Positions 1 to 64,000 of a DNA stretch of 64,000 bases are shown here, in pieces; positions within the stretch are counted from its first letter, which is position 1, and the number at the start of each line of letters is the position of its first letter. Location: positions 2,865,773-2,929,772 of the forward strand of contig NZ_LR594487.1 in the NCBI RefSeq assembly GCF_901686465.1, written 5' to 3'. The translations under genes and the position numbers were made by a program. The DNA is from Halorubrum sp. DM2 (lineage in GTDB: Archaea; Halobacteriota; Halobacteria; Halobacteriales; Haloferacaceae). The notes under the pieces were generated by a model. That model saw nothing but the letters and a program-made list of their open reading frames with translations. It was not told where the DNA came from and did not search any database.

Positions 1-897
1 GCGGGCAACGCGATCGTCGAGAACGACGACGTCCCGACCGTCCTCTTCACCGGCTCCGCGGAGGTCGGCCACCACATCCAGGACAAGCTCGGCGGCGTGC
101 CCGGCAGGCGGGCGGCCTGCGAGATGGGCGGGAAGAACGCGGTCGTCGTCACCGAGGAGGCCGACCTCGACGTCGCGGTCCACTCCGCGGTGATGTCCTC
201 GTTTAAGACGACCGGCCAGCGCTGCGTCTCCGCCGAGCGACTGATCATCCACAGCGACGTGTACGACGAGTTCACGTCGCGGTTCGTCGAGATCGCGGAA
301 TCGGTCGCGGTCGGCGACCCCCTCGACGAGGACACGTTCATGGGACCGCTCGTCGAGGCGGAACACCACGAGAAGGTCACCGAGTACAACGAACTCGCCC
401 GCGAGGAGGGCGTGAACGTCCTCGTCGACCGGACGGAACTCGACCCCGAGGAGATCCCCGACGGCCACGCGGACGGCCACTGGGTCGGCCCGTTCGTCTA
501 CGAGGCGGACCCGGACGCCGACCTCCGGTGTACTCACGAGGAGGTGTTCGGCCCCCACGTCGCGCTCCTAGAGTACGACGGTGACATCGAGCGCGCCGTC
601 GAGATCCACAACGATGTCGACTACGGACTGGCCGGCGCGATCATCTCCGAGGACTACCGGCAGATCAACTACTACCGCGACCGCGCCGAACTGGGGCTGG
701 CGTACGGGAACCTCCCGTGTATCGGCGCTGAGGTCCAGCTCCCCTTCGGCGGCGTGAAGAAGTCCGGCAACGGCTACCCCTCCGCCCGGGAGGCGATCGA
801 GGCCGTCACCGACCGCACCGCGTGGACCCTGAACAACTCGACGGAGATCGAGATGGCACAGGGGCTCTCGGCCGACATCAAGACGAAAGACGACTGA
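1..897 (+). CDS. Aldehyde dehydrogenase family protein, C-terminal part
   Basis: NAD(P)-dependent oxidation of an aldehyde to an acid. The reading frame is open from base 1, so the gene begins outside the window. Visible family motifs are FTGS near the start (cofactor fold), EMGGKN with the conserved Glu at about base 121, the catalytic Cys in TTGQRCVS (about base 220), the EEVFGP motif near base 540 and the PFGGVKKSGNG tail motif near base 743. About 298 residues remain of a usual 480-540. The substrate cannot be told from the sequence; the QLPFGGVKKSGNGYPSARE tail resembles archaeal semialdehyde dehydrogenases. Family assignment is firm, specificity is open. Confidence 0.93.
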   Translation, partial: AGNAIVENDDVPTVLFTGSAEVGHHIQDKLGGVPGRRAACEMGGKNAVVVTEEADLDVAVHSAVMSSFKTTGQRCVSAERLIIHSDVYDEFTSRFVEIAESVAVGDPLDEDTFMGPLVEAEHHEKVTEYNELAREEGVNVLVDRTELDPEEIPDGHADGHWVGPFVYEADPDADLRCTHEEVFGPHVALLEYDGDIERAVEIHNDVDYGLAGAIISEDYRQINYYRDRAELGLAYGNLPCIGAEVQLPFGGVKKSGNGYPSAREAIEAVTDRTAWTLNNSTEIEMAQGLSADIKTKDD

Positions 898-949
898 CGC
901 CGCGGTCCCGGCGGCTTCTCCGCGTCAGTCCGTCACGCCCCGCACCGAA

Positions 950-1903
950 TCACTCTGTGACGCCCCGCACCGCCGCGACGGTTTCTTCGGCCGTCTCGGC
1001 GGCCGCGAGCGCACCCCGGGCGACGAGCCGCTCTCGGGGTCGCCCGACCGGCTGCGACTCCGACGCCGTCTCGATCAGGTCGCTCTCTCGCAGGAGCCGT
1101 TTTATCCGCGTGAACGTCGAGGGACTCCCGAGTCCCGCGTCCTCGCAGGCTCTCCGAAGGGTCCGGTCGAGGACCTCCTCGCGGGCCCCGACAGCGTAGG
1201 TCCGGATCCGGGTTTCTTCCGGATCGGGACCGGCAGTCGGCCCGGGGGAGTCGTCCGCGCCGGTCGGATCGGTCGGCGCGTCGAGCGCGCGGAGTACGGC
1301 GACCGCGACCGACTTGTCGCACCGGGACGCGAACCCCCCGTACACCCGCCGTCGGCTCGGCGTCCGGAGCCGGTACAGCTCGGCGTCCGCAAAATCCGGC
1401 CCGTAGCGCCCGCGGAGCGAGGCGTCGTCGCCGACGCGGTGCCACCGGCGGTCCCGGTCGGTTCCGCCGTCAACTGTGCTCTCGTCGTCGCCCGCGGGCG
1501 CGTCGTCGTTCTCTCCTCCGATCAGCGCGAACCCCGTCTCGTCGCCCGCCAACACCGGGTTCGGCTGCGGCGCGTCGAGGACGCGGAGGTCGACCGCGCC
1601 GTCGTCCAGAAGCGCCGCGAGCCGACTCGCCGACCGGAACCCCGCGGCCGCGGCGTCGATCGCCGACTCGCCCGCCAGTACGCGCAGCGTCGGGAGGTGG
1701 TCTACCTGAGTGGAGTCTCTCCCCTTGCTCTCCCCGCTCGCGAGGTCCCCGACGGTCGGATCGACGAGCGCCGGCGCGACCTCGCGATACGCCTCGACGA
1801 CGGCCCGCAGCAGCCGCGGTCCGGGGTCGACGAGAAGCGGGTCAGAAAGCTCTCCGAGCGGGAGCGGCTCGGGGAGTAGGGGGAGCGCGGGTCCGGTCGC
1901 CAT
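950..1903 (-). CDS. TbsP-like (DUF5821-type) haloarchaeal transcriptional regulator
   Basis: 317 residues. The N-terminal half (about 60-120) matches the ligand-domain pattern of the haloarchaeal regulator TbsP (PTLRVLAGESAID..., SRLAALLDDGAVDLRVL). A mid-protein LRTPSRRRV motif and a C-terminal winged-helix region (about 245-295: SPSTFTRIKRLLRESDLIET, then VGRPRERL) have the same order as in TbsP. Compared with my memory of TbsP (about 270-280 aa), this copy carries an extra low-complexity acidic insert around residues 135-150 and another near 210-225. TbsP itself acts with TrmB on the gluconeogenic gene gapII; the target of this copy is unknown. A TATA-like element lies about 28 bases before the ATG. 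It converges with the aldehyde dehydrogenase. Confidence 0.6.
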   Translation of the reverse strand: MATGPALPLLPEPLPLGELSDPLLVDPGPRLLRAVVEAYREVAPALVDPTVGDLASGESKGRDSTQVDHLPTLRVLAGESAIDAAAAGFRSASRLAALLDDGAVDLRVLDAPQPNPVLAGDETGFALIGGENDDAPAGDDESTVDGGTDRDRRWHRVGDDASLRGRYGPDFADAELYRLRTPSRRRVYGGFASRCDKSVAVAVLRALDAPTDPTGADDSPGPTAGPDPEETRIRTYAVGAREEVLDRTLRRACEDAGLGSPSTFTRIKRLLRESDLIETASESQPVGRPRERLVARGALAAAETAEETVAAVRGVTE

Positions 1904-2001
1904 CGGGCCGTCCTACGAGCGCGACGGAGTAAGGATGTCGGCCGCGCTCGCGGCGTGCCGGCTCGCGCGCCTTTTTCACTCCGCGCGGGAAACGCGACGG
2001 T

Positions 2002-2799
2002 ATGCCACCGCTCGATCTGTCGATCGGACTCGGGACCTCCGGACTCGACGACCCGGAGACCTGTACCGACACCGTCGCCGCGGCGCTGGACGCCGGCTAC
2101 CGCCACGTCGACACCGCGCAGATGTACGACAACGAGGCCGCCGTCGGCGAGGGGATCGCCGCGAGCGACGTCGACCGCGACGATGTCGTCGTCGCCACGA
2201 AGGTCCACCCCGAGAACCTCGCGCCCGGCGACGTCCGCGAGACGGCCCGCGAGAGCCTCGACCGGCTCGGACTCGACCGCGTCGACCTCCTGTACGTCCA
2301 CTGGCCGATCCGGGCGTACGACACGGAGGCGACGCTGCCGGCCTTCGACGACCTCCGCGACGCGGGAGTCACGGACCACGTCGGCGTCTCGAACTTCACC
2401 CCCGACCTCCTGCGGGAGGCCGACGAGACCCTCGACGCGCCGATCGCGGCCCATCAGGTCGAGTGTCACCCGCGCTTTCAACAGCGGGAACTGCGCGCCC
2501 TCGCCGACGAGTTCGACCACCGGCTCGTCGGCTACTCCCCGCTCGGGCGCGGTGAGACCCTCGACGATCCGGAGGTCGCCGCGATCGCGGAGCGAAACGA
2601 CTGCTCGCCGGCCGTCGTCGCGCTCGCGTGGGCGTTCGACCGCGGGATCGTCCCCATCCCGAAGGCCCGCGGCGACCACGTGCGGGAGAATCTGCGCGCG
2701 GTCGACGTCGACCTCCCGGAGGCCGCCCTCGACGCCGTCGACGCGCTCGACCCCGGCGACCGGCAGATCGACCCCGACGACGCGGCGTGGAATCGGTGA
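2002..2799 (+). CDS. Aldo/keto reductase
   Basis: 265-residue TIM-barrel NADPH-dependent carbonyl reductase, full length for the family. The catalytic tetrad is visible: Asp in VDTAQMYDNE with the Tyr four residues on (about 34-39), Lys in VATKVHPE (about 65), and His in LLYVHWP (about 96). GVSNF at about 128 and the cofactor-binding IPKARGDHVREN segment near 221 are also present. The start ATG lies about 28 bases after a CCTTTTTCAC box, so translation is probably leaderless. Divergent from the TbsP-like gene, with 98 bases between. The substrate is unknown. Confidence 0.93.
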   Translation: MPPLDLSIGLGTSGLDDPETCTDTVAAALDAGYRHVDTAQMYDNEAAVGEGIAASDVDRDDVVVATKVHPENLAPGDVRETARESLDRLGLDRVDLLYVHWPIRAYDTEATLPAFDDLRDAGVTDHVGVSNFTPDLLREADETLDAPIAAHQVECHPRFQQRELRALADEFDHRLVGYSPLGRGETLDDPEVAAIAERNDCSPAVVALAWAFDRGIVPIPKARGDHVRENLRAVDVDLPEAALDAVDALDPGDRQIDPDDAAWNR

Positions 2800-2856
2800 G
2801 GTGACGGCGCGAAGCAGTCGATCGAACCCCGGAACCGGGGCGACCAGTCGACGCGC

Positions 2857-3969
2857 TCAGACGGCGTCGAGCCGCGCTTGTAGCTCCCTGTCCGCCCGCT
2901 CGACCAACTCGTCGACCGGCTCGTCGAGGTACGTCGCCCACTGGTCGACGAAGCCCGAACGCCCGAGCATCCTGACCGCCTCGTAGACGGGCCGCCGGCG
3001 CTCGAATCCCGCCGGAAGCCCGCCGGCGCGCTCGCGGTACCCCTCTCGGAGGGCCGCCGCGAACCGGTCCGGCCCGGTCGAGTCGAACCCGTTGAGAAGC
3101 TGGTCCTCCGCGCGCACCAGGTCCCGCGCCGGGTCGCCGACGTGGGACAGCTCCCAGTCGATCGGTGAGACGCCCGTCCCGCCGACGCCGACTGCGCCAT
3201 CGTCGCCGGTCGCGTCGCTCCCGTCGGCCGTCACGAAGAGGTTCGGCTTCGCGACGTCGCCGTGGAGCAGCGCCGCCGGCGCGCCGTCGAGCAGGTCGCG
3301 GTTCGCGCGGACGCAGTCGGTGACCGCGTCGTAGTGGTCGGCGAGGCGTTCGGAGGTACCGATCTCGCGGGTCCTCTCGATCGTCGCGAGGAGGACATCC
3401 GTCCACGGGGCGAACTCGACCGAGAGTCCGGTCGGCGGATCGCGACCCCCGGCCGCGTCGCTTGCGGCCGCGTCGCCCTTAGCCACTTCGCCCTCAGCCA
3501 CCTCGCCCGCTGCCGCCGTTCCGGTTCCCGTTCCCGCTCCCACGATCTCGCCGTGCCGGGCGAACCGATCGGCGTGGAGCGCGGCGAGCGCGCTCCCGAC
3601 GCGGCGGAGGAGGCGTTCGCGCTCGTCGTCGATCGCGGCCTCGTAGACGCCCAGAAGCTCTCTGCCGCGCGCCGGTGCGGTCGCGAGGTACGCCGGGTCG
3701 CCGTCGGGATCGGCTGCCAGCACCTCGGGAACCGGGATCGGGCTGTGCGCGTCGACGTAGCGGAGGACGGCGCGTTCGCGGGCGATGCGGCGACTCTCGT
3801 CTACGAGCGCGACCTTGAGGAACGCCCGGCCGCCGTCCGCGAAGGTCACGCCGACCGTCTCGTTCGCGCCGTTCCACGAGGGACCGACGCCGGTCAGCCG
3901 GTCCGGGATCCGGTCCGGGAACGCCGCAGAGAGGGCCCGCGATATCGGCTCCGATCCGACGGCATCCAT
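2857..3969 (-). CDS. Phosphotransferase, aminoglycoside-phosphotransferase (APH) family
   Basis: 370 residues with the kinase-like APH fold. The catalytic loop LLHGDVAKPNLF (about 235-246; HGD...N pattern) and the metal-binding Asp in IDWELSHVGDPARD (about 268) are intact. The N-lobe carries FLKVALVDE with a candidate ATP-binding Lys at about 52, and PVPEVLAADPDG. A loop at about 155-175 is rich in Ala/Glu/Gly and looks disordered. APH enzymes phosphorylate small hydroxyl substrates (antibiotics, choline, sugars, homoserine); nothing here fixes the substrate. It stands alone, facing away from the CHAT-like gene. Confidence 0.88.
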   Translation of the reverse strand: MDAVGSEPISRALSAAFPDRIPDRLTGVGPSWNGANETVGVTFADGGRAFLKVALVDESRRIARERAVLRYVDAHSPIPVPEVLAADPDGDPAYLATAPARGRELLGVYEAAIDDERERLLRRVGSALAALHADRFARHGEIVGAGTGTGTAAAGEVAEGEVAKGDAAASDAAGGRDPPTGLSVEFAPWTDVLLATIERTREIGTSERLADHYDAVTDCVRANRDLLDGAPAALLHGDVAKPNLFVTADGSDATGDDGAVGVGGTGVSPIDWELSHVGDPARDLVRAEDQLLNGFDSTGPDRFAAALREGYRERAGGLPAGFERRRPVYEAVRMLGRSGFVDQWATYLDEPVDELVERADRELQARLDAV

Positions 3970-4068
3970 GCCCTTCTGTCCGGCTCGATCGATGTTAAGA
4001 TTGCTGTCATCGATTCTCTCGTGTCACGTGAAACCCCGCGACACGCGTCGATTCTTCGGATTGGGATT

Positions 4069-4098
4069 TTCACCGACACCCTCATACGTGTCGGTGAA
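4069..4098. promoter_or_regulatory. 11-bp perfect inverted repeat upstream of the CHAT-like gene
   Basis: TTCACCGACAC at 4069-4079 pairs exactly with GTGTCGGTGAA at 4088-4098 around the 8-base spacer CCTCATAC. The right arm ends 14 bases before the GTG start at 4113. An ATTTT stretch at 4066-4070 may be the TATA element, which would put the repeat over the transcription start. It may be an operator, or a hairpin at the 5' end of the transcript. It lies in the divergent region between the phosphotransferase and the CHAT-like gene, so it could serve either. Confidence 0.6.
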
Positions 4099-4112
4099 CC
4101 AGAAACAGTCCA

Positions 4113-6242
4113 GTGAACGACGGGTCATCTGACGGACGTATCGGGTTCGAAGTCGACGGGCGGACGCTGGGCGTCCGCGACGTCATCGAGGGGACGCGGC
4201 TCGACCTGCTGGCGGACCACGAGCCGGAGCTCTCGCCGGCGATGCCGGAACTGTTTCCGCTTCCGGTCGATCGGGCCGTCAGCTTCGAGGCGAAGTCGAT
4301 CTCGGTCGCGGAGTACTCGACGGTCAACGTCCGGCGCGCGAACGGCGACTTCCTCGCGCAGCTCGACGAGTCCGCGGAGTTCCCGCGCGGCGACTACTGC
4401 GTCGAGATCAGCGGCGTGACGAAGGTCCTCCTGCGAGTCGAGGACGCGGAGATAACGGCGACCGGAATGGGCGGGCCGGAGCCCGTCGAACTCACCTTCG
4501 ACCGGCCGACGACGGTGACGGTCGGCGGACGGTCGTTCCACACGCGACCGGAGGCCACGGTCACGGTCCCGGACGACCCGGCCGCGTTGACGGAGGCGGT
4601 ATCGGTGCTCGGGTCGTCGATACAGGAGTTCTCGCCGGAGCGGTCGTGGCCGACGCTCCGGAGATACCCGCCGCGGATCGAGCGGGGTGATGAACTCGAC
4701 ATCCCTAGCCCGCTGACCGTTCCGGACACGGGCGTCGAGGTCGTGGTTCGGCCGACGTACGCCGACGTGTACCGGCTCTCGACGCTGTCGTACTACCTCG
4801 GCGCGCGGATGACCGTCGGGGACGCGCCGGCGATCCGGCTCGACAACGGCTACGAGGAGCGGCTTCCCGCGGAGGGACGCGCGCTCGAACGCCGGGTCGA
4901 GGAGCTGTTCCGGACGTGGTTCTTCCTCGACACGCTCGCGCGGACTGAGGGGTACGTCCCGTCGGACCGGTACGAGTACGAGCAGGTCGGCGCGGAGCTC
5001 CCCTTCTACCCGCCGAACCTCGCGGACAGTTCGATGAGCGAGCACCTCATGGAGTACTTGGAGGTGGATCCCGAGACCGTCGCGCCGTACGCGCCTGCGT
5101 GGTCGACCGAGGCAGTCCTGCGGCCGGCACCCGAGGCGGCCGAGCTGCTCCCGCACCTCGCGCACGTCCTCGCGCCGGTGCGGGTCCGCGGAGCGGCCGA
5201 GCCGTCCGCTCCCGACGCTCCCATTGCGCTCGCGAGGTCACAGCGGATCGACCTCGAATCGCCGACGCCGAAGCCGAAGAGCGATCCGGTGCCGACCCCC
5301 GACGCGGATCCGATTCCTCCGGGGGCGTCCGTACTCACGCCGGTTTCGTACGAGAACTATTTACGCCGCAGTGTGTCCTCCCACGGAGACCTCTGCGCGG
5401 TCTTCCTCTTTAACTCCGACGAGCGGGCAGAGGCGTTCAGAAACGCCTACACCGACCCCGAGACACCAGACGGAATCGAGAAGTGGAGGGTCTTATCTGC
5501 TCCAAGTTCCGACGCCGTTTCTGACGTTTTCTCCGATTCCTCGACGGATATCGTCTACTGCGGTCTCCCGATCGATGACGGTGCGGTCGTCTCGGGGGAC
5601 GGTCGTGTCGAAATCAGCTCGCTCGGCGCGTCGAACGAGCCGAACTCTCCGGCCGTCGTAGTCCTCGAAGGAACGAGAGATGTCAAGACTGGCCTCGGCT
5701 TAATCAACGCAGGCGCTCTCGGAACGGTGCTGTTCGACGGCAACCTTCCTTCGGAGTCCGTTCGACAGTTGATCGGGCTGCTGTCGGCAGGCGGTTCCAT
5801 TTCCGTCGCGACGGCACTCGCGATTCGTGATGAAGGCACACAGGCACGATTCATTGGTGATCCGGGGACGCTCGCCTCGAAGAACCGCGGATTTCCGTTA
5901 CAGCTTCTTTCGCTTCGTTCCCTCGATACGAATTCGTTGGCGGTCGATCGGTGGTCGTTTACTTCCATCAAAGCGATGCTCGGAATGGAGTGTTCGACGA
6001 TTGTTGACTCCCTTGACAGACGGAGACGACTCGCTGGAACCCGTCACAGAGAGCCAGAGCCGATTGCTGTTTCCGACGCTCTGAACATACACTCCGGAAG
6101 CGAAGTTCAAATCTGTCTCAACGGTGATCTCGTCCTCAAAAGCGACGACCTCACCGCCGAAGACATCGAGGAATCCGCGACAAAGGCGCTCTCGGAGGTA
6201 TCCGAGACCGAGTCGCACGCCGACTCGCAGTGTCGGAATTGA
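4113..6242 (+). CDS. Large haloarchaeal protein with degenerate CHAT-like C-terminal domain
   Basis: 709 residues from a GTG start. The N-terminal 350 residues show no fold I recognise; they contain paired Tyr/Arg-rich stretches (about 208-240, STLSYYLGARMTVG) that look like a conserved haloarchaeal module. A Pro/Asp-rich linker at about 375-405 separates them from a C-terminal region (about 420-600) laid out like a CHAT (caspase-like) domain: STDIVYCGLPI where CHAT has a strand ending in the His motif, AVVVLEGTRD where CHAT has the LSAC motif, then GLGLINAGALGTVLF, then SAGGSISVATALA. The expected catalytic His and Cys are both absent, so a peptidase function is unlikely if the alignment is right. 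GC content falls visibly after about 5340. Function unknown. Confidence 0.6.
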   Translation: MNDGSSDGRIGFEVDGRTLGVRDVIEGTRLDLLADHEPELSPAMPELFPLPVDRAVSFEAKSISVAEYSTVNVRRANGDFLAQLDESAEFPRGDYCVEISGVTKVLLRVEDAEITATGMGGPEPVELTFDRPTTVTVGGRSFHTRPEATVTVPDDPAALTEAVSVLGSSIQEFSPERSWPTLRRYPPRIERGDELDIPSPLTVPDTGVEVVVRPTYADVYRLSTLSYYLGARMTVGDAPAIRLDNGYEERLPAEGRALERRVEELFRTWFFLDTLARTEGYVPSDRYEYEQVGAELPFYPPNLADSSMSEHLMEYLEVDPETVAPYAPAWSTEAVLRPAPEAAELLPHLAHVLAPVRVRGAAEPSAPDAPIALARSQRIDLESPTPKPKSDPVPTPDADPIPPGASVLTPVSYENYLRRSVSSHGDLCAVFLFNSDERAEAFRNAYTDPETPDGIEKWRVLSAPSSDAVSDVFSDSSTDIVYCGLPIDDGAVVSGDGRVEISSLGASNEPNSPAVVVLEGTRDVKTGLGLINAGALGTVLFDGNLPSESVRQLIGLLSAGGSISVATALAIRDEGTQARFIGDPGTLASKNRGFPLQLLSLRSLDTNSLAVDRWSFTSIKAMLGMECSTIVDSLDRRRRLAGTRHREPEPIAVSDALNIHSGSEVQICLNGDLVLKSDDLTAEDIEESATKALSEVSETESHADSQCRN

Positions 6243-6320
6243 GCCGCGGAGCGCCGCCGGCGCGACCGACGCCCCTCGCCCGCCGACATGTTTTATTTCC
6301 CCGACGACGAACCGCCGCGT

Positions 6321-6470
6321 ATGCCTCAGGTCCACCTCGACGAGGAGACGGTCGAGCGGCTCGACGCGCTCCGCGTCGACGACGAGGAGTACGACGAGAT
6401 CGTCAGCGAACTCATCGGCATCTACGAGGCGGAGGAGCTCGCGCTGTTCCGCGGCAGCGACATCGAGTGA
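6321..6470 (+). CDS. Small haloarchaeal protein, antitoxin-like
   Basis: 49 residues, MPQVHLDEETVERLDALRVD..., acidic and mostly helical. It resembles small haloarchaeal proteins (DUF7557-type by memory) that look like VapB or ribbon-helix-helix antitoxins. The ATG at 6321 is chosen over the in-frame ATG at 6288 because a TTTTATTT box at about 6291-6298 sits 25-30 bases before it, as expected for a leaderless transcript. No toxin gene is adjacent; the neighbours are the CHAT-like gene upstream and a convergent DUF5799 gene. Confidence 0.72.
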   Translation: MPQVHLDEETVERLDALRVDDEEYDEIVSELIGIYEAEELALFRGSDIE

Positions 6471-6510
6471 CAGAACGCGTCCTCGGGTCGGCCGAGCGCC
6501 GGTCGCGGCC

Positions 6511-6969
6511 TCACTCCTGATATGCGACGCGGACCTGCTCCCACTTGCCGACCTCCTCTAGGTGTGCCTGTAGCTCGTCGGCGTACTCCTGTACGAGCCG
6601 CTCTGCGGCCTCCAGTTCCTCGTCCGAGGCCCCGCCGCTCCCGCCGCCCCCGCCGAGACCGAGCGCGCCCTTGATCGAGTCGACGAGGCCGCCGCCCGAA
6701 TTGCCGCCCTCCGCGCCGCCGGGAGCGCCGCCCATCCCCGCCATCTGCGACCGGAGGTTCTCCAGTTCGGGCATGATTGCGGGGAGACTCGACGTGTCCG
6801 CCACGACGCGAGCGCTCTCCGGGTCGTCGGCGTTCTCGATCTCGAAGTCGGTCGCGGTCATGATCAGTCCCCACTCCTGACTGGAGAAGCGCGACGCCGC
6901 GACGCGCTCGTTGAACTGGTTGTCGACGGTCATCCGCTCGCCGACGATGGCGTCGGTCCACTCGCTCAT
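6511..6969 (-). CDS. DUF5799 family haloarchaeal protein
   Basis: 152 residues. The N-terminal half (FSSQEWGLIMTATDFEIE, then LPAIMPELENLRSQMAGMG) matches the DUF5799 family restricted to Halobacteria. A Gly-rich linker at about 80-115 is followed by an acidic helix (DEELEAAERLVQEYADELQ) that could form a coiled coil. No catalytic motif, signal peptide or membrane segment. Function unknown. Confidence 0.8.
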   Translation of the reverse strand: MSEWTDAIVGERMTVDNQFNERVAASRFSSQEWGLIMTATDFEIENADDPESARVVADTSSLPAIMPELENLRSQMAGMGGAPGGAEGGNSGGGLVDSIKGALGLGGGGGSGGASDEELEAAERLVQEYADELQAHLEEVGKWEQVRVAYQE

Positions 6970-7093
6970 GCGCCTCCGTTCGACGCTCGCGGTGAAAAGT
7001 CCGTCCCCCCGCTTCGACCCGTCGCCGCTGGTCGGTTCCCGTGCCGGGAGAGGACGCGGAGGAGTTTAGATGCCGGACGCCCTCCGATCGGAC

Positions 7094-7528
7094 ATGAGAG
7101 ACAGCAGCCGTCGGGCCCTCCTCGCCGCCGCGGGAACCGCGGGCGCGACCGCCCTCGCGGGCTGTGCCGGTGCGGTCCTCCCCGGCTCGGGAGGCGACGC
7201 CGCCGGTGAGTCGGCCGACGAGCGGGTCGACCGGACCGGCGAGGCGACCGTCGAAGTCGCCGTCGGCGCGGACGGCGGGTTCGCGTACGCGCCGGCGCAC
7301 GTCCGGGTCGACGCCGGAACGACCGTCAGGTGGGAGTGGACCGGGGAGGGCGGCGGCCACAACGTGTACGCGGTCGACGGGTCGTTCGAGTCCGAACTCG
7401 TCGCCGAGGAGGGGTACACCTACGAACGCGAGTTCGAGGCGTCGGGAACGCACGAGTACGTCTGTACGCCCCACCAGACCCGCGGCATGCGCGGCAGCGT
7501 CGAGGTCGTCTCGGCGAGCGACGACTGA
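7094..7528 (+). CDS. Halocyanin-like blue copper lipoprotein
   Basis: 144 residues. It has a twin-arginine signal (SSRRALLAAAG) with lipobox LAGC, so it is probably exported folded and lipid-anchored on the outer face of the membrane. The mature part is a plastocyanin-like cupredoxin: the copper ligands His in GGHNVY, Cys and His in EYVCTPHQ, and Met in TRGMRG are all present. Halocyanins carry electrons near the respiratory chain. The ATG at 7094 gives a normal short Tat n-region with a TTTAGA box about 27 bases upstream; an in-frame ATG at 7070 preceded by GGAGGAG is the alternative. It stands alone. Confidence 0.88.
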   Translation: MRDSSRRALLAAAGTAGATALAGCAGAVLPGSGGDAAGESADERVDRTGEATVEVAVGADGGFAYAPAHVRVDAGTTVRWEWTGEGGGHNVYAVDGSFESELVAEEGYTYEREFEASGTHEYVCTPHQTRGMRGSVEVVSASDD

Positions 7529-7590
7529 ATCCGGATCCCGGCCCTCCCGATCGGTCGTTCAATCGATATCGTGAGTGTCGACCGCGACCG

Positions 7591-8742
7591 CTACGAACGC
7601 CGCAGTTCGTCGAACGCGTCGCCCGCGAGCCCCGGCCCGGACGGGACCGGCATCCGCCCGTCTGCGACGGGGCAGGGGTCGGGCGCTAAGTCCTCGTCGA
7701 GCAGCGATCCGGTCGCGAGTCCGCAGGGCGACACGTCGGGGATCGCGGCCGCGACGTGGACGGCGGCGGTCCGCGCAACCACCGCGTCGATCGTGGTGGT
7801 GACGACCGGCTCGACCCCGGCCGACCGCGCCCGGAGCGCGGCCGCGAGCGCCCGGTCCGGCCCGCCGAGCGCCATCGGCTTGAGGACCGCCACGTCGGCG
7901 GCGTCGGCCTCCAGAACGGCGTCGACCCCGTGAGCCGCGACCGACTCGTCGACCGCGATCGGGACCCTCGAACTCGGATCATCCTCGCGAAGCGCTGCCA
8001 GCCCTTCGAGGTCGTCCGCCGGGAGCGGCTGCTCAACGTACGCGAGGTCGAACGCGGCCAGCGCGTCGAGCGCGCGGCGCGCCGTCGTTCGGTCCCACGC
8101 TCCGTTCGCGTCGACACGGAGCGCGACGCCGTTGCCGACCGCCTCGCGGACGGCGCGGACGCGCTCGACGTCGGCGTCGACGCTACGGACGCCGACCTTC
8201 AGTTTGAGACAGTCGAACCCCTCCTCGACCGCCCGCCTCGCCTCGCCAGCGGTCTCGGTCGGGTCGCCGTCGCCCACGGTCGCGTTCACCGGGACGGCGT
8301 CGGCGGGCGTCGCGTCGAGGTCGGCCTCGGCCGCGAGCCGGTCCGCGAGTCGGTCTCCCGAGCCGCGGGCCGCGGCGTCGGCGAGCGCGAGGGAGACGCC
8401 GTGTCGGGCGGCCGGCGTCGCCTCGGCGTCGAGGGCGTCGACGCGCTCGTGGGCGAGGGCGTCAAGAGAGTCGCCCGCTGCCCCGTCGCCGTCGGAGTCC
8501 GACAGCCGGTTCAGCGCCGCCGCACACGTCTCGCGCGACTCGGTCCAGCCCGGGAGCGGGGTCGCTTCACCGACGCCGACCGCGGTCGCCTCGTCGCGCT
8601 CGCGTTCGACCGCGACCACGAATCCGTCTCGGCTGCGGATATCGCCGTGAGCGGTGCCGAGCGGGCGGGTCAGGTTAAGTTCGAACGGGCGGTGCCGGAC
8701 CGTGAGAGACGCGTTCCCGCGGCGGGGTCGGTCGTCGGTCAC
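7591..8742 (-). CDS. menC: o-Succinylbenzoate synthase
   Basis: 383 residues, enolase superfamily. It dehydrates SHCHC to o-succinylbenzoate in menaquinone synthesis. Visible: the KxK acid/base motif in CLKLKVG, metal-binding Asp in RVDANGAWD, Glu in YVEQPLP and Asp in AVDES, and the second catalytic Lys in VLKPMALGG. The start is the GTG at 8742, which overlaps the menA stop codon by four bases (GTGA). The open frame runs further upstream, but that part is an antisense-like shadow of menA. A promiscuous N-acylamino-acid racemase is the usual confusion in this family; the menA neighbour argues for MenC. Confidence 0.93.
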   Translation of the reverse strand: MTDDRPRRGNASLTVRHRPFELNLTRPLGTAHGDIRSRDGFVVAVERERDEATAVGVGEATPLPGWTESRETCAAALNRLSDSDGDGAAGDSLDALAHERVDALDAEATPAARHGVSLALADAAARGSGDRLADRLAAEADLDATPADAVPVNATVGDGDPTETAGEARRAVEEGFDCLKLKVGVRSVDADVERVRAVREAVGNGVALRVDANGAWDRTTARRALDALAAFDLAYVEQPLPADDLEGLAALREDDPSSRVPIAVDESVAAHGVDAVLEADAADVAVLKPMALGGPDRALAAALRARSAGVEPVVTTTIDAVVARTAAVHVAAAIPDVSPCGLATGSLLDEDLAPDPCPVADGRMPVPSGPGLAGDAFDELRRS

Positions 8743-9668
8743 ACCGCCAGCCCGACCGCGAACGCGACGGCGTACGCCGCGAGCAGTTTGCCGGTCGATT
8801 CGAGCGCGGGGTTGAGCGCCTCGCCGCTGGTCTCGGTCAGCACCGTCCGCGCGACGGCCGCCGCCAGCGGCAGGGTGGCGAGCGGGAGCAGCGGTGCGAG
8901 CCCGTCGCCGCGCGCGACGAACCAGAGCGGGGCGACGTACGCCAGCGCGAGCATCGCGAGGTACTCCGCGCGGGCGAACTGGTAGCCGAACCGGACGGCG
9001 AGCGTGCGCTTGCCGGTCGAGGCGTCCTCTTCGCGGTCGCGGAGGTTGTTGACGACGAGGATGTTCGTCGAGAGCGCGGCGATCGGGAGGCTGGCGACGA
9101 CCGCCGCGACCGCGACCGTCCCGTCCGGGATCCCGACGGGGAACGGCGCGGAGAGGAGCGCGGCGGCCTGGACGTAGTAGGTCCCGGTCACCGCGATCAC
9201 GCCGAAGAAGACGAACACGAAGAGGTCGCCGAGCCCGTGGTATCCCAGCGGGTAGGGGCCACCGGTGTAGGCGATCCCGGCCGCGACGGAGGCGAGTCCG
9301 ATCACGACGATCGGGACGCCGCCGACGGCGACGAGGTAGGTGCCGACGCCGATCGCGGCCGCGAAGGTGAGCCACATCGCGCGTTTCACCTCGGCCGGCT
9401 CGATGAGGCCGCTGGCGACCACGCGGGTGAACCCCTCGCGGTCGTCGGTGTCGGCCCCTTGGATCGCGTCGTAGTAGTCGTTCGCGAAGTTCGTGCCGAC
9501 CTGGATCAGCGCCGCGCCGACGAGCGCCGCGAGGGCGGGAAGCGGGGCGAACACCCCGGCGTCGAGCGCCAACCCGACGCCGACGATCACCGGCGCGGCC
9601 GCGGCCGGGAGCGTCTGGGGACGGGCGGCGATCACCCACGCCCGACGGCGGGTCACCTCGGTACTCAT
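8739..9668 (-). CDS. menA: 1,4-Dihydroxy-2-naphthoate polyprenyltransferase
   Basis: 309-residue membrane prenyltransferase that attaches the isoprenoid tail to dihydroxynaphthoate, giving demethylmenaquinone. It carries the UbiA-type Asp-rich motif NDYYDAIQGADTDDREG (about 71-87) and a second one near DREEDASTGKRTL (about 198-210), with about eight hydrophobic helices. Haloarchaea use menaquinones in respiration. The ATG at 9668 is preferred over the one at 9707 because a GGTTAAGG element lies about 29 bases upstream. It is first in a two-gene operon with menC. Confidence 0.94.
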   Translation of the reverse strand: MSTEVTRRRAWVIAARPQTLPAAAAPVIVGVGLALDAGVFAPLPALAALVGAALIQVGTNFANDYYDAIQGADTDDREGFTRVVASGLIEPAEVKRAMWLTFAAAIGVGTYLVAVGGVPIVVIGLASVAAGIAYTGGPYPLGYHGLGDLFVFVFFGVIAVTGTYYVQAAALLSAPFPVGIPDGTVAVAAVVASLPIAALSTNILVVNNLRDREEDASTGKRTLAVRFGYQFARAEYLAMLALAYVAPLWFVARGDGLAPLLPLATLPLAAAVARTVLTETSGEALNPALESTGKLLAAYAVAFAVGLAV

Positions 9669-9790
9669 TGCCTCCGATTGGTGCGTGTCGTCCCTTAACC
9701 TTGCCATCGCGGACCGAAGCAGATCGCTGCGGGGCGACCGAGAGTGTCATGGACCGACAGGTTCGACATTACGGAGTCCGTATCGATAGT

Positions 9791-10069
9791 ATGACCGACA
9801 CGGAGTCCGCGTCGGCGAACGGCGTCGCGGCGCGGTACGAGGAGACCGACGACGAGCGCCGGCTCACCTTCTCGCGGGACGGCCGCGAGGCGACCGTCGC
9901 GCAGAACGTCGAGGGGTACGCCATGCTGAAGGTCCGTCCCGGTCCCGACGGCGACGAACTGGAGCGGTACTACGGGTTCGACATGGCGCTCGACCACGCC
10001 GCGGAGCTGCTCGGAGTCGCCGTTCCGGACCTTCCGGTGCCGGACGCGGCCGCCGACATGGGAATGTAG
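9791..10069 (+). CDS. Small conserved haloarchaeal protein (DUF7111-like)
   Basis: 92 residues. AQNVEGYAMLKVRPGPDGD and ERYYGFDMALDHAAELLG are recognisable haloarchaeal signatures, and it ends in ADMGM. It is soluble and acidic with no catalytic motif. The start is the ATG at 9791; an open frame continues upstream, but those residues are arginine-rich and unlike the rest. Divergent from menA. Function unknown. Confidence 0.75.
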   Translation: MTDTESASANGVAARYEETDDERRLTFSRDGREATVAQNVEGYAMLKVRPGPDGDELERYYGFDMALDHAAELLGVAVPDLPVPDAAADMGM

Positions 10070-10215
10070 CCGCGCCGCCCACGCCTCGACGCCGACTAAC
10101 CAGCAACATAGTCCGCTATTCGGAACGCGAGCCGAACGGCTTCGTCACCGTCTCGAACGAGGTCCCGGACGCGTGTTCAACGGGTAGGGGGCGTGACGCG
10201 ACGGACGAACCCCGT

Positions 10216-10299
10216 GTGAATATCTTTCACTACTGAAAATAAATAACTATAGAGCATCATAGTCGCGGCTGAATATTCTCAATAGCCATATCTGTTTAT
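10216..10299 (+). promoter_or_regulatory. AT-rich promoter region of the ABC importer operon
   Basis: The sharpest AT-rich patch in the first 13 kb. It contains an inverted repeat GTGAA-TATCT-TTCAC at 10216-10230, the palindrome GAATATTC at 10271-10278 and a TTTATG box at 10295-10300, about 26 bases before the ATG at 10323. This looks like a regulated leaderless promoter. No regulator gene is adjacent. Confidence 0.55.
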
Positions 10300-10322
10300 G
10301 AGTGGGACCGGTGAAGGCGTGT

Positions 10323-11300
10323 ATGGAGCGAAGACAGTTCCTGCGCGGCACCGGCGCGGCGATCGGCGGTTCGCTGCTCGCCGGCTGCGCGGGGAACGGT
10401 GGCGGATCGGGGACGGTGACGGTCGACTACGCGTACTACAACCCGGTCAGCCTCGTGTTGCGCGAGAAGGGCTGGCTCGAAGAGGCGTTCGCTGACGCCG
10501 GCACCGACGTCGAGTGGGTGTTGAGCCTCGGGAGCAATCAGGCGAACGAGTACGCGCAGAGCGGCGAGGCCGACGTCTCCTCGACCGCGGGGATCGCGGC
10601 GCTGATGGCCCGCACGAACGGCGTCCCGATCACGACGCCGTACGTCTACTCGGAGCCGGAGTGGACCGCGCTCGTCACCTTCGAGGAGACCGGCATCGGA
10701 TCGGTCGAGGACCTCGAAGGGAGCCGCGTCGCCGCCACCCGCGGCACCGACCCGTACTTCTTCCTGCTTCAGGCGCTCGACGACGCCGGACTGAGCGAGG
10801 AGGACGTCGAGGTCGTCAACCTCCAGCACCCGGAGGGGCAGTCCGCCCTGGTCCGCGGCGAAGTCGACGCGTGGGCGGGTCTCGACCCCCACATGGCGGA
10901 GCTGGAGCTCGAACACGACGGCGCGGAGCTGTTCTTCCGCGAGCCGCGGTACAACACCTACGGCTTCCTCAACTTCCTCGACGGCTTCCTCGCCGACCGC
11001 CCCGAGGACGCACGCCGGGTGATCGAGACGTACGAGCGCGGCCGCGAGTGGGCGATCGAGAACCCCGAGGAGACGGCGGGGATCCTCGCGGACGCCTCGG
11101 AGATGTCGGAGCCGGTCGCAGAGCGCGTGTTCACGCAGCGGAACGACCTCTCGCGGCCGATTCCGGGCGACCCGCACCGCGAACTGCTCACGAACCTCTT
11201 GCCGATACTCGAACGCGAGGGGCTCGTGACCGAGGACGCCGACCCGGCCGGGCACGTCGACGAGCTGATCGACGCCGAGTTCGCGAGCGAGGTCGTCTGA
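10323..11300 (+). CDS. ABC transporter substrate-binding lipoprotein (SsuA/TauA/NMT1 type)
   Basis: 325 residues. Twin-arginine signal RRQFLRGTGAAIGG with lipobox LAGC, then a periplasmic-binding-protein type 2 fold. The pattern (YYNPVSLVLREKGWLEEAF; TRGTDPYFFLLQALDDAGL; VNLQHPEGQSALVRGEVDAW) is that of SsuA/TauA/ThiY-like proteins, which bind sulfonates, taurine or pyrimidine precursors. The start ATG sits about 26 bases after a TATA element. It is followed one base later by the permease and then the ATPase. No desulfonation or thiamine gene adjoins, so the substrate remains open. Confidence 0.88.
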   Translation: MERRQFLRGTGAAIGGSLLAGCAGNGGGSGTVTVDYAYYNPVSLVLREKGWLEEAFADAGTDVEWVLSLGSNQANEYAQSGEADVSSTAGIAALMARTNGVPITTPYVYSEPEWTALVTFEETGIGSVEDLEGSRVAATRGTDPYFFLLQALDDAGLSEEDVEVVNLQHPEGQSALVRGEVDAWAGLDPHMAELELEHDGAELFFREPRYNTYGFLNFLDGFLADRPEDARRVIETYERGREWAIENPEETAGILADASEMSEPVAERVFTQRNDLSRPIPGDPHRELLTNLLPILEREGLVTEDADPAGHVDELIDAEFASEVV

Positions 11301-11301
11301 G

Positions 11302-12102
11302 ATGGCCACCGACGCCCGAACCGAGCCGCGAACGATCGGTCCGGTCGCGGTCCCCTCGGCGGACCGGTTCCGCCCGCTGCTCGGGCTCGTCGTCCCGGCG
11401 GCGCTCGTCGTCGGCTGGCACGTCGTCGTGGCGACCGGCGTCATCGCGGCCTACCAGCTTCCGACCCCGCTGCGCGTCGCCGAGACGCTGTACGGGATGG
11501 CCGCCTCGGGCGAGCTGTTGGGTCACGTCGCGATCACGGTCCAGCGCGTCTTCCTCGGCGCGGGCCTCGGGATCGCCGTCGGGACCGTCTTCGGAACGGC
11601 CACGGGGCTCTCGCGGACGGCCAGCGACCTGCTCGACCCGCTCTTACAGAGCCTGAAGAACATCCCGTCGCTGGCGTGGGTGCCGCTGTTCCTGCTGTGG
11701 TTCGGCATCGGAGAGAGCGCGAAGGTGCTACTGATCGCGGTCGGCGCGTTCTTCCCCGTGTACCTCAACCTCTCGACGGGCATCGCGGCGGTCGACGAGG
11801 AGCTGCTGGAGGTCGCGGAGGTGTACGACCTCGGCCGCGTCGAGTCGCTGCGCCGGGTCGTGTTCCCGGCGGCGCTCCCGAGCCTGCTCGTCGGGATCCG
11901 CGGCGGCGTCGGGCTGGCGTGGATGTTCGTCGTCGCCGCCGAACTGATCGCGGCGAGCCAGGGGATCGGGTTCCTGCTGAGCGACGGGCGGACCCTCGCG
12001 CGGCCCGACATCATCGTCGGCTCGATCCTGCTCTTCGCGTTCCTCGGCAACTGCTCCGACGTCGCGGTGAAGGAGGTGAGAGACCGTGTCGTCGGGCGCT
12101 GA
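11302..12102 (+). CDS. ABC transporter permease (SsuC/TauC type)
   Basis: 266 residues with about six membrane helices. The binding-protein-dependent permease EAA loop is visible as EVAEVYDLGRVESLRRVVFP (about 170-190), followed by ALPSLLVGIRGGVGLAWMFVVAAELIA, typical of the SsuC/TauC/ThiX subfamily. It starts two bases after the binding-protein stop and overlaps the ATPase gene by 17 bases, so the three are translated together. It forms the membrane channel of the importer. Confidence 0.92.
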   Translation: MATDARTEPRTIGPVAVPSADRFRPLLGLVVPAALVVGWHVVVATGVIAAYQLPTPLRVAETLYGMAASGELLGHVAITVQRVFLGAGLGIAVGTVFGTATGLSRTASDLLDPLLQSLKNIPSLAWVPLFLLWFGIGESAKVLLIAVGAFFPVYLNLSTGIAAVDEELLEVAEVYDLGRVESLRRVVFPAALPSLLVGIRGGVGLAWMFVVAAELIAASQGIGFLLSDGRTLARPDIIVGSILLFAFLGNCSDVAVKEVRDRVVGR

Positions 12103-12892
12103 TCCCGACGCCGCGTCGTCGGCCGCTGACGCCGACGCCGCGTCGCCGACCGCGGACCCAGTCCTCGCGGTCGACGGCCTCCGGAAGCGGTACGACGACA
12201 CGGTCGCGCTCGACGGCGTCGACCTCGCGGTCGCGGACGGCGAGTTTGTCGCGGTCGTCGGCCCCTCCGGCTGCGGGAAGTCGACGCTGCTCCGCGTGCT
12301 CTCCGGCCTCGAACCGGAGTTCGCCGGGAGCGTCGCGGTCGACGGCACCGACGTCCGCGACGGCGGCAGCGACGACGTCGGGATGGTGTTCCAGCAGCCG
12401 CGGCTGCTCGACTGGGCCGACGTGCGCGAGAACGTCGCGGTCGGGCTCCCGGCCGACGTCGACCCCGACTCGCCGGCCGCCCGCGAGCGCGTCGACGAAC
12501 TGATCGAGACCGTCGGACTCGACGGGTTCGCCGAGAGCCACCCGGACGAGCTCTCCGGGGGGATGGCCCAGCGCGTGTCGCTCGCGCGGGGGCTGGCGTA
12601 CGACCCCTCCGTGCTGCTGCTCGACGAGCCGTTCTCGGCGCTCGACCGGCTGACGAAGGCGGACCAGCAGGACCACCTGCTCGACGTGTGGGAAGAGCGG
12701 GGGACGACCGTGGCCCTCGTCACCCACGACGTCGAGGAGGCGGTGTACCTCGCGGACCGCGTCGTCGTCCTCGGCGGCCAACCCGGAACGGTCGAGGCCG
12801 TCGTCGACGTCGACATCGACCGCCCCCGCGAGCGGGCGGACCCCGACCTCGTCGCCCTCCGGCGCGACGTGACGGACGCGCTCGGGCGGTAG
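12086..12892 (+). CDS. ABC transporter ATP-binding protein (SsuB/TauB type)
   Basis: 268 residues from a GTG start. Walker A GPSGCGKST (about 63), a Q-loop in GMVFQQPRLLDW, signature LSGGMAQR (the usual Gln-Gln replaced by Met-Ala), Walker B LLLDEPFSALD, and switch His in THDVEEAVYLADR. The first 25 residues are an Ala/Asp-rich tail. It drives import through the preceding permease. A later GTG/ATG could serve as start, but the 17-base overlap with the permease suits coupled translation. Confidence 0.93.
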   Translation: MSSGADPDAASSAADADAASPTADPVLAVDGLRKRYDDTVALDGVDLAVADGEFVAVVGPSGCGKSTLLRVLSGLEPEFAGSVAVDGTDVRDGGSDDVGMVFQQPRLLDWADVRENVAVGLPADVDPDSPAARERVDELIETVGLDGFAESHPDELSGGMAQRVSLARGLAYDPSVLLLDEPFSALDRLTKADQQDHLLDVWEERGTTVALVTHDVEEAVYLADRVVVLGGQPGTVEAVVDVDIDRPRERADPDLVALRRDVTDALGR

Positions 12893-12924
12893 CGGCGCTT
12901 CCGCCCCGCCGACTCGGTCACCTT

Positions 12925-12947
12925 CGGGAGTCGGAATCAGACTCCCG
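12925..12947 (+). terminator. Hairpin downstream of the ABC operon
   Basis: CGGGAGTC (12925-12932) pairs perfectly with GACTCCCG (12940-12947) around the loop GGAATCA. It begins 33 bases after the ATPase stop codon. There is no T-run after it, so it may stabilise the 3' end or mark a processing point rather than act as an intrinsic terminator. Confidence 0.4.
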
Positions 12948-13192
12948 TGCGGTCCGGGATCCATCGCCGTGCGGGTCGCTGGCTCGCCGCGCGCGAACCG
13001 CGGGTCGCCCGCAGACCGAACGAAACGAACGTCGATCTCCCTTATCAACTCGCTTCCGAATCGGAATACGCTCGTCGTCCCCGGTGTGTGTATTACCTCC
13101 TTAAGGTGTATTGACACCACCGCAGTCATGCGATCTCTCGCTCGCGGTTCGTCTCGCTCTCGACTGCCGGTCGACTCCGATTTTGCGATCGT

Positions 13193-13207
13193 CCAAACCG
13201 TTAAGTA
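13193..13207 (+). promoter_or_regulatory. leuA promoter (BRE and TATA)
   Basis: CCAAACCG (BRE-like) followed by TTAAGTA at 13201-13207, centred about 27 bases before the ATG at 13231. The spacing predicts a leaderless transcript beginning at or near that ATG and supports 13231 as the original start of leuA despite the frame problem just after it. Confidence 0.6.
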
Positions 13208-13230
13208 CTCGACCGTCTTGTCGTGAAGCG

Positions 13231-14452
13231 ATGACAGACATCACGGAGGCTTCGTCGGACACCCCGGCGGATCGAGTTCTTCCAGGGCACGATAGCTTCT
13301 AACGTCGAAATCGGTCCTGTCAGGATCTTCGACACGACCCTGCGAGACGGAGAACAGTCACCACGTACTTCGTTCAGCTACGACGAGAAACGCCGCATAG
13401 CGGCGACGCTGGACGACATGAACACCCACGTCATCGAGGCGGGGTTCCCGGTCAACTCGGATGCGGAGTTCGAGGCCGTCAGCGACATCGCCGCCGCGAC
13501 GGACACCACCGTCTGCGGGCTGGCCCGCGTCGTCGACGGCGACATCGAGGCCGCCATCGACTCCGGCGTCGAAATGGTCCACGTGTTCGTCTCCACCAGC
13601 GACGTTCAGCTGGAGGATTCGATGCACGCGACCCGCGAGGAGGCGAAAGGGCGCGCGGTCGACGCCGTCGAGCAGGTCAAAGACGCCGGCGTCGAGTGTA
13701 TGTTCTCGCCGATGGACGCGACCCGGACGGACCCGGACTACCTGATCGACATCGTCGAGGCGGTCAGCGACGCGGGCACCGACTGGATCAACATTCCCGA
13801 CACCTGCGGCGTCGGGATGCCGACCAGCTTCGGGCAGACCGTGGAGGCCGTCGTCGAGGCGACAGACGCCCGCGTCGACGTCCACACCCACGACGACTTC
13901 GGGATGGCCGCGGCCAACGCCGTCATGGGCTTCGAGAACGGCGCGGAGCAGGCGCAGGTGTCGGTCAACGGGATCGGCGAGCGCGCCGGCAACGCCGCCT
14001 ACGAGGAGGTCGTGATGGCCGTCGAGTCGGTGTACGGCGTCGACACCGGCATCGACACGACCCAGATCACCAAGCTGGCACGGATCGTCGAGGAGGCCTC
14101 GGACATCCCGGTGCCGGCGAACAAGCCCGTCACCGGACGGAACGCGTTCGCCCACGAGTCGGGCATCCACGCCGCCGGCGTCATCGAGAACAGCGACACG
14201 TTCGAGACCGGCGTGATGACCCCGGAGATGGTCGGGGCCGAACGCGAGTTCGTGCTGGGCAAACACACCGGCACCCACAGCGTGCGCAAGCACCTGGTGG
14301 AGGCCGGCTTCGACCCGACGGACGGCGAGGTCCGGAAGATTACGAAGCGGGTCAAGGAGTACGGTGCCGGCAAGCGGCGGGTGACGGCCGGCGACGTCGA
14401 GCGGTTCGCCGAGGAGGCGGACGTGACGCGCGAGGAGGAGGTCCGGGTCTGA
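13231..14452 (+). pseudogene. leuA: 2-Isopropylmalate / citramalate synthase with an apparent frameshift near the start
   Basis: First enzyme of the leucine branch: acetyl-CoA condenses with 2-oxoisovalerate (or pyruvate in the citramalate version). Reading from the promoter-proximal ATG gives MTDITEASSDTPADRV and then a stop at 13302. The next frame, open from 13235, gives EFFQGTIASN, then RIFDTTLRDGEQ (catalytic Arg and metal-binding Asp), the HTHDD metal-binding motif near 13885 and an intact barrel to the TGA at 14452. That second frame has no ATG, GTG or TTG before 13418, which lies past the active-site motif. So a shift between about 13270 and 13280 is needed to make a working enzyme. 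The protein ends without the C-terminal leucine-binding regulatory domain, as in other short archaeal versions. It heads the branched-chain cluster. Sequencing error, real mutation and recoding are all possible. Confidence 0.85.
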
Positions 14453-14533
14453 TGGCCGCCTCCTCGACCGGAGCGCCCTCCGAGCGACCGCGAGGGCAGT
14501 CGCCTACGGGGTCGGTTCGCGCTCCCCGACAGG

Positions 14534-14541
14534 AATTTATA
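14534..14541 (+). promoter_or_regulatory. Promoter for the ilvB leader transcript
   Basis: AATTTATA followed by CCCC, the best TATA match in the gap. Its centre is about 28-29 bases before the ATG at 14567, the spacing expected when transcription starts at that ATG. It would give ilvBNC-leuCDB a promoter separate from that of leuA, with a 5' leader of about 250 bases. Confidence 0.6.
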
Positions 14542-14566
14542 CCCCGGCCGCGTTGCTCCGAGCGAG

Positions 14567-14641
14567 ATGCGACGGCACACCACGGTCGCGGAGCGAGCGG
14601 ACGTTCCCGCAGCCGTCGCGCCGATCATCGTAGGGGTCTGA
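14567..14641 (+). CDS. Putative 24-residue leader peptide upstream of ilvB
   Basis: Reads MRRHTTVAERADVPAAVAPI then IVGV and a TGA. The last 12 residues hold five branched-chain residues (three Val, two Ile), two of the end products of the pathway downstream. The ATG sits where a leaderless transcript from the 14534-14541 box would begin. The stop codon falls inside a hairpin (14630-14649). It is too short for reliable gene calling, and the Val/Ile content could arise by chance in GC-rich DNA. What is seen is the ORF, its promoter spacing and the hairpin; a role in attenuation is inference. Confidence 0.35.
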   Translation: MRRHTTVAERADVPAAVAPIIVGV

Positions 14642-14649
14642 CCCCCTAC
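14630..14649 (+). promoter_or_regulatory. Hairpin overlapping the leader-peptide stop codon
   Basis: GTAGGGG (14630-14636) pairs with CCCCTAC (14643-14649) around TCTGAC. The inner bases GGGGTC-T-GACCCC also form a 13-base dyad (14633-14645), so the site could instead be a protein operator on DNA. A ribosome stopped at the TGA (14639-14641), or stalled on the preceding Ile-Val codons, would keep the stem from forming. Confidence 0.5.
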
Positions 14650-14816
14650 ACCATCCCTTCCTCACCGACGCGACGCACCGCCGAACGCCGGCGGCCGGGC
14701 CGTTTCCGACGCACGCAGCCGCGCTCCCGACAGACGCGGCGTGACCCCGTCCGTCCCGCGTTCGCAGCGACCGACGCGACAACCCGCCAGATGCCACACC
14801 GAACACCACCACGACA

Positions 14817-16640
14817 ATGAGCGATACAGCAGCACAGCCGCGATCCGACGGAGACGAGTCGGACGGTTCGTCCGCCGACGCGACCGGCGAGGCCGCGGCC
14901 GACGACCCGACCGACCCGGACGACGAACAGCCCGCGGGACCCGTCTCGACCGGCGCTGAATCGGTCGTCGCCGCCCTCGAAGCCGCGGGCGCGAAGACCG
15001 CCTTCGGCGTTCAGGGCGGGGCGATCATGCCCGTCTACGACGCCCTGTACGACTCGTCGATCCGGCACGTGACGATGGCCCACGAGCAGGGTGCGGCCCA
15101 CGCCGCCGACGCGTACGGCGTCGTCGCCGGCGAGCCCGGACTCTGTATGGCCACCTCCGGTCCGGGCGCGACGAACCTCGTCACCGGTATCGCCGACGCC
15201 GACATGGACTCGGACGCAATGTTAGCGCTGACCGGGCAGGTCCCCACGGAGTTCGTCGGCAACGACGCGTTCCAGGAGACGGACACGGTCGGCGTCACCC
15301 GACCGATCACCAAGCACAACTACTTCGCCGGCGGGGCCGACACCGTCGGCGACACCGTCGGCGAGGCGTTCGAGCTGTCGCGGGCCGGCCGCCCCGGTCC
15401 GACGCTCGTCGACCTCCCGAAGGACGTGACGCAGGACGAGACCGACCGGACGCCCGGCCCGGCGACGCCGCCCGCGGGGACCGACCCCGACCCGAACGCG
15501 GACGCCGACGCGGTCGAGGCGGCCGCGCGCGCCATCGAATCGGCCGAGCGCCCCGTCTGCCTGTTCGGCGGCGGCGTCATCAAGGGCGACGCGAGCGACG
15601 AGGCCCGGACGTTCGCCCGTAGCTACGGGATCCCGGTGACGACGACGATGCCGGGCATCGGATCGTTCCCCGAGGACGACGACCTCTGTCTCTCGTGGGC
15701 GGGGATGCACGGCACCGGCTACGCGAACCTCGCGATCACCCACACCGACTGCCTGATCGCGGTCGGGACGCGGTTCGACGACCGGCTCACCGGCGGGATC
15801 GACACGTTCGCGCCCGAGGCCGAGGTGATCCACGTCGACATCGACCCCGCTGAGATCTCGAAGAACGTCTACGCCGACTACCCGCTGATCGGCGACGCCG
15901 GGCGCGTCTTGGACCAGCTGACCGCCGCGGTCCGCGAGGCCCCCGACGCCGAGGCGTGGCGCGAGCGGTGCGCGGAGTGGAAGGAGACGTACCCGCTCAC
16001 GTACGCGACCCCCGACGACGAGCCGCTGAAGCCGCAGTTCGTCGTCGAGGCGTTCGACGAGGCGACGGACGACGACACCATCGTCACCACGGGCGTCGGC
16101 CAACACCAGATGTGGGCCTCGCAGTTCTGGTCGTACTCGGAGCCGCGGACGTGGGTCTCCTCGCACGGACTCGGCACGATGGGCTACGGCGTGCCCGCCG
16201 CGGTCGGCGCGCGCGTCGCGGCCGACACGATGGGCGAAGAGGACCGCGACGTGGTGTGTTTCGACGGCGACGGCTCCTTTTTGATGACGATGCAGGAGCT
16301 GTCGGTCGCGGTCCGCGAGGAGTTGGACATCACGGTCGCCGTGCTCAACAACGAGTACATCGGGATGGTCCGACAGTGGCAGGACGCGTTCTACGAGGGA
16401 CGCCACATGGCCTCGGAGTACAGCTGGATGCCCGAGTTCGACAAGCTGGCCGAGGCGTTCGGCGCGCTCGGGCTGCGCGTCGACGACTACGACGAGGTCG
16501 CCCCCGCCGTCGAGGAGGCGCTCGACTACGACGGGCCGGCCGTGATCGACTTCCATGTCGACCCCGAGGAGAACGTCCTGCCGATGGTGCCGAGCGGCGG
16601 TGCGAACGGCAAGTTCGCGGCCGTGGAGGACCAGCTATGA
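14817..16640 (+). CDS. ilvB: Acetolactate synthase large (catalytic) subunit
   Basis: 607 residues. Thiamine-diphosphate enzyme that joins two pyruvates, or pyruvate and 2-oxobutyrate, in valine/leucine and isoleucine synthesis. An acidic 40-residue tail precedes the PYR domain with the catalytic Glu in AHEQGAAHAADAYG (about 84). The central domain has IAVGTRFDDRLTGG. The ThDP motif GDGSFLMTMQEL...VAVLNNEYIGM (about 483-516) has the GDG and NN metal/ThDP residues. Full length. Its stop overlaps the ilvN start (ATGA), so the two subunits are translationally coupled. ATG start at 14817, well downstream of the leader promoter. Confidence 0.96.
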   Translation: MSDTAAQPRSDGDESDGSSADATGEAAADDPTDPDDEQPAGPVSTGAESVVAALEAAGAKTAFGVQGGAIMPVYDALYDSSIRHVTMAHEQGAAHAADAYGVVAGEPGLCMATSGPGATNLVTGIADADMDSDAMLALTGQVPTEFVGNDAFQETDTVGVTRPITKHNYFAGGADTVGDTVGEAFELSRAGRPGPTLVDLPKDVTQDETDRTPGPATPPAGTDPDPNADADAVEAAARAIESAERPVCLFGGGVIKGDASDEARTFARSYGIPVTTTMPGIGSFPEDDDLCLSWAGMHGTGYANLAITHTDCLIAVGTRFDDRLTGGIDTFAPEAEVIHVDIDPAEISKNVYADYPLIGDAGRVLDQLTAAVREAPDAEAWRERCAEWKETYPLTYATPDDEPLKPQFVVEAFDEATDDDTIVTTGVGQHQMWASQFWSYSEPRTWVSSHGLGTMGYGVPAAVGARVAADTMGEEDRDVVCFDGDGSFLMTMQELSVAVREELDITVAVLNNEYIGMVRQWQDAFYEGRHMASEYSWMPEFDKLAEAFGALGLRVDDYDEVAPAVEEALDYDGPAVIDFHVDPEENVLPMVPSGGANGKFAAVEDQL

Positions 16641-17299
16641 GCGGCGACACTTCCGATTCCCGGCCGCTTCCGGGCGAGCAGCCCGGACCAGCGGAGCGCG
16701 ACCACCCCGAGGGACGGCGGAACCTCGAAGGGATCCGGATCGACCCCGTCGTCGAGGCGGAACACGAGTCGCGGCGCGCGGTCATCTCCGCGCTCGTCGA
16801 GGACGAGCCGGGCGTGCTCGCGCGCGTCTCCGGGCTCGTCTCCCGGCGACAGTTCAACATCGAGAGCCTCACCGTCGGGCCGACGACCGTCGAGGGTCAC
16901 TCGCGGATCACGATGGTCGTCGAGGAGACGGACCCCGGCATCGACCAGATCGAGAAACAGATGGCGAAGCTGAAGCCGGTGATCTCGGTCGGCGAGGTCG
17001 CCGGCGACGCCGTCACCTCGGAGCTGGTCCTGCTGAAGGTCGAGGCCGACGACCCGGCCGCGGTCCACGCTGTCTCCGAGATGTACGACGGCGAGACGGT
17101 CGACGCCGGCCCGGAGACGATCACCGTCGAACTCACCGGCGACAAGGCCGACATCGACAGCGCGATCGGCGCGTTCGAGCGGTTCGGCATCGTCGAGGTC
17201 GCGCGGACGGGACCGACCGCCCTCGCGCGCGGCAACACCCCGACCGCGCCAGGAGAGAAACCCGGAACGGCCGGCGAACCGACCACCCACGACGACTGA
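16637..17299 (+). CDS. ilvN: Acetolactate synthase small (regulatory) subunit
   Basis: 220 residues. An ACT domain at about 46-120 ([26 protein letters not shown] is the signature region, followed by FNIESLTVG) binds valine in characterised homologues and gives feedback control of IlvB. A second ACT-like half follows at about 130-195. N- and C-terminal tails of 35 and 25 residues are acidic or low complexity. The ATG at 16637 overlaps the ilvB stop by four bases; an open frame continues further upstream but only as a shadow of ilvB. Confidence 0.95.
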
Positions 17300-17324
17300 G
17301 CGGTTTCACGACACTACCACCAAC

Positions 17325-18383
17325 ATGACCGACGACGACACGCAGACGTTCGATTCGATAGTATACTACGACGACGACGCGGACGAGGAGGCGATCGCCC
17401 ACAAGACGGTGGCCGTCCTCGGCTACGGCTCGCAGGGCCACGCCCACGCGCAGAACCTCGCGGACAGCGGGGTCGACGTGATCGTCGGCCTCCGCGAGGG
17501 GAGTTCCTCGCGGGCCGCCGCCGAGAGCGACGGACTCCGCGTGGAGACCCCCGCGGACGCCGCCGCGGAGGCGGACATCGTGAGCGTCCTCGTCCCCGAC
17601 ACGGTCCAGCCGGACGTGTACGAGAACGCGGTCGAGCCGAACCTTGACGCGGGCGACACCCTCCAGTTCGCGCACGGGTTCAACATCCACTACAACCAGA
17701 TCCAGCCCCCGGAGGACGTCGACGTGACGATGGTCGCTCCGAAGTCGCCGGGCCACCTCGTCCGCCGCAACTACGAGAACGACCAGGGGACGCCCGGCCT
17801 GCTCGCGGTGTACCAGGACGCGACCGGCGACGCCCACGACGAGGGGCTGGCGTACGCGGCCGCGATCGGCTGTACCCGCGCCGGCGTCGTCGAGACGTCG
17901 TTCCGCGAGGAGACGGAGACCGACCTGTTCGGCGAGCAGGCCGTCCTCTGTGGCGGCGTCACCTCGCTCGTGAAGCAGGGGTACGAGACGCTCGTCGACG
18001 CCGGCTACTCGCCGGAAATGGCGTACTTCGAGTGCCTCAACGAGCTGAAGCTCATCGTCGACCTGATGTACGAGGGCGGGCTCGGCGAGATGTGGGACTC
18101 GGTGTCCGACACCGCCGAGTACGGCGGACTGACGCAGGGCGACGTGGTCGTCGACGAGCACGCCCGCGAGAACATGGAGGAGGTCTTAGAGAAGGTCCAG
18201 AACGGCCAGTTCGCCCGCGAGTGGATCGCGGAGAACCAGGCGGGCCGCCCCTCCTACACCCAGCTCCGGACCGCCGAGAAGAACCACGAGATCGAGGCCG
18301 TCGGCGAGGAGCTGCGCGGGCTGTTCTCGTGGGAGGAGTCGGCGGAAGACGACGAGGAGGAGTCGGCCGAGGTGACCGCCTGA
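17325..18383 (+). CDS. ilvC: Ketol-acid reductoisomerase
   Basis: 352 residues. Mg- and NAD(P)H-dependent rearrangement and reduction of acetolactate/acetohydroxybutyrate. Rossmann motif [15 protein letters not shown] (about 30-44). The C-terminal knotted domain carries the metal-binding and catalytic acids ([14 protein letters not shown], about 203-216, and the segment around [18 protein letters not shown]). Class I length plus a 20-residue acidic tail ([14 protein letters not shown]). 25 bases after ilvN. Its stop overlaps a tiny ORF (TGATG) leading to leuC. Confidence 0.97.
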
Positions 18384-18466
18384 TGGGCGTACGCGGCGAC
18401 GCGAACCGCTCCCGCGAGACCGCGCGGTCCACGGACCCCGCGAACCGCTCGGGTGATCCCCGATGA
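18383..18466 (+). CDS. Possible 27-residue coupling peptide between ilvC and leuC
   Basis: [20 protein letters not shown] followed by NRSGDPR. Its ATG overlaps the ilvC TGA by one base (TGATG) and its TGA overlaps the leuC ATG by four (ATGA), so ribosomes could pass from ilvC to leuC without a gap. The peptide is polar and basic, unlike normal haloarchaeal proteins, so translation itself may matter rather than the product. The alternative is plain spacer of 79 bases. Confidence 0.35.
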
Positions 18467-19884
18467 GCGAGGGGACGCTGTACGACAAGGTGTGGGACCG
18501 GCACACGGTGACGCGGCTGCCGACCGGACAGGACCAGCTGTTCGTCGGGCTTCACCTCGTCCACGAGGTCACCAGCCCGCAGGCGTTCGGCATGCTGAAG
18601 GAGCGCGGACAGGAGGTCGCGTTCCCGGAGCGGACGCACGCGACCGTCGACCACATCGTGCCGACCGGCAACCGCGACCGCCCCTACCGCGACGAGGCCG
18701 CAGAGAGCATGATGGCGGAGCTGGAGGAGAACGTCCGCGGCTCGGGCATCGACTTCTCCGACCCGGACTCCGGCGATCAGGGGATCGTCCACGTCATCGG
18801 CCCGGAGCAGGGACTCACCCAGCCGGGGATGACGATCGTCTGCGGCGACTCGCACACCTCGACGCACGGCGCGTTCGGCGCGCTGGCGTTCGGCATTGGC
18901 ACCTCGCAGATCCGCGACGTGCTGGCGACCGGCTGCGTCGCGATGGAGAAACAGAAGGTCCGCAAGATCGAGGTGACGGGCGAACTCGGCGAGGGCGTCA
19001 CCGCGAAGGACGTCATCCTGACGATCATCGGGAAGCTCGGGACCGACGGCGGCGTCGGCTACGTGTACGAGTACGCCGGCGAGGCCATCGAGGACCTCGG
19101 GATGGAAGGCCGGATGTCGATCTGTAACATGTCGATCGAGGGCGGCGCTCGCGCGGGGTACGTCAACCCCGACGAGACCACCTACGAGTGGCTGGAGGGG
19201 ACGGACGCCTTCGAGGACGATCCGGAGGAGTTCGAGCGGCTGAAACCCTACTGGGAGTCGATCCGGAGCGACGACGACGCCGAGTACGACGACGTGGTCA
19301 CCATCGACGGCTCGGCGATCGAACCGACCGTGACGTGGGGGACGACCCCCGGGCAGACGGCCGGGATCATCGAGCCGATCCCGGATCCCGGGGACCTCCC
19401 CGAGGAGGACCGCGACACGGCGCGGCGCGCGCAAAAGCACATGCGCGTCGAGCCGGGCGACACGATGCAGGGGTACGACATCGACGTGGCGTTCCTCGGC
19501 TCGTGTACCAACGCGCGGCTGAAGGACCTCCGCGAGGCCGCGGCGTTCGTCGAGGGCCGCGAGGTCGACGACGACGTCCGCGCGATGGTCGTCCCCGGCA
19601 GTCAGCGCGTCCGCGACGCGGCCGAGGCCGAGGGGATAGACGAGGTGTTCAAAGAGGCCGGATTCGACTGGCGCGAGCCGGGCTGTTCGATGTGTCTCGG
19701 CATGAACGACGACCAGCTGGAGGGCGACGAGGCCAGCGCCTCCTCGTCGAACCGGAACTTCGTCGGCCGGCAGGGGTCGAAGGACGGGCGCACCGTCCTG
19801 ATGAGTCCGATCATGGTCGCGGCCGCGGCGGTGACCGGCGAGGTCACCGACGTCCGCGAGATGGAGGAGGTGGCGACCGTATGA
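18463..19884 (+). CDS. leuC: 3-Isopropylmalate dehydratase large subunit
   Basis: 473 residues, aconitase family. Isomerises 2- to 3-isopropylmalate with LeuD. Signature [20 protein letters not shown] (about 127-146). The [4Fe-4S] Cys residues are in GSCTNAR (about 347) and [10 protein letters not shown] (about 407-416). Length fits the bacterial-type LeuC rather than the short archaeal HACN type. Its stop overlaps the leuD start by four bases. Confidence 0.96.
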
Positions 19885-20537
19885 GCTCGCCCGAGTTCAG
19901 CGACGGCGAGGCTCCGGCGGAGAAGGTCACCGAGGTCTCCGGCACCGGGATCCCCGTCCGGGGCAACGACATCGACACCGACCAGATCATCCCGGCGCGG
20001 TTCATGAAGGTCGTCACCTTCGACGGGCTGGGTCAGTTCTCCTTCTTCGACCAGCGGTTCGACGACGAGGACAACGAGAAGGACCACCCGTTCAACGAAG
20101 AGCGGTACCGGGGCGCGAACGTCTTGGTCGTCAACGCCAACTTCGGCTGCGGCTCCTCCCGCGAACACGCGCCGCAGGCGCTGATGCGCTGGGGGATCGA
20201 CGCGGTCGTCGGCGAGTCGTTCGCGGAGATCTTCGCGGGCAACTGCCTCGCGCTCGGCGTCCCGACGGTCACGGCGGATCAGGACGACATCGAGGCGCTA
20301 CAGGACTACGTCGAGGCCAACCCCGACGCCGAGATCGACATCGACGTGGCCGCGGAGACGATCACCTACGGCGACACCGTGATCGACGCGACGGTCCACG
20401 ACGCACAGCGGAAGGCGCTCGTCGAGGGCGTCTGGGACACCACGGCGCTGATGGGCGCGAACGAGGGCGCGGTCCGCGAGACCGCCCGGTCGCTGCCGTA
20501 CGTGCCGTCCGAGGACATTCCGGGGGACGAGGCGTGA
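19881..20537 (+). CDS. leuD: 3-Isopropylmalate dehydratase small subunit
   Basis: 218 residues, swivel domain partner of LeuC. Motifs [14 protein letters not shown] (about 28-41), [15 protein letters not shown] (about 88-102) and ALGVPTVT are intact. An acidic N-terminal extension of about 15 residues. The ATG at 19881 is fixed by the four-base overlap with leuC. It ends in an overlap (GTGA) with leuB. Confidence 0.95.
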
Positions 20538-21532
20538 GCCACGAGGTCGTCGTCATCGAGGGCGACGGGATCGGGAAGGAGGTCGTCCCGGCCGCCGTCG
20601 AGGTGCTGGAGGCGCTCCCCGTCGACTTCGAGTTCGTCGCGGCCGACGCGGGCGACGCGACGAAGGAGGCGACCGGCGAGGCGCTCCCCGCCGAGACGTA
20701 CGATCTCGCCGCCGACGCGGACGCGACGCTGTTCGGCGCGGCCGGCGAGACGGCCGCCGACGTCATTCTCCCGCTGCGGGAGGCGGTCGACTCGTTCGTC
20801 AACGTCAGGCCCGCGAAGGCGTACCCCGGCGTCGACGCGCTCCGCCCGGAGACGGACGTGGTCTTCCTCCGCGAGAACACCGAGGGCGTCTACGCGGGCC
20901 ACGAAGACCGGCTGAGCGAGGATCTCTCGACGCTGACGCGCGTCGTCACCTCGTCGGCCTCCCGCGAGCTGGCGGAGTTCGCGTGCGAGTTCGTCGCGGA
21001 CGGCCGCGGTCCCGCCGGCGACCCCGAGGAGGGGTTCACGGTCGCGCACAAGGCGAACGTGATGCGCGAGACGGACGGGCGCTTCCGCGAGGAGGTGCTC
21101 TCGGTCGCCGCGGAGCGCGGCGTCGACGCCGACGAGGAGCTGATGGACGCGTTCGCGACGAAGCTCCCGCTCGACCCGACCCAGTACGGCGTGGTCGTCT
21201 GCCCGAACCTCGCGGGCGACGTGCTCTCCGACCTGGCCGCCGGGCTCGTCGGCGGGCTCGGGCTGCTCCCCTCGGCGAACGTCGGCCACGACAACGCGCT
21301 GTTCGAGCCGGTCCACGGCACCGCGCCCGACATCGCCGGCGAGGGGATCGCGAACCCGACCGCGGCGATCCTCTCCGCGGCCATGCTCGTCGAGTACCTC
21401 GGGCACGCCGAGGAGGGCCAGCGCGTGCGCGACGCGGTCGAGGGCGTCCTCTCCGACGGGCCGCGCACCGGTGACCTCGGCGGCGACGCCGCGACCGACG
21501 AGGTCACGGCGGCAATCGTCGACCGTCTGTAG
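20534..21532 (+). CDS. leuB: 3-Isopropylmalate dehydrogenase
   Basis: 332 residues from a GTG start that overlaps the leuD stop by four bases. Oxidatively decarboxylates 3-isopropylmalate with NAD. Motifs: [46 protein letters not shown], the metal site [19 protein letters not shown] and the NAD loop [18 protein letters not shown]. The related isocitrate/tartrate dehydrogenases share the fold; the position at the end of leuCD decides the call. Last gene of the cluster. Confidence 0.95.
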
Positions 21533-21616
21533 GGCGTCGCTGCGGCCGATCCGCGCCGTCGGTCGGACCGCGGGAGAACCGCAAGACAGGAAACCCTGCG
21601 GCCCCTCCGCCCGAGC

Positions 21617-21991
21617 ATGAGCAACTACGAGGTCGCGATGGAAGCCGCCTGGTTGGTCCGAGACGTCGAGGAGACCGACGACGCCATCGGCGTCGCGGTC
21701 AGCGAAGCCGGCAAGCGACTCAACGAGACGGACAAGCAGTACGTCGAGGTCGAACCCGGCGTCACCGGCTGTCCGGCCTGCGGCGAGCCGTTCGACGCCG
21801 CGTTCCTCGCGGCGAACACGGCGCTCGTGGGACTCCTCTTGGAGATCGACGTGTTCAACGCCGACAGCGAGGAGCACGCGGAGCGGATCGCGAAAAGCGA
21901 GGTCGGCGGCGCGCTCCGCGACGTTCCGCTCGAAGTCATCGACGTCTTCGAGACCGAGGCCGACGACGAAGACGAGGAGCCGGAACGGTAA
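21617..21991 (+). CDS. UPF0212 (DUF555) family protein
   Basis: 124 residues. Starts MSNYEVAMEAAWLVRDVEET and carries a CPACG motif with a single CxxC pair (about 55), both typical of the archaeal UPF0212 family. The C-terminus is acidic. Possibly metal-binding; no activity is known to me. ATG start with no overlap to leuB (84 bases apart). Confidence 0.85.
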   Translation: MSNYEVAMEAAWLVRDVEETDDAIGVAVSEAGKRLNETDKQYVEVEPGVTGCPACGEPFDAAFLAANTALVGLLLEIDVFNADSEEHAERIAKSEVGGALRDVPLEVIDVFETEADDEDEEPER

Positions 21992-22088
21992 CCGGCCCCG
22001 TCGTCGACCCGACCCGTCGGCGACCTTCCTCTCCGTCGGCGGTCCGACGACCTCGGCGGCGCGAGTTCGGTCGGTGCCGAAAGCTTTT

Positions 22089-22109
22089 CTAATAACCTTA
22101 AGTAATTAG
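22089..22109 (+). promoter_or_regulatory. Promoter with dyad before the XRE-CBS regulator
   Basis: CTAAT (22089-22093) and ATTAG (22105-22109) flank a CTTAAG centre. TTTTCTAATAACC at 22084-22096 is a plausible TATA region about 26 bases before the ATG at 22115. A dyad over the promoter of a DNA-binding protein suggests self-regulation; this is inference. Confidence 0.45.
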
Positions 22110-22114
22110 TCGGC

Positions 22115-22654
22115 ATGGAACTGCCGACGCCACAGGACCTCCGCGAGCGCCGGACGGCACTGGAGCTGACCCAGAGCGAACTCGCCGACGCCGCGGACGT
22201 CTCCCAGCCGCTCATCGCGCGGATCGAGGGCGGCGACGTCGACCCCCGGCTCTCCACGCTCCGCCGCATCGTCAACGCCCTTCAGGAGGCGGAAGGCGAA
22301 GTCGTGCGCGCGTCCGACCTGATGAACGAGACCGTGATCAGCGTCGCGCCGGACGACGCCGTGAGCGGGGCCGTCGAGCTCATGGAGGCGGAGGCGTACT
22401 CGCAGCTCCCCGTCCTCCAGAACGGCGTGCCGGTCGGTTCGATCAGTCAGGGCGACGTCGTCCACGCCGGCGAGAACGTCGGCGATCACCCCGTGAGCGA
22501 AGTGATGAGCGAGTCGTTCCCGACGGTCGCGCCGTCGGCGACCGTCGACGAGGTCAGGAACCTGCTGGACCACTACAAGGCCGTGATGGTCACCGACGGC
22601 GGCGAGACGGTCGGGATCATCACGGAGGCCGACATCGCCGCGCAGCTGTCGTAG
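22115..22654 (+). CDS. XRE-family helix-turn-helix protein with two CBS domains
   Basis: 179 residues. HTH at about 6-60 (LRERRTALELTQSELADAAD, then VSQPLIARIEGGDVDPRLSTL), then a CBS pair at about 68-175 (MNETVISVAPDDAVSGAVEL; MSESFPTVAPSATVDEVRN; VGIITEADIAAQL). CBS pairs usually bind adenine nucleotides, so this is a candidate DNA-binding regulator responsive to AMP/ATP or S-adenosyl compounds. Leaderless start inferred from the TATA position. Such XRE-CBS proteins are common in Archaea; targets are unknown. Confidence 0.9.
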   Translation: MELPTPQDLRERRTALELTQSELADAADVSQPLIARIEGGDVDPRLSTLRRIVNALQEAEGEVVRASDLMNETVISVAPDDAVSGAVELMEAEAYSQLPVLQNGVPVGSISQGDVVHAGENVGDHPVSEVMSESFPTVAPSATVDEVRNLLDHYKAVMVTDGGETVGIITEADIAAQLS

Positions 22655-22664
22655 GCTCGCGGCC

Positions 22665-22850
22665 TCACTCCTCTCGACGCTCGGAGAGCCGCTCCCAGAT
22701 CTCCGTACAGCCCGCGCCGTCCTCGACGTCGTCGAGATGGTCCGTTCCGTCGTCGGGTTCTCGATCCGTCTCGTGGTCCGTGTCCTCCCCTCGCTGGCCG
22801 GTCTCCTCTCGTTCATCCCCAGTTGCGCGGGGATCGCCCGGCTCGGTCAT
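22665..22850 (-). CDS. Small acidic haloarchaeal protein
   Basis: 61 residues, almost entirely Asp/Glu/Arg/Thr (MTEPGDPRATGDEREETGQR..., DGTDHLDDVEDGAGCTEIWE, RLSERREE). One conserved-looking core, GCTEIWERLSE, lies at the C-terminus. It is translated from an ATG that overlaps the stop of the next upstream tiny gene (ATGA). The rest looks intrinsically disordered. Function unknown. The upstream extension of the open frame is arginine-rich and is not believed. Confidence 0.6.
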   Translation of the reverse strand: MTEPGDPRATGDEREETGQRGEDTDHETDREPDDGTDHLDDVEDGAGCTEIWERLSERREE

Positions 22851-22975
22851 CGTCCCTCCGGAACGTCGTCGAAGAGCTCGGGCGCTACGTCCGCGGACGC
22901 GTGTTGTCGGTACTCCCCGTCGTCGACCGGACTGGCGGGTCGATCGCCGGTGGAGTCGGGAACCGAATCGGTCAT
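22847..22975 (-). CDS. Tiny haloarchaeal protein, first of a two-gene unit
   Basis: 42 residues: MTDSVPDSTGDRPASPVDDG, then EYRQHASADVAPELFDDVPE, then GR. A TACTTATGG box about 28 bases before the ATG (near 23002-23010) supports a leaderless start. Its TGA overlaps the ATG of the 61-residue protein by four bases. The composition is acidic and typical of the organism, unlike a random frame. Function unknown. Confidence 0.55.
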   Translation of the reverse strand: MTDSVPDSTGDRPASPVDDGEYRQHASADVAPELFDDVPEGR

Positions 22976-23104
22976 CACACCGAGGTAAGCGCGCACGAGC
23001 CATAAGTACCGTCACGCGTGTAAATCGAACCACCACTCACGGATACCGGATTTCATGTCCGGTAGTTCGGAAGCTAATTTTACGGGAGATAGTGGTGTAG
23101 TCGG

Positions 23105-23509
23105 GTGGTTTTCCGATCTCTCGGCGTCATCGAAACGATCGCCGATTGCGACCACCGTCACCCATTGGACCGCGGCGGGGGAACGTGGGGTGTGACCACT
23201 CGATTGCGCGTCCTCGACGACGGGGCGTGGATCTCCGTCAACGACGACCGAAAAGTCCGCGTTAGCGAACTGTGGCGGCTCGACGCGCCGGATCTCTGTG
23301 AGTGCGCGCTTACCGATCTCGTCGTCGAGAACTTCCAGGCGGTCGGCGTCGACGGAGGGGCCGTCGAGGCGCGCGTGTACGGCCAGTGTATCGCGTGCGG
23401 AGAAACGGGGATCACCGGATGGATTCCCGTCGGACGGCTTCAGGACGGCTCCTTCGCCGAGATCGACCGCGACGCGGTCAGGTGTCCCACTCGCGATTCA
23501 GGCGAGTAA
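23105..23509 (+). CDS. Hypothetical Cys-containing haloarchaeal protein
   Basis: 134 residues from a GTG start about 27 bases after an AATTTTACG box (23074-23082). Central part: TTRLRVLDDGAWISVNDDRK, APDLCECALTDLVVENF, then YGQCIACGETGITGWIPVGR. Two Cys pairs (CEC and CIAC) could bind a metal. A GTG in GVTTRLRV at about 23189 is an alternative start. Codon use is somewhat less GC-biased than the neighbours. It lies just upstream of the nitrite/sulfite reductase, with which a link is possible but not shown. Confidence 0.6.
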   Translation: MVFRSLGVIETIADCDHRHPLDRGGGTWGVTTRLRVLDDGAWISVNDDRKVRVSELWRLDAPDLCECALTDLVVENFQAVGVDGGAVEARVYGQCIACGETGITGWIPVGRLQDGSFAEIDRDAVRCPTRDSGE

Positions 23510-23589
23510 CACTTGCCGCTTCGGGGAATCACCGGGAAGCGTTGACACGGTGCGGTCGGCTATATCCCCGCCGGGTGTAGCCGGTGGCG

Positions 23590-25338
23590 ATGCCAACGGA
23601 CGTAGAGAACTGGAAATCCGAGGTCTACGGGAACGAGGTCCGAGACCGCCTCTTCGAGTTCGCCGAGGAGGGGTTCGACTCGATCCCCGACGACGAGCGA
23701 GACGCGTGGTTCGAGCGCTTCAAGTGGTGGGGGCTGTACCACCAGCGGAACGGACAGGAGGGCTACTTCATGATGCGGATCGGCACGCCGAACGGCGTCC
23801 TCGAACCGGGACAGCTCCGGGTCGTCGGCGAGATCGCCGACGAGTACGCCCGGGGGCCGGGGACGAACCCGATCTTCGGCGACGCCTACGCCGACTTCAC
23901 CACCCGGCAGTCGATCCAGCTCCACTGGATCGAGCTCTCCGACGTGCCCGCGATCTTCGAGAAACTGGAGGAGAACGGGCTCTCGACCCAGCAGGCCTGC
24001 GGCGACTCCTGGCGCAACATCGTCGGGAACCCCGTCGCGGGCAAGGACGCCCAGGAGGTGATCGACGCGTGGCCGGTCATCCGGGAGCTCAACGAGACGT
24101 TCAAGGGAAACGACGACCACGCCAACCTCCCGCGGAAGTGGAAGGTGTCCGTGACCGGCTCCGCCGACGGCTCCGGGCAGGGTGACATCAACGACCTCGC
24201 GTTCGAGCCGGCGTACAAGGAGGTCGACGGCGAGGACGCCGTCGGCTTCAACGTGCGCGTCGGCGGCGGCCTCTCGCGCAACGAGCCGCGCTTCGCCCGC
24301 GACATCGACGTCTGGGTATCCCCGGACCGGGTGGCCGACGTCGCCGGCGGACTCTCCGCGCTGTTCCGCGACAACGGCGACCGCGAGGACCGGTACAACG
24401 CCCGGATCAAGTTCCTCGTCGACGAATGGGGGCCGGAGAAGGTCCGAGAGACCTTACAGGACGAGTACGTCGACTTCGAGCTCCGCACCGCGGGCCGCGA
24501 CGTCCGCGAAGAGTACACGTACAACACGGGAGCGGGCGAGCGCAACGACCTGATCGGCGTCCACGACCAGAAGGACGGCCGCAACTTCGTCGGGCTCAAC
24601 GTCCTCGTCGGGCGGATGGGTGCCGAAGACGTCCTCGATCTGGCCGATCTGGCCGACGAGTACGGCTCCGGCGAAGTCCGGCTCTCGCAGCGACAGAACG
24701 TCATCGTCACCGACGTGCCGGACGACGCCCTCGACGCCTTCCTCGACGAACCGCTCTTGGAGCACTACTCGCCGTCCCCCTCGCCGTTCATGCGCGGCTC
24801 GGTCGCGTGTACGGGCACCGAGTTCTGCTCGCTGTCCATCGTCGAGACGAAGAACCGGCAGGTGCGGTTCGCGCGCTGGCTGAAAGCCAACGTCGACCTC
24901 CCGGACGGCGTCGACGAGTTCCACATCCACCTCTCCGGGTGTACGGCCTCGTGCGCGCAGCCGCAGATCGCGGACGTGAGCCTGCGCGGGATGAAGACCC
25001 GCAAGGACGGCGATCCGGTCGAGGCGCTCGACGTCGGCCTCGGCGGCGGGCTCGGCGACGAGCCGGAGTTCGCCCGGTGGGTCACCCAGCGCCTCCCCGC
25101 CGACGAGGTCCCGGGAGCGATCGCGAACCTGATCGAGGGTTTCGCGGCCGAGCGCGACGAGGACGAGTCGTTCCGCGCGTTCGTCGCACGCCACGACGAC
25201 GAGGAGCTGGACGCGCTCGTCGAACCAGAGGAGACGGACTACGAGGATCCCATGATGCACAACACGAAGCGCACGTGGTACCCGTACGCCGAGAACGACG
25301 CGATGGAGGACGCCCCGCCCGCGCCGTCGGACGACTGA
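23590..25338 (+). CDS. Ferredoxin-dependent nitrite/sulfite reductase
   Basis: 582 residues with the duplicated NiR/SiR ferredoxin-like half-domains. The siroheme-[4Fe-4S] ligands are CTGTEFC (about 401-407) and SGCTASCAQPQ (about 446), i.e. C-x5-C and C-x3-C. NFVGLNVLVGRMG and EVRLSQRQNVIV are further family motifs. It performs the six-electron assimilatory reduction of nitrite or sulfite using ferredoxin. The sequence alone does not separate NirA from Sir; no nitrate reductase or sulfate-activation gene adjoins. The ATG at 23590 is supported by a CTATAT box 25-30 bases before it. A DUF6360 gene follows. Confidence 0.9.
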   Translation: MPTDVENWKSEVYGNEVRDRLFEFAEEGFDSIPDDERDAWFERFKWWGLYHQRNGQEGYFMMRIGTPNGVLEPGQLRVVGEIADEYARGPGTNPIFGDAYADFTTRQSIQLHWIELSDVPAIFEKLEENGLSTQQACGDSWRNIVGNPVAGKDAQEVIDAWPVIRELNETFKGNDDHANLPRKWKVSVTGSADGSGQGDINDLAFEPAYKEVDGEDAVGFNVRVGGGLSRNEPRFARDIDVWVSPDRVADVAGGLSALFRDNGDREDRYNARIKFLVDEWGPEKVRETLQDEYVDFELRTAGRDVREEYTYNTGAGERNDLIGVHDQKDGRNFVGLNVLVGRMGAEDVLDLADLADEYGSGEVRLSQRQNVIVTDVPDDALDAFLDEPLLEHYSPSPSPFMRGSVACTGTEFCSLSIVETKNRQVRFARWLKANVDLPDGVDEFHIHLSGCTASCAQPQIADVSLRGMKTRKDGDPVEALDVGLGGGLGDEPEFARWVTQRLPADEVPGAIANLIEGFAAERDEDESFRAFVARHDDEELDALVEPEETDYEDPMMHNTKRTWYPYAENDAMEDAPPAPSDD

Positions 25339-25366
25339 AGTCGGCCCGCGGCGTAGCCTCTTCGAC

Positions 25367-25675
25367 ATGAGCAACCGACTGCTGCGCGTCAACGCGTACA
25401 CCACACTCGACTTCGTCGACGGCCGGGTCCGCGCCCACGAGTTCGAGACCGAGGCACCCGGCGTCGTGAACGTCACCGCGCCGCGCGAGGACCCCGAACA
25501 CGTCAGCTTACAGGTCGAACTCGACGGGACTGCCGTCGACGACCTCCCGGCGCACGCCGAGGAGTTCGACCTCTCGCCGGCGCAGGCCAGAGAGCTCGCG
25601 GACGCGCTGAACGACACCGCGGACCGCGTCGAGGCGGCGCGCCGCGGATCGTCCGCGGACGGCGACGAGGACTGA
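25367..25675 (+). CDS. DUF6360 family haloarchaeal protein
   Basis: 102 residues: RLLRVNAYTTLDFVDGRVRA, then FETEAPGVVNVTAPREDPEH, then LSPAQARELADALNDTADRV, the DUF6360 pattern. Soluble, mixed alpha/beta. It starts 29 bases after the nitrite/sulfite reductase and is probably cotranscribed; I recall this family beside the same reductase in other haloarchaea but have not verified it. Function unknown. Confidence 0.8.
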   Translation: MSNRLLRVNAYTTLDFVDGRVRAHEFETEAPGVVNVTAPREDPEHVSLQVELDGTAVDDLPAHAEEFDLSPAQARELADALNDTADRVEAARRGSSADGDED

Positions 25676-25798
25676 CCCCGAGCGACGACACCGGACCACA
25701 CCTGTTGCGGCCGAAATCGGTCCTCTAGAGCCGCAGACGGACCGTCAAAGGGTCAAAACCGCAGGAAGGGTTATCCCGTCTTGGCGAGTACCGATAAT

Positions 25799-26383
25799 AT
25801 GAGTGAACGGCGAGAGACGACCACCGGACCGACCGTGCTGGTCGTCGACGACGACAGAAACACGGCGGATCTCTACGCGGACTACCTCGATGGGTACGCG
25901 GTTTCGACCGCGTATTCCGGCGGTGAGGCGCTGGACGTCCTCGATGAAACGATCGATGTCGTCCTGCTCGATCGCCGGATGTCGACGGTGACCGGCGACG
26001 ACGTGCTCGAGTCGATCCGAGAGCGAAAGCTCCATTGCCGGGTCGTGATGGTCACGGCGGTCGAACCCGACGCCGACATCCTCGACCTTCCGTTTGACGA
26101 CTACTTAGTGAAACCCGTCTCGGCGGATCAGATCCGCGACACCGTCTCGCAGATGCACGTCCGTAACGGGTGTGACGACATGATCCGGGAGATGTTCGCG
26201 ATCGCCTCCAAGATGGCGACCGTCGAGTCCAAGATGAGCGTCGCCGAACTCGAGGCCAGCCCGGCGTACGCGGCGCTTGAGGCGGAGTTCGACGAACTGC
26301 GAACCGAAGTCGAGAACCGCGATACGGAAGAGAGCATGTACGTCGAGTTCACCGACGAGAAGCTCCGAAGCCTGTTGAGCTGA
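25799..26383 (+). CDS. Response regulator with HalX domain
   Basis: 194 residues. Receiver domain (about 14-125): acidic pocket LVVDDDRN, phosphoacceptor Asp in VVLLDRRM (about 60), Thr/Ser switch in VMVTAVEP and Lys in DYLVKPVS. The C-terminal 65 residues match HalX (AIASKMATVESKMSVAELEA, SPAYAALEAEFDEL), a haloarchaeal helical output or dimerisation domain. There is no DNA-binding domain. The start at 25799 sits about 27 bases after a GGTTATCC box. No histidine kinase is adjacent. Confidence 0.92.
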   Translation: MSERRETTTGPTVLVVDDDRNTADLYADYLDGYAVSTAYSGGEALDVLDETIDVVLLDRRMSTVTGDDVLESIRERKLHCRVVMVTAVEPDADILDLPFDDYLVKPVSADQIRDTVSQMHVRNGCDDMIREMFAIASKMATVESKMSVAELEASPAYAALEAEFDELRTEVENRDTEESMYVEFTDEKLRSLLS

Positions 26384-26420
26384 CCGTCGATCCGGTCGAG
26401 TCTCCGAGCCGGGAACGCCG

Positions 26421-27473
26421 CTACAGCTCCAGCCCGCGGATCGCGACGGTTCCCTCCTCGTCGTCTCCGTCACCGCCCTCCGCCACGCGCCCGATCACGC
26501 GCCCGTCCGTCCCCGCCGCCAACTCCTCGGCCGCCTCGGGGTCCAGCGCGGCCACGAACCCGGTCCCCATGTTGAACGTGCGGTACATCTCCTCGTCGGA
26601 GACGTTCCCTTCCGACTGTACGAACTCGAAGACCGGCTGCGGGTCGAAGGCGTCGTCGATCACGTACCGGTTCCCGCCGAGCCGTTCGAGGTTCGTCCAG
26701 CCGCCGCCGGTGACGTGGGCCGCACCGCGGACGCCGTGTTCGCGCATCGGGTCGAGCAGGTCGGTGTATATCGCAGTCGGTTCGAGCAGCGCCGCGCCGA
26801 GCGTCTCGTAGTCGCCGAACGGACAGGCGTCGGCGTACGCGTGGTCTCGCGTGGCCGCCTCCCGCGCCAGCGTGAGCCCGTTCGAGTGGACCCCGGAGGA
26901 GCGCCAGCCGACCAGGGCGTCGCCCGGCTTGGCCTGCCCGTCGAACACGCCGTCCTTCGCGGCGAGACCGACGCAGGCACCGGCGAGGTCGAGTCCCCGA
27001 ATCACGTCGGGCATCACCGCGGTCTCGCCGCCGACGAGTTCGATGTCGGCCAGTTCAGCACCCTCAGAGAGCCCCTCGCCGACCTGTTCGGCGAACCGCT
27101 CGTCCGGCTCGTCGACCGCGAGGTAGTCGACGAACGCGACCGGTCGGACGCCGGCCGCGACGAGATCGTTGACGTTCATCGCGATACAGTCGATCCCGAC
27201 CGTCGAGTAGTCGCCGAGCGCCTCCGCGACGAGCAGCTTCGTCCCCACCCCGTCGGTCGCGAGCGCGAGGTAGCGGTCGCCGATGTCGAGTAACCCGGCG
27301 TAGTCGCTCTCGGACTCGTCCGCCTCGGGGCCCGACCCGACCGCGCCGATCAGCGCCGCGGTCGCGGCCTCGCTCGCGTCGACGTCGACGCCCGCGTCCG
27401 CGTAGGTGAGTTCGTCGGTCTCCCGCTCGGCCGCCGCCGATTCCCCGCCGTCGCCCCCGTCGCCCTCGGACAT
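26421..27473 (-). CDS. purM: Phosphoribosylformylglycinamidine cyclo-ligase (AIR synthetase)
   Basis: 350 residues. ATP-dependent ring closure of FGAM to AIR in purine synthesis. Motifs: LTYADAGVDVDA near residue 22, ATDGVGTKLLVA, DCIAMNVNDLVAAG, VGGETAVMPDV, GWRSSGVHSNGLTLAR, HVTGGGWTNL and FNMGTGFVAAL, all in family order. The first 20 residues are an acidic Gly-rich tail. ATG at 27473 lies 25-30 bases after a GTTTTTGC box; the much longer open frame upstream is a shadow. No other pur gene is near. Confidence 0.95.
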   Translation of the reverse strand: MSEGDGGDGGESAAAERETDELTYADAGVDVDASEAATAALIGAVGSGPEADESESDYAGLLDIGDRYLALATDGVGTKLLVAEALGDYSTVGIDCIAMNVNDLVAAGVRPVAFVDYLAVDEPDERFAEQVGEGLSEGAELADIELVGGETAVMPDVIRGLDLAGACVGLAAKDGVFDGQAKPGDALVGWRSSGVHSNGLTLAREAATRDHAYADACPFGDYETLGAALLEPTAIYTDLLDPMREHGVRGAAHVTGGGWTNLERLGGNRYVIDDAFDPQPVFEFVQSEGNVSDEEMYRTFNMGTGFVAALDPEAAEELAAGTDGRVIGRVAEGGDGDDEEGTVAIRGLEL

Positions 27474-27589
27474 GTGTGTGAGACCGCGCCCGCGGAGCAA
27501 AAACGCACCGTTCGCCGCGACGGGGACGCCTCCCGGGACCACCGCCGCGACGAGAACTCCCTCCGGAACCGCCGCCGCGACGTCGCCCG

Positions 27590-28264
27590 TCAGAACGGCC
27601 CGGCGAACCCGAGTCCGAGGACGAACACCAACCCGACCGCGAGCAGCGCGGCGGGGACGAAGACGGCCGCCCACACCGGTTTGCTCCACCCCATCACCGT
27701 CTTCCCGTCGAGGGGGCCGTACGGGACCAGGTTGAACGCCGCGAGAAACGCGTTGATCGCGATCCCGCGCGAGCCGAGGACCGTCACGAGGTCGCTCCCG
27801 AGGACGCCGCCGAGGACGAAGAGCGGGACGAACGCGACCATCAGCCCGAGGTTCACGGCCGGGCCGGCGAGCGCGATGTGACCGTGTTCGCGCGGCGTGA
27901 GCCGCCCGCGGTGGTGGACCGCCCCCGGCGCGGCGAAGATGAAGCCTAAGAGCGAGCTCATCACGGCCAGAAACAGCATGCTGTTGTCCGCGCGGAACTC
28001 GGCGACCTGGTCGTAGTGGACCGCGACCACCTTGTGTGCGACCTCGTGGAGGAGGAAGGCGACCCCGGCGGTCGCGAGCGCGACGAAAAGCGGCGGGAAC
28101 ACGCCCGCGGCGAGTATCCGACCGATCCCGTTCCACCCGCCGACGAAGAACAGCATGAACGCGACGCCGAGCGCGAGCCACGCGACGAGGAGGTCGCGGA
28201 TCTCGGTCCCGCTGAAGTAGAGCCCCCCGATCCGCCGGCCTGAGGGGGTCGAGCCGGCGCTCAT
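27590..28264 (-). CDS. Site-2 protease-like membrane metalloprotease (M50)
   Basis: 224 residues with about six membrane helices. Zinc site HEVAH within a helix (about 74-78) and the distal Asp in NLVPYGPLDGKTVMGWSK (about 181-199) are both present, so it should be active. Family members cleave transmembrane segments or act as small M50 peptidases. It begins inside the stop of the TraB gene (four-base overlap), so the two are coupled. Substrate unknown. Confidence 0.9.
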   Translation of the reverse strand: MSAGSTPSGRRIGGLYFSGTEIRDLLVAWLALGVAFMLFFVGGWNGIGRILAAGVFPPLFVALATAGVAFLLHEVAHKVVAVHYDQVAEFRADNSMLFLAVMSSLLGFIFAAPGAVHHRGRLTPREHGHIALAGPAVNLGLMVAFVPLFVLGGVLGSDLVTVLGSRGIAINAFLAAFNLVPYGPLDGKTVMGWSKPVWAAVFVPAALLAVGLVFVLGLGFAGPF

Positions 28265-30042
28265 GCGAGTTCCCCGACAGCGCCGCGAACGAGGTCGGCC
28301 CCGTTGACCGCGCCGTCGACGAGCAGCCGCCCGACGTCCTCGACGCCGCCGACCTCAGCGCCGAACATCGCCGGGATGACGTACGCCGCGAAGAGGAAGC
28401 TCGCGACGATGCTCCCGACGTTCGTCATCGCGACGACGACGATGAGCCGGAACAGCGGCACGTCCAACATCGCGGAGAGCAGGTCGGTCATCGACCGGCT
28501 CTCGTCGCCGAGCAGCTCGTTGAGCGCACCGATGTCGGCGACGTTCACCGTCAGGCTCCTGAGTTCGACGTAGCCGGTGAACCAGCCGGGCGCGAGCAGC
28601 GGATTGATCGAGGTCATCCACGCGACCGCGCCGCCGACGCCGGCCGAGAGCCACCGCGCGCCGGCGATCTTCGCGAACGCGAACGCGAAGACGCCGTTGA
28701 TCAGGAACCACGCGCCGAACAGCCGGATCAGGAACGCGTTCCCGGCCCCGCCCAGCGCCAGCAGGACGAAGAAGCCGACGAAGCCGACCGTGATCGCGTA
28801 GCCGATCGCCTTCTTCCACGGCAGGCCCCGCCCGGACTCCTCGCCGACCAGATCCGCCATCGGCGGGAGCGTCGCGGGACTCCTGAGATACCCTTCGATC
28901 CCCGCCCGATGTCCGGCCCCGACGACGGCGACCACGTCGTAGCCGGCGTCGCGGAGCGCGACGAGCCGGTGGGCGATGAACGCGTCGCGCTCGTCGATGA
29001 GCGCCTCCGCGCCGCCCGGGGAGAACTGGCGGAACTCCTCCATCATCATCGTCACCACGTCCGTGTCGGTGAGGTCGGCGGCGTCTAACTCCTCGATCCC
29101 GCCGGCCTCGGTGTCGGTCTCTCCGCCGGCGAACGCGCCCACCGCGCCCGCGAGGAGGAGGCCGACGACCAGCCCGAGGCCGATCCCGATCCCGAACCCG
29201 CCGATGGCGGTCACCGCGAAGCCGCCGAGGTACGTCGAGACGAGCCCGTCCGCGACGCCGGTCACACCGGCGGCGACGCCGAGGGCGAGCCCCGCGCCGA
29301 CCGCGGCGTAGAGCCGCTGGTCGGGCGAGAGCGCGAGGGAGCCGACCTGGTCGACGACGACCCCGACGACGACGGCGACGAGGACCCCGCTGGCGACGCT
29401 CGTCAGCACGGCGCTCGTGATCCCGACCGCGCCGCCGAAGAAACCGATCGCCGGGCCGGCGAGGATCCCGACGATCAGCCCGCCGATCACGCCGGCGACC
29501 CGCGGGTCGCTGACGCCGAACGCGAGCCCGCCCACGAGCCGGAGCTTCTCGGTGAGCGTCATGCGCGCCCAGAACCGCTGGATCGTGGTCTGGATGTCCC
29601 GGTCGACTAAGGCGACGTCGATCCCGAGCGACTCGGCGATGTCGACGGCGGCCTTCATGTCGGCACCCGGCTCGATGTCGAACCGCTCGCCGAGCTGGGT
29701 CTGGACGTACGAGAGCATCCAGTACGCGAGGAACTGGAACACGGTGTTCCCCCTGAGCAGGTCGCCCGCGTCGAGGTCGTCCGGCGTCTCGCCGTTGAGC
29801 TGGCGGTACCGCCCCTCGTCGAGTTCCACCGCGACGACGTCGGGGCGCTCCCGCTCGATCGTCTCCTCGACCTCGTCAACGGAGCGCTCGGACACGTGCG
29901 CGGTCCCGACGACCGTGACGCTCCCCTCACCGTCGCCGTCGGGACCGCGGTGCGCCTCCCCGTCGAGGCCGGCACCGTCGGTCCGCGGGGACCGGTCGGT
30001 CGACGGGGGCATACCCTCGCTCCCCCGTGACGTCTCTGTCAT
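28261..30042 (-). CDS. TraB/PrgY family membrane protein
   Basis: 593 residues. An N-terminal soluble TraB domain (about 40-180, and again about 330-395): VTVVGTAHVSERSVDEVEET, VVAVELDEGRYRQLNG, and a later GAGHRAGIEGYL, i.e. the conserved GTAH, ELD and GxxH elements that resemble a metal-binding TIKI-like fold. Two hydrophobic blocks (about 180-320 and 410-560) give eight or more membrane helices. Relatives include bacterial PrgY (pheromone shutdown) and eukaryotic TRABD. ATG at 30042 is preferred over an upstream GTG. First gene of an operon with the site-2 protease. Confidence 0.9.
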   Translation of the reverse strand: MTETSRGSEGMPPSTDRSPRTDGAGLDGEAHRGPDGDGEGSVTVVGTAHVSERSVDEVEETIERERPDVVAVELDEGRYRQLNGETPDDLDAGDLLRGNTVFQFLAYWMLSYVQTQLGERFDIEPGADMKAAVDIAESLGIDVALVDRDIQTTIQRFWARMTLTEKLRLVGGLAFGVSDPRVAGVIGGLIVGILAGPAIGFFGGAVGITSAVLTSVASGVLVAVVVGVVVDQVGSLALSPDQRLYAAVGAGLALGVAAGVTGVADGLVSTYLGGFAVTAIGGFGIGIGLGLVVGLLLAGAVGAFAGGETDTEAGGIEELDAADLTDTDVVTMMMEEFRQFSPGGAEALIDERDAFIAHRLVALRDAGYDVVAVVGAGHRAGIEGYLRSPATLPPMADLVGEESGRGLPWKKAIGYAITVGFVGFFVLLALGGAGNAFLIRLFGAWFLINGVFAFAFAKIAGARWLSAGVGGAVAWMTSINPLLAPGWFTGYVELRSLTVNVADIGALNELLGDESRSMTDLLSAMLDVPLFRLIVVVAMTNVGSIVASFLFAAYVIPAMFGAEVGGVEDVGRLLVDGAVNGADLVRGAVGELA

Positions 30043-30190
30043 CACCCGTCGTACTCGGTCACCGCGTTTAGGGTTTGTGAGTCAGTCCCGGAATCCGCTC
30101 TGCGGCCCGGAGTCGCCACGTCTCCGTCGGTCCGACGACCGTCCTCGGTGATCCAACAAGTTTGTATCCTCACGTGCCCCACAGCAGCAC

Positions 30191-30895
30191 ATGTCCCGGC
30201 TGCTGCCCTCCCTGCCGGATGCGACGCCCGAGGAGCGCGAACCTCGGGTCGTCGGCGTCGACGACGACGAGGCCGACGACCTCATCGCCGCCCTCGGCTC
30301 CGAGACCGCCAGAGCGATCCTCTCGACGCTCCACGACCGCCCGGCAACCAAGTCCGAACTCGCAGACGAGGTCGACACCTCCCTCCAGAACGTCCAGTAT
30401 CACCTCTCGCGGCTCGACGACGCCGACCTCGTCGACGTCGTCGACACCGCCTACTCCGAGAAGGGACGCGAGATGGACGTGTACGCCGCCGCGGACGAGC
30501 CGCTGGTGCTGTTCGCCGGCGGCTCCGAGGAGTCGACCGGGATCAAGACCGCGCTCATGCGCCTGCTCGGCGGCTACGGGCTGATCGGTCTCGCGGCGGT
30601 CGCGGCCCAGCGGCTCCTCGCCGTCGGGTCGCTCGGCGGTTCGCGGTTCACCGCCCGCTCCGGCGGCGGCGACGCCGGGACGACGACCGGGGGCGACGGC
30701 GGGGGCGGCCCCACCGTTGAGAGCGTTCCCGACCAGAACACCGCCGCGGAGGGGACGGACGGCGCGATCGAACTCGTCGGCGACCCGCTCGCGGAGTACG
30801 CCGTGTCCCTCGTCGAACCCGGGGTCGTCTTCTTCCTCGGTGCCGCGCTCGTGTTCACGCTCGCGTGGGCGTACTGGTACCGCGCGTCGGCGTAG
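30191..30895 (+). CDS. Winged-helix regulator with C-terminal membrane helices
   Basis: 234 residues. An ArsR-like winged helix at about 30-105 (ALGSETARAILSTLHDRPAT, then TSLQNVQYHLSRLDDADLVD). Two hydrophobic segments follow: about 120-145 (LLGGYGLIGLAAVAAQRLLA) and the C-terminus (VEPGVVFFLGAALVFTLAWA). A Gly/Asp/Thr-rich linker lies between. A membrane-anchored haloarchaeal transcription factor is the likely role; signal and target unknown. It is divergent from the TraB operon, and its TTTGTATCC box lies 22-28 bases before the ATG. Confidence 0.85.
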   Translation: MSRLLPSLPDATPEEREPRVVGVDDDEADDLIAALGSETARAILSTLHDRPATKSELADEVDTSLQNVQYHLSRLDDADLVDVVDTAYSEKGREMDVYAAADEPLVLFAGGSEESTGIKTALMRLLGGYGLIGLAAVAAQRLLAVGSLGGSRFTARSGGGDAGTTTGGDGGGGPTVESVPDQNTAAEGTDGAIELVGDPLAEYAVSLVEPGVVFFLGAALVFTLAWAYWYRASA

Positions 30896-30957
30896 CGCCG
30901 CCGCGCCGAGCGGCGGGCGTGGGACAGCTATTCAAGCCGCCGCCACCACGTTCCGGT

Positions 30958-31416
30958 ATGGAACACGAGGCCGAGGTCGTCGGGGTCGGTGCGGGGTCAG
31001 CGCCGAGCGGCGACGTCCCGGCGGTGATCCTCTCCGCGCGCGGCGAGTACGTCCCGATATTCGTCAGCGGCGATCAGGCGCAGTCGATCGGGATGGCCTT
31101 GGAGGGCGAACCGTTCGACCGACCGCTCACCCACGACCTCCTCGTCGATATCCTCACGGAGTTCGGCGGCGCTATCGACCGCGTCCGCGTCGACGACCTC
31201 CGCGACGGGACCTTCTACGCGAAGGTGGACGCCGAGCGCTACGACGACGGCGAGCCGGAGCGGTTCGTCTTCGACGCGCGGCCCTCCGACGCGCTCGCGC
31301 TGGCCGTGCGCGTCGACTGCCCGATCGTCGTGACCGACGAGGTGATAGACGAGGCGGGCCGCCCGCCGGACTCGATACGGTTCGGCGGCGACGGCGACCC
31401 CTCCGAAGAGCGCTGA
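30958..31416 (+). CDS. Bifunctional nuclease (BFN, DUF151) domain protein
   Basis: 152 residues. VILSARGEYVPIFVSGDQAQ, SIGMALEGEPFDRPLTHDLL and FDARPSDALALAVRVDCPIVV are the hallmarks of the BFN/DUF151 fold. Plant homologues have RNase and DNase activity; the archaeal role is unknown. The ATG at 30958 is chosen because the upstream extension is proline/arginine-rich and a GCTATTCAAG element lies about 28 bases before it. Confidence 0.88.
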   Translation: MEHEAEVVGVGAGSAPSGDVPAVILSARGEYVPIFVSGDQAQSIGMALEGEPFDRPLTHDLLVDILTEFGGAIDRVRVDDLRDGTFYAKVDAERYDDGEPERFVFDARPSDALALAVRVDCPIVVTDEVIDEAGRPPDSIRFGGDGDPSEER

Positions 31417-31544
31417 ATCGGACCGTCGCGTCGTTCGCGCGGTCGCTCCTGCTCCCTCCTGTCCTCTCCACGCAACCGCCCCGGCGTCTCCCGCCCGGGA
31501 TCGAGAAGCCGGTCGTTCAAGTCGCCGGCCCTCCCACGACGGGC

Positions 31545-32027
31545 ATGGACGAGACGGCCACGCTCGCCTCCTCGCACACCGAGATGACGGAGATGCTGCT
31601 GCCGAACGACACGAACAACCTCGGCCGCGCGCTCGGGGGGACCGTGTTGCACTGGATGGACATCTGCGGAGCCATCGCCGGCATGCGCTTTTCGAACCGG
31701 CAGGTGGTCACCGCCTCGATGGACCACGTGGACTTCATCGCGCCCATCGAGATGGGCGAAGTCGCCATCATCGAGGGGTACGTGTTCAACACCGGTCGGA
31801 CGAGCGTCGACGTGAAAGTCGACGTGCGCGCCGAGAACCCCCGCACGGACGAGACGCGTCGGACGACCACCTCCTACTTCACCTTCGTCGCGCTCGACGA
31901 GGAGGGGCGGCCGACGCCGGTCCCGGACCTAGAGTGCCCGTCCGAGGACGAACGCGTCCTCCGCGACGACGCCATGGAGGGACGCGAGGAACAGCTCCGG
32001 CAGGTCGTCGAGCGGTACGACCTCTGA
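31545..32027 (+). CDS. Acyl-CoA thioesterase, hotdog fold
   Basis: 160 residues. MTEMLLPNDTNNLGRALGGT followed by VLHWMDICGAIAGMRFS is the YciA/BFIT-type hotdog pattern with the active-site Asn and Asp; TASMDHVDFIAPIEMGEV and RRTTTSYFTFVALDEEGRP complete the fold. It hydrolyses acyl-CoA esters; chain-length preference cannot be read. ATG at 31545 with a GTTCAAG element about 29 bases upstream. Confidence 0.92.
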   Translation: MDETATLASSHTEMTEMLLPNDTNNLGRALGGTVLHWMDICGAIAGMRFSNRQVVTASMDHVDFIAPIEMGEVAIIEGYVFNTGRTSVDVKVDVRAENPRTDETRRTTTSYFTFVALDEEGRPTPVPDLECPSEDERVLRDDAMEGREEQLRQVVERYDL

Positions 32028-32046
32028 TCGGCTCTCGACCGGGACC

Positions 32047-32520
32047 TCACTCTCCCGAGCCGGCGACGACGTCGACGGTCGCGTCCGGGTCGTCGGTCTC
32101 CGCGACCGCCGCCTCGTGCGCCGCCACCGCGCGGTCGGCGAGGTCATCGAGGGCTTCTCCGCCGGCCAAGTGACTCGGACAGCCGCAGTCGGAGGCCCCG
32201 AATCCGTCGATCGGTCCGTCCGGGAGCCGGCGCGCGACCGCGCACTCGACGTCGACGCCGCGGCTTCGGACGACGCGGTCGATCCGCGCCGCCGGGTGCC
32301 CGAGCAGGTAGTCGACGTGCCAATGCCGCACGTCGTGGTCACCGCGCGCGGTCCGCCGGTGTCTGTCGACCCGGGAGAAGCCGCCCGAGCCGAGCGCGCT
32401 CCCGGTGTAGGCGTACGTACCCGCCGGGAGATGGCACTCACCGAGCGCGCCCGCGGACAGCGTCGCGTCCTCCGCGAGGTCGACGACGAGCGTGTAGCTG
32501 CCGCCGTCGGCGTCGCTCAT
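32047..32520 (-). CDS. GIY-YIG nuclease-fold (DUF123) protein
   Basis: 157 residues. YTLVVDLAEDATL, LPAGTYAYTGSALG, DVRHWHVDYLLGHP and FGASDCGCPSHLAG match the archaeal DUF123 group of the GIY-YIG superfamily, sometimes annotated as endonuclease III-associated. The GTYAYTG stretch stands for the GIY-YIG core. Nuclease activity is not established for this subgroup. The C-terminal 35 residues are low complexity. Confidence 0.85.
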   Translation of the reverse strand: MSDADGGSYTLVVDLAEDATLSAGALGECHLPAGTYAYTGSALGSGGFSRVDRHRRTARGDHDVRHWHVDYLLGHPAARIDRVVRSRGVDVECAVARRLPDGPIDGFGASDCGCPSHLAGGEALDDLADRAVAAHEAAVAETDDPDATVDVVAGSGE

Positions 32521-32575
32521 CGGTGAATCTCCGCCGGGATACCGGCTGCCGCCGGAATCGTCGCCGCCGCCGCCA

Positions 32576-33019
32576 TCACGACAGCGCGGCCGGAGCCTCG
32601 TCCGCGGCCGCCCGAAGCGACCCGACCAACTCGCCGGCGTCGTCGTCGAGCGAGTAGGTGTCGTGGAAGTCGGCCGGGTCGCGGTCGCGGCCCGACAGCG
32701 CGCCGACGACGCCGGCGATGCGATCGTAGTTGTCGCGGACGAGTCCGCCGACGATCCCGGGGGTCCCGGCGCGGTCGGCCAGCTCCTCGGCGGCCGACCG
32801 CCCGGCGTACACGCGGCGCTCGACGGGGTCGACGAACACCATCGCGAACGGGCGTGAGCCGAACTGCGCGTCGAGGAACGGCCCGACCGGGTCGGCCTCC
32901 CACGGGACCGCGACGACGCCGTCGAGCCGGCGGAGCGCGACCGCCGCGACCGAGCAGTACGGGCAGTCGCCGTCGAAGATCAACACCGGAGCGTCCGCTT
33001 CGTCCGGGTCGGTAGGCAT
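32576..33019 (-). CDS. DCC-family (DUF393) thiol-disulfide oxidoreductase-like protein
   Basis: 147 residues. IFDGDCPYCSVAAVALRRLD at about 13-32 holds the DCC redox motif CPYC after DGD. The rest (FGSRPFAMVFVDPVERRVY, AAEELADRAG) fits the family. Likely a thioredoxin-like oxidoreductase. The ATG at 33019 is preferred over one seven codons upstream because a CTTAAGCC element lies 25-30 bases before it. Confidence 0.85.
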   Translation of the reverse strand: MPTDPDEADAPVLIFDGDCPYCSVAAVALRRLDGVVAVPWEADPVGPFLDAQFGSRPFAMVFVDPVERRVYAGRSAAEELADRAGTPGIVGGLVRDNYDRIAGVVGALSGRDRDPADFHDTYSLDDDAGELVGSLRAAADEAPAALS

Positions 33020-33097
33020 GTCGAATAATAGGGCCTCCACCGGCTTAAGCGGCCGGTCGGCGGAAGCGAAAGGTTTGTCGTGAGACGCCGAATCGAC

Positions 33098-33382
33098 TCA
33101 GTGCGAGTGACCGAGCGCCTCTTCGAGGGGCTGTCCGAAGCGCTCCTCGAACAGCTCCGCGGCCGTCTCGTTCATCTCCGCGATGTCCTCGGGCACGTCG
33201 CCCTCGCTGTGGTGGACGATGACGTGCGCCTGCTGGGCCATCGCCTGAACGACCACGTCGGAGACGACCGCGGTCGACGGCTCGCCCTGCTCGCTGAGCA
33301 CGTCGACGAGGCCGGCCGGCAGTTCGAACGACTCTTCGTCACCGTCGGGACCGGTGACCGTGTAGGTCTCGGTTTCTCCCAT
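33098..33382 (-). CDS. Small haloarchaeal acidic protein
   Basis: 94 residues: GPDGDEESFELPAGLVDVLS, VVSDVVVQAMAQQAHVIVHH, then ELFEERFGQPLEEALGHSH. A helical acidic protein of a family I know only from haloarchaea; it ends in His-Ser-His. ATG at 33382 with a CCCTTATG box about 27 bases upstream (33404-33411). It lies just after the metal importer operon on the same strand, but its own promoter argues for separate expression. Function unknown. Confidence 0.72.
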   Translation of the reverse strand: MGETETYTVTGPDGDEESFELPAGLVDVLSEQGEPSTAVVSDVVVQAMAQQAHVIVHHSEGDVPEDIAEMNETAAELFEERFGQPLEEALGHSH

Positions 33383-33481
33383 ACACGTGGGTCGCGGCCG
33401 CGACATAAGGGTCTGTGGAAACCGGACGGGACCCGAGCGCGGCCGTCGTTCGCGGCCGCGCACCTCTCCCACCGATCGGTC

Positions 33482-34540
33482 TCACCCGTGCGACGAGATG
33501 GCCCTCACCGAGAAGCCGGAGCCGACGATTGTGGCGAGGTACACCGCGATGGCCGTGACTACGATCGAGCCCCCGGAGGGAAGTCCGAGCCCGATCGAGA
33601 CGGCGAAGCCGCCGACCACCGACAGCTGGCCGAAGATCACCGCGAGGTACATCGTCTCGCGGAAGCTCCGGGCGACCTGTGAGGCGGCCGCGACGGGGAC
33701 GACTAACATCGCGGCGACGAGGATGACGCCGAGCACCTGCATCGCGCCGACGACGACGACCGCGGTCAACACCACGAGCAGGGTGTTGTAGCCGGTGACG
33801 TTCAGCTGCGCGACGCGTGCCGCCTGCTCGTCGAAGGTGATGAAGAGGAGCTGTTTGTACGTCAGCGCTACGCCCGCGACGACGATAAGGGAGAGCGCGC
33901 CCATCAGGCGCGCCCCCTCCGGCGTGACGACCGCGAGGTTCCCGAACAGGTAGCCCTGAATGTTGACCCCGGTGAGTCCGTCGCCGTAGCTGATGATCAG
34001 CGTGCCGACCGCGAAGCTCCCGCTGAGCATGATCGCGATCGGCACGTCGCCGTAGGCGTCGGTGCGCTCGGTGAGCCACTGGACCGCGAGCGCGCCGAGG
34101 ATGCCGACGGCGAGCGCGACGAGCAGCAGCGAGCCGTTCCACCCGGTCGAGGAGGTGACGAGGATCCCGATCGCGACCCCGGCGAACGCGGTGTGCGCGA
34201 GCGTCTCGCCGATCAGCGCCATCTCCCGGTGAACGAGGAAGGAGCCGACGAGCGGGGCGACGACCCCGACGAGCACGCCGACCGCCATCGACTGCCACAT
34301 AATCGGGTGGCGGAACACGTTCGTCCCGAACGCGGCGTCCATCCCGCGGCCGAACGACCGGAACGCGGCGTACAGGTCGCTCGCCACCGGGAGGCCCCGC
34401 GCCCAGTAGAGGACGAGGAACCCGAGCATGGCGACCGCGACGACCGCGGTGACCCCGATTCCGACGAGCTCCGCGGTCCGACGGAGTCCGCGGTCGGGGC
34501 GGGAGACGTCACGGTCGGCGGCCGCTGATCCCTCGCTCAT
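33482..34540 (-). CDS. Zinc/manganese-type ABC transporter permease
   Basis: 352 residues with about eight or nine membrane helices of the ABC-3 (ZnuB/MntB) family: FLVHREMALIGETLAHTAFA, GDVPIAIMLSGSFAVGTLII, YLFGNLAVVTPEGA, LLVVLTAVVVVGAMQVLGVI. A hydrophilic 25-residue N-terminus precedes the first helix. Its ATG overlaps the ATPase stop by one base. It forms the metal channel with the next two genes. The longer upstream open frame is a shadow of the ATPase gene. Confidence 0.94.
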   Translation of the reverse strand: MSEGSAAADRDVSRPDRGLRRTAELVGIGVTAVVAVAMLGFLVLYWARGLPVASDLYAAFRSFGRGMDAAFGTNVFRHPIMWQSMAVGVLVGVVAPLVGSFLVHREMALIGETLAHTAFAGVAIGILVTSSTGWNGSLLLVALAVGILGALAVQWLTERTDAYGDVPIAIMLSGSFAVGTLIISYGDGLTGVNIQGYLFGNLAVVTPEGARLMGALSLIVVAGVALTYKQLLFITFDEQAARVAQLNVTGYNTLLVVLTAVVVVGAMQVLGVILVAAMLVVPVAAASQVARSFRETMYLAVIFGQLSVVGGFAVSIGLGLPSGGSIVVTAIAVYLATIVGSGFSVRAISSHG

Positions 34541-35280
34541 CAGTGGTGGTGGTGGACGACCTGTCCGGCCGTCCCGTACGCTTCCGCGAGGGCGTCGCTC
34601 TCGACGAACGACTCCGTGTCCCCGTGGTGGTACAGCTCGGTGTTGATACAGGCGATGCGGTTCGCGCGGTCGGTGACCACGCCGATGTCGTGTTCGATGA
34701 GGATGATGGTGATCCCCTCGTCGTTCAGCTCGTCGAGGAGGGCGTAGAAGGCGTCGCGCGACTCGGCGTCGACGCCGACGGTCGGCTCGTCGAGCGCGAG
34801 CAGGTCCGCGTCGCCGGCGAGGGCGCGCGCGATGTACGCCCGCTGTTTCTGTCCGCCCGACAGCTCCGAGACGAGCCGGTCGGCGAGATCGCCGATGCCG
34901 ACCGTCTCGATGGCGTCGGCGACGGCGGCGCGGTCGGCCGCCGAGAGCCGCCCGCGCCCGGCGTGCGCGAACCGGCCCATCGTGACGCACTCGCGGACGG
35001 TGACCGGCATCGCGCCGCCCCGGCTCGTCGCCTTCTGCGAGACGTAGCCGATCCGGCCGCCGTCGTCGAACTCCTCGACCGGCCTGCCGAACAGTTCCAC
35101 GGAACCCTCGTCCGGGTCGTGGAGACCGAGCATGAGATGGAGCAGGGTGGTCTTCCCGGAGCCGTTCGGCCCGACCAGCCCGAGGAAGTCCCCTTCCTCG
35201 ACCGTCAGAGAGACGTCGCTCACGGCGACGGTGTCGCCGTAGGCGAACGTCACGCCGTCGAGGTCGACGATTGCGCTCAC
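34540..35280 (-). CDS. Zinc/manganese-type ABC transporter ATP-binding protein
   Basis: 246 residues from the GTG at 35280. Walker A GPNGSGKTT (about 36-44), Q-loop YVSQKA, signature LSGGQKQR (about 134), Walker B LLALDEPTVGVD, switch His in LIEHDIG. The last residues are GQVVHHHH, a natural His cluster that could bind the transported metal. The open frame continues upstream, but that part is arginine-rich and would overlap the binding-protein gene. Confidence 0.93.
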   Translation of the reverse strand: MSAIVDLDGVTFAYGDTVAVSDVSLTVEEGDFLGLVGPNGSGKTTLLHLMLGLHDPDEGSVELFGRPVEEFDDGGRIGYVSQKATSRGGAMPVTVRECVTMGRFAHAGRGRLSAADRAAVADAIETVGIGDLADRLVSELSGGQKQRAYIARALAGDADLLALDEPTVGVDAESRDAFYALLDELNDEGITIILIEHDIGVVTDRANRIACINTELYHHGDTESFVESDALAEAYGTAGQVVHHHH

Positions 35281-35380
35281 TACGTGTCCCGTGTCTGGGT
35301 CGGCCGCACGTTTAGCTCTTTTACTCCGTCCTCGCACCGTCGCGCCGAGAACTCGACCGGCGGCCTGTCGTCGGTCCCGC

Positions 35381-36424
35381 TCACTGCGCGCCAAACGCCC
35401 GCTCGAAGGCGGGGACGTTGATCTCGGTCATCTGTTCGAGGTAGCCGTAGCCGGCGTCGTTCCACTCTCGGGTCGTCCCCCCGGCGGGCGTGACGGGGAC
35501 CGCCTCCGTCGCGTCGCTGTTCTCGACTATCGACTCGGCGAGTCGGGGCGACTGGAACCGATCGTACAGCACGACGTCCATCCCCTCTGAATCCACGAGA
35601 TCGATCGTGTCGGCGATCTCGGTCTGCGTCGGCTCGTTCTGCGGCGAGACGCCGACCGGCGAGTGGAGCCGGAACCCGTAGCGCGCCTCTAGGTACTGGA
35701 AGGAGTTGTGCCCCGCCAGCACGGCCACGTCGCGCGCGGCGTTCTCCGCGATCGACTCGAACGCGGCGTCGACCGCGTCGAGTTTGTCGGCGTAGGTGGC
35801 GGCGTTGTCGGCGTACGCGTCGGCGTTGTCCGGGTCCGGTTCGCCGAGTCCCGTCGCGATCGTCTCGACCATCTCGGCCGCGAGGACCGGATCGACCCAG
35901 ACGTGCGGGTCGTATCGCTGCTCGTCGTGACCGCCCTCTTCGCCGTCGTGACTCCCTTCCTCTCCCTCGTGATTCCCTCCCTCGCCGTCGTGGTCGTCGT
36001 GGCCGTCTTCGTCCCCGTGCGAGTGGTCCCAGTCGAGCAGGTCGTCTTCCACTCCGTCGAGCGCGTCGATCACGGCGACGGTGTCGTAATCGTCCTCTAG
36101 CGTCGCGGCGAGATCCTGCGCCCACGAGAACTCCGGGCTGTCGAGGTAGACGAACGCGTCCGTCGCGGCGACGTCCGCGGCGAGGGTCCCGTCCGGCGTC
36201 CACCCGTGGCCGAGCTGCCCCACGTCCACCGGATCCTCGAAGCTTGCGCGGTCGCCCGCGACCTCGTTCGCCCAGTCGTTGAGCGTGAAGAAAGCGGCGT
36301 AGCCGGCGTTGAACCCCCCGGATCCGCCGTCCCCGCCGCCGGTACATCCCGCGACCGACGCCGCCGTTCCCGCGACCGCGAGTCCGGCACCGCGCCGCAA
36401 CACCGACCGCCGTGAGTGTGTCAT
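35381..36424 (-). CDS. Zinc-type ABC transporter substrate-binding lipoprotein
   Basis: 347 residues. Twin-arginine signal SRRSVLRRGAGLAVAG with lipobox VAGC, then a ZnuA-like cluster A-I metal-binding fold. Metal ligands: His in GQLGHGW, His in the DPHVWVDP motif and His in LAGHNSFQYL. Between the first two is a His/Asp/Glu-rich loop of about 35 residues (near 135-172) with many His-Asp and His-Glu pairs, as in zinc ZnuA proteins. Zinc is therefore the best guess, manganese second. First gene of the operon, behind the 36455-36472 palindrome. ATG at 36424 chosen over a GTG six bases upstream. Confidence 0.93.
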   Translation of the reverse strand: MTHSRRSVLRRGAGLAVAGTAASVAGCTGGGDGGSGGFNAGYAAFFTLNDWANEVAGDRASFEDPVDVGQLGHGWTPDGTLAADVAATDAFVYLDSPEFSWAQDLAATLEDDYDTVAVIDALDGVEDDLLDWDHSHGDEDGHDDHDGEGGNHEGEEGSHDGEEGGHDEQRYDPHVWVDPVLAAEMVETIATGLGEPDPDNADAYADNAATYADKLDAVDAAFESIAENAARDVAVLAGHNSFQYLEARYGFRLHSPVGVSPQNEPTQTEIADTIDLVDSEGMDVVLYDRFQSPRLAESIVENSDATEAVPVTPAGGTTREWNDAGYGYLEQMTEINVPAFERAFGAQ

Positions 36425-36454
36425 ACTCACCGATAGCGCGGATTAACAGAAAAA

Positions 36455-36472
36455 GGTTATTATTTGATAACC
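36455..36472 (-). promoter_or_regulatory. Palindromic operator candidate for the metal importer operon
   Basis: GGTTAT-TATTTG-ATAACC, a perfect 6-6-6 inverted repeat in an AT-rich patch. It lies 31-48 bases before the ATG of the binding-protein gene and abuts the likely TATA region (TTTTTCT on the coding strand, 36448-36454). Position and symmetry fit a metal-dependent repressor of the DtxR/MntR, Fur or ArsR type. No regulator gene is adjacent. Confidence 0.6.
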
Positions 36473-36594
36473 TAGAATTAATAACACAGACATCGAGAGC
36501 GTTCCCGATTAACAACTCGGCGTTCGAGCCGCGCACATTCGCCGCTCGAATCGCAGGTATTCGCCGCTCAGGATTCGGACGCGACCGCCTCGAC

Positions 36595-37086
36595 TCACTC
36601 CGCGAGGTCGACGACCGTGGCGTCGGCGAGGTCGGCGAGCGTCTCGGGATCGATAGCGAACACCGCGCTCGGCGTCCCCGCCGCGCCGTAGACGGTATCG
36701 TACTCCGCGAGCGTCGGATCGAAAACGGTCGGGAGTGCGGCGTCGTGACAGATCGGCGGGACGCCGCCGATGCTCCAGCCGACCACCTCGCGGATCCGGT
36801 CGGGGCCGCCCATCTCGGCGGCGTCGGCCCCGAAGTGGTCGGCGACCGCGTCGAGGTCCAGTCGGTTCGCGCCGCTCGTGATCGCGGCCGCGAGGTCGCC
36901 GGGCGAGTCCGGTTCGCCACCCGACAGCGACACGACGATAGTCGAGGCTATCGCACCCGTCTCGCAGCCGACGGCGTCGGCCGCGGCGGCCGCCGTCTCC
37001 GTCCCCGCCTCGAACTCCAGCACGTCGAGGTCGACGCCGTGGCGTTCCCGCGCCCGCTCCGCGAACTCCGCCGCGCGTTGATGCAT
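36595..37086 (-). CDS. YbaK/EbsC-type aminoacyl-tRNA deacylase family protein
   Basis: 163 residues. FEAGTETAAAAADAVGCETG, ASTIVVSLSGGEPDSPGDLA and EVVGWSIGGVPPICHDAALP are the YbaK pattern; the GWSIGGVPP loop is characteristic. Relatives remove wrongly attached amino acids from tRNA (Cys from tRNA-Pro, for example). ATG at 37086 with a TTGATAC element about 27 bases upstream. Confidence 0.88.
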   Translation of the reverse strand: MHQRAAEFAERARERHGVDLDVLEFEAGTETAAAAADAVGCETGAIASTIVVSLSGGEPDSPGDLAAAITSGANRLDLDAVADHFGADAAEMGGPDRIREVVGWSIGGVPPICHDAALPTVFDPTLAEYDTVYGAAGTPSAVFAIDPETLADLADATVVDLAE

Positions 37087-37183
37087 GCTATCGGAGCCGC
37101 GTCCCGCCGGTATCAAGCTCTCGGAGGCGGTGAAACTGCGGCACTCGCGGTCGCGTTCGACGCCGATCGGTCGTCAGACGCGG

Positions 37184-37909
37184 TTACCGCGTTCGAAGCT
37201 CGTCTTTGTCCTTGAGCACGCGGGCGTCGCCCTCCCCGGAGGTGACCTCGTTGACGAGGTCGTAGAGCTCGTTTTGAAGCCCCGCGGGGAAGGTGAGGAC
37301 CCCGACCCACGACCCGTCGTTCTGCCACTCCTCGCGTTCGAGGTCGCCGAACTCCCTGATCTGCGCCTGCCCGGATCCCGCGTAGTCGGCCGGGAGCTGG
37401 ACCGCCATCGTCACCTCCTCGAACCGGATCGGGATCACCGGCCGCAGCGCGTCGAGCGCGTCGTCGACCTGGTTTTCCACCGGCTCCATCGGGTCGATCT
37501 GGAAGCCCGCCTCTTCGAGGGCGCGCTCGATCCGCTCGGGCGGGTGCGGCGAGTCGTCCATCTGCGGGTTCACCGCGTTGCGCGTGATGGTGGTGACGAG
37601 CTGGTTGTGCTTCCGTTCCTGCATCTCCGCGCGCTGCTCGGCGGTGATCTGGATCTCCCCGCGCTCGACGACCTCGGGGATGATTTCGAGCGCATCGGTG
37701 GTGCCGAAGACGGTCTCCAAGTCCCCTTCCGCCGGTCGGTCGCCTCGCGAGGCGTTCTCGAAGACGTCCTCCGCGGCGATGACCTCCTCCAAGTCGCCCT
37801 CAAACTCCCCCCGTTTGATCGCGAGCGCGGCGTCGGGGTCGATCAGGACCTCGAAGCGCTCCCCGTGTGACTCCAGTCGGGCCGTCACGGCCTCGTCGAG
37901 CGATATCAT
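37184..37909 (-). CDS. Ribosome assembly factor SBDS
   Basis: 241 residues with the three SBDS domains: an N-terminal FYSH-like domain (about 1-90: ARLESHGERFEVLIDPDAAL, VFENASRGDRPAEGDLETVF), a central helical domain (about 95-165: ERKHNQLVTTITRNAVNP, HPPERIERALEEAGFQIDP) and a C-terminal ferredoxin-like domain. It helps release the anti-association factor aIF6 from the large ribosomal subunit. ATG at 37909 with a CTTTTTGCC box about 27 bases upstream. Exosome genes often adjoin in other Archaea but not here. Confidence 0.95.
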   Translation of the reverse strand: MISLDEAVTARLESHGERFEVLIDPDAALAIKRGEFEGDLEEVIAAEDVFENASRGDRPAEGDLETVFGTTDALEIIPEVVERGEIQITAEQRAEMQERKHNQLVTTITRNAVNPQMDDSPHPPERIERALEEAGFQIDPMEPVENQVDDALDALRPVIPIRFEEVTMAVQLPADYAGSGQAQIREFGDLEREEWQNDGSWVGVLTFPAGLQNELYDLVNEVTSGEGDARVLKDKDELRTR

Positions 37910-38004
37910 ACCGAACGATACCACCCCCGCGGGCAAAAAGCCTCCCGCCGTTGGCCCACCGTCCGAATCGCGGTGTCCGGTCGTCGCGGCCGCGCCTCGG
38001 TCGG

Positions 38005-38205
38005 CTACCTGCCCGCCGACGGTCGCTCGTCCTCCCACGCCGCGCGGCACGTCTCCGAGCAGAACTGTCGATGGACGGCGTCGCCGCCCTCGACCCACGT
38101 GACCGTTCGTCGACCGACGCCCAGCGCCGGCTCGCCGCACGCTGCGCAGCGCGGCGCGGACTCCTCGTCGACGTCCTCCTCGAGTTCCGAGGTCGGATCC
38201 ACCAT
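38005..38205 (-). CDS. Small zinc-finger protein (DUF7576-like)
   Basis: 66 residues: MVDPTSELEEDVDEESAPRC, AACGEPALGVGRRTVTWVEG, FCSETCRAAWEDERPS. Two Cys pairs, CAAC and CSETC, form a treble-clef/MYM-like zinc site. An acidic tail precedes it. The ATG at 38205 has a GTTCAAGT box about 27 bases upstream; the upstream open frame is arginine-rich. Haloarchaeal-specific, function unknown. Confidence 0.78.
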   Translation of the reverse strand: MVDPTSELEEDVDEESAPRCAACGEPALGVGRRTVTWVEGGDAVHRQFCSETCRAAWEDERPSAGR

Positions 38206-38338
38206 ACCGTCTCGTGTGCCCCCCGGACACTTGAACCTGCGAAGGGCGGCAGTTCTGGCCACGGTCGTAGCGATCCCGTCGACCGGGCCTTCCGGCCGCC
38301 ATCGACTCATTTCGCCCACCACCGAGGCGATCCGGCCG

Positions 38339-39745
38339 CTACCGCGTCGTCCGAGCGTCGCGGTCGGCAGCCGTCCGCGACGGGTGTTCAACCGTTATCT
38401 CCCGGTTCGGGCTGGGACCGACGACGGTCCGCTCGCGTCCGTCCGGCCACCGCACGTCCACGCGCAGCGGTTCCGCGTCCGCGAGCCCGAAGTGAGCGAC
38501 CGGCTCCGTCTGGCAGAGACAGCCGCCGCCCGCGTCGACCGTCCGGCGCTGAACCCCGTCGGCGGTCTCCAGCGTGACGACGGCCCCGCGCGCCGGCGCG
38601 CCGTGGCGCGTGGTGGGGCGCACGCGGATCCACCCGGCGTCCGGCGCGTCCGGGTCGCCGTAGGCCGTCACCGGCTGCGCGGCGATCTCGCCGTGGACGA
38701 CGAGGAGTTCGAGCGCGCCGTCGCCGTCGAGGTCGGCGGCCACCGCGCCCGTGCCGAACCCGTCCGACTCCGCGGCCGCACCGAGGTCCGCGGACTCCCA
38801 GCGCGACGGCTCGTCGGGGCCGCCGACTCGTTCGAACAGCCGGTTTTCGTCCCCGCAGACGTTGAAGAACAGCTCCTCGCGCCCGTCGTTGTCGAAGTCT
38901 GCGGCGACGACGGTCCGAACCGCGCCGGCGTCGCGCAGCGCGGGCGGGGCCACGTCCTCGTACCCGCCGTCGGGCGCGCAGCGCAGGAGGCGGCTCGGGG
39001 CCGACTCGTTGCCGACCGCGAGCGCGAACGTCCCGCCCTCGTCGACGATCGCGGCCCCGCGCGTGTCACCGCCGGGGTCCGAGAGCTGCGGACCGCCGTC
39101 GGTCCGGGCGTAGTGGCCGTCTCGGTTGCTAAACAGCCGGTTCGGACCTCCCTCGACGCCGGCGAACAGGTCACCCTCGCGGGAGCGGTACGGGACCGCG
39201 AGCAGCGACCGACAGCCGCCGTCGACCTCTAGGCCGACCATCTCGGCCATATCGGTGACCTCGCCGTCGTCGCCGAGTTCGTAGAACGCGAGCGGCGCGG
39301 CGTACCCGGAGACGGCGACGCCGTAGCGCCCCGTCCCCAGCCGGTCGAGCGCGGCGACCGAGCGTCCGGCACGAACGTCGAGGCGGTCGGCGTTCACCTC
39401 CCGGGCGAACACGTCGGTCCAGCGGTAGCGGTCGGACTCCAGCCGGCTGAGGAGGAGGTCGGGATCGCCCCCGTCGACGCCGCGCGCGCAGTTGTGAACG
39501 TACACCTCCTCGCAGCCGTCGGCGTCGAGGTCGGCCGCGCACACGCCCATCCCGTGGCGCGTCCCGTCGGCGACGATGCCGCAGGCGGTGTCGGAAAAGC
39601 GGTCGCCCTCGCGGGTGTACAGCCGGTTCGGCTCGCCGTAGCCGGCGACGAAGACGAGCGGCCCGTCGCGGCCGGGCGTCACCGCGACGCCGTACCCGCG
39701 CATCGGGCGTCTGTCGTCGACGAGGGCGGACCGCTCCGTGAACAT
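38339..39745 (-). CDS. FG-GAP/VCBS repeat protein with ASPIC/UnbV domain
   Basis: 468 residues. Calcium-binding-type FG-GAP repeats with DxDxDG cores occur at ADLDADGCEEVYV (about 71), ADFDNDGREELFFN (about 285) and ADLDGDGALELLV (about 336), with weaker copies between, enough for a beta-propeller. The C-terminus (about 360-455) is an ASPIC/UnbV domain: GWIRVRPTTRHGAPARGAVV, VRWPDGRERTVVGP. Such CRTAC1-like proteins are usually exported, but no signal peptide is visible here: the protein begins MFTERSALVDD. The likely role is a structural or adhesive propeller, possibly cytosolic. Confidence 0.85.
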   Translation of the reverse strand: MFTERSALVDDRRPMRGYGVAVTPGRDGPLVFVAGYGEPNRLYTREGDRFSDTACGIVADGTRHGMGVCAADLDADGCEEVYVHNCARGVDGGDPDLLLSRLESDRYRWTDVFAREVNADRLDVRAGRSVAALDRLGTGRYGVAVSGYAAPLAFYELGDDGEVTDMAEMVGLEVDGGCRSLLAVPYRSREGDLFAGVEGGPNRLFSNRDGHYARTDGGPQLSDPGGDTRGAAIVDEGGTFALAVGNESAPSRLLRCAPDGGYEDVAPPALRDAGAVRTVVAADFDNDGREELFFNVCGDENRLFERVGGPDEPSRWESADLGAAAESDGFGTGAVAADLDGDGALELLVVHGEIAAQPVTAYGDPDAPDAGWIRVRPTTRHGAPARGAVVTLETADGVQRRTVDAGGGCLCQTEPVAHFGLADAEPLRVDVRWPDGRERTVVGPSPNREITVEHPSRTAADRDARTTR

Positions 39746-39826
39746 GGCCGCCCGTCACCGCTCCGGGGATATGAACGCACGGGTTGGATACGGTCTGCGG
39801 TCGGCGGGAGGAAACCGGAAGAGAGG

Positions 39827-40816
39827 CTATAGGTTCCGCTCGATGTAGCGGTTCAGCCGCGAGAGCCGGTCCACGTCGAACGTCCAGAGGCCGCGCCAGA
39901 CCCGGGGTTCCGTCTCGACCGCGAGCAGCCCGACGCCGCCTTCGATCCCTCGTTTGAGGTCGCTTTCCGGACCGCTCTCGGCCGGGTGCGGCCCCTCCGG
40001 CGGTCGGTACACGACGAACCAGCTGTCGATGAAGTCGGGGTCGTCGCCGGCGTGGATCACCGCATCGAGGTCGTCCGGGAGGTCGTCCGGGACGCCGTAC
40101 AAGTGCGTGTCCACGCCGGTGTCGGCGATGCGTTCGTAGACGGCCCGCGTGCCGACCTCGTCGTCGATGCGCGAGAGCCGCTGGAACGACGAGCGGAGGA
40201 TGCCGTCGCCGGCCATCCACGCCGCCCGTTCGATGAATCGCGAGATGGTAATAAGGAGGAGCTTCTGGCGGTTCGACTCGGGATACCCCCGGAGCGTGAA
40301 CGTCGCGTCGTCGAGCCCGCTTATCACCGAGGGGAGGTCGACGTCGCCGAGCGATCGGCTGCCGGTGGTGTACAGGTCGGAGTTGACGAAAAGCACCGCG
40401 TCGCCGAGCGCCGCGAGCGTCGACCCCGCGACCACCTCCTCGCCCTCCATGAGCAACACGAGGTTCTCGATATCGGCGGGGTCGTCGCCGTCGAACGGAA
40501 TGTCGTCGCGCTGACTGAGCACCTCGACGTCGAGCGCGGGGACGACGCCGTCGTTCCCGTCGGCCACGCTGATTCCGGTCAGGTCCTCGGCGGTCAGGCC
40601 GATGCTCCGGTCCGCGTCGACGGCTCCCGCGCCGTCGGTCACGGGGCCGTCACCCGCGCCGATCACGGGGTCGTCGACCACCCGCACTACGTCGTCGCCG
40701 AACGTGTCCACGAGCATGTTCAATACCGGGTCCGGGTCGGTGCGGTTGACGACGACCACGGAGCGCTCGGGCCCGTCGAAGCGATCGAGAAACTGTTCGA
40801 GGGTCACGTTGCCCAT
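39827..40816 (-). CDS. DICT sensory domain protein
   Basis: 329 residues. An N-terminal segment (MGNVTLEQFLDRFDGPERSV) and a central and C-terminal region (DDLDAVIHAGDDPDFIDSWF, GIEGGVGLLAVETEPRVWRG, LWTFDVDRLSRLNRYIERNL) match the DICT domain found beside signalling domains. A helix at about 185-225 (SRFIERAAWMAGDGILRSSF) could be a dimerisation element. No kinase or DNA-binding domain is attached. The middle (about 55-110) is acidic and low complexity. Possible sensor, ligand unknown. Confidence 0.7.
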   Translation of the reverse strand: MGNVTLEQFLDRFDGPERSVVVVNRTDPDPVLNMLVDTFGDDVVRVVDDPVIGAGDGPVTDGAGAVDADRSIGLTAEDLTGISVADGNDGVVPALDVEVLSQRDDIPFDGDDPADIENLVLLMEGEEVVAGSTLAALGDAVLFVNSDLYTTGSRSLGDVDLPSVISGLDDATFTLRGYPESNRQKLLLITISRFIERAAWMAGDGILRSSFQRLSRIDDEVGTRAVYERIADTGVDTHLYGVPDDLPDDLDAVIHAGDDPDFIDSWFVVYRPPEGPHPAESGPESDLKRGIEGGVGLLAVETEPRVWRGLWTFDVDRLSRLNRYIERNL

Positions 40817-40962
40817 GCTGAACGGGTCCGACGCATAAGAATTCCCGCGCGATTCTCAGAGTTGAGAACAGCTTTTCGAGGACCGGTTTGCGCGAAGTCG
40901 CGCGTGGTCGCGCAGCCGCCACCTACCAGCTCGCTCGGTGGCAACCGCGTGCTCGGGCTCGC

Positions 40963-42534
40963 TTACGCGCCCAGCGTGTCCTCCAACAGCTGGAGCGGGT
41001 GTTCGATCTCGTAGCCGGTGCCGTGTTCCATCTGCATCGCGCAGGTCGGACACTCGGTCATCCCCACGTCGCCCTCGGCGTCCTCCATGTGCTCGAACAT
41101 CTCCTCGCCGATCTCCATCGACTTCTCGTACTTCTCCTCCTTCCAACCGTAGGTGCCGGAGATGCCCGAACAGGAATCGCCGACGTCCTCCACGGTGACG
41201 CCGTCGACGTCGCGGAACGTCTCGACGGCCTGTCGCGCGAGGCCCTGATTCCGGGCGTGACACGGCGCGTGATACGCGAGTTCGCGCTCCTCGTCGAGCC
41301 CGCCGGCCGCGTCGAGTTCCCCGTCGAGATCCTCGTGGATGCGGAGGTACTCCATCGCCTCGAAGGTGTGTTCCGCCAGGTCCTCGATCCCGTGGAGGTC
41401 GAACAGCTCGGGGTACTCCTGTCGCAACGACATCGAACAGGAGGTACAGGAGGCGATCACGTCCGCGCCCTCGCCGATTGCCTCGACGAGGTTCTCGACG
41501 TTCGTCTCGGCGTGCCGTCGGGCGTCGTCCAGCATGCCGTTCGCGAACATCGGCGTCCCCGAACACTTCTGGGGCGGGACCATCACCTCGTAGCCGAAGT
41601 GTTCGTACACGCGGACCATGGCCTTGCCGACCTCGGGGGTGTTGTAGTTGGAGTAACAGCCGTGGAAGTAGGCCACCCGCTTGTCCGGGTTCTCCACGTT
41701 CGCGCCGCCGCGCGCCTTCCACCACTCGCGGAACGTCTCCGTCGCGAACTCGGGGAAGTCGCGCTCCTTCGGGATGCCCATCACCTTCTCTAAGGCCCAC
41801 CGCGCCGGCCCGAAGTTCATCGCGAACGAGGCCGTCCGCGGGAACATGCTCGCGAGCCGCGCCGACGTGCGGTAGTTCGCCAGCAGGCGGTTCCGGACGT
41901 ACTCGACCGAGAGCTTCTCCATCTGGCGCTCGACGAACTGCCCGCGCGCCTCGTTGTGCATCTGCGAGAGCGGCACCGAGGACGGACAGGCGTCGTCACA
42001 GCGCATACAGTTCGAACACGACGTGATCGATTCGTCGATGTCGTGGTCATCCTTCCGCTTGAGCCGCCACTGCTCCGGTCCCTGGAACTTCGGGCCGGGG
42101 AACTCGTCGTCGACCTCCGCGACCGGACAGGAGGTGTCACAGCTCGTACACTTGTAACAGGAGTCGGCCCCCTCGCGGAGGTCGAGGTCGCCGCCGGGGA
42201 ACACGTCGACCGGGTCGTACGCGTCCGGGTCGAGCTCCGTCGAGTCGGTCCCGCCGGTCGCGCTCTCGGTCCCGCCCGCGGCGCTCTCGACGCCGCCGTC
42301 GGTGGCGGCGCGGGTCGCGGTGTCGTCCGCGCCCGCCTCCGCGTCGCGTGCCCCGATCGCGTCGTCCTCCGGGATCTCCCCGTCGTCCGGGACGAAGATC
42401 GACGGCTGCTCGTCGCGGCCGGCCTCCGGGACGCCGGGACTCGGCGCGTCGGGGCCGTTCGACCCCTCGCGTCCGCCGCGATCGTCCTCGCTCGACTCCT
42501 CCGCGCTCCCGTCGTCGTCCGTGTGTCGTGTCAT
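40963..42534 (-). CDS. glpC: Anaerobic-type glycerol-3-phosphate dehydrogenase subunit C
   Basis: 523 residues. An acidic, low-complexity N-terminus of about 130 residues is followed by two [4Fe-4S] ferredoxin clusters, CYKCTSCDTSCPV (about 137) and CSNCMRCDDACPSS (about 183), then two CCG (HdrD-like) halves: GCYSNYNTPEVG and PQKCSG; later CHARNQG and SCSGISGTYG. It passes electrons from GlpAB to the quinone pool. It starts in a four-base overlap with the glpB stop and is last in glpABC. Confidence 0.94.
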   Translation of the reverse strand: MTRHTDDDGSAEESSEDDRGGREGSNGPDAPSPGVPEAGRDEQPSIFVPDDGEIPEDDAIGARDAEAGADDTATRAATDGGVESAAGGTESATGGTDSTELDPDAYDPVDVFPGGDLDLREGADSCYKCTSCDTSCPVAEVDDEFPGPKFQGPEQWRLKRKDDHDIDESITSCSNCMRCDDACPSSVPLSQMHNEARGQFVERQMEKLSVEYVRNRLLANYRTSARLASMFPRTASFAMNFGPARWALEKVMGIPKERDFPEFATETFREWWKARGGANVENPDKRVAYFHGCYSNYNTPEVGKAMVRVYEHFGYEVMVPPQKCSGTPMFANGMLDDARRHAETNVENLVEAIGEGADVIASCTSCSMSLRQEYPELFDLHGIEDLAEHTFEAMEYLRIHEDLDGELDAAGGLDEERELAYHAPCHARNQGLARQAVETFRDVDGVTVEDVGDSCSGISGTYGWKEEKYEKSMEIGEEMFEHMEDAEGDVGMTECPTCAMQMEHGTGYEIEHPLQLLEDTLGA

Positions 42535-43910
42535 TGGGTCGCCTCCGTCGCCGCCTGCCGCCCGGCCACGATGCCGGTCGCGAGCGATACCCCGCTCGCG
42601 GACTTCTCTCTCGCCGCGTCCGCGCCGCCGACGACGCCGCCGGCCGCGAACACGTTCTCGTACTGTGCTTCGCCGTTACCGTCCACGGGCCGCATCCGCC
42701 CGTCGGGTCGCACCCCGAACCGCGCGTACGGCTGATCGCCGAACGCGTCGTCGACAAACCACTCGTACCGGTCGTCGGGCTGGTCGACGTGGCAGTCGAA
42801 GACGGGCTCGCGGACCCCCTCGCGGTCGGAGTCGAGCCCCTTCCCGACGAGCCCGCCGGTCGCCAGCACGAACGCGTCGGCACCGTACGGTGCCGTCCGT
42901 CCCTTCCGGTCGACCGCGACCGTCTCCACGCGGCCGGCGGCGGCGGACTCGACGCCGACCACGGGGTTGCCGGTCTCGAACCGGACGCCCTCGGCGTCGA
43001 GCGCGTCGAAGAGGCGGTCCTCCAGGCGGAGTCCGGGGAGGCTCGGCGGTCCCGTCGGGATCTCGAACACGTCCGCACCGAGCCGCTCCGCGAGTTCGGC
43101 GCGGACCTCGTCGCCGCGGTCGTCGCCGAGGAACGCCGGGAAGCCGACGCGCTCGACGCGGTCGACGCCGCCCGACCCGTCGACCACGTCGTGGAGGTGC
43201 GGCGCGACCGCCTTCGCGAGCGCCTCGCGGGCGGGGACGCCGTCGATCGCCTCGTCGTGGTCGAGCGCCTTCGCGACCCGGGTGATCTTCGCGTCGGCCC
43301 GGAACGCCTCCGCGAACTCCACCTCCGCGCCGGCGACGTCGAACGGCACCCCGGCCGCCTCCAGCCGCCCCGCGAAGGCCCGCGCGTCGTACTCCGTCAG
43401 CGACCGGAAGCCGACGACGAGCATCGGTCGGTCGTCGCTCGCGAGGCCGGCCTCGGCCGCCGCCGGGTACCGCGCGGTCGGCTTCACGGCCCCGCCGAAC
43501 GTCGGCACCAAGGCGTTGCGGTCGGTGTGGCCGCCGCGGTACGCGTCGCCCGCGAGGTCGTCGAAGAGGTCGAGCCCCTCGCGGAGCGCGTCGCTCCCCG
43601 CGATCCGGTACGGGTGCGACTCGGGAAGCCGATCGATCGCCTCGAACGGGTCCGCGAGCGGTCCCTCCGGGTCCGGCCACTCGTCGCGGTCGAGTTCGCG
43701 GCCCGCGGTCGGCGGCCCGTCCCGGAGCGGCTTCGCCGGCTCCGTCGCCGGGACGTAGCCGAGCGCGTCGATCAGCCCGGAGGCCTGCCGTAGAGTGCTG
43801 GCCTTATGCGAGACGAGCCGCACGTCAGCGCCCTCGCGGGCGGCCGAGACCGCCGCGGTCACCGCGGCGAGACCGCCCCCGATCACGAGGACGTCGCTGT
43901 TTATCGCCAT
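42531..43910 (-). CDS. glpB: Anaerobic-type glycerol-3-phosphate dehydrogenase subunit B
   Basis: 459 residues. FAD/NAD-binding VLVIGGGLAAVTAAVSAARE at the N-terminus, then YGADAFVLATGGLVGKGL and NVFAAGGVVGGADAAREKSA near the C-terminus, the GlpB flavoprotein pattern. The ATG at 43910 overlaps the glpA stop by one base; the open frame further upstream is a shadow of glpA. It sits between GlpA and the Fe-S subunit GlpC. Confidence 0.92.
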   Translation of the reverse strand: MAINSDVLVIGGGLAAVTAAVSAAREGADVRLVSHKASTLRQASGLIDALGYVPATEPAKPLRDGPPTAGRELDRDEWPDPEGPLADPFEAIDRLPESHPYRIAGSDALREGLDLFDDLAGDAYRGGHTDRNALVPTFGGAVKPTARYPAAAEAGLASDDRPMLVVGFRSLTEYDARAFAGRLEAAGVPFDVAGAEVEFAEAFRADAKITRVAKALDHDEAIDGVPAREALAKAVAPHLHDVVDGSGGVDRVERVGFPAFLGDDRGDEVRAELAERLGADVFEIPTGPPSLPGLRLEDRLFDALDAEGVRFETGNPVVGVESAAAGRVETVAVDRKGRTAPYGADAFVLATGGLVGKGLDSDREGVREPVFDCHVDQPDDRYEWFVDDAFGDQPYARFGVRPDGRMRPVDGNGEAQYENVFAAGGVVGGADAAREKSASGVSLATGIVAGRQAATEATQ

Positions 43911-45721
43911 CAGCGACCTCCGTCTGCGGTCGCGTCGTCCGCTGCGCGACCACCGTCGGTGCTCACGTCGTCCGCTGCGCGACCACCGTCGGCCGCCGCG
44001 GTCCCCGCCGATCCGGACTCGTCGCTCCCCGTACCGCCGGCGGCAGGCGACTCGCTCCCAGCGTCGAACGCGTCGAAATCGACCGACTCGTCGAGGTTCG
44101 CCGGGTCGCCGTCGCGGTTCATCGTGGTCGCGTGGAGCAGGTGGTTCAACATCGCCTGCGAGAGCTGCTCGCCCCATAGGGCGTGGCGCTGGCCCTTCCA
44201 GCGCTCCTGATACAGCTCGTCTTCGGCGTCGCGGACCACCGGTTCCGGGTACTCCTGAGCGAGCTCCGACGCGATCCGGTGGGTACAGAAGCCGCCCTGA
44301 CAGTTCCCCATCGAGGCGCGGGTCCGCAGGCGGACCGCGTTGAGGTCGGAGCCGGCCTCGCCGACCGCGTCCTGAACCTCCGCGCGGGTGACGCTCTCGC
44401 AGTTACAGACGATCGGGTTCGGGTCGTACTCGTCGAGTACGTCGTCCGCGCGCGACCCGAGCCGCTGGCCCGAGCGGCGGGCGACGGGGGACCGGAGGCC
44501 GAACTCGTCCATCAGCTCCTCCATCCGCGCGGGACTCTCCGACCCCGGCAACGGAGCGTCGGCGGTGTCGCACTCCGCCTCGTGACCGAGCGTCTCGCAG
44601 ACGTGGTCGGAGATGGACTCGGCCATCATGCGGTAGGTGGTGAGCTTCCCGCCGACGATGGTGGTCATCCCCGGGAGGTCGTCGCGGTCGCCGTGGTCTA
44701 AGAGGAAGTAGTCGCGGGTGATGTCCGTCGGGTCCTCGGTGCCCGTTCCCGGCGGCTCGTAGAGGGGCCTGACGCCCCAGAAGGAGCGGAGCGTCCGGGC
44801 GTCTTCGAGCGCCGGGACCAGCTCCGAGAGCGTCTCGATCATCAGGTCGACCTCCCAGTCCTCCTCGGGGTAGTCCTCGGGGTCATCGACCTCCTCGTCC
44901 GTCGTGCCGAGGATACAGGCGGTCTCGTGGGGGACGATGATGTCGGCGTCGCCCTTCGGCCGACAGCGGTTGACCACGGTGTCGACCTGCCGGGTGTTCA
45001 TCACCGTCATCACGCCCTTCGAGGGCCGGACCTCCACGTCGACGCCGGCCATCTCGCCGACGTTGCCCGCCCACGCGCCGGTCGCGTTGACGACGTGGCG
45101 CGCGCGGATCGCCTCGGTCGTCCCCGGCTCGCGGTGGACCCGCTTGCCCGGACCGGTCTCGTGTTCGATCTCGACGCCGACGACCTCGCCGTCCTCGACG
45201 AGCACGTCCGTCACCGGCGCGTGGGTCTCGATCCGCGCGCCGTGTTCGCGGGCGTCCGCGGCGTTCGACACGCAGAGCCGGAAGGGATCCACCGCGCCGT
45301 CGGGCAGGGCGATGGCCTTCTCGACGTCGCGCGCGAGGTACGGTTCCCGCCGCCGCGCCTCCTCGCCGTCGATCACCTCGACGGGGATGTCGCACGCGCG
45401 ACAGCCCTCCAGTTTCTCTTGGAAGTACTCCTCCGAGTCCTCCGGGCGCTTGACGAACAGCCCGCCCGTCTCCTCGACGCAGTGGGCCGCGATGTCGCGG
45501 AGGACCATGTTCTCCTCGATGCACTCCTCCGCGCTCTTCTGGTCCGAGACCGCGTACCGACCCCCGCTGTGGAGGAGGCCGTGCATCCGCCCGGTCGTTC
45601 CGTGCGTCAGGTTCCCCTTCTCGACGAGGACCGTATCGAGGCCCCGTCGCGCCAGGTCCCTGACGACGCCGCAGCCCGTCGACCCCCCACCGACGACGAC
45701 GACGTCCACTTGTCTGTCCAT
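43910..45721 (-). CDS. glpA: Glycerol-3-phosphate dehydrogenase subunit A
   Basis: 603 residues. It oxidises glycerol-3-phosphate to dihydroxyacetone phosphate. FAD motif [20 protein letters not shown] at residue 6, the GlpA/GlpD pattern [20 protein letters not shown], and a C-terminal BFD-like [2Fe-2S] region CNCES...GNCQGGFC (about 430-470). The last 60 residues are a low-complexity Ala/Asp tail with a repeated DGGRAADD unit. The ATG at 45721 has an AGTAAAG element 25-30 bases upstream. Divergent from glpK. Confidence 0.95.
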
Positions 45722-46101
45722 GGGAGGCCCTTGGACCACGACCACTTTACTTTACCTCCCGAGGCGTCTTGCCCATAACTATCAGAGACATTCAAGTAGT
45801 GTAATCCATGTCTTCGCCGATATTTTTATATACCTCACTTTTTCACTCCCGCTACAGTTCGGATTTTAACAGGAAGATTATTATGGTAGTACATTATGTT
45901 CACGACCGGCGTGGTAGCTTCCGTGAAAATATGTCGCGGCGGGTTCGATACGCCTCGCGGCCGTTCCGAGTCGGCTCCGGACGGGCCTGACTCGGCGGGC
46001 GCGCGGCGCGGCAGCGAACGCGGCACCGGGATCGCCCTCGACGGCGAGCGCGACCCGGTTCCCGCCGCGCGCGGACCAGCGCCACAGGAGGGATCCACAA
46101 C
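45722..46101. promoter_or_regulatory. glpA-glpK divergent regulatory region
   Basis: 380 bases without a credible gene. For glpABC, GTAAAGTAAAG (minus strand, 45744-45756) is the TATA region. For glpK, TTTTTATATACC at 45823-45834 is the strongest TATA in the window and predicts a start near 45860, giving a leader of about 240 bases; an AT-rich run continues to about 45900 with another possible box (GATTATTATGG near 45876). The second half, 45905-46101, is GC-rich with no feature I can name. The ORF at 45808-45990 crosses the promoter and is rejected. Confidence 0.65.
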
Positions 46102-47643
46102 ATGACACAGTACGTCGGTGCGATAGACCAGGGGACGACCGGTACCCGATTCATGGTGTTCGACCACGAGGGCCAGGTCGTCGCGAACGCCTACGAACAG
46201 CACGAACAGATATACCCGAACCCGGGTTGGGTCGAACACGACCCGATCGAGATCTGGGAGAACACACAGCAGGTCGTTCTCGACGGGCTCGCGGACGCGG
46301 GGCTCGAAGCCGAGCAGCTCGACGCGATCGGCATCACGAACCAGCGCGAGACGACCATCGTGTGGGACAAAGACTCCGGGAAGCCGGTCCACAACGCCCT
46401 CGTGTGGCAGGACCGACGGACGACGGACCGCGTCGAAGAGATCCAGGAGGCGGGCAAAGTCGAGGAGATCCGCGAGAAGACGGGACTGGAGTGTGACGCG
46501 TACTTCTCTGCGACCAAGACCGAGTGGATTCTCGACAACGCAGAGCCGCTCAAGATGCAGAGCTCCCGCGGCGGCGACCTCCGTGACCGGGCTCGCGAGG
46601 GCGAGCTCGTCATGGGAACGATCGACGCGTGGCTCATCTACAACCTGACGGGCAACCACATCACGGACGTCACAAACGCCTCCCGGACGATGCTGTACAA
46701 CATCCGGGAGATGGAGTGGGACGACGAACTCCTCGACGAGTTCGACGTGCCGAAGGAGATGGTGCCCGAGGTGCGCCCCTCCTCCGACGAGGACTACTAC
46801 GGCCACACGGACCCCGACGGCTTCCTCGGCGAGGAAGTGCCGGTCGCCGGCGCGCTCGGCGACCAGCAGGCCGCCCTGTTCGGCCAGACCTGCTTCGACG
46901 AGGGCGACGCGAAGAACACCTACGGCACCGGCTCGTTCTACCTGATGAACACGGGCAACGAGGCGGTAAAGTCCGACCACGGACTGCTGACGACGGTCGG
47001 GTTCCAGATGTCCGGCGAGCCGGTCCAATACGCGCTCGAGGGCTCCATTTTCATCACCGGTGCCGCCATCGAGTGGCTCGAAGACGTCGACCTGATCAAC
47101 AACGCGGCCCAGACCGCGGAGCTGGCTCGGTCGGTCGACTCGACCGACGGCGTCTACATGGTCCCGGCGTTCACCGGGCTCGGCGCGCCCCACTGGGACG
47201 GTCGCGCTCGCGGTACCATCGTCGGGATGACCCGCGGCACGAGCAAGGAACACATCGTCCGGGCGACGCTCGAATCGATCGCCTACCAGACCCGCGACAT
47301 CGCCGAGGCGATGGAGGCCGACTCCGGCGTCGAGACGACCAGCCTCCGCGTCGACGGCGGCGCGGTCAAGAACAACTTCCTCTGTCAGCTCCAGTCCGAC
47401 ATCATCCAGACGGACATCGCGCGCCCGGAGGTCGACGAGACCACCGCGCTCGGTAGCGCCTACGCCGCCGGCCTCGCCGTCGGCTACTGGGACACTGTCG
47501 ACGAGCTGCGCGACAACTGGCAGATCGACCGCGAGTTCACCCCTGAGAAGGGCCAAAAAGAGGTCGACAAGCTGTACAGCCGCTGGGACGACGCGGTTGA
47601 CCGCTCCCGAGACTGGGCGCAGGACGACGAGGAGGACGAGTAG
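46102..47643 (+). CDS. glpK: Glycerol kinase
   Basis: 513 residues, FGGY family. ATP-dependent phosphorylation of glycerol to sn-glycerol-3-phosphate, the entry step for GlpABC. N-terminal phosphate-binding YVGAIDQGTTGTRFMVFDHE, ITNQRETTIVWDKDSGKPVH with the glycerol-contacting Arg-Glu, the FGGY signature region GAPHWDGRARGTIVGMTRGT, and LRVDGGAVKNNFLCQLQSDI. Full length. Its stop is followed immediately by the ATG of a membrane protein, so the two are cotranslated. Confidence 0.97.
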   Translation: MTQYVGAIDQGTTGTRFMVFDHEGQVVANAYEQHEQIYPNPGWVEHDPIEIWENTQQVVLDGLADAGLEAEQLDAIGITNQRETTIVWDKDSGKPVHNALVWQDRRTTDRVEEIQEAGKVEEIREKTGLECDAYFSATKTEWILDNAEPLKMQSSRGGDLRDRAREGELVMGTIDAWLIYNLTGNHITDVTNASRTMLYNIREMEWDDELLDEFDVPKEMVPEVRPSSDEDYYGHTDPDGFLGEEVPVAGALGDQQAALFGQTCFDEGDAKNTYGTGSFYLMNTGNEAVKSDHGLLTTVGFQMSGEPVQYALEGSIFITGAAIEWLEDVDLINNAAQTAELARSVDSTDGVYMVPAFTGLGAPHWDGRARGTIVGMTRGTSKEHIVRATLESIAYQTRDIAEAMEADSGVETTSLRVDGGAVKNNFLCQLQSDIIQTDIARPEVDETTALGSAYAAGLAVGYWDTVDELRDNWQIDREFTPEKGQKEVDKLYSRWDDAVDRSRDWAQDDEEDE

Positions 47644-48735
47644 ATGAACGAACTGCTGTTACAGGTTCCGGTCATCGGCATGGAGGTCGAGCAGTTCCTG
47701 CTGCTCTTCATCACCGCGCTGGCGGGCGGGGCGTTCGGTGCCGCGATCGGCGCGCTTCCGGCCTTCATCTTCACCGGGTTCGTCGTGTTCCTCGGTGAGG
47801 GGATCGGCATCCTCCAGCGGCAGATCGGCGCGATCGAGGCGATCCCGGCCGGCGAACTCGCAGCCGGCATCACCGGCGTCATCGGCTTCGGGGCGGTCAC
47901 CGGTCCGCACATCGCGTTCGCGGGCGGCGTGGCCGCCTCGGCGTACGCCGGGAAGAAGTATCCCGACATGAACCCCGCTGACGGCGGGTACCACTTCGGA
48001 AAAGACATCACGTACGCGTTCGGGACGAAGCCGGACATCCTCGCCGTCGGCGCGATATTCGGCGTCATCGGGATGCTGTTGACGCAGGTCGCAAACGGCA
48101 TCTTCCTCAACGTGCTGGAGACGACGCCGCCGACCGACTTCATCGCGGTGTCCGTGTTCGCGACCGCGTTCCTCGCGCGGCCCGTCTTCGGCTACCCGAT
48201 CGTCGGGAAGCCGGCGGGCGACGGACTGCTCGACATGTCTCCGTTCGAGCGCGGTGACATGCACCCGCAGGCCGACGGTGGTCCCGAAGAGCACGCCGGC
48301 CGGCCGGCGACCGAGCCGTGGCTCCCGCACCAGTACAAGTGGTCGGGCGTCACCGTCATCGGGCTCGTCGGCGGCATCCTCGGCGGCTACATCTGGCTAC
48401 AGACGGGGAGCATCTTCCTCGGCTACGCCATCTCCGCCATCAGCCTGCTGTTCCTCAACCTCGGCGTCGAGAAGATTCCGGTGACCCACCACATCACGCT
48501 GCTGGGCGCGGTCGGCGCGGTCACGCTCGAACCCGTCGCGGGCAGCGTCGTCGCGCTACTGGCGGCCGGCCTCTTCGGTGCCGCGAGCGGTCTCATGGGT
48601 GAGGTCACCCAACGGCTGTTCTACTCGCACTCCGGGACCCACGTGGACCCGCCGGCGATGGCCATCGCGATCATGATGCTCGCCGTCTGGCTGCTCAGCA
48701 TCCTCGGCGCGCTACCCAACGCCGGGTACCTCTAA
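47644..48735 (+). CDS. Putative glycerol transporter cotranscribed with glpK
   Basis: 363 residues with about nine or ten hydrophobic segments: QFLLLFITALAGGAFGAAIG, FIFTGFVVFLGEGIGILQRQ, GVIGFGAVTGPHIAFAGGVA, GVTVIGLVGGILGGYIWLQT and others, with a hydrophilic loop at about 195-230. It is not an aquaporin-type GlpF (no NPA motifs) and not a major-facilitator GlpT. In Haloferax a gene in this position (called glpX there, unrelated to bacterial GlpX fructose-bisphosphatase) is proposed to move glycerol. Starts at the base after the glpK stop. The transport role is inference from context. Confidence 0.7.
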   Translation: MNELLLQVPVIGMEVEQFLLLFITALAGGAFGAAIGALPAFIFTGFVVFLGEGIGILQRQIGAIEAIPAGELAAGITGVIGFGAVTGPHIAFAGGVAASAYAGKKYPDMNPADGGYHFGKDITYAFGTKPDILAVGAIFGVIGMLLTQVANGIFLNVLETTPPTDFIAVSVFATAFLARPVFGYPIVGKPAGDGLLDMSPFERGDMHPQADGGPEEHAGRPATEPWLPHQYKWSGVTVIGLVGGILGGYIWLQTGSIFLGYAISAISLLFLNLGVEKIPVTHHITLLGAVGAVTLEPVAGSVVALLAAGLFGAASGLMGEVTQRLFYSHSGTHVDPPAMAIAIMMLAVWLLSILGALPNAGYL

Positions 48736-48982
48736 GCCCGCACGCGGGAGCCGACGCCGCGTCGACCTCCCCGTCGCGGTCGAGGACGGTTCTCACGCGA
48801 AGACACCCTCCGACCAAGTCGCCGACACCAATGAGACCAGACCGGAGACGCGACCGACGCCGCGCCCGTTCCGCGAGCGACAGCCGTCGCCGGCGTGACG
48901 CGGATGGCGTCCCCGACCGCGACCGACGCCGCACCGACTCCGCTCCGTGCCAGTTTTGTTCGGCTACCCCGGAGGGTCAACC

Positions 48983-50155
48983 GTGAACATCGACGACCGG
49001 ATCGAGCGACGGCTCGGCTACGACACCGGGCTGAGCGTCCTCGCGGACTTCGAGGCCGTCTCGCCCGTCGCACACGCTGAGTCCCCGGTCGGCCGCGGGC
49101 CGGCGATCGAGCGCCTGCTCGACGTGTTCGCGCCCGCGTTCTCCGGGTCGCTCCCGCCGAGTCTCTACGTGTACGGTCCGAAGGGGAGCGGGAAGTCGGC
49201 GGTCGTCTCGGCGCTGTTCGACCGCCTCGCGACCCACAGCGGCCCGCGGCAGGCCATCCAGACGACGACCCGTGCGGTCGAGCCGACGATCCCCGGGTTC
49301 GTCTACGTCGACGCCCGTCACGCGTCGACCCGGTTCCGACTCTATCACGCGATGCTGGCCGCGATGAGCGACGACCCCGTCCCGGACCACGGGATCGGCA
49401 CCGAGGAGCTGGCCGAGTCGCTCCGCGACGTGATGCGCACCGGCCCGGACCTCGTCGTCGCCGTCGACCACACCGACGAGGTGGAGACGCCGACGGCGAC
49501 GACGCTGATCGACTGGCTCGAAGACGTGGGCGAGCGGCTCGTGCCGGCATGTATCGGCCGCGACCCGCCGGACGCGATCGACTGGGAGCCGGCCGAGACC
49601 GTCGAGTTCGGGAAGTATCGTCGGCACGTCCTCGTCGAGCTGTTGACGAGTCGGTGTTCGACCGGTCTCGGCCGAGACGCGCTCTCTCACGACCAGATCC
49701 GCGACGTCGTCGAGTGGGCCGCGGGCGACGCCCACGACGCGCTCGCGGCCGTGATGGGCGCGGCGGTGAACGCGGAGCGCGCGGGCGCGTCGACGGTCCG
49801 CTCGGCCGATGTCGACGCCGGAATCGAGGGGGTACCGCGTCCCTGCGTCGCGCTGGGACGCGTCCTCGCGCTCCCCGAGAGCCGTCAGCGGCTCCTCTAC
49901 GAACTCGCCGGGCTCTCGGAGGAGGAGCGATCGACGGTTAGCGTGGCCACGGAGACGATCGCGGCGCGTCCCGGCGTCGACCTCTCGGCGTCGACGGTGC
50001 GCCGCGTCCTCTACGAACTCGCCGACGCAGGCCTGCTCGAACGCGTCACCGTCCACCGGAGCGACGGCAAGGGACGCCCGCCGAGCCGGCTCGTGCCACT
50101 GTTCCCGACCGTCGTCTTCCGCGAGCTGTTCGACCGACGCGTTCGGACCGGATAG
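48983..50155 (+). CDS. Cdc6/Orc1-like AAA+ ATPase with degenerate motifs
   Basis: 390 residues from a GTG start, with an AGTTTTGTT box about 28 bases upstream. Layout as in haloarchaeal Orc1/Cdc6: AAA+ domain (about 35-225) with Walker A YGPKGSGKSAVVS and a C-terminal winged helix (about 300-385: LSASTVRRVLYELADAGLLE). But Walker B reads LVVAVDHTDEV, with His after the Asp where Glu is expected, and the sensor-1 region ACIGRDPP lacks the usual Asn. ATP binding is likely, hydrolysis doubtful. No origin-like repeats or AT-rich tract lie upstream, so an initiator role is not supported. Confidence 0.8.
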   Translation: MNIDDRIERRLGYDTGLSVLADFEAVSPVAHAESPVGRGPAIERLLDVFAPAFSGSLPPSLYVYGPKGSGKSAVVSALFDRLATHSGPRQAIQTTTRAVEPTIPGFVYVDARHASTRFRLYHAMLAAMSDDPVPDHGIGTEELAESLRDVMRTGPDLVVAVDHTDEVETPTATTLIDWLEDVGERLVPACIGRDPPDAIDWEPAETVEFGKYRRHVLVELLTSRCSTGLGRDALSHDQIRDVVEWAAGDAHDALAAVMGAAVNAERAGASTVRSADVDAGIEGVPRPCVALGRVLALPESRQRLLYELAGLSEEERSTVSVATETIAARPGVDLSASTVRRVLYELADAGLLERVTVHRSDGKGRPPSRLVPLFPTVVFRELFDRRVRTG

Positions 50156-50296
50156 GGCCGGTCAGGATCGACCCGACTGACGCGCTCGGACCGGACTGGA
50201 CCGGCCGAACCGGCGCGTTCGGAGCGGCGCGCGGCGGACCGGCTCACGCTTTATTCGAACGGAAGACAGTTGCCGACGAAGCGCCGACCCCCCGGT

Positions 50297-50980
50297 ATGG
50301 TTCCGCCCCTCGCGCTCGACATCGACGGCACGCTGACGACGCCGACCGGCCGGATCGACCCGCGGGCGTTCGAACTGTTGCCCGCGTGGGAGGCCCCGGT
50401 CGTGTTCGCCACCGGGAAGGCGTTCCCGTATCCGGTCGCGCTGGCGCACTTCCTCGGCCGCGAGGAGACGGTGATCGCGGAGAACGGCGGCGTCGCGTAC
50501 GTCGACGGTGAGACGACGACGGTCGGCGACCCGGACGCGGCGCGGGCCGTCGTCGAGGCGTTCCGCGAGCGCGGCGGCGAGGTCGGGTGGGGCGACGGCG
50601 ACACGGTGAACCGCTGGCGCGAGACGGAAGTCGCGCTCTCGCCCGACGCGGACGAGGCGCTCTTGCGCGAGGTCGCGGCGGCCGCCGGGGGCGACGTGGA
50701 GGTCGTCGACACCGGCTACGCCTACCACGTCAAGTCGGTCGGCGTGAGCAAGGGCCGGGCGCTCGAAGTCGTCGCCGACGCCCTCGGGCTTGACCCCGCC
50801 GCCTTCGTCGCGGTCGGCGACAGCGAGAACGACGTCTCGACGTTCGGTGTCGCCGGCGAGTCGTACGCGGTCGCCAACGCGGACGACGCGGCCCGCGAGG
50901 CGGCCGATACGGTCCTCGATGCGGGGTACATGGATGGGACCGAGGCGGTGCTCTCGGCGCTGCGCGAGCGTGGAGGGTAA
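50297..50980 (+). CDS. Phosphoglycolate phosphatase, archaeal HAD type
   Basis: 227 residues. HAD motif I LALDIDGTLTTPTG (about 5), motif II near VVFATGKAF, motif III Lys in VSKGRALEVV (about 152) and motif IV GDSENDVSTFGVAG (about 176). Cap type C2, as in the Thermoplasma TA0175-like phosphoglycolate phosphatases. It salvages 2-phosphoglycolate from DNA repair or metabolism; sucrose-phosphatase-like relatives are the alternative. ATG at 50297; a CTTTATTC box at about 50249 suggests a leader of about 20 bases. Confidence 0.88.
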   Translation: MVPPLALDIDGTLTTPTGRIDPRAFELLPAWEAPVVFATGKAFPYPVALAHFLGREETVIAENGGVAYVDGETTTVGDPDAARAVVEAFRERGGEVGWGDGDTVNRWRETEVALSPDADEALLREVAAAAGGDVEVVDTGYAYHVKSVGVSKGRALEVVADALGLDPAAFVAVGDSENDVSTFGVAGESYAVANADDAAREAADTVLDAGYMDGTEAVLSALRERGG

Positions 50981-50998
50981 CTGCGCCGACACCTCCCG

Positions 50999-51283
50999 TC
51001 ACTTCCCGTCGTACGGATACCGCGCCGTCGCCCCGCACTCCAGACAGCGGACGACCACGCGCCCGGGTCGCGTCCGCACGCGACTCGTCTTCCCGGGCCG
51101 GAGGTAGACGGCGCAGTCGTCGCAGGCGCGTCTGGAGAGTTCGGCCGGGATCCCACACCGGTTCCGCTCCGCGATCCGGCGGGCGCGGGCGACGTACTCC
51201 CGGGCGCGGTCGTACTCGTCGTCGACGACCGCCTCGCGGGCGAGCGCGAACAGCCGCTCGATCCGCTCCGCCGGAATACCCAT
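50999..51283 (-). CDS. rnp4: Ribonuclease P protein component 4 (Rpp21/Rpr2 family)
   Basis: 94 residues. The N-terminal helices (IERLFALAREAVVDDEYDRA, EYVARARRIAERNRCGIPAE) bind the RNP2-type partner in known structures. The zinc ribbon has four Cys: RRACDDC and VVVRCLECG; KTSRVRTRPGRVVV contacts RNA. It belongs to the protein part of RNase P, which trims 5' ends of tRNA. ATG at 51283; the upstream extension is not family-like. Confidence 0.93.
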   Translation of the reverse strand: MGIPAERIERLFALAREAVVDDEYDRAREYVARARRIAERNRCGIPAELSRRACDDCAVYLRPGKTSRVRTRPGRVVVRCLECGATARYPYDGK

Positions 51284-51423
51284 GTCACTCCGGGCGAGGC
51301 GCGGCGGCAAAGACGTTACCATCCCGGCCGGTCGCGGCGTATCCCTCGTCCAGTGCGTCCCCGAGACGGCCGCGGCGGCCGCGACCCGCACGCTTTTTTA
51401 TCGGCCCAATCCAATCGAGCGGT

Positions 51424-51618
51424 ATGAAGGAATCCCTGATGGACGTGATCTGCTGTCCGCTCGACAAGGCGGCCCTCGACCTCGACGTCGACGACGAGGA
51501 CGACGAAGAGGTCCTCGCCGGCACGCTCACCTGTACGGAGTGCGGCGAGACCTATCCGATCGAAGACGGGATCCCGAACCTCCTCCCACCGGACATGCGC
51601 GAGGAGGCGGCGGCGTAG
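51424..51618 (+). CDS. Trm112-like zinc-ribbon methyltransferase activator
   Basis: 64 residues. ESLMDVICCPLDKAALDLDV (Cys pair), LTCTECGETYPIEDGIPNLL (second Cys pair), and an acidic insert DDEDDEEVLAG between. Trm112 proteins bind and stabilise several RNA and protein methyltransferases. A CTTTTTTATCGG box 25-30 bases before the ATG supports a leaderless start. Convergent with nothing; downstream of rnp4 in the opposite direction. Confidence 0.9.
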   Translation: MKESLMDVICCPLDKAALDLDVDDEDDEEVLAGTLTCTECGETYPIEDGIPNLLPPDMREEAAA

Positions 51619-51723
51619 CGTCCGGTTCACGCGTTCGCCGCCAGAACGCCCTCGCCCGAGACGCCGGCGGCGAACCCCTCGCCCGTGTGAATCTTTTTCT
51701 AATACGGGGTCGTGGTCTCCACC

Positions 51724-52305
51724 GTGCCGACACTCGACGTCGAACTGAACGGGGAGGCGGTCCACGACATCGACGCGCCGGACGCGTTCGCGACCGACGG
51801 GCCCTTTCCGGTCGTGCTCGACAACAGCGGGCGCTCGACGCACGTCCACCTCCACTTCGACGACGAGCTCGACCGGGTGACCGCGGTCGACGAGGTCAAC
51901 CACTTCGTCACCGACGAGGGGACCCGCCACGTCCACGTCTCGATCACCGACGTCGACGAACCGGTCCGCGGGAAGCTGAAGATCGTCACCGGATACGGGT
52001 CGAACACGAGCTACGTCGACGTGCGGATCGAACCGTCGGCCGAGACCCCCGAAGAGCCGGTCGCCGTCGACGAGACGCTCTCCGCACCCCCGGAGCGTAG
52101 CCCCGATCCCCCGCCCGGGCAGCGCGCGGTGAACGCGCTCGACCGCCTCGTCCGGCGCGGGGGCGTCGCCGGCGCGATCCTCGGGTTCCTCGCGATCGCC
52201 GCGGGCGTCGCGCTCGCGCTCGCCGTCGACAGCGTCGTCGTCTGGCTCGCGGTGGGGCTGGCGCTGATGGTCGCCCTCAGCGCGGGGCTGCTCGCGGTGG
52301 CGTGA
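51724..52305 (+). CDS. Haloarchaeal membrane-anchored protein (DUF7524-like)
   Basis: 193 residues. A beta-rich soluble part (about 1-110: FPVVLDNSGRSTHVHLHFDD, GTRHVHVSITDVDEPVRGKL) followed by a proline-rich linker and two closely spaced membrane helices at the C-terminus (GAILGFLAIAAGVALALAVD; VVVWLAVGLALMVALSAGLL). No cleavable signal. The start is the GTG at 51724, 20-25 bases after a TAATA element; a GTG at 51712 is the alternative. Function unknown. Confidence 0.7.
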   Translation: MPTLDVELNGEAVHDIDAPDAFATDGPFPVVLDNSGRSTHVHLHFDDELDRVTAVDEVNHFVTDEGTRHVHVSITDVDEPVRGKLKIVTGYGSNTSYVDVRIEPSAETPEEPVAVDETLSAPPERSPDPPPGQRAVNALDRLVRRGGVAGAILGFLAIAAGVALALAVDSVVVWLAVGLALMVALSAGLLAVA

Positions 52306-52385
52306 AGGGGTCTTCTCACCGTCCCGTTCCGCGACCGCCGGCGCGGATCCGCGCGCTTTTAACCGTCCCGGCGGAACGACGGGCC

Positions 52386-52574
52386 ATGAGCTTCGAGAAG
52401 GAAGACGAGGTCGTGCTCCACGACAAACACAGCGAGTACGACGGCGAGACGGGCACGATCACGCAGGTGATGGAGACGATGTTCGGCGACGCGACGTACA
52501 CGGTCAGCTTCGAGGACGGCCAAGAGACGGGCGTCCCGGAGGATTCGCTCGACGCCGTCGAGAGCGAGGAGTAA
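52386..52574 (+). CDS. Small conserved protein, SH3/KOW-like
   Basis: 62 residues: MSFEKEDEVVLHDKHSEYDG followed by ETGTITQVMETMFGDATYTV and SFEDGQETGVPEDSL. The spacing of Gly, Val and Asp suggests a small SH3-like barrel similar to KOW or DUF1918 modules. A CTTTTAAC box about 27 bases upstream supports the ATG at 52386. It lies 21 bases before an exosome-linked RNA-binding protein, so the two may be cotranscribed. Function unknown. Confidence 0.75.
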   Translation: MSFEKEDEVVLHDKHSEYDGETGTITQVMETMFGDATYTVSFEDGQETGVPEDSLDAVESEE

Positions 52575-52595
52575 CGCCGCCCCCACTCGTTTCGC

Positions 52596-53039
52596 ATGCC
52601 GAAAGTCCCCTTCCACTACGTCGACCTCCGCGCGTTCTCGTACGCCACGGAGGACGTGAAACGCGTCGAGCAGGCGCTGTACACCCTCCTCCCGGAGGAT
52701 ATCGAGCTCGACCGCGTCGAGAACGTGGGCCATCACGGGGACCGGATCGTCGTGCTCTCGGCGCGCGTCGAGACCGCGGACGAGATGCGGCACGTGCTCG
52801 ACCGGCTCTCCGAGCTGGAGGACCTCGACCGCGTCCTCGACGAACTCGACGAGCGGGTCGACGACAACTGCGCCCTCTTCCTCCGCCTCGACAAGCAGGC
52901 GGCGTTCCGCGGGGACGTCCGGCTCGGTCCCGGACTCACCGTGCGCACGAAGGTCGAGGCGTACCCGGCGAAAAAGGAGAAGGCCGTCGCGAACGCCCGC
53001 GAGACGCTCTCGCGGCTGGCGGACGGCGACGACGACTGA
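52596..53039 (+). CDS. Exosome-associated RNA-binding protein (COG1325)
   Basis: 147 residues: FHYVDLRAFSYATEDVKRVE, LDRVENVGHHGDRIVVLSAR, NCALFLRLDKQAAFRGDVRL, TVRTKVEAYPAKKEKAVANA. This is the archaeal COG1325 family, which resembles RPL5/RNA-recognition folds and is often found in exosome or ribosome-assembly neighbourhoods. Start ATG at 52596. No other exosome gene adjoins here. Confidence 0.85.
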   Translation: MPKVPFHYVDLRAFSYATEDVKRVEQALYTLLPEDIELDRVENVGHHGDRIVVLSARVETADEMRHVLDRLSELEDLDRVLDELDERVDDNCALFLRLDKQAAFRGDVRLGPGLTVRTKVEAYPAKKEKAVANARETLSRLADGDDD

Positions 53040-53179
53040 ACGCCGACGGCCGCCACGGCGGTTCGTTTCGCCGGCCGCGCGCCCGGACCGCGCCCGCGAC
53101 GTGTCTTCTCTCGGCGTGCCTTCCCGTGACCCGCCTTCCCGCAGCGTGACTTTTTCACTCGGCCCGCCGATGAGCAGCT

Positions 53180-54628
53180 ATGACCGATCCGTTCGTGGTC
53201 GTCGGCGCTGACGCGGCGGGGTTGAGCGCGGCCAGCAAGTTCCGCCGCGAGGCGGATGCCCGCGAGGTCGTCGTCTTCGAGAAGGGCCGGTGGATCTCGT
53301 ACGCCTACTGCGGGATGCCCTACTTCGTCGCCGGCTACGTCGACCGCATGTCGGACCTCCTGTCGCTGTCGCCGAGCGAGGTCGACGAGCGCGGCATCGA
53401 CCTCCGCCGCGACAGCGAGGTGGTCGCCGTCGACCCCGACGCGAAGCGCGTCACCGTCGAGACCGCCGCGGGCGACCGCTACGAACAGGCGTACGGCGAC
53501 CTGCTCGTCGCCACCGGCGCGCGGGCGGACCCCGGTCCCTTCGACGTACGGGGCGTCGACGGCGCGTTCACCCTCCACGACATGGACGCGGCGGCCGCCA
53601 TCGACGCGTACGTGGCCGAGCCAGACGCGTACGACCCCGACCGCGCCGACGTGAGCGCGGTCGACCGCGAGCGCGTCGATCGCAACGCGGCGATGCCCGC
53701 GCCCGAGACCGCCGCGGTCGTCGGCGGCGGCTACGTCGGCGTCGAGATGGCCGAGGCGCTCGCGGAGCGCGGCCTCGACGTCCGCGTGTTCCACCGATCC
53801 GGGCACCTCCTCCCGCCGTTCGGCGAGGCGGTCGGGCACCGCGTCGAGGACGCGCTCGAAGCGGAGGGCGTGACCGTCCACACCGACACCCCGGTCGAGG
53901 CGCTCGTCGGCGACGACCGGATCGAGGGCGTCGAGGTCGGTGGCGGAGCCGACGGAGCGTCCTCCGAGCGGATCCCCGTCGACATGGCGGTCGTCGGCGT
54001 CGGCATCCGGCCGAACACGGACCTCCTCGACGGCACCGGGATCGACTTCGGGTCAGGCGGGGCGATCCGGGTCGACGATCACGGCCGGACGAGCCTCCCC
54101 GACGTGTACGCCGCGGGCGACTGCGCGACCGCGCGCCACGCGGTGACCGGCGAACCGGACTGGACGCCGCTGGGACTCACCGCGAACCGCGCGGGGCGGG
54201 CCGTCGGGGCGACCGCGGCGGGCGATCCGACGCCAGTCGGCGACATCGCGGGCACCGCGGCGGTGAAAGCGTTCGACACGGAGGCCGCCCGCGTCGGGCT
54301 TCTCGACGACGAGGAAGCGAGAGACGCCGGGTTCGATCCGGTCCGCGAGACGGTGACCGCCGGGTCGCGCTCCGGCTACTACCCGGGGGCGGCCGAGACC
54401 GACGTGACGCTCGTCGCCGACCGCGACACCGGGCGGCTTCTGGGGGGAAGCATCGTCGGCACCGACCGCGCCGCGGTCCGGATCGACACCCTCGCGACCG
54501 CTATCGAAGCGGAGATGACCGTCGCCGAGGTCGAGCGGTTGGACCTCGCGTACGCGCCGCCGTTCAGCCCGGTGTGGGACCCGATACTCGTCGCCGCGAA
54601 GGTGGTGAACGGAGCGCTCGACGGCTGA
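53180..54628 (+). CDS. CoA-disulfide reductase-like flavoprotein
   Basis: 482 residues, pyridine-nucleotide disulfide oxidoreductase class III. FAD motif VVVGADAAGLSAASKFRREA (the second Gly of GxGxxG is Ala), a single active-site Cys44 in the SxxxC pattern SYAYCGMPYF, NADH motif AAVVGGGYVGVEMAEALAER (about 179-198), second FAD motif VYAAGDCATARH. The SxxxC single-Cys arrangement is that of CoA-disulfide reductase and NADH oxidase/polysulfide reductase. coaD lies 0.5 kb downstream on the other strand. A GACTTTTTCAC box about 27 bases upstream supports the start. NADH oxidase is the main alternative. Confidence 0.85.
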   Translation: MTDPFVVVGADAAGLSAASKFRREADAREVVVFEKGRWISYAYCGMPYFVAGYVDRMSDLLSLSPSEVDERGIDLRRDSEVVAVDPDAKRVTVETAAGDRYEQAYGDLLVATGARADPGPFDVRGVDGAFTLHDMDAAAAIDAYVAEPDAYDPDRADVSAVDRERVDRNAAMPAPETAAVVGGGYVGVEMAEALAERGLDVRVFHRSGHLLPPFGEAVGHRVEDALEAEGVTVHTDTPVEALVGDDRIEGVEVGGGADGASSERIPVDMAVVGVGIRPNTDLLDGTGIDFGSGGAIRVDDHGRTSLPDVYAAGDCATARHAVTGEPDWTPLGLTANRAGRAVGATAAGDPTPVGDIAGTAAVKAFDTEAARVGLLDDEEARDAGFDPVRETVTAGSRSGYYPGAAETDVTLVADRDTGRLLGGSIVGTDRAAVRIDTLATAIEAEMTVAEVERLDLAYAPPFSPVWDPILVAAKVVNGALDG

Positions 54629-54654
54629 TCGGAACAGAATCCGCTGCGGTCGGC

Positions 54655-55119
54655 TCAGTCGGACGACCGACCGACCACGTAGCCGACCACCGCGGCCGCG
54701 ACGCCGATCGCGAGCGCGGCGGCGACCGCGACGCCGAGCGGTTCGGCGACCGCGAGAAGTGAGGGACCGTCGGCCGCGAACGGCGATGCGTACGGCATCG
54801 GTCCGGTCGCCCGGAGCAGCGTCCCCGCCAGGGGGCCGTAGGCGAGCAGCACTGTCGGGAGGACCCCGCCGCCGGTCGCGGCGAACGCGAGCGCGCCGAG
54901 CGCCGTCACCGCGGCGAGGACGCCGGCGGTTGCCGCCGCGCCGAGGCCCACCGCGGCGGTCGCGTCGAAGGCGACGTACGACAGCGCGAACCCGACCGCG
55001 CTCCACACCGTCGCGCGCTCGAAGCCGGTCTCGCCGAGGAGGATCCGGCCCAGAAATCCGGAGCCGGACCCGGTCGAGCCGTCGGCCGCCCCGCCGCTCG
55101 TCGTCTCGCCGCCCGTCAT
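54655..55119 (-). CDS. Haloarchaeal integral membrane protein, unknown
   Basis: 154 residues with about four or five hydrophobic segments (ATVWSAVGFALSYVAFDATA; AAATAGVLAAVTALGALAFA; GVLPTVLLAYGPLAGTLL; AVAAALAIGVAAAVVGYVVG) after a Gly/Ser/Thr-rich 25-residue N-terminus. Its ATG overlaps the coaD stop by four bases, so it is coupled to coaD. No motif suggests an activity; a transport or membrane-organising role tied to CoA synthesis is conceivable only from position. Confidence 0.7.
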   Translation of the reverse strand: MTGGETTSGGAADGSTGSGSGFLGRILLGETGFERATVWSAVGFALSYVAFDATAAVGLGAAATAGVLAAVTALGALAFAATGGGVLPTVLLAYGPLAGTLLRATGPMPYASPFAADGPSLLAVAEPLGVAVAAALAIGVAAAVVGYVVGRSSD

Positions 55120-55610
55120 TCCGGCCGAGTCGCGCCCCGCCCCTCGCGGTCGGGGGTGAGGTTTCCGTGTTCGTCGATCTCGCCCGCGACGATCCGCGTC
55201 GAGGAGATGCGCTTGCCGTCCTCGGCCGTGACGTGGTCGACGACCACCAGTTCGAGGGGGTCGTGGCCGCGCTCGGCGCGGATCTCGTTGATCCGCTTGC
55301 CGCCGTCGCGCGTCTCCGGGGAGACGACGAGCGCGTCGAACTCCGGCTCGACCGCGATGCCGGTCGGCTCGGTCAGCTTTCGGACCTCGTACTCGCGCCC
55401 GTACTCCTCGGCCCGCGGGGCCAACTCCGCCTCCAGGTCGCGCTCGCGCTGCTCGTAGGGACGCACGTACCGCTCGACGTGTCGGGTGTCCGGCGCGAGG
55501 TCGTCGGCGGTGAGCCCAACGGTGACGTCACCCAGCTCGAACGCCCGTTCGAACAGCTTTCGGTGGCCGTCGTGAACGGGGTCGAACGTACCACCCAGCG
55601 CGACGTTCAT
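55116..55610 (-). CDS. coaD: Phosphopantetheine adenylyltransferase, archaeal type
   Basis: 164 residues, nucleotidyltransferase fold. VALGGTFDPVHDGHRKLFER holds the T/HxGH nucleotide-binding motif (His at about 14 and 17), and KRISSTRIVAGEID holds the ISSTxI motif (about 132-140). Makes dephospho-CoA from 4'-phosphopantetheine and ATP. The archaeal enzyme is only distantly related to bacterial CoaD but uses the same fold. First gene of a unit with the membrane protein. Confidence 0.95.
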   Translation of the reverse strand: MNVALGGTFDPVHDGHRKLFERAFELGDVTVGLTADDLAPDTRHVERYVRPYEQRERDLEAELAPRAEEYGREYEVRKLTEPTGIAVEPEFDALVVSPETRDGGKRINEIRAERGHDPLELVVVDHVTAEDGKRISSTRIVAGEIDEHGNLTPDREGRGATRPE

Positions 55611-55691
55611 GCCTCTCCGTTGCGGGGGTCGAACTTAAAACGTCCCGAACCGCGGTCGCGACGACGCGACTCCGAGTCGGCGGGGCCTAAC

Positions 55692-56282
55692 TCAGTTCTC
55701 GGAGTCGTCGTCCGCGTCGCTCTCATCCGCGTCGCTCTCGTCCTCGTGAGCGTCGTCTTCACCGGCCGGGTCGTCTCCGCCGTCGACGGAGATCTGGACC
55801 GGTTCGGCGTCGCCGTCGGGCGACTCGCCGCCGAGTCGCCGGTCGAGGTTGAAGACGGCGTTCAGCTCCGCCTGAACGTCGCCGACGACGCCGCGGACGA
55901 GGTCGCTCGGCGCGATGGCCTCGTACTCATAGGGGTTGTTGCCCGCGCCCTCGGCCTTCCGCTTGCCGCGCTCGACGGTGGCCTCGTCGTGGAGTTCGGC
56001 GAGGGCCTCGCGGACGGTGCTGGGGTACAGCCCCGTCCCGTCGGCGACCTCGTCGCTCGTACTCTTCGGGTTGTCCCGGAGGTAGACGTAGATACGCGCC
56101 CGGGTCTCCGTGTCGAGGACCCACGCGAGCAGGTCTACGACGTTGTCGTCGAACCCCTTCACCGCTCTGTCGGCCCCTTCGCCGAGCCGCTCTTTGGTCT
56201 TCCGAAGCTCCTCGCGGGTCCGTTCCGTCGGCGACTCCTCGGCGTCGGCTTCCGGATCGGCGGGCGAATCGTCCGTGGTCAT
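55692..56282 (-). CDS. Winged-helix transcriptional regulator, haloarchaeal
   Basis: 196 residues. Helix-rich N-terminus, then a winged helix at about 45-115 (VVDLLAWVLDTETRARIYVY, LRDNPKSTSDEVADGTGLYP, STVREALAELHDEATVERGK). A likely C-terminal dimerisation helix (SDLVRGVVGDVQAELNAVFN) is followed by a 50-residue acidic tail with repeated ESDADESDADDD. ATG at 56282 with an ACCCTTTTGGC box about 27 bases upstream. Sits between gshA and coaD; target unknown. Confidence 0.83.
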   Translation of the reverse strand: MTTDDSPADPEADAEESPTERTREELRKTKERLGEGADRAVKGFDDNVVDLLAWVLDTETRARIYVYLRDNPKSTSDEVADGTGLYPSTVREALAELHDEATVERGKRKAEGAGNNPYEYEAIAPSDLVRGVVGDVQAELNAVFNLDRRLGGESPDGDAEPVQISVDGGDDPAGEDDAHEDESDADESDADDDSEN

Positions 56283-56370
56283 GGCAGAAACTGGGGCCAC
56301 GCGGCCAAAAGGGTTTCTCGTCGCTTTCGTTCCGACGAAACTCGGAGCGGGAGGTCGACCGCGAGCGGGG

Positions 56371-57450
56371 TCAGCCTTCGACCAAGAGGTCCGCACACAG
56401 CGCGTCGACGCCCGACGCCTCGCGGATCCGGCGCTGGCGCGCGGCACCGCTCTCCGACTCGGACACCTCGCGGATCCCGTCGATTCCGAGCCGGTCGCAC
56501 TCCGCGTCGACGATCTCGCCGAGCGGGGTCGTCCCCTCGCCGTCGCGGTCGACGAACGCGGCGTCGTGGCCGCGGCGGATCGCGCGCCACTTGTTCTCGT
56601 CGAGGAGCTCGCGGCGCAGCGCCGGCGGCGACTCGCCGTCCTCGTAGCGCTCGGCGTAGTCGACGACCAAGGCGTGAACGTACTCGGCTAAGGCGAGCGT
56701 GACCTCGGGGTCGCGCTGGGCGTCGGGCGCGCGCACCTCCACGGTGCCGTGGCCGGTGTGCGGGCGCACGTCGAACCACAGCTCGCCGCGGTCCGCGATG
56801 GACTTCGTCTCGACCATCCGACGCTCGTACCGCTGGAACGCGTTGAAGTCGTCGAACGCAGACGGAATTCCGGTGTTCGGGAGGTTCTCGAACACCTTCG
56901 CGCGGGCCGAGGCCAGTCCGGTGTCGAACCCGTTCCAGAACGGGGAGTTCGCCGACAGCGCGAGCAGGACGGGACAGTGCCATCGGAGCCGGTTCGCGAC
57001 CCACACGGCCTTGTCCGCGTCGTCGACGCCGACGTGGACGTGGAGTCCGGCGGTCGTGTTCCGGTGTTGCGGGTACTGGATACGGTCCAGCTGGGCCTGA
57101 TACCGCGGCTTCCGAACGTGGTCGAGCTCGCGCCACTTCGCGACCGGGTGGAGGCCGGCGGCCGCGATCTGATACCCGTCGGCCGCGGCGTGGTCGACGA
57201 GCGCCTCGCGGACCGTCGCGAGCGCCTCCCCGGCGTTCGCCGGGTCCTCGATGGTCTCCGTCTGCGCCTCGATGGTACACTCGAACAGCTCGTGGTCGAA
57301 CCCCTCCGGCACGGCCGCGGGCGGGTCGCGGCCGTAGACGAGGTCGTCGGTCCCGGAGGTCGGGCGGCCCTCGGCGTCGACGATGTAGAACTCCTCCTCG
57401 ATGCCGAGCGTCCCCATCCGGGAGAACGCCTCTCGCGAGCCCAGTTCCAT
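56371..57450 (-). CDS. gshA: Glutamate-cysteine ligase
   Basis: 359 residues. [60 protein letters not shown] and [20 protein letters not shown] match the GCS2 (plant/actinobacterial/haloarchaeal) family. It makes gamma-glutamylcysteine, the main low-molecular-weight thiol of haloarchaea in place of glutathione. The ATG at 57450 lies 26-34 bases after CCTTATAAGAG (minus strand, 57476-57484), a very clear leaderless promoter. No gshB follows, as expected. Confidence 0.95.
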
Positions 57451-57838
57451 TACCGCCCCGTACCGGTCGCGCGCTCTTATAAGGAATGGAAGGCGGAAGC
57501 GTGGTCGGCGCAAACTGAACTTCCGGCGGTGGCGCGCGCCTCCGAGGCCGCATCGCGGCCGAGGAGCGTCGCGCGAGGGAGTCGGCGGCGACCAGCGGGA
57601 GCCGCCGACGAGGCTGGGGAGGTGTGAGGTGCGGTCGCTGTGCGGGGCGGGACTCGAAGGGGCAGCCGCGAGGACGAAGGCGCGCGACGCAAGCACCGCA
57701 GGAACGAGCGAAGCGAGTGACGAGGAGCGCAGCGAGCGCACCGAGTCCTCGCGGCTGGGGCTTCGGCGGTGTCAGTCGTGACGAGGGTGACTGCGTCTCC
57801 CCACAAAGCGTTTGTTACGTCGAACGCGATTCCTCGAT
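57451..57838. other. Intergenic stretch between gshA and the lipoprotein gene
   Basis: 388 bases with no gene. 57476-57484 is the gshA TATA region (minus strand). 57485-57780 is a GC-rich, repeat-rich structured element described separately. A GTTTGTTACG box at about 57810-57819 is the promoter of the lipoprotein gene. Confidence 0.6.
57485..57780. repeat. Structured GC-rich intergenic repeat element
   Basis: Three nested inverted repeats are visible. GGCCGC at 57546-57551 pairs with GCGGCC at 57555-57560. GTCGGCGGC at 57581-57589 pairs with GCCGCCGAC at 57601-57609. AGCCGCGAGGAC at 57664-57675 pairs with GTCCTCGCGGCT at 57745-57756, and after three mismatches GAAG pairs again with CTTC at 57760-57763. 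The last loop contains the short iterated units GAGCGAAGCGAG and GAGCGCAGCGAGCG. From memory, near-identical intergenic blocks recur in Halorubrum genomes, so this may be one copy of a dispersed family; I cannot confirm copy number here. Confidence 0.6.
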
Positions 57839-58270
57839 ATGAATCGACGGCGATTCACCGCCGCCCTCCTCGCCGCCGGAACGGTCGCCCTGACCGGCTG
57901 TGCTGGCGACGACGAATGGAACCCAGAGATCGACGGCGACACGCCCGCCCTCTCGCCCGGCGAGGGAGCGACCGTCACCGTCTCCGCGACTGACATCGGC
58001 GGCTTCACCTTTCAACCGCCGCCGGACGGGATCACTATCGGGTGGACCCCCTCGGAGCGGAGCGTCTCCCCGCCGCCGGACTCAGGAGAGGACTCCGCCC
58101 CGCCCCGGTGGTTCTGGTCGCGACGCACCGACGTGACCGTCGAGGTACCGATCGGCGTCGCGGAGGCCGCGGCCCCCGGCGAGTACCAGTACGGAGTCAC
58201 GGTTCTCCCGGACGACGACTCCGAACGAGAGGTTCGCGACGCGTTCGAGATCACGGTTTCCGACGACTGA
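57839..58270 (+). CDS. Tat-exported lipoprotein, unknown
   Basis: 143 residues. Twin-arginine signal NRRRFTAALLAAGTVALTGC with lipobox at the end, so it is exported and lipid-anchored. The mature part (VTVSATDIGGFTFQPPPDGI; VPIGVAEAAAPGEYQYGVTV; VRDAFEITVSD) looks like a small Ig-like or cupredoxin-like beta domain, but no metal ligands are evident. ATG at 57839 about 25 bases after GTTTGTTACG. Function unknown. Confidence 0.78.
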   Translation: MNRRRFTAALLAAGTVALTGCAGDDEWNPEIDGDTPALSPGEGATVTVSATDIGGFTFQPPPDGITIGWTPSERSVSPPPDSGEDSAPPRWFWSRRTDVTVEVPIGVAEAAAPGEYQYGVTVLPDDDSEREVRDAFEITVSDD

Positions 58271-58390
58271 CGCGGCGTCTGCGTTCGGTCTCAGAAAGCG
58301 ACTCACCGAAAACCGCAAATCGATCGCAAAACGAGTCGGCGGCGCGCGACGACGCCCCGGATTCCCTTACACCCGATTCCACGCCCTCGC

Positions 58391-58945
58391 TCAGCCGAGG
58401 ACGTAGCGGAGCTTCGGGAACTTCTCGACGAGCGCCTGCCCGCCGACCTCGACGTTCTCGATGTAGGCGTCGAGCCCGAGCACGCGGCCCGCGCCGAACG
58501 CCGCGACCGTGAGGAACACGACCGCGTAGACGAGCGTCGAGCCGAACAGCGAGAGGAACTCACCGCTCCAGCCGCCGAGGTAGAACAACATCATCTGTAT
58601 CGCGCCGCCGAACGCGGCCAGGCGGACGAACGCACCCGTGATGAGCGCGGCACCGATGAGCAGCTGCGTGACCGGCACGAACACGTTGACGAACTCCATC
58701 AGCGCGGCGTTCGACGCCATGGCGGCGTAGATCCCGCTGACCGGGCTCGCGGGGTCGACGTTCGCGAGGTAGCCCGCGGCGTCGAACGGCCACTCCGAGA
58801 CCTTGCCGAGACCGGCAAACAGGATCATCCCGCCGATGGTCGCCCGGAGCAGGACGATGAACAGCGCCGACAGCGAGTGCGCCTTCCCCAGCAGCGTGAT
58901 ACCGCCGATCTCTCCGCCGAACTCGTTCGTGTTTTTGGTGGACAT
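58391..58945 (-). CDS. DoxX family membrane protein
   Basis: 184 residues with four membrane helices: LFIVLLRATIGGMILFAGLG, ALMEFVNVFVPVTQLLIGAA, LAAFGGAIQMMLFYLGGWSG, LVYAVVFLTVAAFGAGRVLG. DoxX proteins are quinone-linked or redox-associated membrane proteins; in Acidianus DoxDA is thiosulfate:quinone oxidoreductase. ATG at 58945 preceded by GAGGAG eight bases upstream and TTTATA at about 58983, so it probably has a short leader with a ribosome site, unlike most genes here. Confidence 0.88.
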   Translation of the reverse strand: MSTKNTNEFGGEIGGITLLGKAHSLSALFIVLLRATIGGMILFAGLGKVSEWPFDAAGYLANVDPASPVSGIYAAMASNAALMEFVNVFVPVTQLLIGAALITGAFVRLAAFGGAIQMMLFYLGGWSGEFLSLFGSTLVYAVVFLTVAAFGAGRVLGLDAYIENVEVGGQALVEKFPKLRYVLG

Positions 58946-59122
58946 AGTGTCTCTCCTCACTTGCGAATACGGCGGACGGACGTATAAACCGGAAAGCGAG
59001 TTCCCCTTCGACGAGACGGATTTGTCCGGTTCCCATCATCCGCGGGATCTTTAAGTACTATCGCCGAACACCATCGGCTTCGGACGCCCCTCGCGCCGAA
59101 CTCTCCCGTCGTCTCGCCCCGC

Positions 59123-59806
59123 CTACCACGCCTCGCCGCTCGCCAAGTCCACGTCGCCGTCGCCCTTCTCCGAGGGGCAGACGTCGGCGAGCGCGCAGTC
59201 CGCGCAGTCGGGGTTGATCGCGGTACACGTCGCGCGTCCGTGGTCGATCATGAGGTGCGTGAACTGCTGCCAGTCTCTTTCGGGGACGATGTCCAACAGG
59301 TCCTGTTCGATCGCCTCCGGCCGCTCTGCCTCCGTAATTCCGAGCCGCCGCGTGATCCGCTGGACGTGCGTGTCGACGACGATGCCCTCGACGACGTCGT
59401 GGCCGTGCTGGAGGACGACGTTCGCCGTCTTGCGCCCGACGCCCATCAGGTCGGTCAGCTCCGACATGGTGTCCGGCACCTCGCCGTCGTGCTTCTCCGC
59501 GATGTCCGCGCACGCCGAGCGGATGTACTTCGCCTTGTTGTTGTAGTAGGTGATCGAGTTGATCGCCTCCGCGAGCTCCTCCTGCGATGCGTTCGCGTAC
59601 TCTTCGGGCGTCTCGTACGTCTCGAATAAGTCGGCGCACACCTTGTTCACGCGCTCGTCGGTACACTGCGCCGAGAGGATCACCGCGATGAGCAGCTCCA
59701 GCCGGTTCGAGTAGTTGAGCGAGATGGTCGAGTCGGGGTACTCCTCGTAGAGCCGGTCGACGACCTCGGCGACCTGCTCCTCGCGCGGATCGAGTGGCGT
59801 TCCCAT
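59123..59806 (-). CDS. nth: Endonuclease III
   Basis: 227 residues. A DNA glycosylase/AP lyase for oxidised pyrimidines. Helix-hairpin-helix LMGVGRKTANVVLQHG with the catalytic Lys (about 129), catalytic Asp in VDTHVQRITRRLG (about 148), and the [4Fe-4S] motif C-x6-C-x2-C-x5-C in CTAINPDCADCALADVC (about 197-213). Full length. Divergent from pus10. Confidence 0.95.
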   Translation of the reverse strand: MGTPLDPREEQVAEVVDRLYEEYPDSTISLNYSNRLELLIAVILSAQCTDERVNKVCADLFETYETPEEYANASQEELAEAINSITYYNNKAKYIRSACADIAEKHDGEVPDTMSELTDLMGVGRKTANVVLQHGHDVVEGIVVDTHVQRITRRLGITEAERPEAIEQDLLDIVPERDWQQFTHLMIDHGRATCTAINPDCADCALADVCPSEKGDGDVDLASGEAW

Positions 59807-59943
59807 ACGACGTTCTCCGTCCGGGCGACATTGAACGATCCGACTGGCAGTCCGGGCGACCGGGCGGAGGCGCGCCACCGACCGAGAGTAAGCTCCACCG
59901 ACCGAGTAGTAAGACAGTTACCACGCGGCCCGCTGGAGGGCGT

Positions 59944-61233
59944 ATGGACGTACTCGACGTCGCGGCGCGCGCGACCGACACCGGCCCGGTGTGTTCCGCC
60001 TGCCTCGGCCGGCTCGTCGCCGACCGGAGCTTCGGGCTGTCGAACGCCGACCGCGGCTCGGCGCTCCGGGTGTCGCTCGCGCTGCGCGACGACGAGGACC
60101 ACGAGCCGGTCGACACCGCGGACTGCTGGGTCTGCGAGGGGCGCTGTACCGAGTTCGACGAGTGGGCCGAACGCGCAGCCGCGGCGGTCGAGGGCGTCGA
60201 GTTCGCCACGTACAACGTCGGCACGCGCCCGCCGCCGCTGATCGAGGAGAACGAGGCGCTGCTCCGCGCGGACGCCGGTCTCGACGAGGACGCGGGCGAG
60301 CCGTTCAAATCGGAGTTCAACCGCGAGGTCGGCAAGCGGGTCGGCCGGGTCACCGACGCCGAGGTCTCCTTCGACCGCCCGGACGTCCAGTTCACGATCG
60401 ACCTCGCGGAAGACGAGATCGACGCGAAGGTGAACTCGACGTTCGTCTACGGCCGATATCGGAAGCTGGAGCGCGACATCCCGCAGACGGAGTGGCCCTG
60501 CCGAGAGTGTAAGGGGTCTGGACGGCAGGGTGCGGACCCCTGCGACCACTGCGGCGGCTCCGGCTACCTCTACGACGACAGCGTCGAGGAGTACACCGCG
60601 CCGGTCGTCGAAGACGTGACCGACGGAACGGAGGCGACGTTCCACGGCGCGGGCCGCGAGGACGTCGACGCGCTCATGCTCGGCACCGGGCGACCGTTCG
60701 TGATCGAGATCGAGGAGCCGCGTCGACGGCGGGTCGACACCGACCGCCTCCAGGCCGACATCAACGCGTTCGCCGACGGCGCGGTCGAGGTCGAGGGCCT
60801 CCGCCTCGCCACCTACGATATGGTCGAACGCGTGAAGGAACACGACGCCGGCAAGCGCTACCGCGCCGCGGTGACCTTCGACGCCGACGTCGACGCCGAC
60901 GCGCTCGCCGCGGCGATCGAGACGCTGGAGGGGGCGACCGTCGAGCAGTACACCCCGAACCGGGTGGACCACCGGCGCGCGAGCATCACGCGCGAGCGCG
61001 ACGTGTACGAGGCGACCGCCGAACTGGAAGAGGGCGACCCCCGCCACGCGACCGTCGAGATCCGCGGGGAGGGCGGCCTCTATATCAAGGAGCTGATCTC
61101 GGGCGACGAGGGCCGGACGGAGCCGAGCCTCGCGGGCCTGCTCGGCGTCGGTGCCGAGGTGACCGCGCTCGACGTGCTCGCGGTCGAGGGCGAGGACGAA
61201 CCGTTCGAGCGCGAGGAGTTCTTCCGGGAGTAA
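59944..61233 (+). CDS. pus10: tRNA pseudouridine synthase Pus10
   Basis: 429 residues. Makes pseudouridine 54 and 55 in the T-arm of archaeal tRNAs. Two N-terminal Cys pairs (CSACLGRL; CWVCEGRC), a THUMP-like region, then a DnaJ-type zinc element CRECKGSG...CDHCGGSG (about 184-205) and the catalytic domain with Asp in GAGREDVDALMLGTGRPFVI (about 236-255). The zinc element in this position is, as far as I recall, usual in archaeal Pus10. ATG at 59944 with a CAGTTACC element about 24 bases upstream. Confidence 0.93.
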   Translation: MDVLDVAARATDTGPVCSACLGRLVADRSFGLSNADRGSALRVSLALRDDEDHEPVDTADCWVCEGRCTEFDEWAERAAAAVEGVEFATYNVGTRPPPLIEENEALLRADAGLDEDAGEPFKSEFNREVGKRVGRVTDAEVSFDRPDVQFTIDLAEDEIDAKVNSTFVYGRYRKLERDIPQTEWPCRECKGSGRQGADPCDHCGGSGYLYDDSVEEYTAPVVEDVTDGTEATFHGAGREDVDALMLGTGRPFVIEIEEPRRRRVDTDRLQADINAFADGAVEVEGLRLATYDMVERVKEHDAGKRYRAAVTFDADVDADALAAAIETLEGATVEQYTPNRVDHRRASITRERDVYEATAELEEGDPRHATVEIRGEGGLYIKELISGDEGRTEPSLAGLLGVGAEVTALDVLAVEGEDEPFEREEFFRE

Positions 61234-61304
61234 CGCCCGGAACCTCCCGGCGCAGGGGCGCGGGGGACGGGCGCTCGCTCGGAGCGTGGAACCAACGGGA
61301 TTTA

Positions 61305-61320
61305 TCTGACGAGCGTCAGA
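61305..61320 (+). promoter_or_regulatory. Perfect palindrome between TATA box and start of the universal-stress gene
   Basis: TCTGACG-AG-CGTCAGA. The preceding ATTTATC (61300-61306) is a TATA box 24-30 bases before the ATG at 61330, so the palindrome covers about -25 to -10. A protein bound there would block transcription. No regulator gene is adjacent. Confidence 0.6.
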
Positions 61321-61329
61321 CGTTCGCGT

Positions 61330-62034
61330 ATGAACGGGAGCGACGCCGACGGTGGAAGCACCGGAAAAGGCGGTGCCCGGAACGGCGGTGCTCGCGGCGG
61401 ATCGAGCGACTCGACCGCGAGCGGCGGGTCGGCCGCCGTCGACTCGCCCGCGGTCGGCGAGTCCGTGATCGGCCCCGCGGTCGACGACGCGAGCGACGTC
61501 CCCGCCGCGGCCGACGTGTCGCTGAACGGCGCGGACCGGGCGGAGCGTCCCGACCGCGTCTCCTCGGTCCTCGTCGCCGTCGGTCCCGGCCCCCACTCGG
61601 GAGCCACCGTCGACGTCGCGAAGGCGATCGCTGCGGCGACGGACGCGTGGCTCGAACTGTTCCACGTCGTCCCCTCGGACGCCGCGCTCGCCGATGCCGA
61701 TCCCGGCGACGACGCCACCGGAACTGTCGCCGACGCCCCGGACGACGCAGCGGACACCGACTACGACGCGGCGGGCGAGCGACTCCTCGACGCGGCCGAG
61801 TCGCGGCTCGGCGGCTTCGACCGCGCCGACCGGTGGCTCGTCGAGGACCGGACCGCGGCGGGCGCGGTCGTCGAGCAGTCGCCCTACTACGACCTGGTCG
61901 TCGTCGGCGCGCCCACGACGGGGACGGTCGGCCGGTTCGTCTTCGGCTCCACGACCGACACGGTCGTCGGCGACGCCGAGGTCCCGGTCGTCGTCGTCGA
62001 GGCCGCCGGCTCGACCGCGCTCGACGCGGAGTAG
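61330..62034 (+). CDS. Universal stress protein (UspA) family with long disordered N-terminus
   Basis: 234 residues. The first 75 are Gly/Ala/Ser/Asp low complexity. The UspA domain follows (about 76-230): RVSSVLVAVGPGPHSGATVD, DAWLELFHVVPSD, DRWLVEDRTAAGAVVEQSPY, YDLVVVGAPTTGTVGRFVFG, STTDTVVGDAEVPVVVVEAA. The ATP-type GxxG(9x)G motif is present in modified form (GAPTTGTVGRFVFGSTT). A second acidic insert sits at about 115-140. Promoter with palindrome upstream. Confidence 0.85.
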   Translation: MNGSDADGGSTGKGGARNGGARGGSSDSTASGGSAAVDSPAVGESVIGPAVDDASDVPAAADVSLNGADRAERPDRVSSVLVAVGPGPHSGATVDVAKAIAAATDAWLELFHVVPSDAALADADPGDDATGTVADAPDDAADTDYDAAGERLLDAAESRLGGFDRADRWLVEDRTAAGAVVEQSPYYDLVVVGAPTTGTVGRFVFGSTTDTVVGDAEVPVVVVEAAGSTALDAE

Positions 62035-62170
62035 GACGCGACGGCGCACTCCCGACGACGCTTTCAACGGTTCGCGCGTTCCACTCCGTCTTTCTCTTGT
62101 CGCCCTCCGGCTTCCCTCGCGTTCGCCGGTTTCTCCGCCCGTGCTAACGGTTCTCGCGTCGGCGACAGCG

Positions 62171-62195
62171 TTAAATCGGTGTACATACTTGTACA
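62171..62195 (+). promoter_or_regulatory. trp operon promoter with paired TGTACA (TRP-box-like) sites
   Basis: TTAAATC at 62171-62177 is the TATA element. Directly after it, TGTACA at 62180-62185 and TGTACA at 62190-62195 are separated by TACT. The start codon of trpD is at 62228. TGTACA is the published consensus of the TRP box bound by TrpY, the tryptophan-sensing regulator of Methanothermobacter. The pair covers the zone between TATA and the predicted transcription start, where a repressor would act. No trpY-like gene is within the window. Confidence 0.65.
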
Positions 62196-62227
62196 TCACA
62201 ACGCGGAATACTACATCGGTGGACATA

Positions 62228-63277
62228 ATGAATCTCAACGACACGGTCGAGCGCGTGACGGACGGGACGGATCTGACTGTCGACGAGGCGCGCGAGGCCG
62301 CGCGGCTCGTCTTCGAGGAGGCGACGGAGGCGCAGATCGGGGCGCTGCTCGCGGCGCTCCGCACGAAGGGCGAGACCGAGGCGGAGATCGCCGGCTTCGC
62401 GCAGGGGATGCGCGACGCCGCCCGGACGATCGAGCCGGACCGCGAGCCGCTCGTCGACACCTGTGGGACCGGCGGCGACGACTACGACACGATCAACGTC
62501 TCGACGACCGCCGCGATCGTCGCCGCGGGTGCCGGGGTGCCGATCGCCAAGCACGGCAACTACTCGGTCTCCTCCTCCTCCGGGAGCGCCGACGTGCTGG
62601 AGGTCGCGGGAGCCGACGTCGAGGCCGAACCCCCGGCCGTCGAGGACGCCATCGAGGCGGACGGGATCGGCTTCATGCTCGCGCCCGTGTTCCACCCGGC
62701 GATGAAGGCCGTCATCGGCCCGCGCAAGGAACTCGGGATGCGCACGATCTTCAACGTCCTCGGGCCGCTCACCAACCCCGCCGGTGCCGACGCGCAGGTG
62801 CTCGGCGTGTACGACCCGGACCTCGTCCCGGTCATCGCCCGGTCGCTCGCGCACATGCCGGTCGAGCGCGCCCTCGTCGTCCACGGCGCGGGGATGGACG
62901 AAATCGGGATCCACGACGACACCGTGGCCGCCGAGGTCGACGGCGACGAGGTCACGGAGTTCACGATCACGCCGGAGGAGCTCGGACTCGACCGCGCGCC
63001 GATCGAGGCGGTCGCGGGCGGGACGCCCGAGGAGAACGCCGCGGACCTCCGCGGGATCGTCGACGGCTCCGTCACGGGAGCGAAGCGCGACCTGATCCTC
63101 GCGAACGCGGGCGCTGCCATCTACGTCGCCGGCGAGGCCGACTCGCTCGAAGCGGGCGTCGAGCGCGCCGCCGAGGCGATCGACTCCGGCGCGGCCGCCG
63201 AGAAGTTCGCGGCGCTGTGCGGCGACGACGAGCCGGTCGAGGAGGGATCCGGCGTGACCGCGGAGGACGACGACTGA
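62228..63277 (+). CDS. trpD: Anthranilate phosphoribosyltransferase
   Basis: 349 residues. Transfers phosphoribosyl from PRPP to anthranilate. Family motifs: DTCGTGGDDYDTINVSTTAA (PRPP loop), KHGNYSVSSSSGSADVLEVA, FMLAPVFHPAMKAVIGPRKE, GMRTIFNVLGPLTNPAGADA. Start ATG at 62228. The acidic C-terminal tail is about 15 residues. Its stop overlaps the trpF start by one base (TGATG). First gene of a trpDFE unit, an order known from Haloferax. Confidence 0.96.
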   Translation: MNLNDTVERVTDGTDLTVDEAREAARLVFEEATEAQIGALLAALRTKGETEAEIAGFAQGMRDAARTIEPDREPLVDTCGTGGDDYDTINVSTTAAIVAAGAGVPIAKHGNYSVSSSSGSADVLEVAGADVEAEPPAVEDAIEADGIGFMLAPVFHPAMKAVIGPRKELGMRTIFNVLGPLTNPAGADAQVLGVYDPDLVPVIARSLAHMPVERALVVHGAGMDEIGIHDDTVAAEVDGDEVTEFTITPEELGLDRAPIEAVAGGTPEENAADLRGIVDGSVTGAKRDLILANAGAAIYVAGEADSLEAGVERAAEAIDSGAAAEKFAALCGDDEPVEEGSGVTAEDDD

Positions 63278-63921
63278 TGGCGCGCGTGAAGATCTGCGGG
63301 ATCACCGACGCGGCCGACCTCCGCGCCGCGGTCGAGGCCGGCGCGGACGCGGTCGGCGTCATCACCGAGGTCCCGATCGACTCGCCGCGCGAGGTCGACC
63401 CGGCGACGGCCGCGGAGCTGCTCGCCGACGTGCCGCCGTTCGTCACGGCGACGCTCGTGACGATGCCGGAGTCGGCCGAGCGCGCGGCCGAACTCGCCCG
63501 GACGATAGCGCCGGACGCGATCCAGCTCCACGGCGAGTGGACCGTCGACGAACTGCGGTACGTCCGCGCGGAGACGGAACGCAAGGTGTTGCTCACGGTC
63601 GACGCCGCCGACTCGGCCCGCGCGGAGGAGTTCGACGGCGCGGTCGACGCGCTGGTGATCGACTCCACCGACGATTCGGGGGCGGGCGGCACGGGCAAGA
63701 CCCACGACTGGAAGGCGACCGGCGAGCTCGCCGCCCGGCTCACCACGCCCGTCGTGTTAGCAGGCGGACTCACGGCCGACAACGTCGCCGAAGCCGTGCG
63801 CGTCGCCGACCCCTTCGCGGTCGACGTCGCCTCGGGCGTCGAGATCGAGGGCGGGCGGAAGGACCACAACGCGGTGGCCCGGTTCGTCGCCAACGCGGGC
63901 CGGGAGATGGAGCTGGCATGA
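63277..63921 (+). CDS. trpF: Phosphoribosylanthranilate isomerase
   Basis: 214-residue TIM barrel that opens phosphoribosylanthranilate to CdRP. VKICGITDAADLRAAVEAGA with the catalytic Cys, then IQLHGEWTVDELRYVRAETE, VVLAGGLTADNVAEAVRVAD and DVASGVEIEGGRKDHNAVAR; the catalytic Asp is probably in ALVIDSTDDSG. The ATG at 63277 is fixed by the overlap with trpD. It ends in a four-base overlap with trpE. Confidence 0.95.
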   Translation: MARVKICGITDAADLRAAVEAGADAVGVITEVPIDSPREVDPATAAELLADVPPFVTATLVTMPESAERAAELARTIAPDAIQLHGEWTVDELRYVRAETERKVLLTVDAADSARAEEFDGAVDALVIDSTDDSGAGGTGKTHDWKATGELAARLTTPVVLAGGLTADNVAEAVRVADPFAVDVASGVEIEGGRKDHNAVARFVANAGREMELA

Positions 63922-64000
63922 GCGACGACGCGGCGTCGGACGGCGACGCGTCCGTCCTCACCTCCCTCGACCGCTCGAAGGCCGAGTTCGTCGACCTCGC
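63918..64000 (+). CDS. trpE: Anthranilate synthase component I, N-terminal fragment
   Basis: Only 27 codons are inside the window: MSDDAASDGDASVLTSLDRS followed by KAEFVDL. No family motif is reached. The call rests on the trpD-trpF-trpE order of haloarchaeal tryptophan operons, the ATGA overlap with trpF and an N-terminus (SLDRSKAEFVDLA) of the kind that precedes the TrpE core. Confidence 0.7.
   Translation, partial: MSDDAASDGDASVLTSLDRSKAEFVDL

Follow-up and report, generated by a model that had tools for sequence, protein, structure and literature searches.

Leader-peptide attenuation requires a ribosome that travels close behind RNA polymerase. In the Escherichia coli leaders ivbL, ahead of ilvB, and ilvL, ahead of ilvGMEDA, the peptide is rich in the regulated amino acids and the position of the ribosome sets the hairpin, the control codons being many and clustered and the terminator carrying a U-run. 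In leaders of the tnaC type the stop codon lies beside a C-rich, G-poor tract typical of factor-dependent terminators; to our knowledge, Rho is absent from archaea. The attenuator of the Corynebacterium glutamicum ilvBNC operon encodes the leader peptide MTIIRLVVVTARRLP (PMC11857589, PMC10272879) and has a conserved GUA codon (PMC11857589). For Archaea, the literature searched, with most subscription journals outside its scope, gave no earlier description of such a leader, in agreement with the statement in a sequence-only reading of the present locus that no such archaeal system was known, and neither ilv genes nor uORFs are mentioned in a Ribo-seq paper (PMC12482152). The product of ilvB1, as annotated in Haloferax volcanii, is needed for valine, leucine and isoleucine (PMC4300041). 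Here we describe the region between leuA and ilvB in a 64-kb stretch of haloarchaeal DNA (the window) and compare it with these systems.

Leader ORF upstream of ilvB and its conservation

The source genome is Halorubrum-like and the nearest named relatives of its ilvB are from Halorubrum. The features of the locus are collected in Table 1. The ATG of the short upstream ORF (uORF) is located 31 nt downstream of the first T of TTTATA, a spacing from which a leaderless start is inferred. The sequence-only reading had listed a strong TATA element, a 24-codon ORF at leaderless spacing, a peptide ending in Pro-Ile-Ile-Val-Gly-Val and a 7-bp hairpin overlapping the TGA; every one of these was read in the window as claimed, with the TGA (14639-14641) in the hairpin loop, while the bridge ORF, the class-wide conservation and the rare-codon signature reported below had escaped it.

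Table 1. Features of the leuA-ilvB region, in window coordinates.
Feature	Coordinates	Strand	Details
leuA, upstream neighbour	13231..14452	+	out-of-frame ATG at 13231; conserved +1 site 13274-13290 before the conserved N-terminus
Bridge ORF	14452..14820	+	122 codons + stop; -1 frame relative to the uORF
TATA box TTTATA, putative internal promoter	14536..14541	+	inside the bridge ORF; read directly
Leader peptide uORF	14567..14641	+	24 codons + stop, presumed leaderless; MRRHTTVAERADVPAAVAPIIVGV*
Putative control codons Ile-Ile-Val (ATC ATC GTA)	14624..14632	+	from conservation and codon rarity
Stop-codon hairpin	14630..14649	+	GTAGGGG (14630-14636), loop TCTGAC (14637-14642), CCCCTAC (14643-14649)
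G-poor C/T/A tract, candidate premature termination site	14642..14666	+	pyrimidine run 14654-14663
ilvB, acetolactate synthase large subunit	14817..16640	+	first gene of ilvBNC-leuCDB, presumed regulated

Within the genus, the leuA-ilvB gaps from 50 genomes all contained the TATA box, the uORF and the stop-codon hairpin. The TATA-to-ATG spacing was exactly 31 nt, the uORF was 23-24 codons long and its end was Ile-Val-Gly-Val/Ala followed by the stop in 50/50 loci, while the middle of the peptide varied freely and the identity of the stop differed by species (TGA, TAA or TAG). One locus (L038) has an additional, closer ATG and retains the ATG at +31. The class-wide sample comprised 164 leuA-ilvB gaps from the named loci and from loci of other families of Halobacteria, and in 160 of them an Ile, Leu or Val codon followed by GTA-GGG stood near the end of an upstream ORF, with a stop and a C-rich arm behind it and GTAGGGG kept as Val-Gly codons. 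Across the class the uORF length ranged from 16 to 71 codons, the stop followed the Gly codon by 1-2 codons in 154/160 loci (full range 1 to 6), and an AT-rich element was found ~27-34 nt upstream of the uORF start. The elements CGAAA and TTATTA of some Haloferax loci match the haloarchaeal BRE/TATA consensus (PMC4983044), and the leaders of Haloferax and others terminate in Leu-Ile-Ile-Val-Gly-Ala.

As the motif itself had served as the anchor of this comparison, a frame-neutral test was run in which no frame was preselected, the best AT-rich heptamer upstream was taken and an ATG was sought 27-35 nt below it. Such a TATA-spaced ATG was present in 123/160 loci and opened the Ile-Val-Gly frame in 123/123; after redundancy reduction the count was 60/60, where one third was expected. 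The conservation of ORF and stem among relatives, on which the sequence-only reading had made its proposal depend, thus held both in the genus and in the class.

The four gaps without GTAGGGG fall into two pairs. L148 and L153, from one genus, have an altered hairpin, GGGCC..GGCCC, placed before the stop, and a uORF with an Ile-Arg-Val ending. In L169 and L170, divergent relatives with ilvB 57-58% identical and no leader, the genes adjoin or overlap, so that there is no space for a leader; one junction (L169) is an ATGA overlap and the other arrangement is a 7-nt spacing. This pair suggests that leader and promoter were inserted later into such an arrangement, coupling perhaps being kept. Another variant was seen in six Natrialbaceae loci (L117, L123, L124, L183, L185 and L187), where the uORF traverses the entire hairpin (GGGGC..GCCCC) and reaches its stop codon shortly beyond it, after a few more codons (IVGAPTPR*, IVGASSPH*).

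A strict form of the motif (ATT, GGGGC) was searched over 295 genomes of the phylum and gave 30 matches, at most one per genome. The 25 matches in Halobacteria were all between leuA and ilvB, and the five outside the class were unrelated and not at leuA-ilvB. The count is too low, as the strict form excludes Halorubrum; in the window's own genome, the remaining matches to the loose motif lay outside leuA-ilvB. Searches with Rfam covariance models returned no relevant leader or riboswitch family, the sole match being S4-Bacteroidia on the opposite strand (E 1.8, below the gathering score), which we take as chance.

Codons, hairpin and downstream tract

The codons at the end of the uORF are conserved beyond the residues that they encode. 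The residue preceding Val was Ile in 158/160 leaders (Val in one, Leu in one), and the Val codon was GTA in 160/160. GTA accounts for 2/283 Val codons (0.7%) and ATT for 4/91 Ile codons (4.4%) in seven neighbouring genes, and ATT served as the leader Ile codon in 61/89 representatives. These figures remove the concern, raised in the sequence-only reading, that the Val/Ile content had arisen by chance. The third positions of GTA and GGG were invariant and residues -2 and -3 highly variable; as GTA was unchanged also in 61 loci where it was not completely base-paired, hairpin pairing alone does not explain its conservation. The leader is a short upstream ORF conserved in frame before a biosynthetic operon, with codons for the end products near its end (Ile, Val or Leu in 160/160, with the rare GTA), as in attenuators, and the pattern of GTA and ATT usage is the appearance expected of control codons.

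The hairpin begins directly at or after these codons, a geometry by which its formation would depend on the position of the ribosome. In 126/160 loci its CCCC begins 3-4 nt past the first stop-codon base. The mean energy of the local hairpin was -12.7 kcal/mol against -6.2 kcal/mol with the 3' part shuffled, the probability that the GGGG arm pairs downstream was 0.97 against 0.73 in shuffles, and the inner pair covaried between C-G and T-A (Fisher 3e-4, either pair). A 4-bp match alone carries little weight because the tail is C-rich, 98% of the shuffles also being able to pair GGGG across 4 bp.

Class-wide, G made up 3-7% of positions +1 to +20 past the uORF stop and T reached 43% at +16 to +20, compared with a T content of 14.5% for the window. 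For H. volcanii, stretches of T with TC behind them have been mapped as sites of intergenic termination, and a hairpin assayed there stopped 59% of transcripts (PMC7237163); the T-rich, G-poor tract, read with these signals, makes premature termination plausible. A scan for bacterial promoters and terminators found neither in bacterial form, and no conserved alternative (antiterminator) partner was recognised by eye or in single folds. FttA/aCPSF1 favours U-rich RNA (PMC11616081), and a role for it at this leader would be speculation.

Further downstream, T falls to 5-12% class-wide beyond ~+45 past the uORF stop, and a CGTTTTC-like element ~40 nt past the stop is common to many families. Besides, window positions 14676-14731 have a 79% identical counterpart of 55 nt at another place in the genome (L002, G000:C1:2455743-2455797).

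Bridge ORF and the start of leuA

A second ORF, in another frame, spans the whole regulatory region, its start lying within the leuA stop (TGATG) and its stop within the ilvB start (ATGA). Both overlaps were present in 50/50 genus loci and an NTGA in 86/89 representatives, which is the stop/start overlap of translationally coupled gene pairs. The gap lengths of the genus all fell in the same class modulo 3 (50/50) despite a range of 308 to 506 nt, and a single frame was open across the 50 gaps, with 1 stop where ~72 were expected. Among the 86 diverse NTGA representatives the bridge was open from leuA to ilvB in 66 (13 expected); its part ahead of the uORF was open in 79 representatives (40 expected). 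The phase between uORF and ilvB was constant in 50/50 genus loci and in 73/89 representatives, with another phase in 16/89. Antisense ORFs in the gap were interrupted by stops in every relative.

As pN/pS was ~0.9-1.2 in every frame and region of the gap, it is the openness that appears to be under selection and not a protein product. In H. volcanii, a gap of ~20 nt nearly abolishes reinitiation (PMC10666635), and an ORF laid across the regulatory region would thus be a way to maintain coupling. Most likely the bridge ORF keeps the translation of leuA and ilvB coupled.

The start of leuA itself is unusual. No in-frame start codon is present at the conserved N-terminus VRIFDTTLRDGEQ; an ORF from an out-of-frame ATG, MTDITEASSDTPADRVLPGHDSF*, lies at 13231-13302 of the window and overlaps an invariant GAGTTCTTC(C/G)A(C/G)GGCAC in 76/78 loci of the class-wide comparison of leuA starts (loci in L062-L141). 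A programmed +1 frameshift at GTT CTT C, with CTT as the Leu codon, is a candidate for joining this ORF to LeuA. Pfeiffer and Dyall-Smith flagged the start anomaly of HVO_1510 in H. volcanii and speculated on control by leucine (PMC8305020); no published report of class-wide conservation of the +1 site was found in the literature searched.

Proposed mechanism, alternatives and known systems

We consider it probable that the locus encodes a leader through which ribosomes sense branched-chain amino acids and which acts by premature termination of transcription. The internal promoter would give an mRNA starting at or beside the uORF ATG, and a ribosome would follow RNA polymerase while translating the short leader. 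With ample Ile-tRNA and Val-tRNA the ribosome would clear the rare ATT/ATC and GTA codons, terminate and depart, after which the GTAGGGG/CCCC(TAC) hairpin could fold and transcription would stop early in the G-poor pyrimidine tract. Under shortage of Ile or Val the ribosome would stall at the control codons; with one of these in its A site, the ribosome would reach over the GGGG arm with its leading edge and block the hairpin, so that RNA polymerase would continue into ilvBNC-leuCDB and expression would rise. On the long transcripts that begin at the leuA promoter, ribosomes that have finished leuA would reinitiate at TGATG, translate the bridge through the hairpin and reinitiate again at the ilvB ATGA, preserving the coupling of leuA and ilvB.

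The sequence-only reading had compared the layout to translational attenuation or ribosome stalling. The conservation in genus and class supports an attenuation or stalling layout, and the part of that claim that fares badly is translational attenuation by reinitiation at ilvB: reinitiation there from the uORF was rejected, as the uORF stop lies 77-345 nt from ilvB, far beyond the distance tolerated in Haloferax (PMC10666635). Some observations count against attenuation by termination as well. Neither an antiterminator structure nor a classical terminator was recognised, in the few Natrialbaceae with the stop past the hairpin the ribosome would cross the whole structure before terminating, and HVO_1508 is absent from the uORFs in the 2016 H. 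volcanii table of transcription start sites, as far as its main text goes.

The main rival keeps the same leader and sensor codons and places the output in ilvB translation or mRNA stability, as when a stalled ribosome shields the 5' end or alters folding near the distant ilvB start. We regard it as unlikely on balance: the lack of a convincing terminator favours it, as does the position of the first ribosome on a leaderless mRNA, at the very 5' end where protection is plausible, while the distance just given is excessive for reinitiation, the uORF-ilvB spacing varies among loci and no conserved partner for the hairpin arms was seen on inspection at the ilvB start. Arrest by the nascent peptide, in which the (I)IVGA end would stall the ribosome at the stop in response to a metabolite as in TnaC, is improbable. 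The final residues are indeed the sole conserved part of the peptide, but conservation at the level of codons, seen in the third positions of GTA and GGG, together with the variable residues -2 and -3 is unlike arrest peptides, and the number of codons before the stop is not fixed. Very doubtful, too, is a programmed -1 frameshift at the uORF end under starvation, stimulated by the hairpin and leading into the bridge frame and on to the ilvB ATGA. The constant uORF-ilvB phase would fit it, and the neighbouring leuA appears to require a +1 shift; ATT ATT GTA GGG however contains no -1 slippery heptamer, 16/89 loci are in a different phase, and openness of the bridge upstream of the uORF would be superfluous.

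That either ORF, or both, codes for a functional small protein is highly improbable, and the candidate was rejected for either ORF: both frames are open across great divergence, yet pN/pS stays near 1 in every frame and the lengths vary widely. Least probable of all is a DNA operator, with the palindrome bound by a regulator and the ORF incidental. The arms are palindromic, in part through the complete CCCCTAC, but the loop ranges from 1 to 18 nt across loci, which favours RNA over a DNA operator, and the 5' arm is far more conserved than the 3' arm. Moreover, the strict motif is single-copy in a genome and confined to this locus, and an operator would not need the conserved uORF frame.

Among these readings, termination governed by ribosome position remains the one we prefer. 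A broader reading, which we hold with somewhat more reserve and still consider rather likely, is that Halobacteria possess a class-wide ribosome-mediated attenuator of branched-chain amino acid synthesis, independent of its bacterial counterparts, in which a leaderless uORF carrying rare Ile-Val codons and a single hairpin across the stop are nested in an ORF that serves coupling and bypass. If so, the bridge ORF would exist solely for leuA-ilvB translational coupling and for bypass of the attenuator on long transcripts, and would be a natural ORF selected for translatability rather than for its product. If the start of leuA is counted as well, the operon may hold two separate translation-based amino-acid sensors. 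The element is conserved and single-copy in the genetically tractable model Haloferax, which makes it directly testable.

Of the described systems, the C. glutamicum ilvBNC attenuator offers a close match, with a short ORF ~200 nt before the same operon, a leaderless-type start, branched-chain codons that include the conserved rare GUA control codon, and GGGC/GCCC pairing in its hairpin. That attenuator is bacterial and built on overlapping terminator and antiterminator hairpins, whereas the haloarchaeal leader has one stop-spanning hairpin and a second ORF that bridges leuA and ilvB in another frame. Because an antiterminator and a bacterial-type terminator were not recognised, we keep the leader outside the bacterial attenuator families; the resemblance to leader-peptide attenuation in bacteria is probably functional, nothing in the comparison pointing to homology or common descent. 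With E. coli ivbL and ilvL it shares a leader containing the regulated amino acids and, as proposed here, a ribosome-dependent hairpin, and differs in that its control codons number 2-4 and sit right at the hairpin and stop. As in tnaC, the uORF stop adjoins a C-rich, G-poor tract; unlike tnaC, the codons and not the peptide appear to be conserved. The ends of the bridge resemble the termination-reinitiation pairs of H. volcanii (PMC10666635), with the 1-nt TGATG and the 4-nt ATGA overlap, and in contrast to those coupled genes the bridge is free of amino-acid constraint and apparently just carries ribosomes across the regulatory region.

Follow-up and report, generated by a model that had tools for sequence, protein, structure and literature searches.

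A role in glycerol uptake for membrane proteins encoded beside glpK is already known as a prediction made in 2011, not as a demonstrated function. In its available portions, that ten-genome study predicted a glpK-adjacent 'new family of glycerol transporters' of the rrnAC0550 type, whose bacterial relatives lie close to genes for glycerol or diols, and noted one haloarchaeon in which a MIP gene is adjacent to glycerol kinase (PMC3102087). The Haloquadratum gene HQ1732A is transcribed polycistronically with its neighbour glpK, and it was suggested to take part in the metabolism or uptake of glycerol in the part of PMC5496347 accessible to us. Glycerol uptake was likewise suggested for a gene beside glpK in the corresponding part of PMC9684190, where a PTS-type domain is cited. 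No experiment on the gene was found in the accessible portions of the open-access literature. In Haloferax papers the gene after glpK is reportedly termed a putative facilitator. The locus tag of glpK itself is HVO_1542 in PMC3863723 and hvo_1541 in two other papers, as far as their available text goes, a slip to watch when ordering mutants.

The window analyzed here is a stretch of 64,000 nucleotides from Halorubrum sp. DM2. On its forward strand, glpK (glycerol kinase, 46102..47643; TIGR01311, E = 2.4e-217, over the cut-off) ends with a TAG at 47641-47643, and the ATG of the gene under study (47644..48735, +) follows at 47644, so that it starts at the very base after the glpK stop, as the earlier note had described. 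The reverse strand carries glpA (43910..45745; glycerol-3-phosphate dehydrogenase subunit; TIGR03377, E = 5.3e-223, over the cut-off), which is divergent from glpK, together with the genes for a glpB-like FAD protein (42531..44177; PF00890) and a glpC-like iron-sulphur subunit (40963..42534; PF02754, PF13183). The latter two are named from position and from similarity across loci, and the glpB-like ORF as listed overlaps glpA and has an uncertain start. From its position, we infer that the 363-aa product of the gene under study belongs to the rrnAC0550/HQ1732A family, the members of which are likewise glpK-adjacent, uncharacterized membrane proteins with the same proposed role (PMC3102087, PMC5496347, in the portions available). 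We propose that, within the glpK operon, it likely serves as the facilitator of glycerol uptake, that is, as a predicted functional counterpart of GlpF from an unrelated family.

The ORF is a real coding sequence, as genome records contain 164 loci encoding a relative, and the 80 that we kept show 57-91% best-segment identity; among these 80, Halorubrum provides the closest named relatives, at up to 91% identity. The protein is present as a single copy in its own genome (search at E ≤ 1). Neither Pfam nor NCBIfam yielded a family at E ≤ 10, and no PDB sequence matched, in agreement with the earlier view that the protein bears no recognized transporter signature. The count of ten helices given there was roughly right, although the AlphaFold model (pLDDT 83.4, pTM 0.86) shows nine long helices together with two of half length (residues 71-81 and 259-267). 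The reported lack of aquaporin NPA motifs holds for a conserved NPA pair and for PF00230, both of which are absent, but one NPA tripeptide does occur at residues 110-112 (47971..47979, +), in a weakly predicted loop of the model, and it is unconserved in the alignment.

The adjacency to glpK extends across the family. In 76 of the 80 kept loci, the glpK stop lies at most 60 bp upstream on the same strand. The exceptions comprise two loci that do contain glpK but where the script chose an ORF overlapping the family gene (L049, L078), one that starts 100 bases ahead of the family gene (L071), and one plasmid copy with glpK absent from the locus (L077). On this plasmid, from Haladaptatus halobius (L077/L218), no glycerol gene is annotated within ~9 kb of the family copy, the gene table of the plasmid being incomplete. 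An order-level search detected the family in 213 of 293 genomes, as one high-scoring and one lower group, the latter defined by search scores and pairwise identity rather than by a tree. Twenty loci fetched from among the better-scoring members of the lower group encode proteins with 45-53% identity to the window protein (blastp), and glpK is directly upstream in 17 of them; two others have no glpK in the locus (L096, L110) and one is cut by a contig end (L111). A phylum-wide draw of 392 genomes gave 55 matches, all 55 from the order of the window.

The position after glpK is not reserved for this family. Aquaporins (PF00230) were detected in 28 of the 293 genomes, and one MIP stretch was fetched from each of 20 of these. 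A MIP gene directly follows glpK on the same strand in 12 stretches, and in all 12 slot MIPs the second motif has the NPARD form, which we take to be the glycerol type. Two of the 12 genomes (G103, G172) lack the family, and in the remaining ten it is matched at another place. The genus of these two (g48) shows both states, with the family gene right after glpK in G059, G191, G265, and G286. At one further locus (L161), the MIP gene lies divergently upstream of glpK, and the family gene occupies the slot. Nine genomes of genus group g44 (L160, L162-L169) have glpK followed by a MIP gene with the family protein also encoded in the genome; eight of them show two or three glpK matches, and both kinds of slot may coexist within one such genome. 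At L165 (G156), the glpK beside the MIP gene was matched in three pieces only and looks broken.

A second exchange was observed within the genus of the window. All 19 drawn genomes have the family, 12 with scores like that of the window protein and seven with much lower ones. Four of these seven were fetched, and in all four the slot protein has been swapped for one that is 45.5-48.5% identical over ~325 residues, between flanks with DNA identities of 89-91% (glpK) and 79-80% (the downstream ATPase gene). The slot therefore admits an aquaglyceroporin or one of two family members that are only distantly related, and this is the strongest argument that the window protein does the job of GlpF. 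The glycerol uptake put forward in the earlier note is thus backed by adjacency to glpK, by co-occurrence with it (see below), and by exchange with GlpF-type aquaporins, while transport itself is a prediction. The genome context supports such a role well, and the protein very probably has to do with the entry of glycerol.

Elsewhere in the same genome (L175, C1:477000-496500), two MIP genes are found at locus positions 5921-6685 (−) and 13660-14424 (+). Both encode GlpF-type proteins of about 255 aa with NPARD motifs, and an L-PSP-family gene is close to each. They lie near genes for an ACR3 arsenite transporter (TIGR00832, E = 2e-113) and a molybdopterin oxidoreductase, and they are possibly arsenite rather than glycerol channels. 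Given two GlpF-type MIPs, the facilitator may be redundant for glycerol in this genome.

Half-versus-half profile alignment delineated a first repeat unit at residues 88-180 (47905..48183, +), running from P88-H89 to past D165, and a second at residues 282-350 (48487..48693, +), running from H282-H283 to past D335. The alignment pairs H89 with H283 and D165 with D335. The N- and C-terminal halves scored 38-39, compared with a maximum of 23 for shuffles (100 column shuffles per alignment, two alignments) and 12.6-14.4 for a reversed half. Controls in the same test scored 38 (MIP), 195 (urea transporter), and 16 (Amt); the low value for Amt means that the test can miss an old repeat. The signal is weak in two alignments restricted to the high group (probability 3 and 19) and rests on the wider ones. 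Judged by these profiles, the two halves of the protein are an internal repeat. Conservation was assessed over 106 sequences, comprising the window protein, 80 high-group, 20 lower-group, and five bacterial members. D165, W226, Q230, P279, T281, H282, H283, E320, R324, H333, D335, P336, and P337 are invariant in all 106. H89 is variable, with alanine in 5 of the 20 lower-group sequences.

For the structural comparison, a second model was built from a Haloferax orthologue (pLDDT 81.9, pTM 0.85); the alignments behind the two models are largely the same, so that the models are not independent. Foldseek found no solved structure at E ≤ 0.001 for either. A second-look alignment, covering the top 1000 chains from Foldseek, placed urea transporters at ranks 1-14 for the first model (Z 7.2-7.8) and 1-15 for the second (Z 7.2-8.3), low Z-scores that might reflect a common arrangement only. 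These alignments span 169-213 residues with rmsd 3.7-6.9, and the best Z-scores of 7.8 and 8.3 were obtained over ~200 residues with rmsd 4.6-4.8. Amt/Rh structures occupied ranks 15-29 for the first model (Z 5.2-6.6) and were mixed with unrelated rows for the second. PTS EIIC and MIP structures are absent from the 50 rows shown per table, which excludes nothing. The structure prediction suggested in the earlier note as a check thus ranks urea transporters first for two models, but weakly, with no Foldseek E-value below 0.001. We regard it as a tentative possibility that the family represents an independent glycerol channel architecture, in which a duplicated pore with a fold related to urea and ammonium channels, though not detectably so in sequence, shares its slot with aquaglyceroporins and is replaced by those or by its own distant relatives.

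Judging from the exchange with MIP genes in the slot, from the repeat within the protein, and from the ranking of solved structures, any flux through the proposed facilitator is probably passive and channel-like. The two repeated halves would form one pore on a pseudo-twofold axis, each half contributing a half-length helix (71-81; 259-267) ahead of a strongly conserved segment (GFGAVTGPH; IPVTHHI). Small neutral polyols would pass down their gradient, namely glycerol and, in bacteria, perhaps 1,3-propanediol-type diols, and GlpK would trap the glycerol as glycerol-3-phosphate. Candidate pore or gate residues are D165, Q230, T281, H282, H283, E320, R324, H333, and D335. The substrate, the direction, the choice of channel over carrier, and the pore-lining residues are what we infer from these comparisons.

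The conserved residues also fit a different mechanism, in which the protein would be a secondary-active carrier of glycerol (or of dihydroxyacetone or another polyol), driven by protons or sodium and coupled via its invariant charged residues. Invariance of D165, E320, R324, H282, H283, H333, and D335 across 106 sequences is unusual for a simple pore for a neutral solute, internal repeats occur in carriers too, and the best Foldseek rows by E-value include MFS carriers. However, GlpF-type MIP channels, which are passive, can take its place in the slot. Moreover, the query-normalized Foldseek TM-scores in the rows shown are at most 0.21 for MFS carriers, compared with 0.29-0.32 for urea transporters, the rows of which also have the highest Foldseek probabilities (0.82, 0.77, and 0.69). 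We therefore consider a carrier rather unlikely, though it is the most serious competitor to the passive facilitator.

To return to the genome context, glpK was counted at E ≤ 1e-180 in 242 of the 293 genomes. It is present in 207 of the 213 genomes with the family and in 35 of the 80 others, so that co-occurrence with glpK, which the earlier note proposed to check across Archaea, was recovered at the order level. The corresponding odds ratio of 44 comes from related genomes, some of them incomplete, and because of this relatedness the p-value of the association is not to be taken at face value. Six family genomes gave no glpK match at the cut-off, two of which (G016, G037) are less than 90% complete. 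Among the 35 glpK-positive genomes without the family, a MIP was detected in three, two of these MIPs occupying the slot after glpK, and none was detected in 32. The content of the slot was checked in 32 of the 35 by a mechanical ORF rule (at most four ORFs per locus), which gives an approximate picture; outside this set are G103 and G172, which had been fetched before, and G165, in which the glpK match reaches the contig start. The ORFs after glpK are mostly soluble, and those with at least six hydrophobic segments occur at four loci (L184, L189, L204, L205). Glycerol kinase is therefore often kept with no evident facilitator beside it, whether of the family or a MIP, a less tidy picture than the ten-genome statement of 2011 (PMC3102087, in its available portions).

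Tight coupling to glpK, combined with the existence of 35 glpK genomes without the family, would also be compatible with a membrane anchor or regulator of GlpK or of the GlpABC dehydrogenase that transports nothing; a CoxG-like anchoring partner is described for the glycerol-3-phosphate dehydrogenase of Sulfolobus in the accessible part of PMC11962113. This interpretation appears improbable, as the exchange with an aquaporin points to transport, pores and carriers typically have such a repeated polytopic build, and relatives in Rhodococcus have no glpK among their listed neighbors.

The Rhodococcus proteins were found by tblastn of plasmids, which yielded relatives in Microbacterium, Rubrobacter, and Rhodococcus with 32-35% identity in local alignments. 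The suggestion in the earlier note that this may be the haloarchaea's own uptake system accordingly holds only in part, as relatives lie on actinobacterial plasmids beside glpK or alcohol-oxidation genes. On the Microbacterium plasmid, one copy is followed by glpK and a glycerol-3-phosphate dehydrogenase gene, and a second begins 2 bp after another glpK, upstream of which lie genes for a haloalcohol dehalogenase and an epoxide hydrolase. This second arrangement (L214:3200-7780), in which the epoxide hydrolase and dehalogenase genes, glpK, and the family gene follow one another and are flanked at either end by IS transposase genes, resembles a mobile pathway from chloropropanol to glycerol, through which chlorinated precursors would yield glycerol. 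In Rhodococcus (two records viewed of four matched), genes for an aldehyde dehydrogenase and an NDMA-dependent alcohol dehydrogenase lie upstream, and genes for an enoyl-CoA hydratase, an AMP-binding protein, and an acryloyl-CoA reductase lie downstream; these loci might serve propanediol. The Rubrobacter relative has a DeoR/GlpR regulator on one side and a transketolase on the other. The Microbacterium glpK loci and the Rhodococcus dehydrogenase loci thus place bacterial homologues next to genes for glycerol or, presumably, propanediol, as for the type described in the available text of PMC3102087. No viral relative was confirmed among 600 pattern stretches, and the BFVD structures gave nothing with E ≤ 0.001.

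These bacterial settings bear on whether the protein might instead export or facilitate another small neutral solute (dihydroxyacetone, diols, or urea), with glycerol being secondary. The alcohol and aldehyde dehydrogenases and acryloyl-CoA reductase beside the Rhodococcus copies, the transketolase adjoining the Rubrobacter copy, and the plasmid locus L077 with no glpK nearby would all be in line with such a role. The usual neighbor, in haloarchaea and on the Microbacterium plasmid, is nevertheless glpK, and we consider glycerol as a mere side substrate very improbable.

The proposed facilitator could not be placed in a described family. Profile-profile comparison with urea transporters and Amt, as whole proteins and also as halves, and with MIP and EIIC proteins revealed no link, and the distant-homology search recommended in the earlier note thus returned nothing from these families. 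The protein is therefore filed under none of them. Searches with 32 members gave scattered one- or two-member rows in Pfam (best E = 0.0025, a glycine zipper in one member) and scattered single-member rows in NCBIfam (best E = 0.021). The family profile matched three weak PDB rows (E 0.59-1.4, a cytochrome bc1 subunit), which we took as chance, and no MFS Pfam family (GlpT) matched at E ≤ 10.

With GlpF, the protein shares the slot after glpK (12 of 20 fetched MIP stretches), a two-repeat build, and the proposed job. It differs in length, with 363 aa against ~255 aa for the MIPs of its own genome, and it lacks the NPA pair, any PF00230 match at E ≤ 10, and profile similarity (hhalign probability 0.2-0.3 against six haloarchaeal MIPs). 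Urea transporters (UT/SLC14) provide the top-ranked solved structures for two models, have two internal repeats, and act on a small, neutral, polar substrate. In sequence they are unlike the facilitator: PF03253 was found in 0 of 32 members, and the hhalign probability was 0.2 against 11 bacterial UTs. This comparison set was taken from bacterial plasmid sequences; a phylum search for UTs gave 0 of 294 with 0 of 14 controls detected and so shows no absence. The window protein has GAVTGPH and IPVTHHI in place of the urea-transporter motif LPxxTxPF, and it may function in the manner of a urea-type channel without belonging to that group. Amt/Rh proteins provide the second-ranked structures for the first model and have a conserved histidine pair, as the facilitator does in H282-H283. 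Their Z-scores are lower, however, there is no PF00909 match and no profile similarity (hhalign probability at most 3 against 17 haloarchaeal Amt, one a duplicate piece), and the histidines need not be equivalent. A PTS EIIC-like permease of the fructose type working with GlpK, as suggested for the Haloquadratum glpK neighbor from a PRK10712 domain (PMC9684190, in its available part), is hardly credible, as PTS_EIIC (PF02378) was found in 0 of 32 members and the hhalign probability against three haloarchaeal EIIC was at most 0.2.

Beyond the prediction of 2011, this analysis adds the displacement in the slot after glpK, the exchange of distant relatives there, the repeat within the protein, and a structural lead, albeit a weak one. 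It points to a single candidate gene, which the genetically tractable Haloferax also has, and it names residues for mutagenesis; congeners in which a GlpF-type gene fills the slot offer a natural control. If the facilitator reading is shown to be right, facilitated uptake of glycerol would have at least two separate origins, and an annotation would follow for the glpK-adjacent 'hypothetical proteins' of haloarchaea and Actinobacteria.
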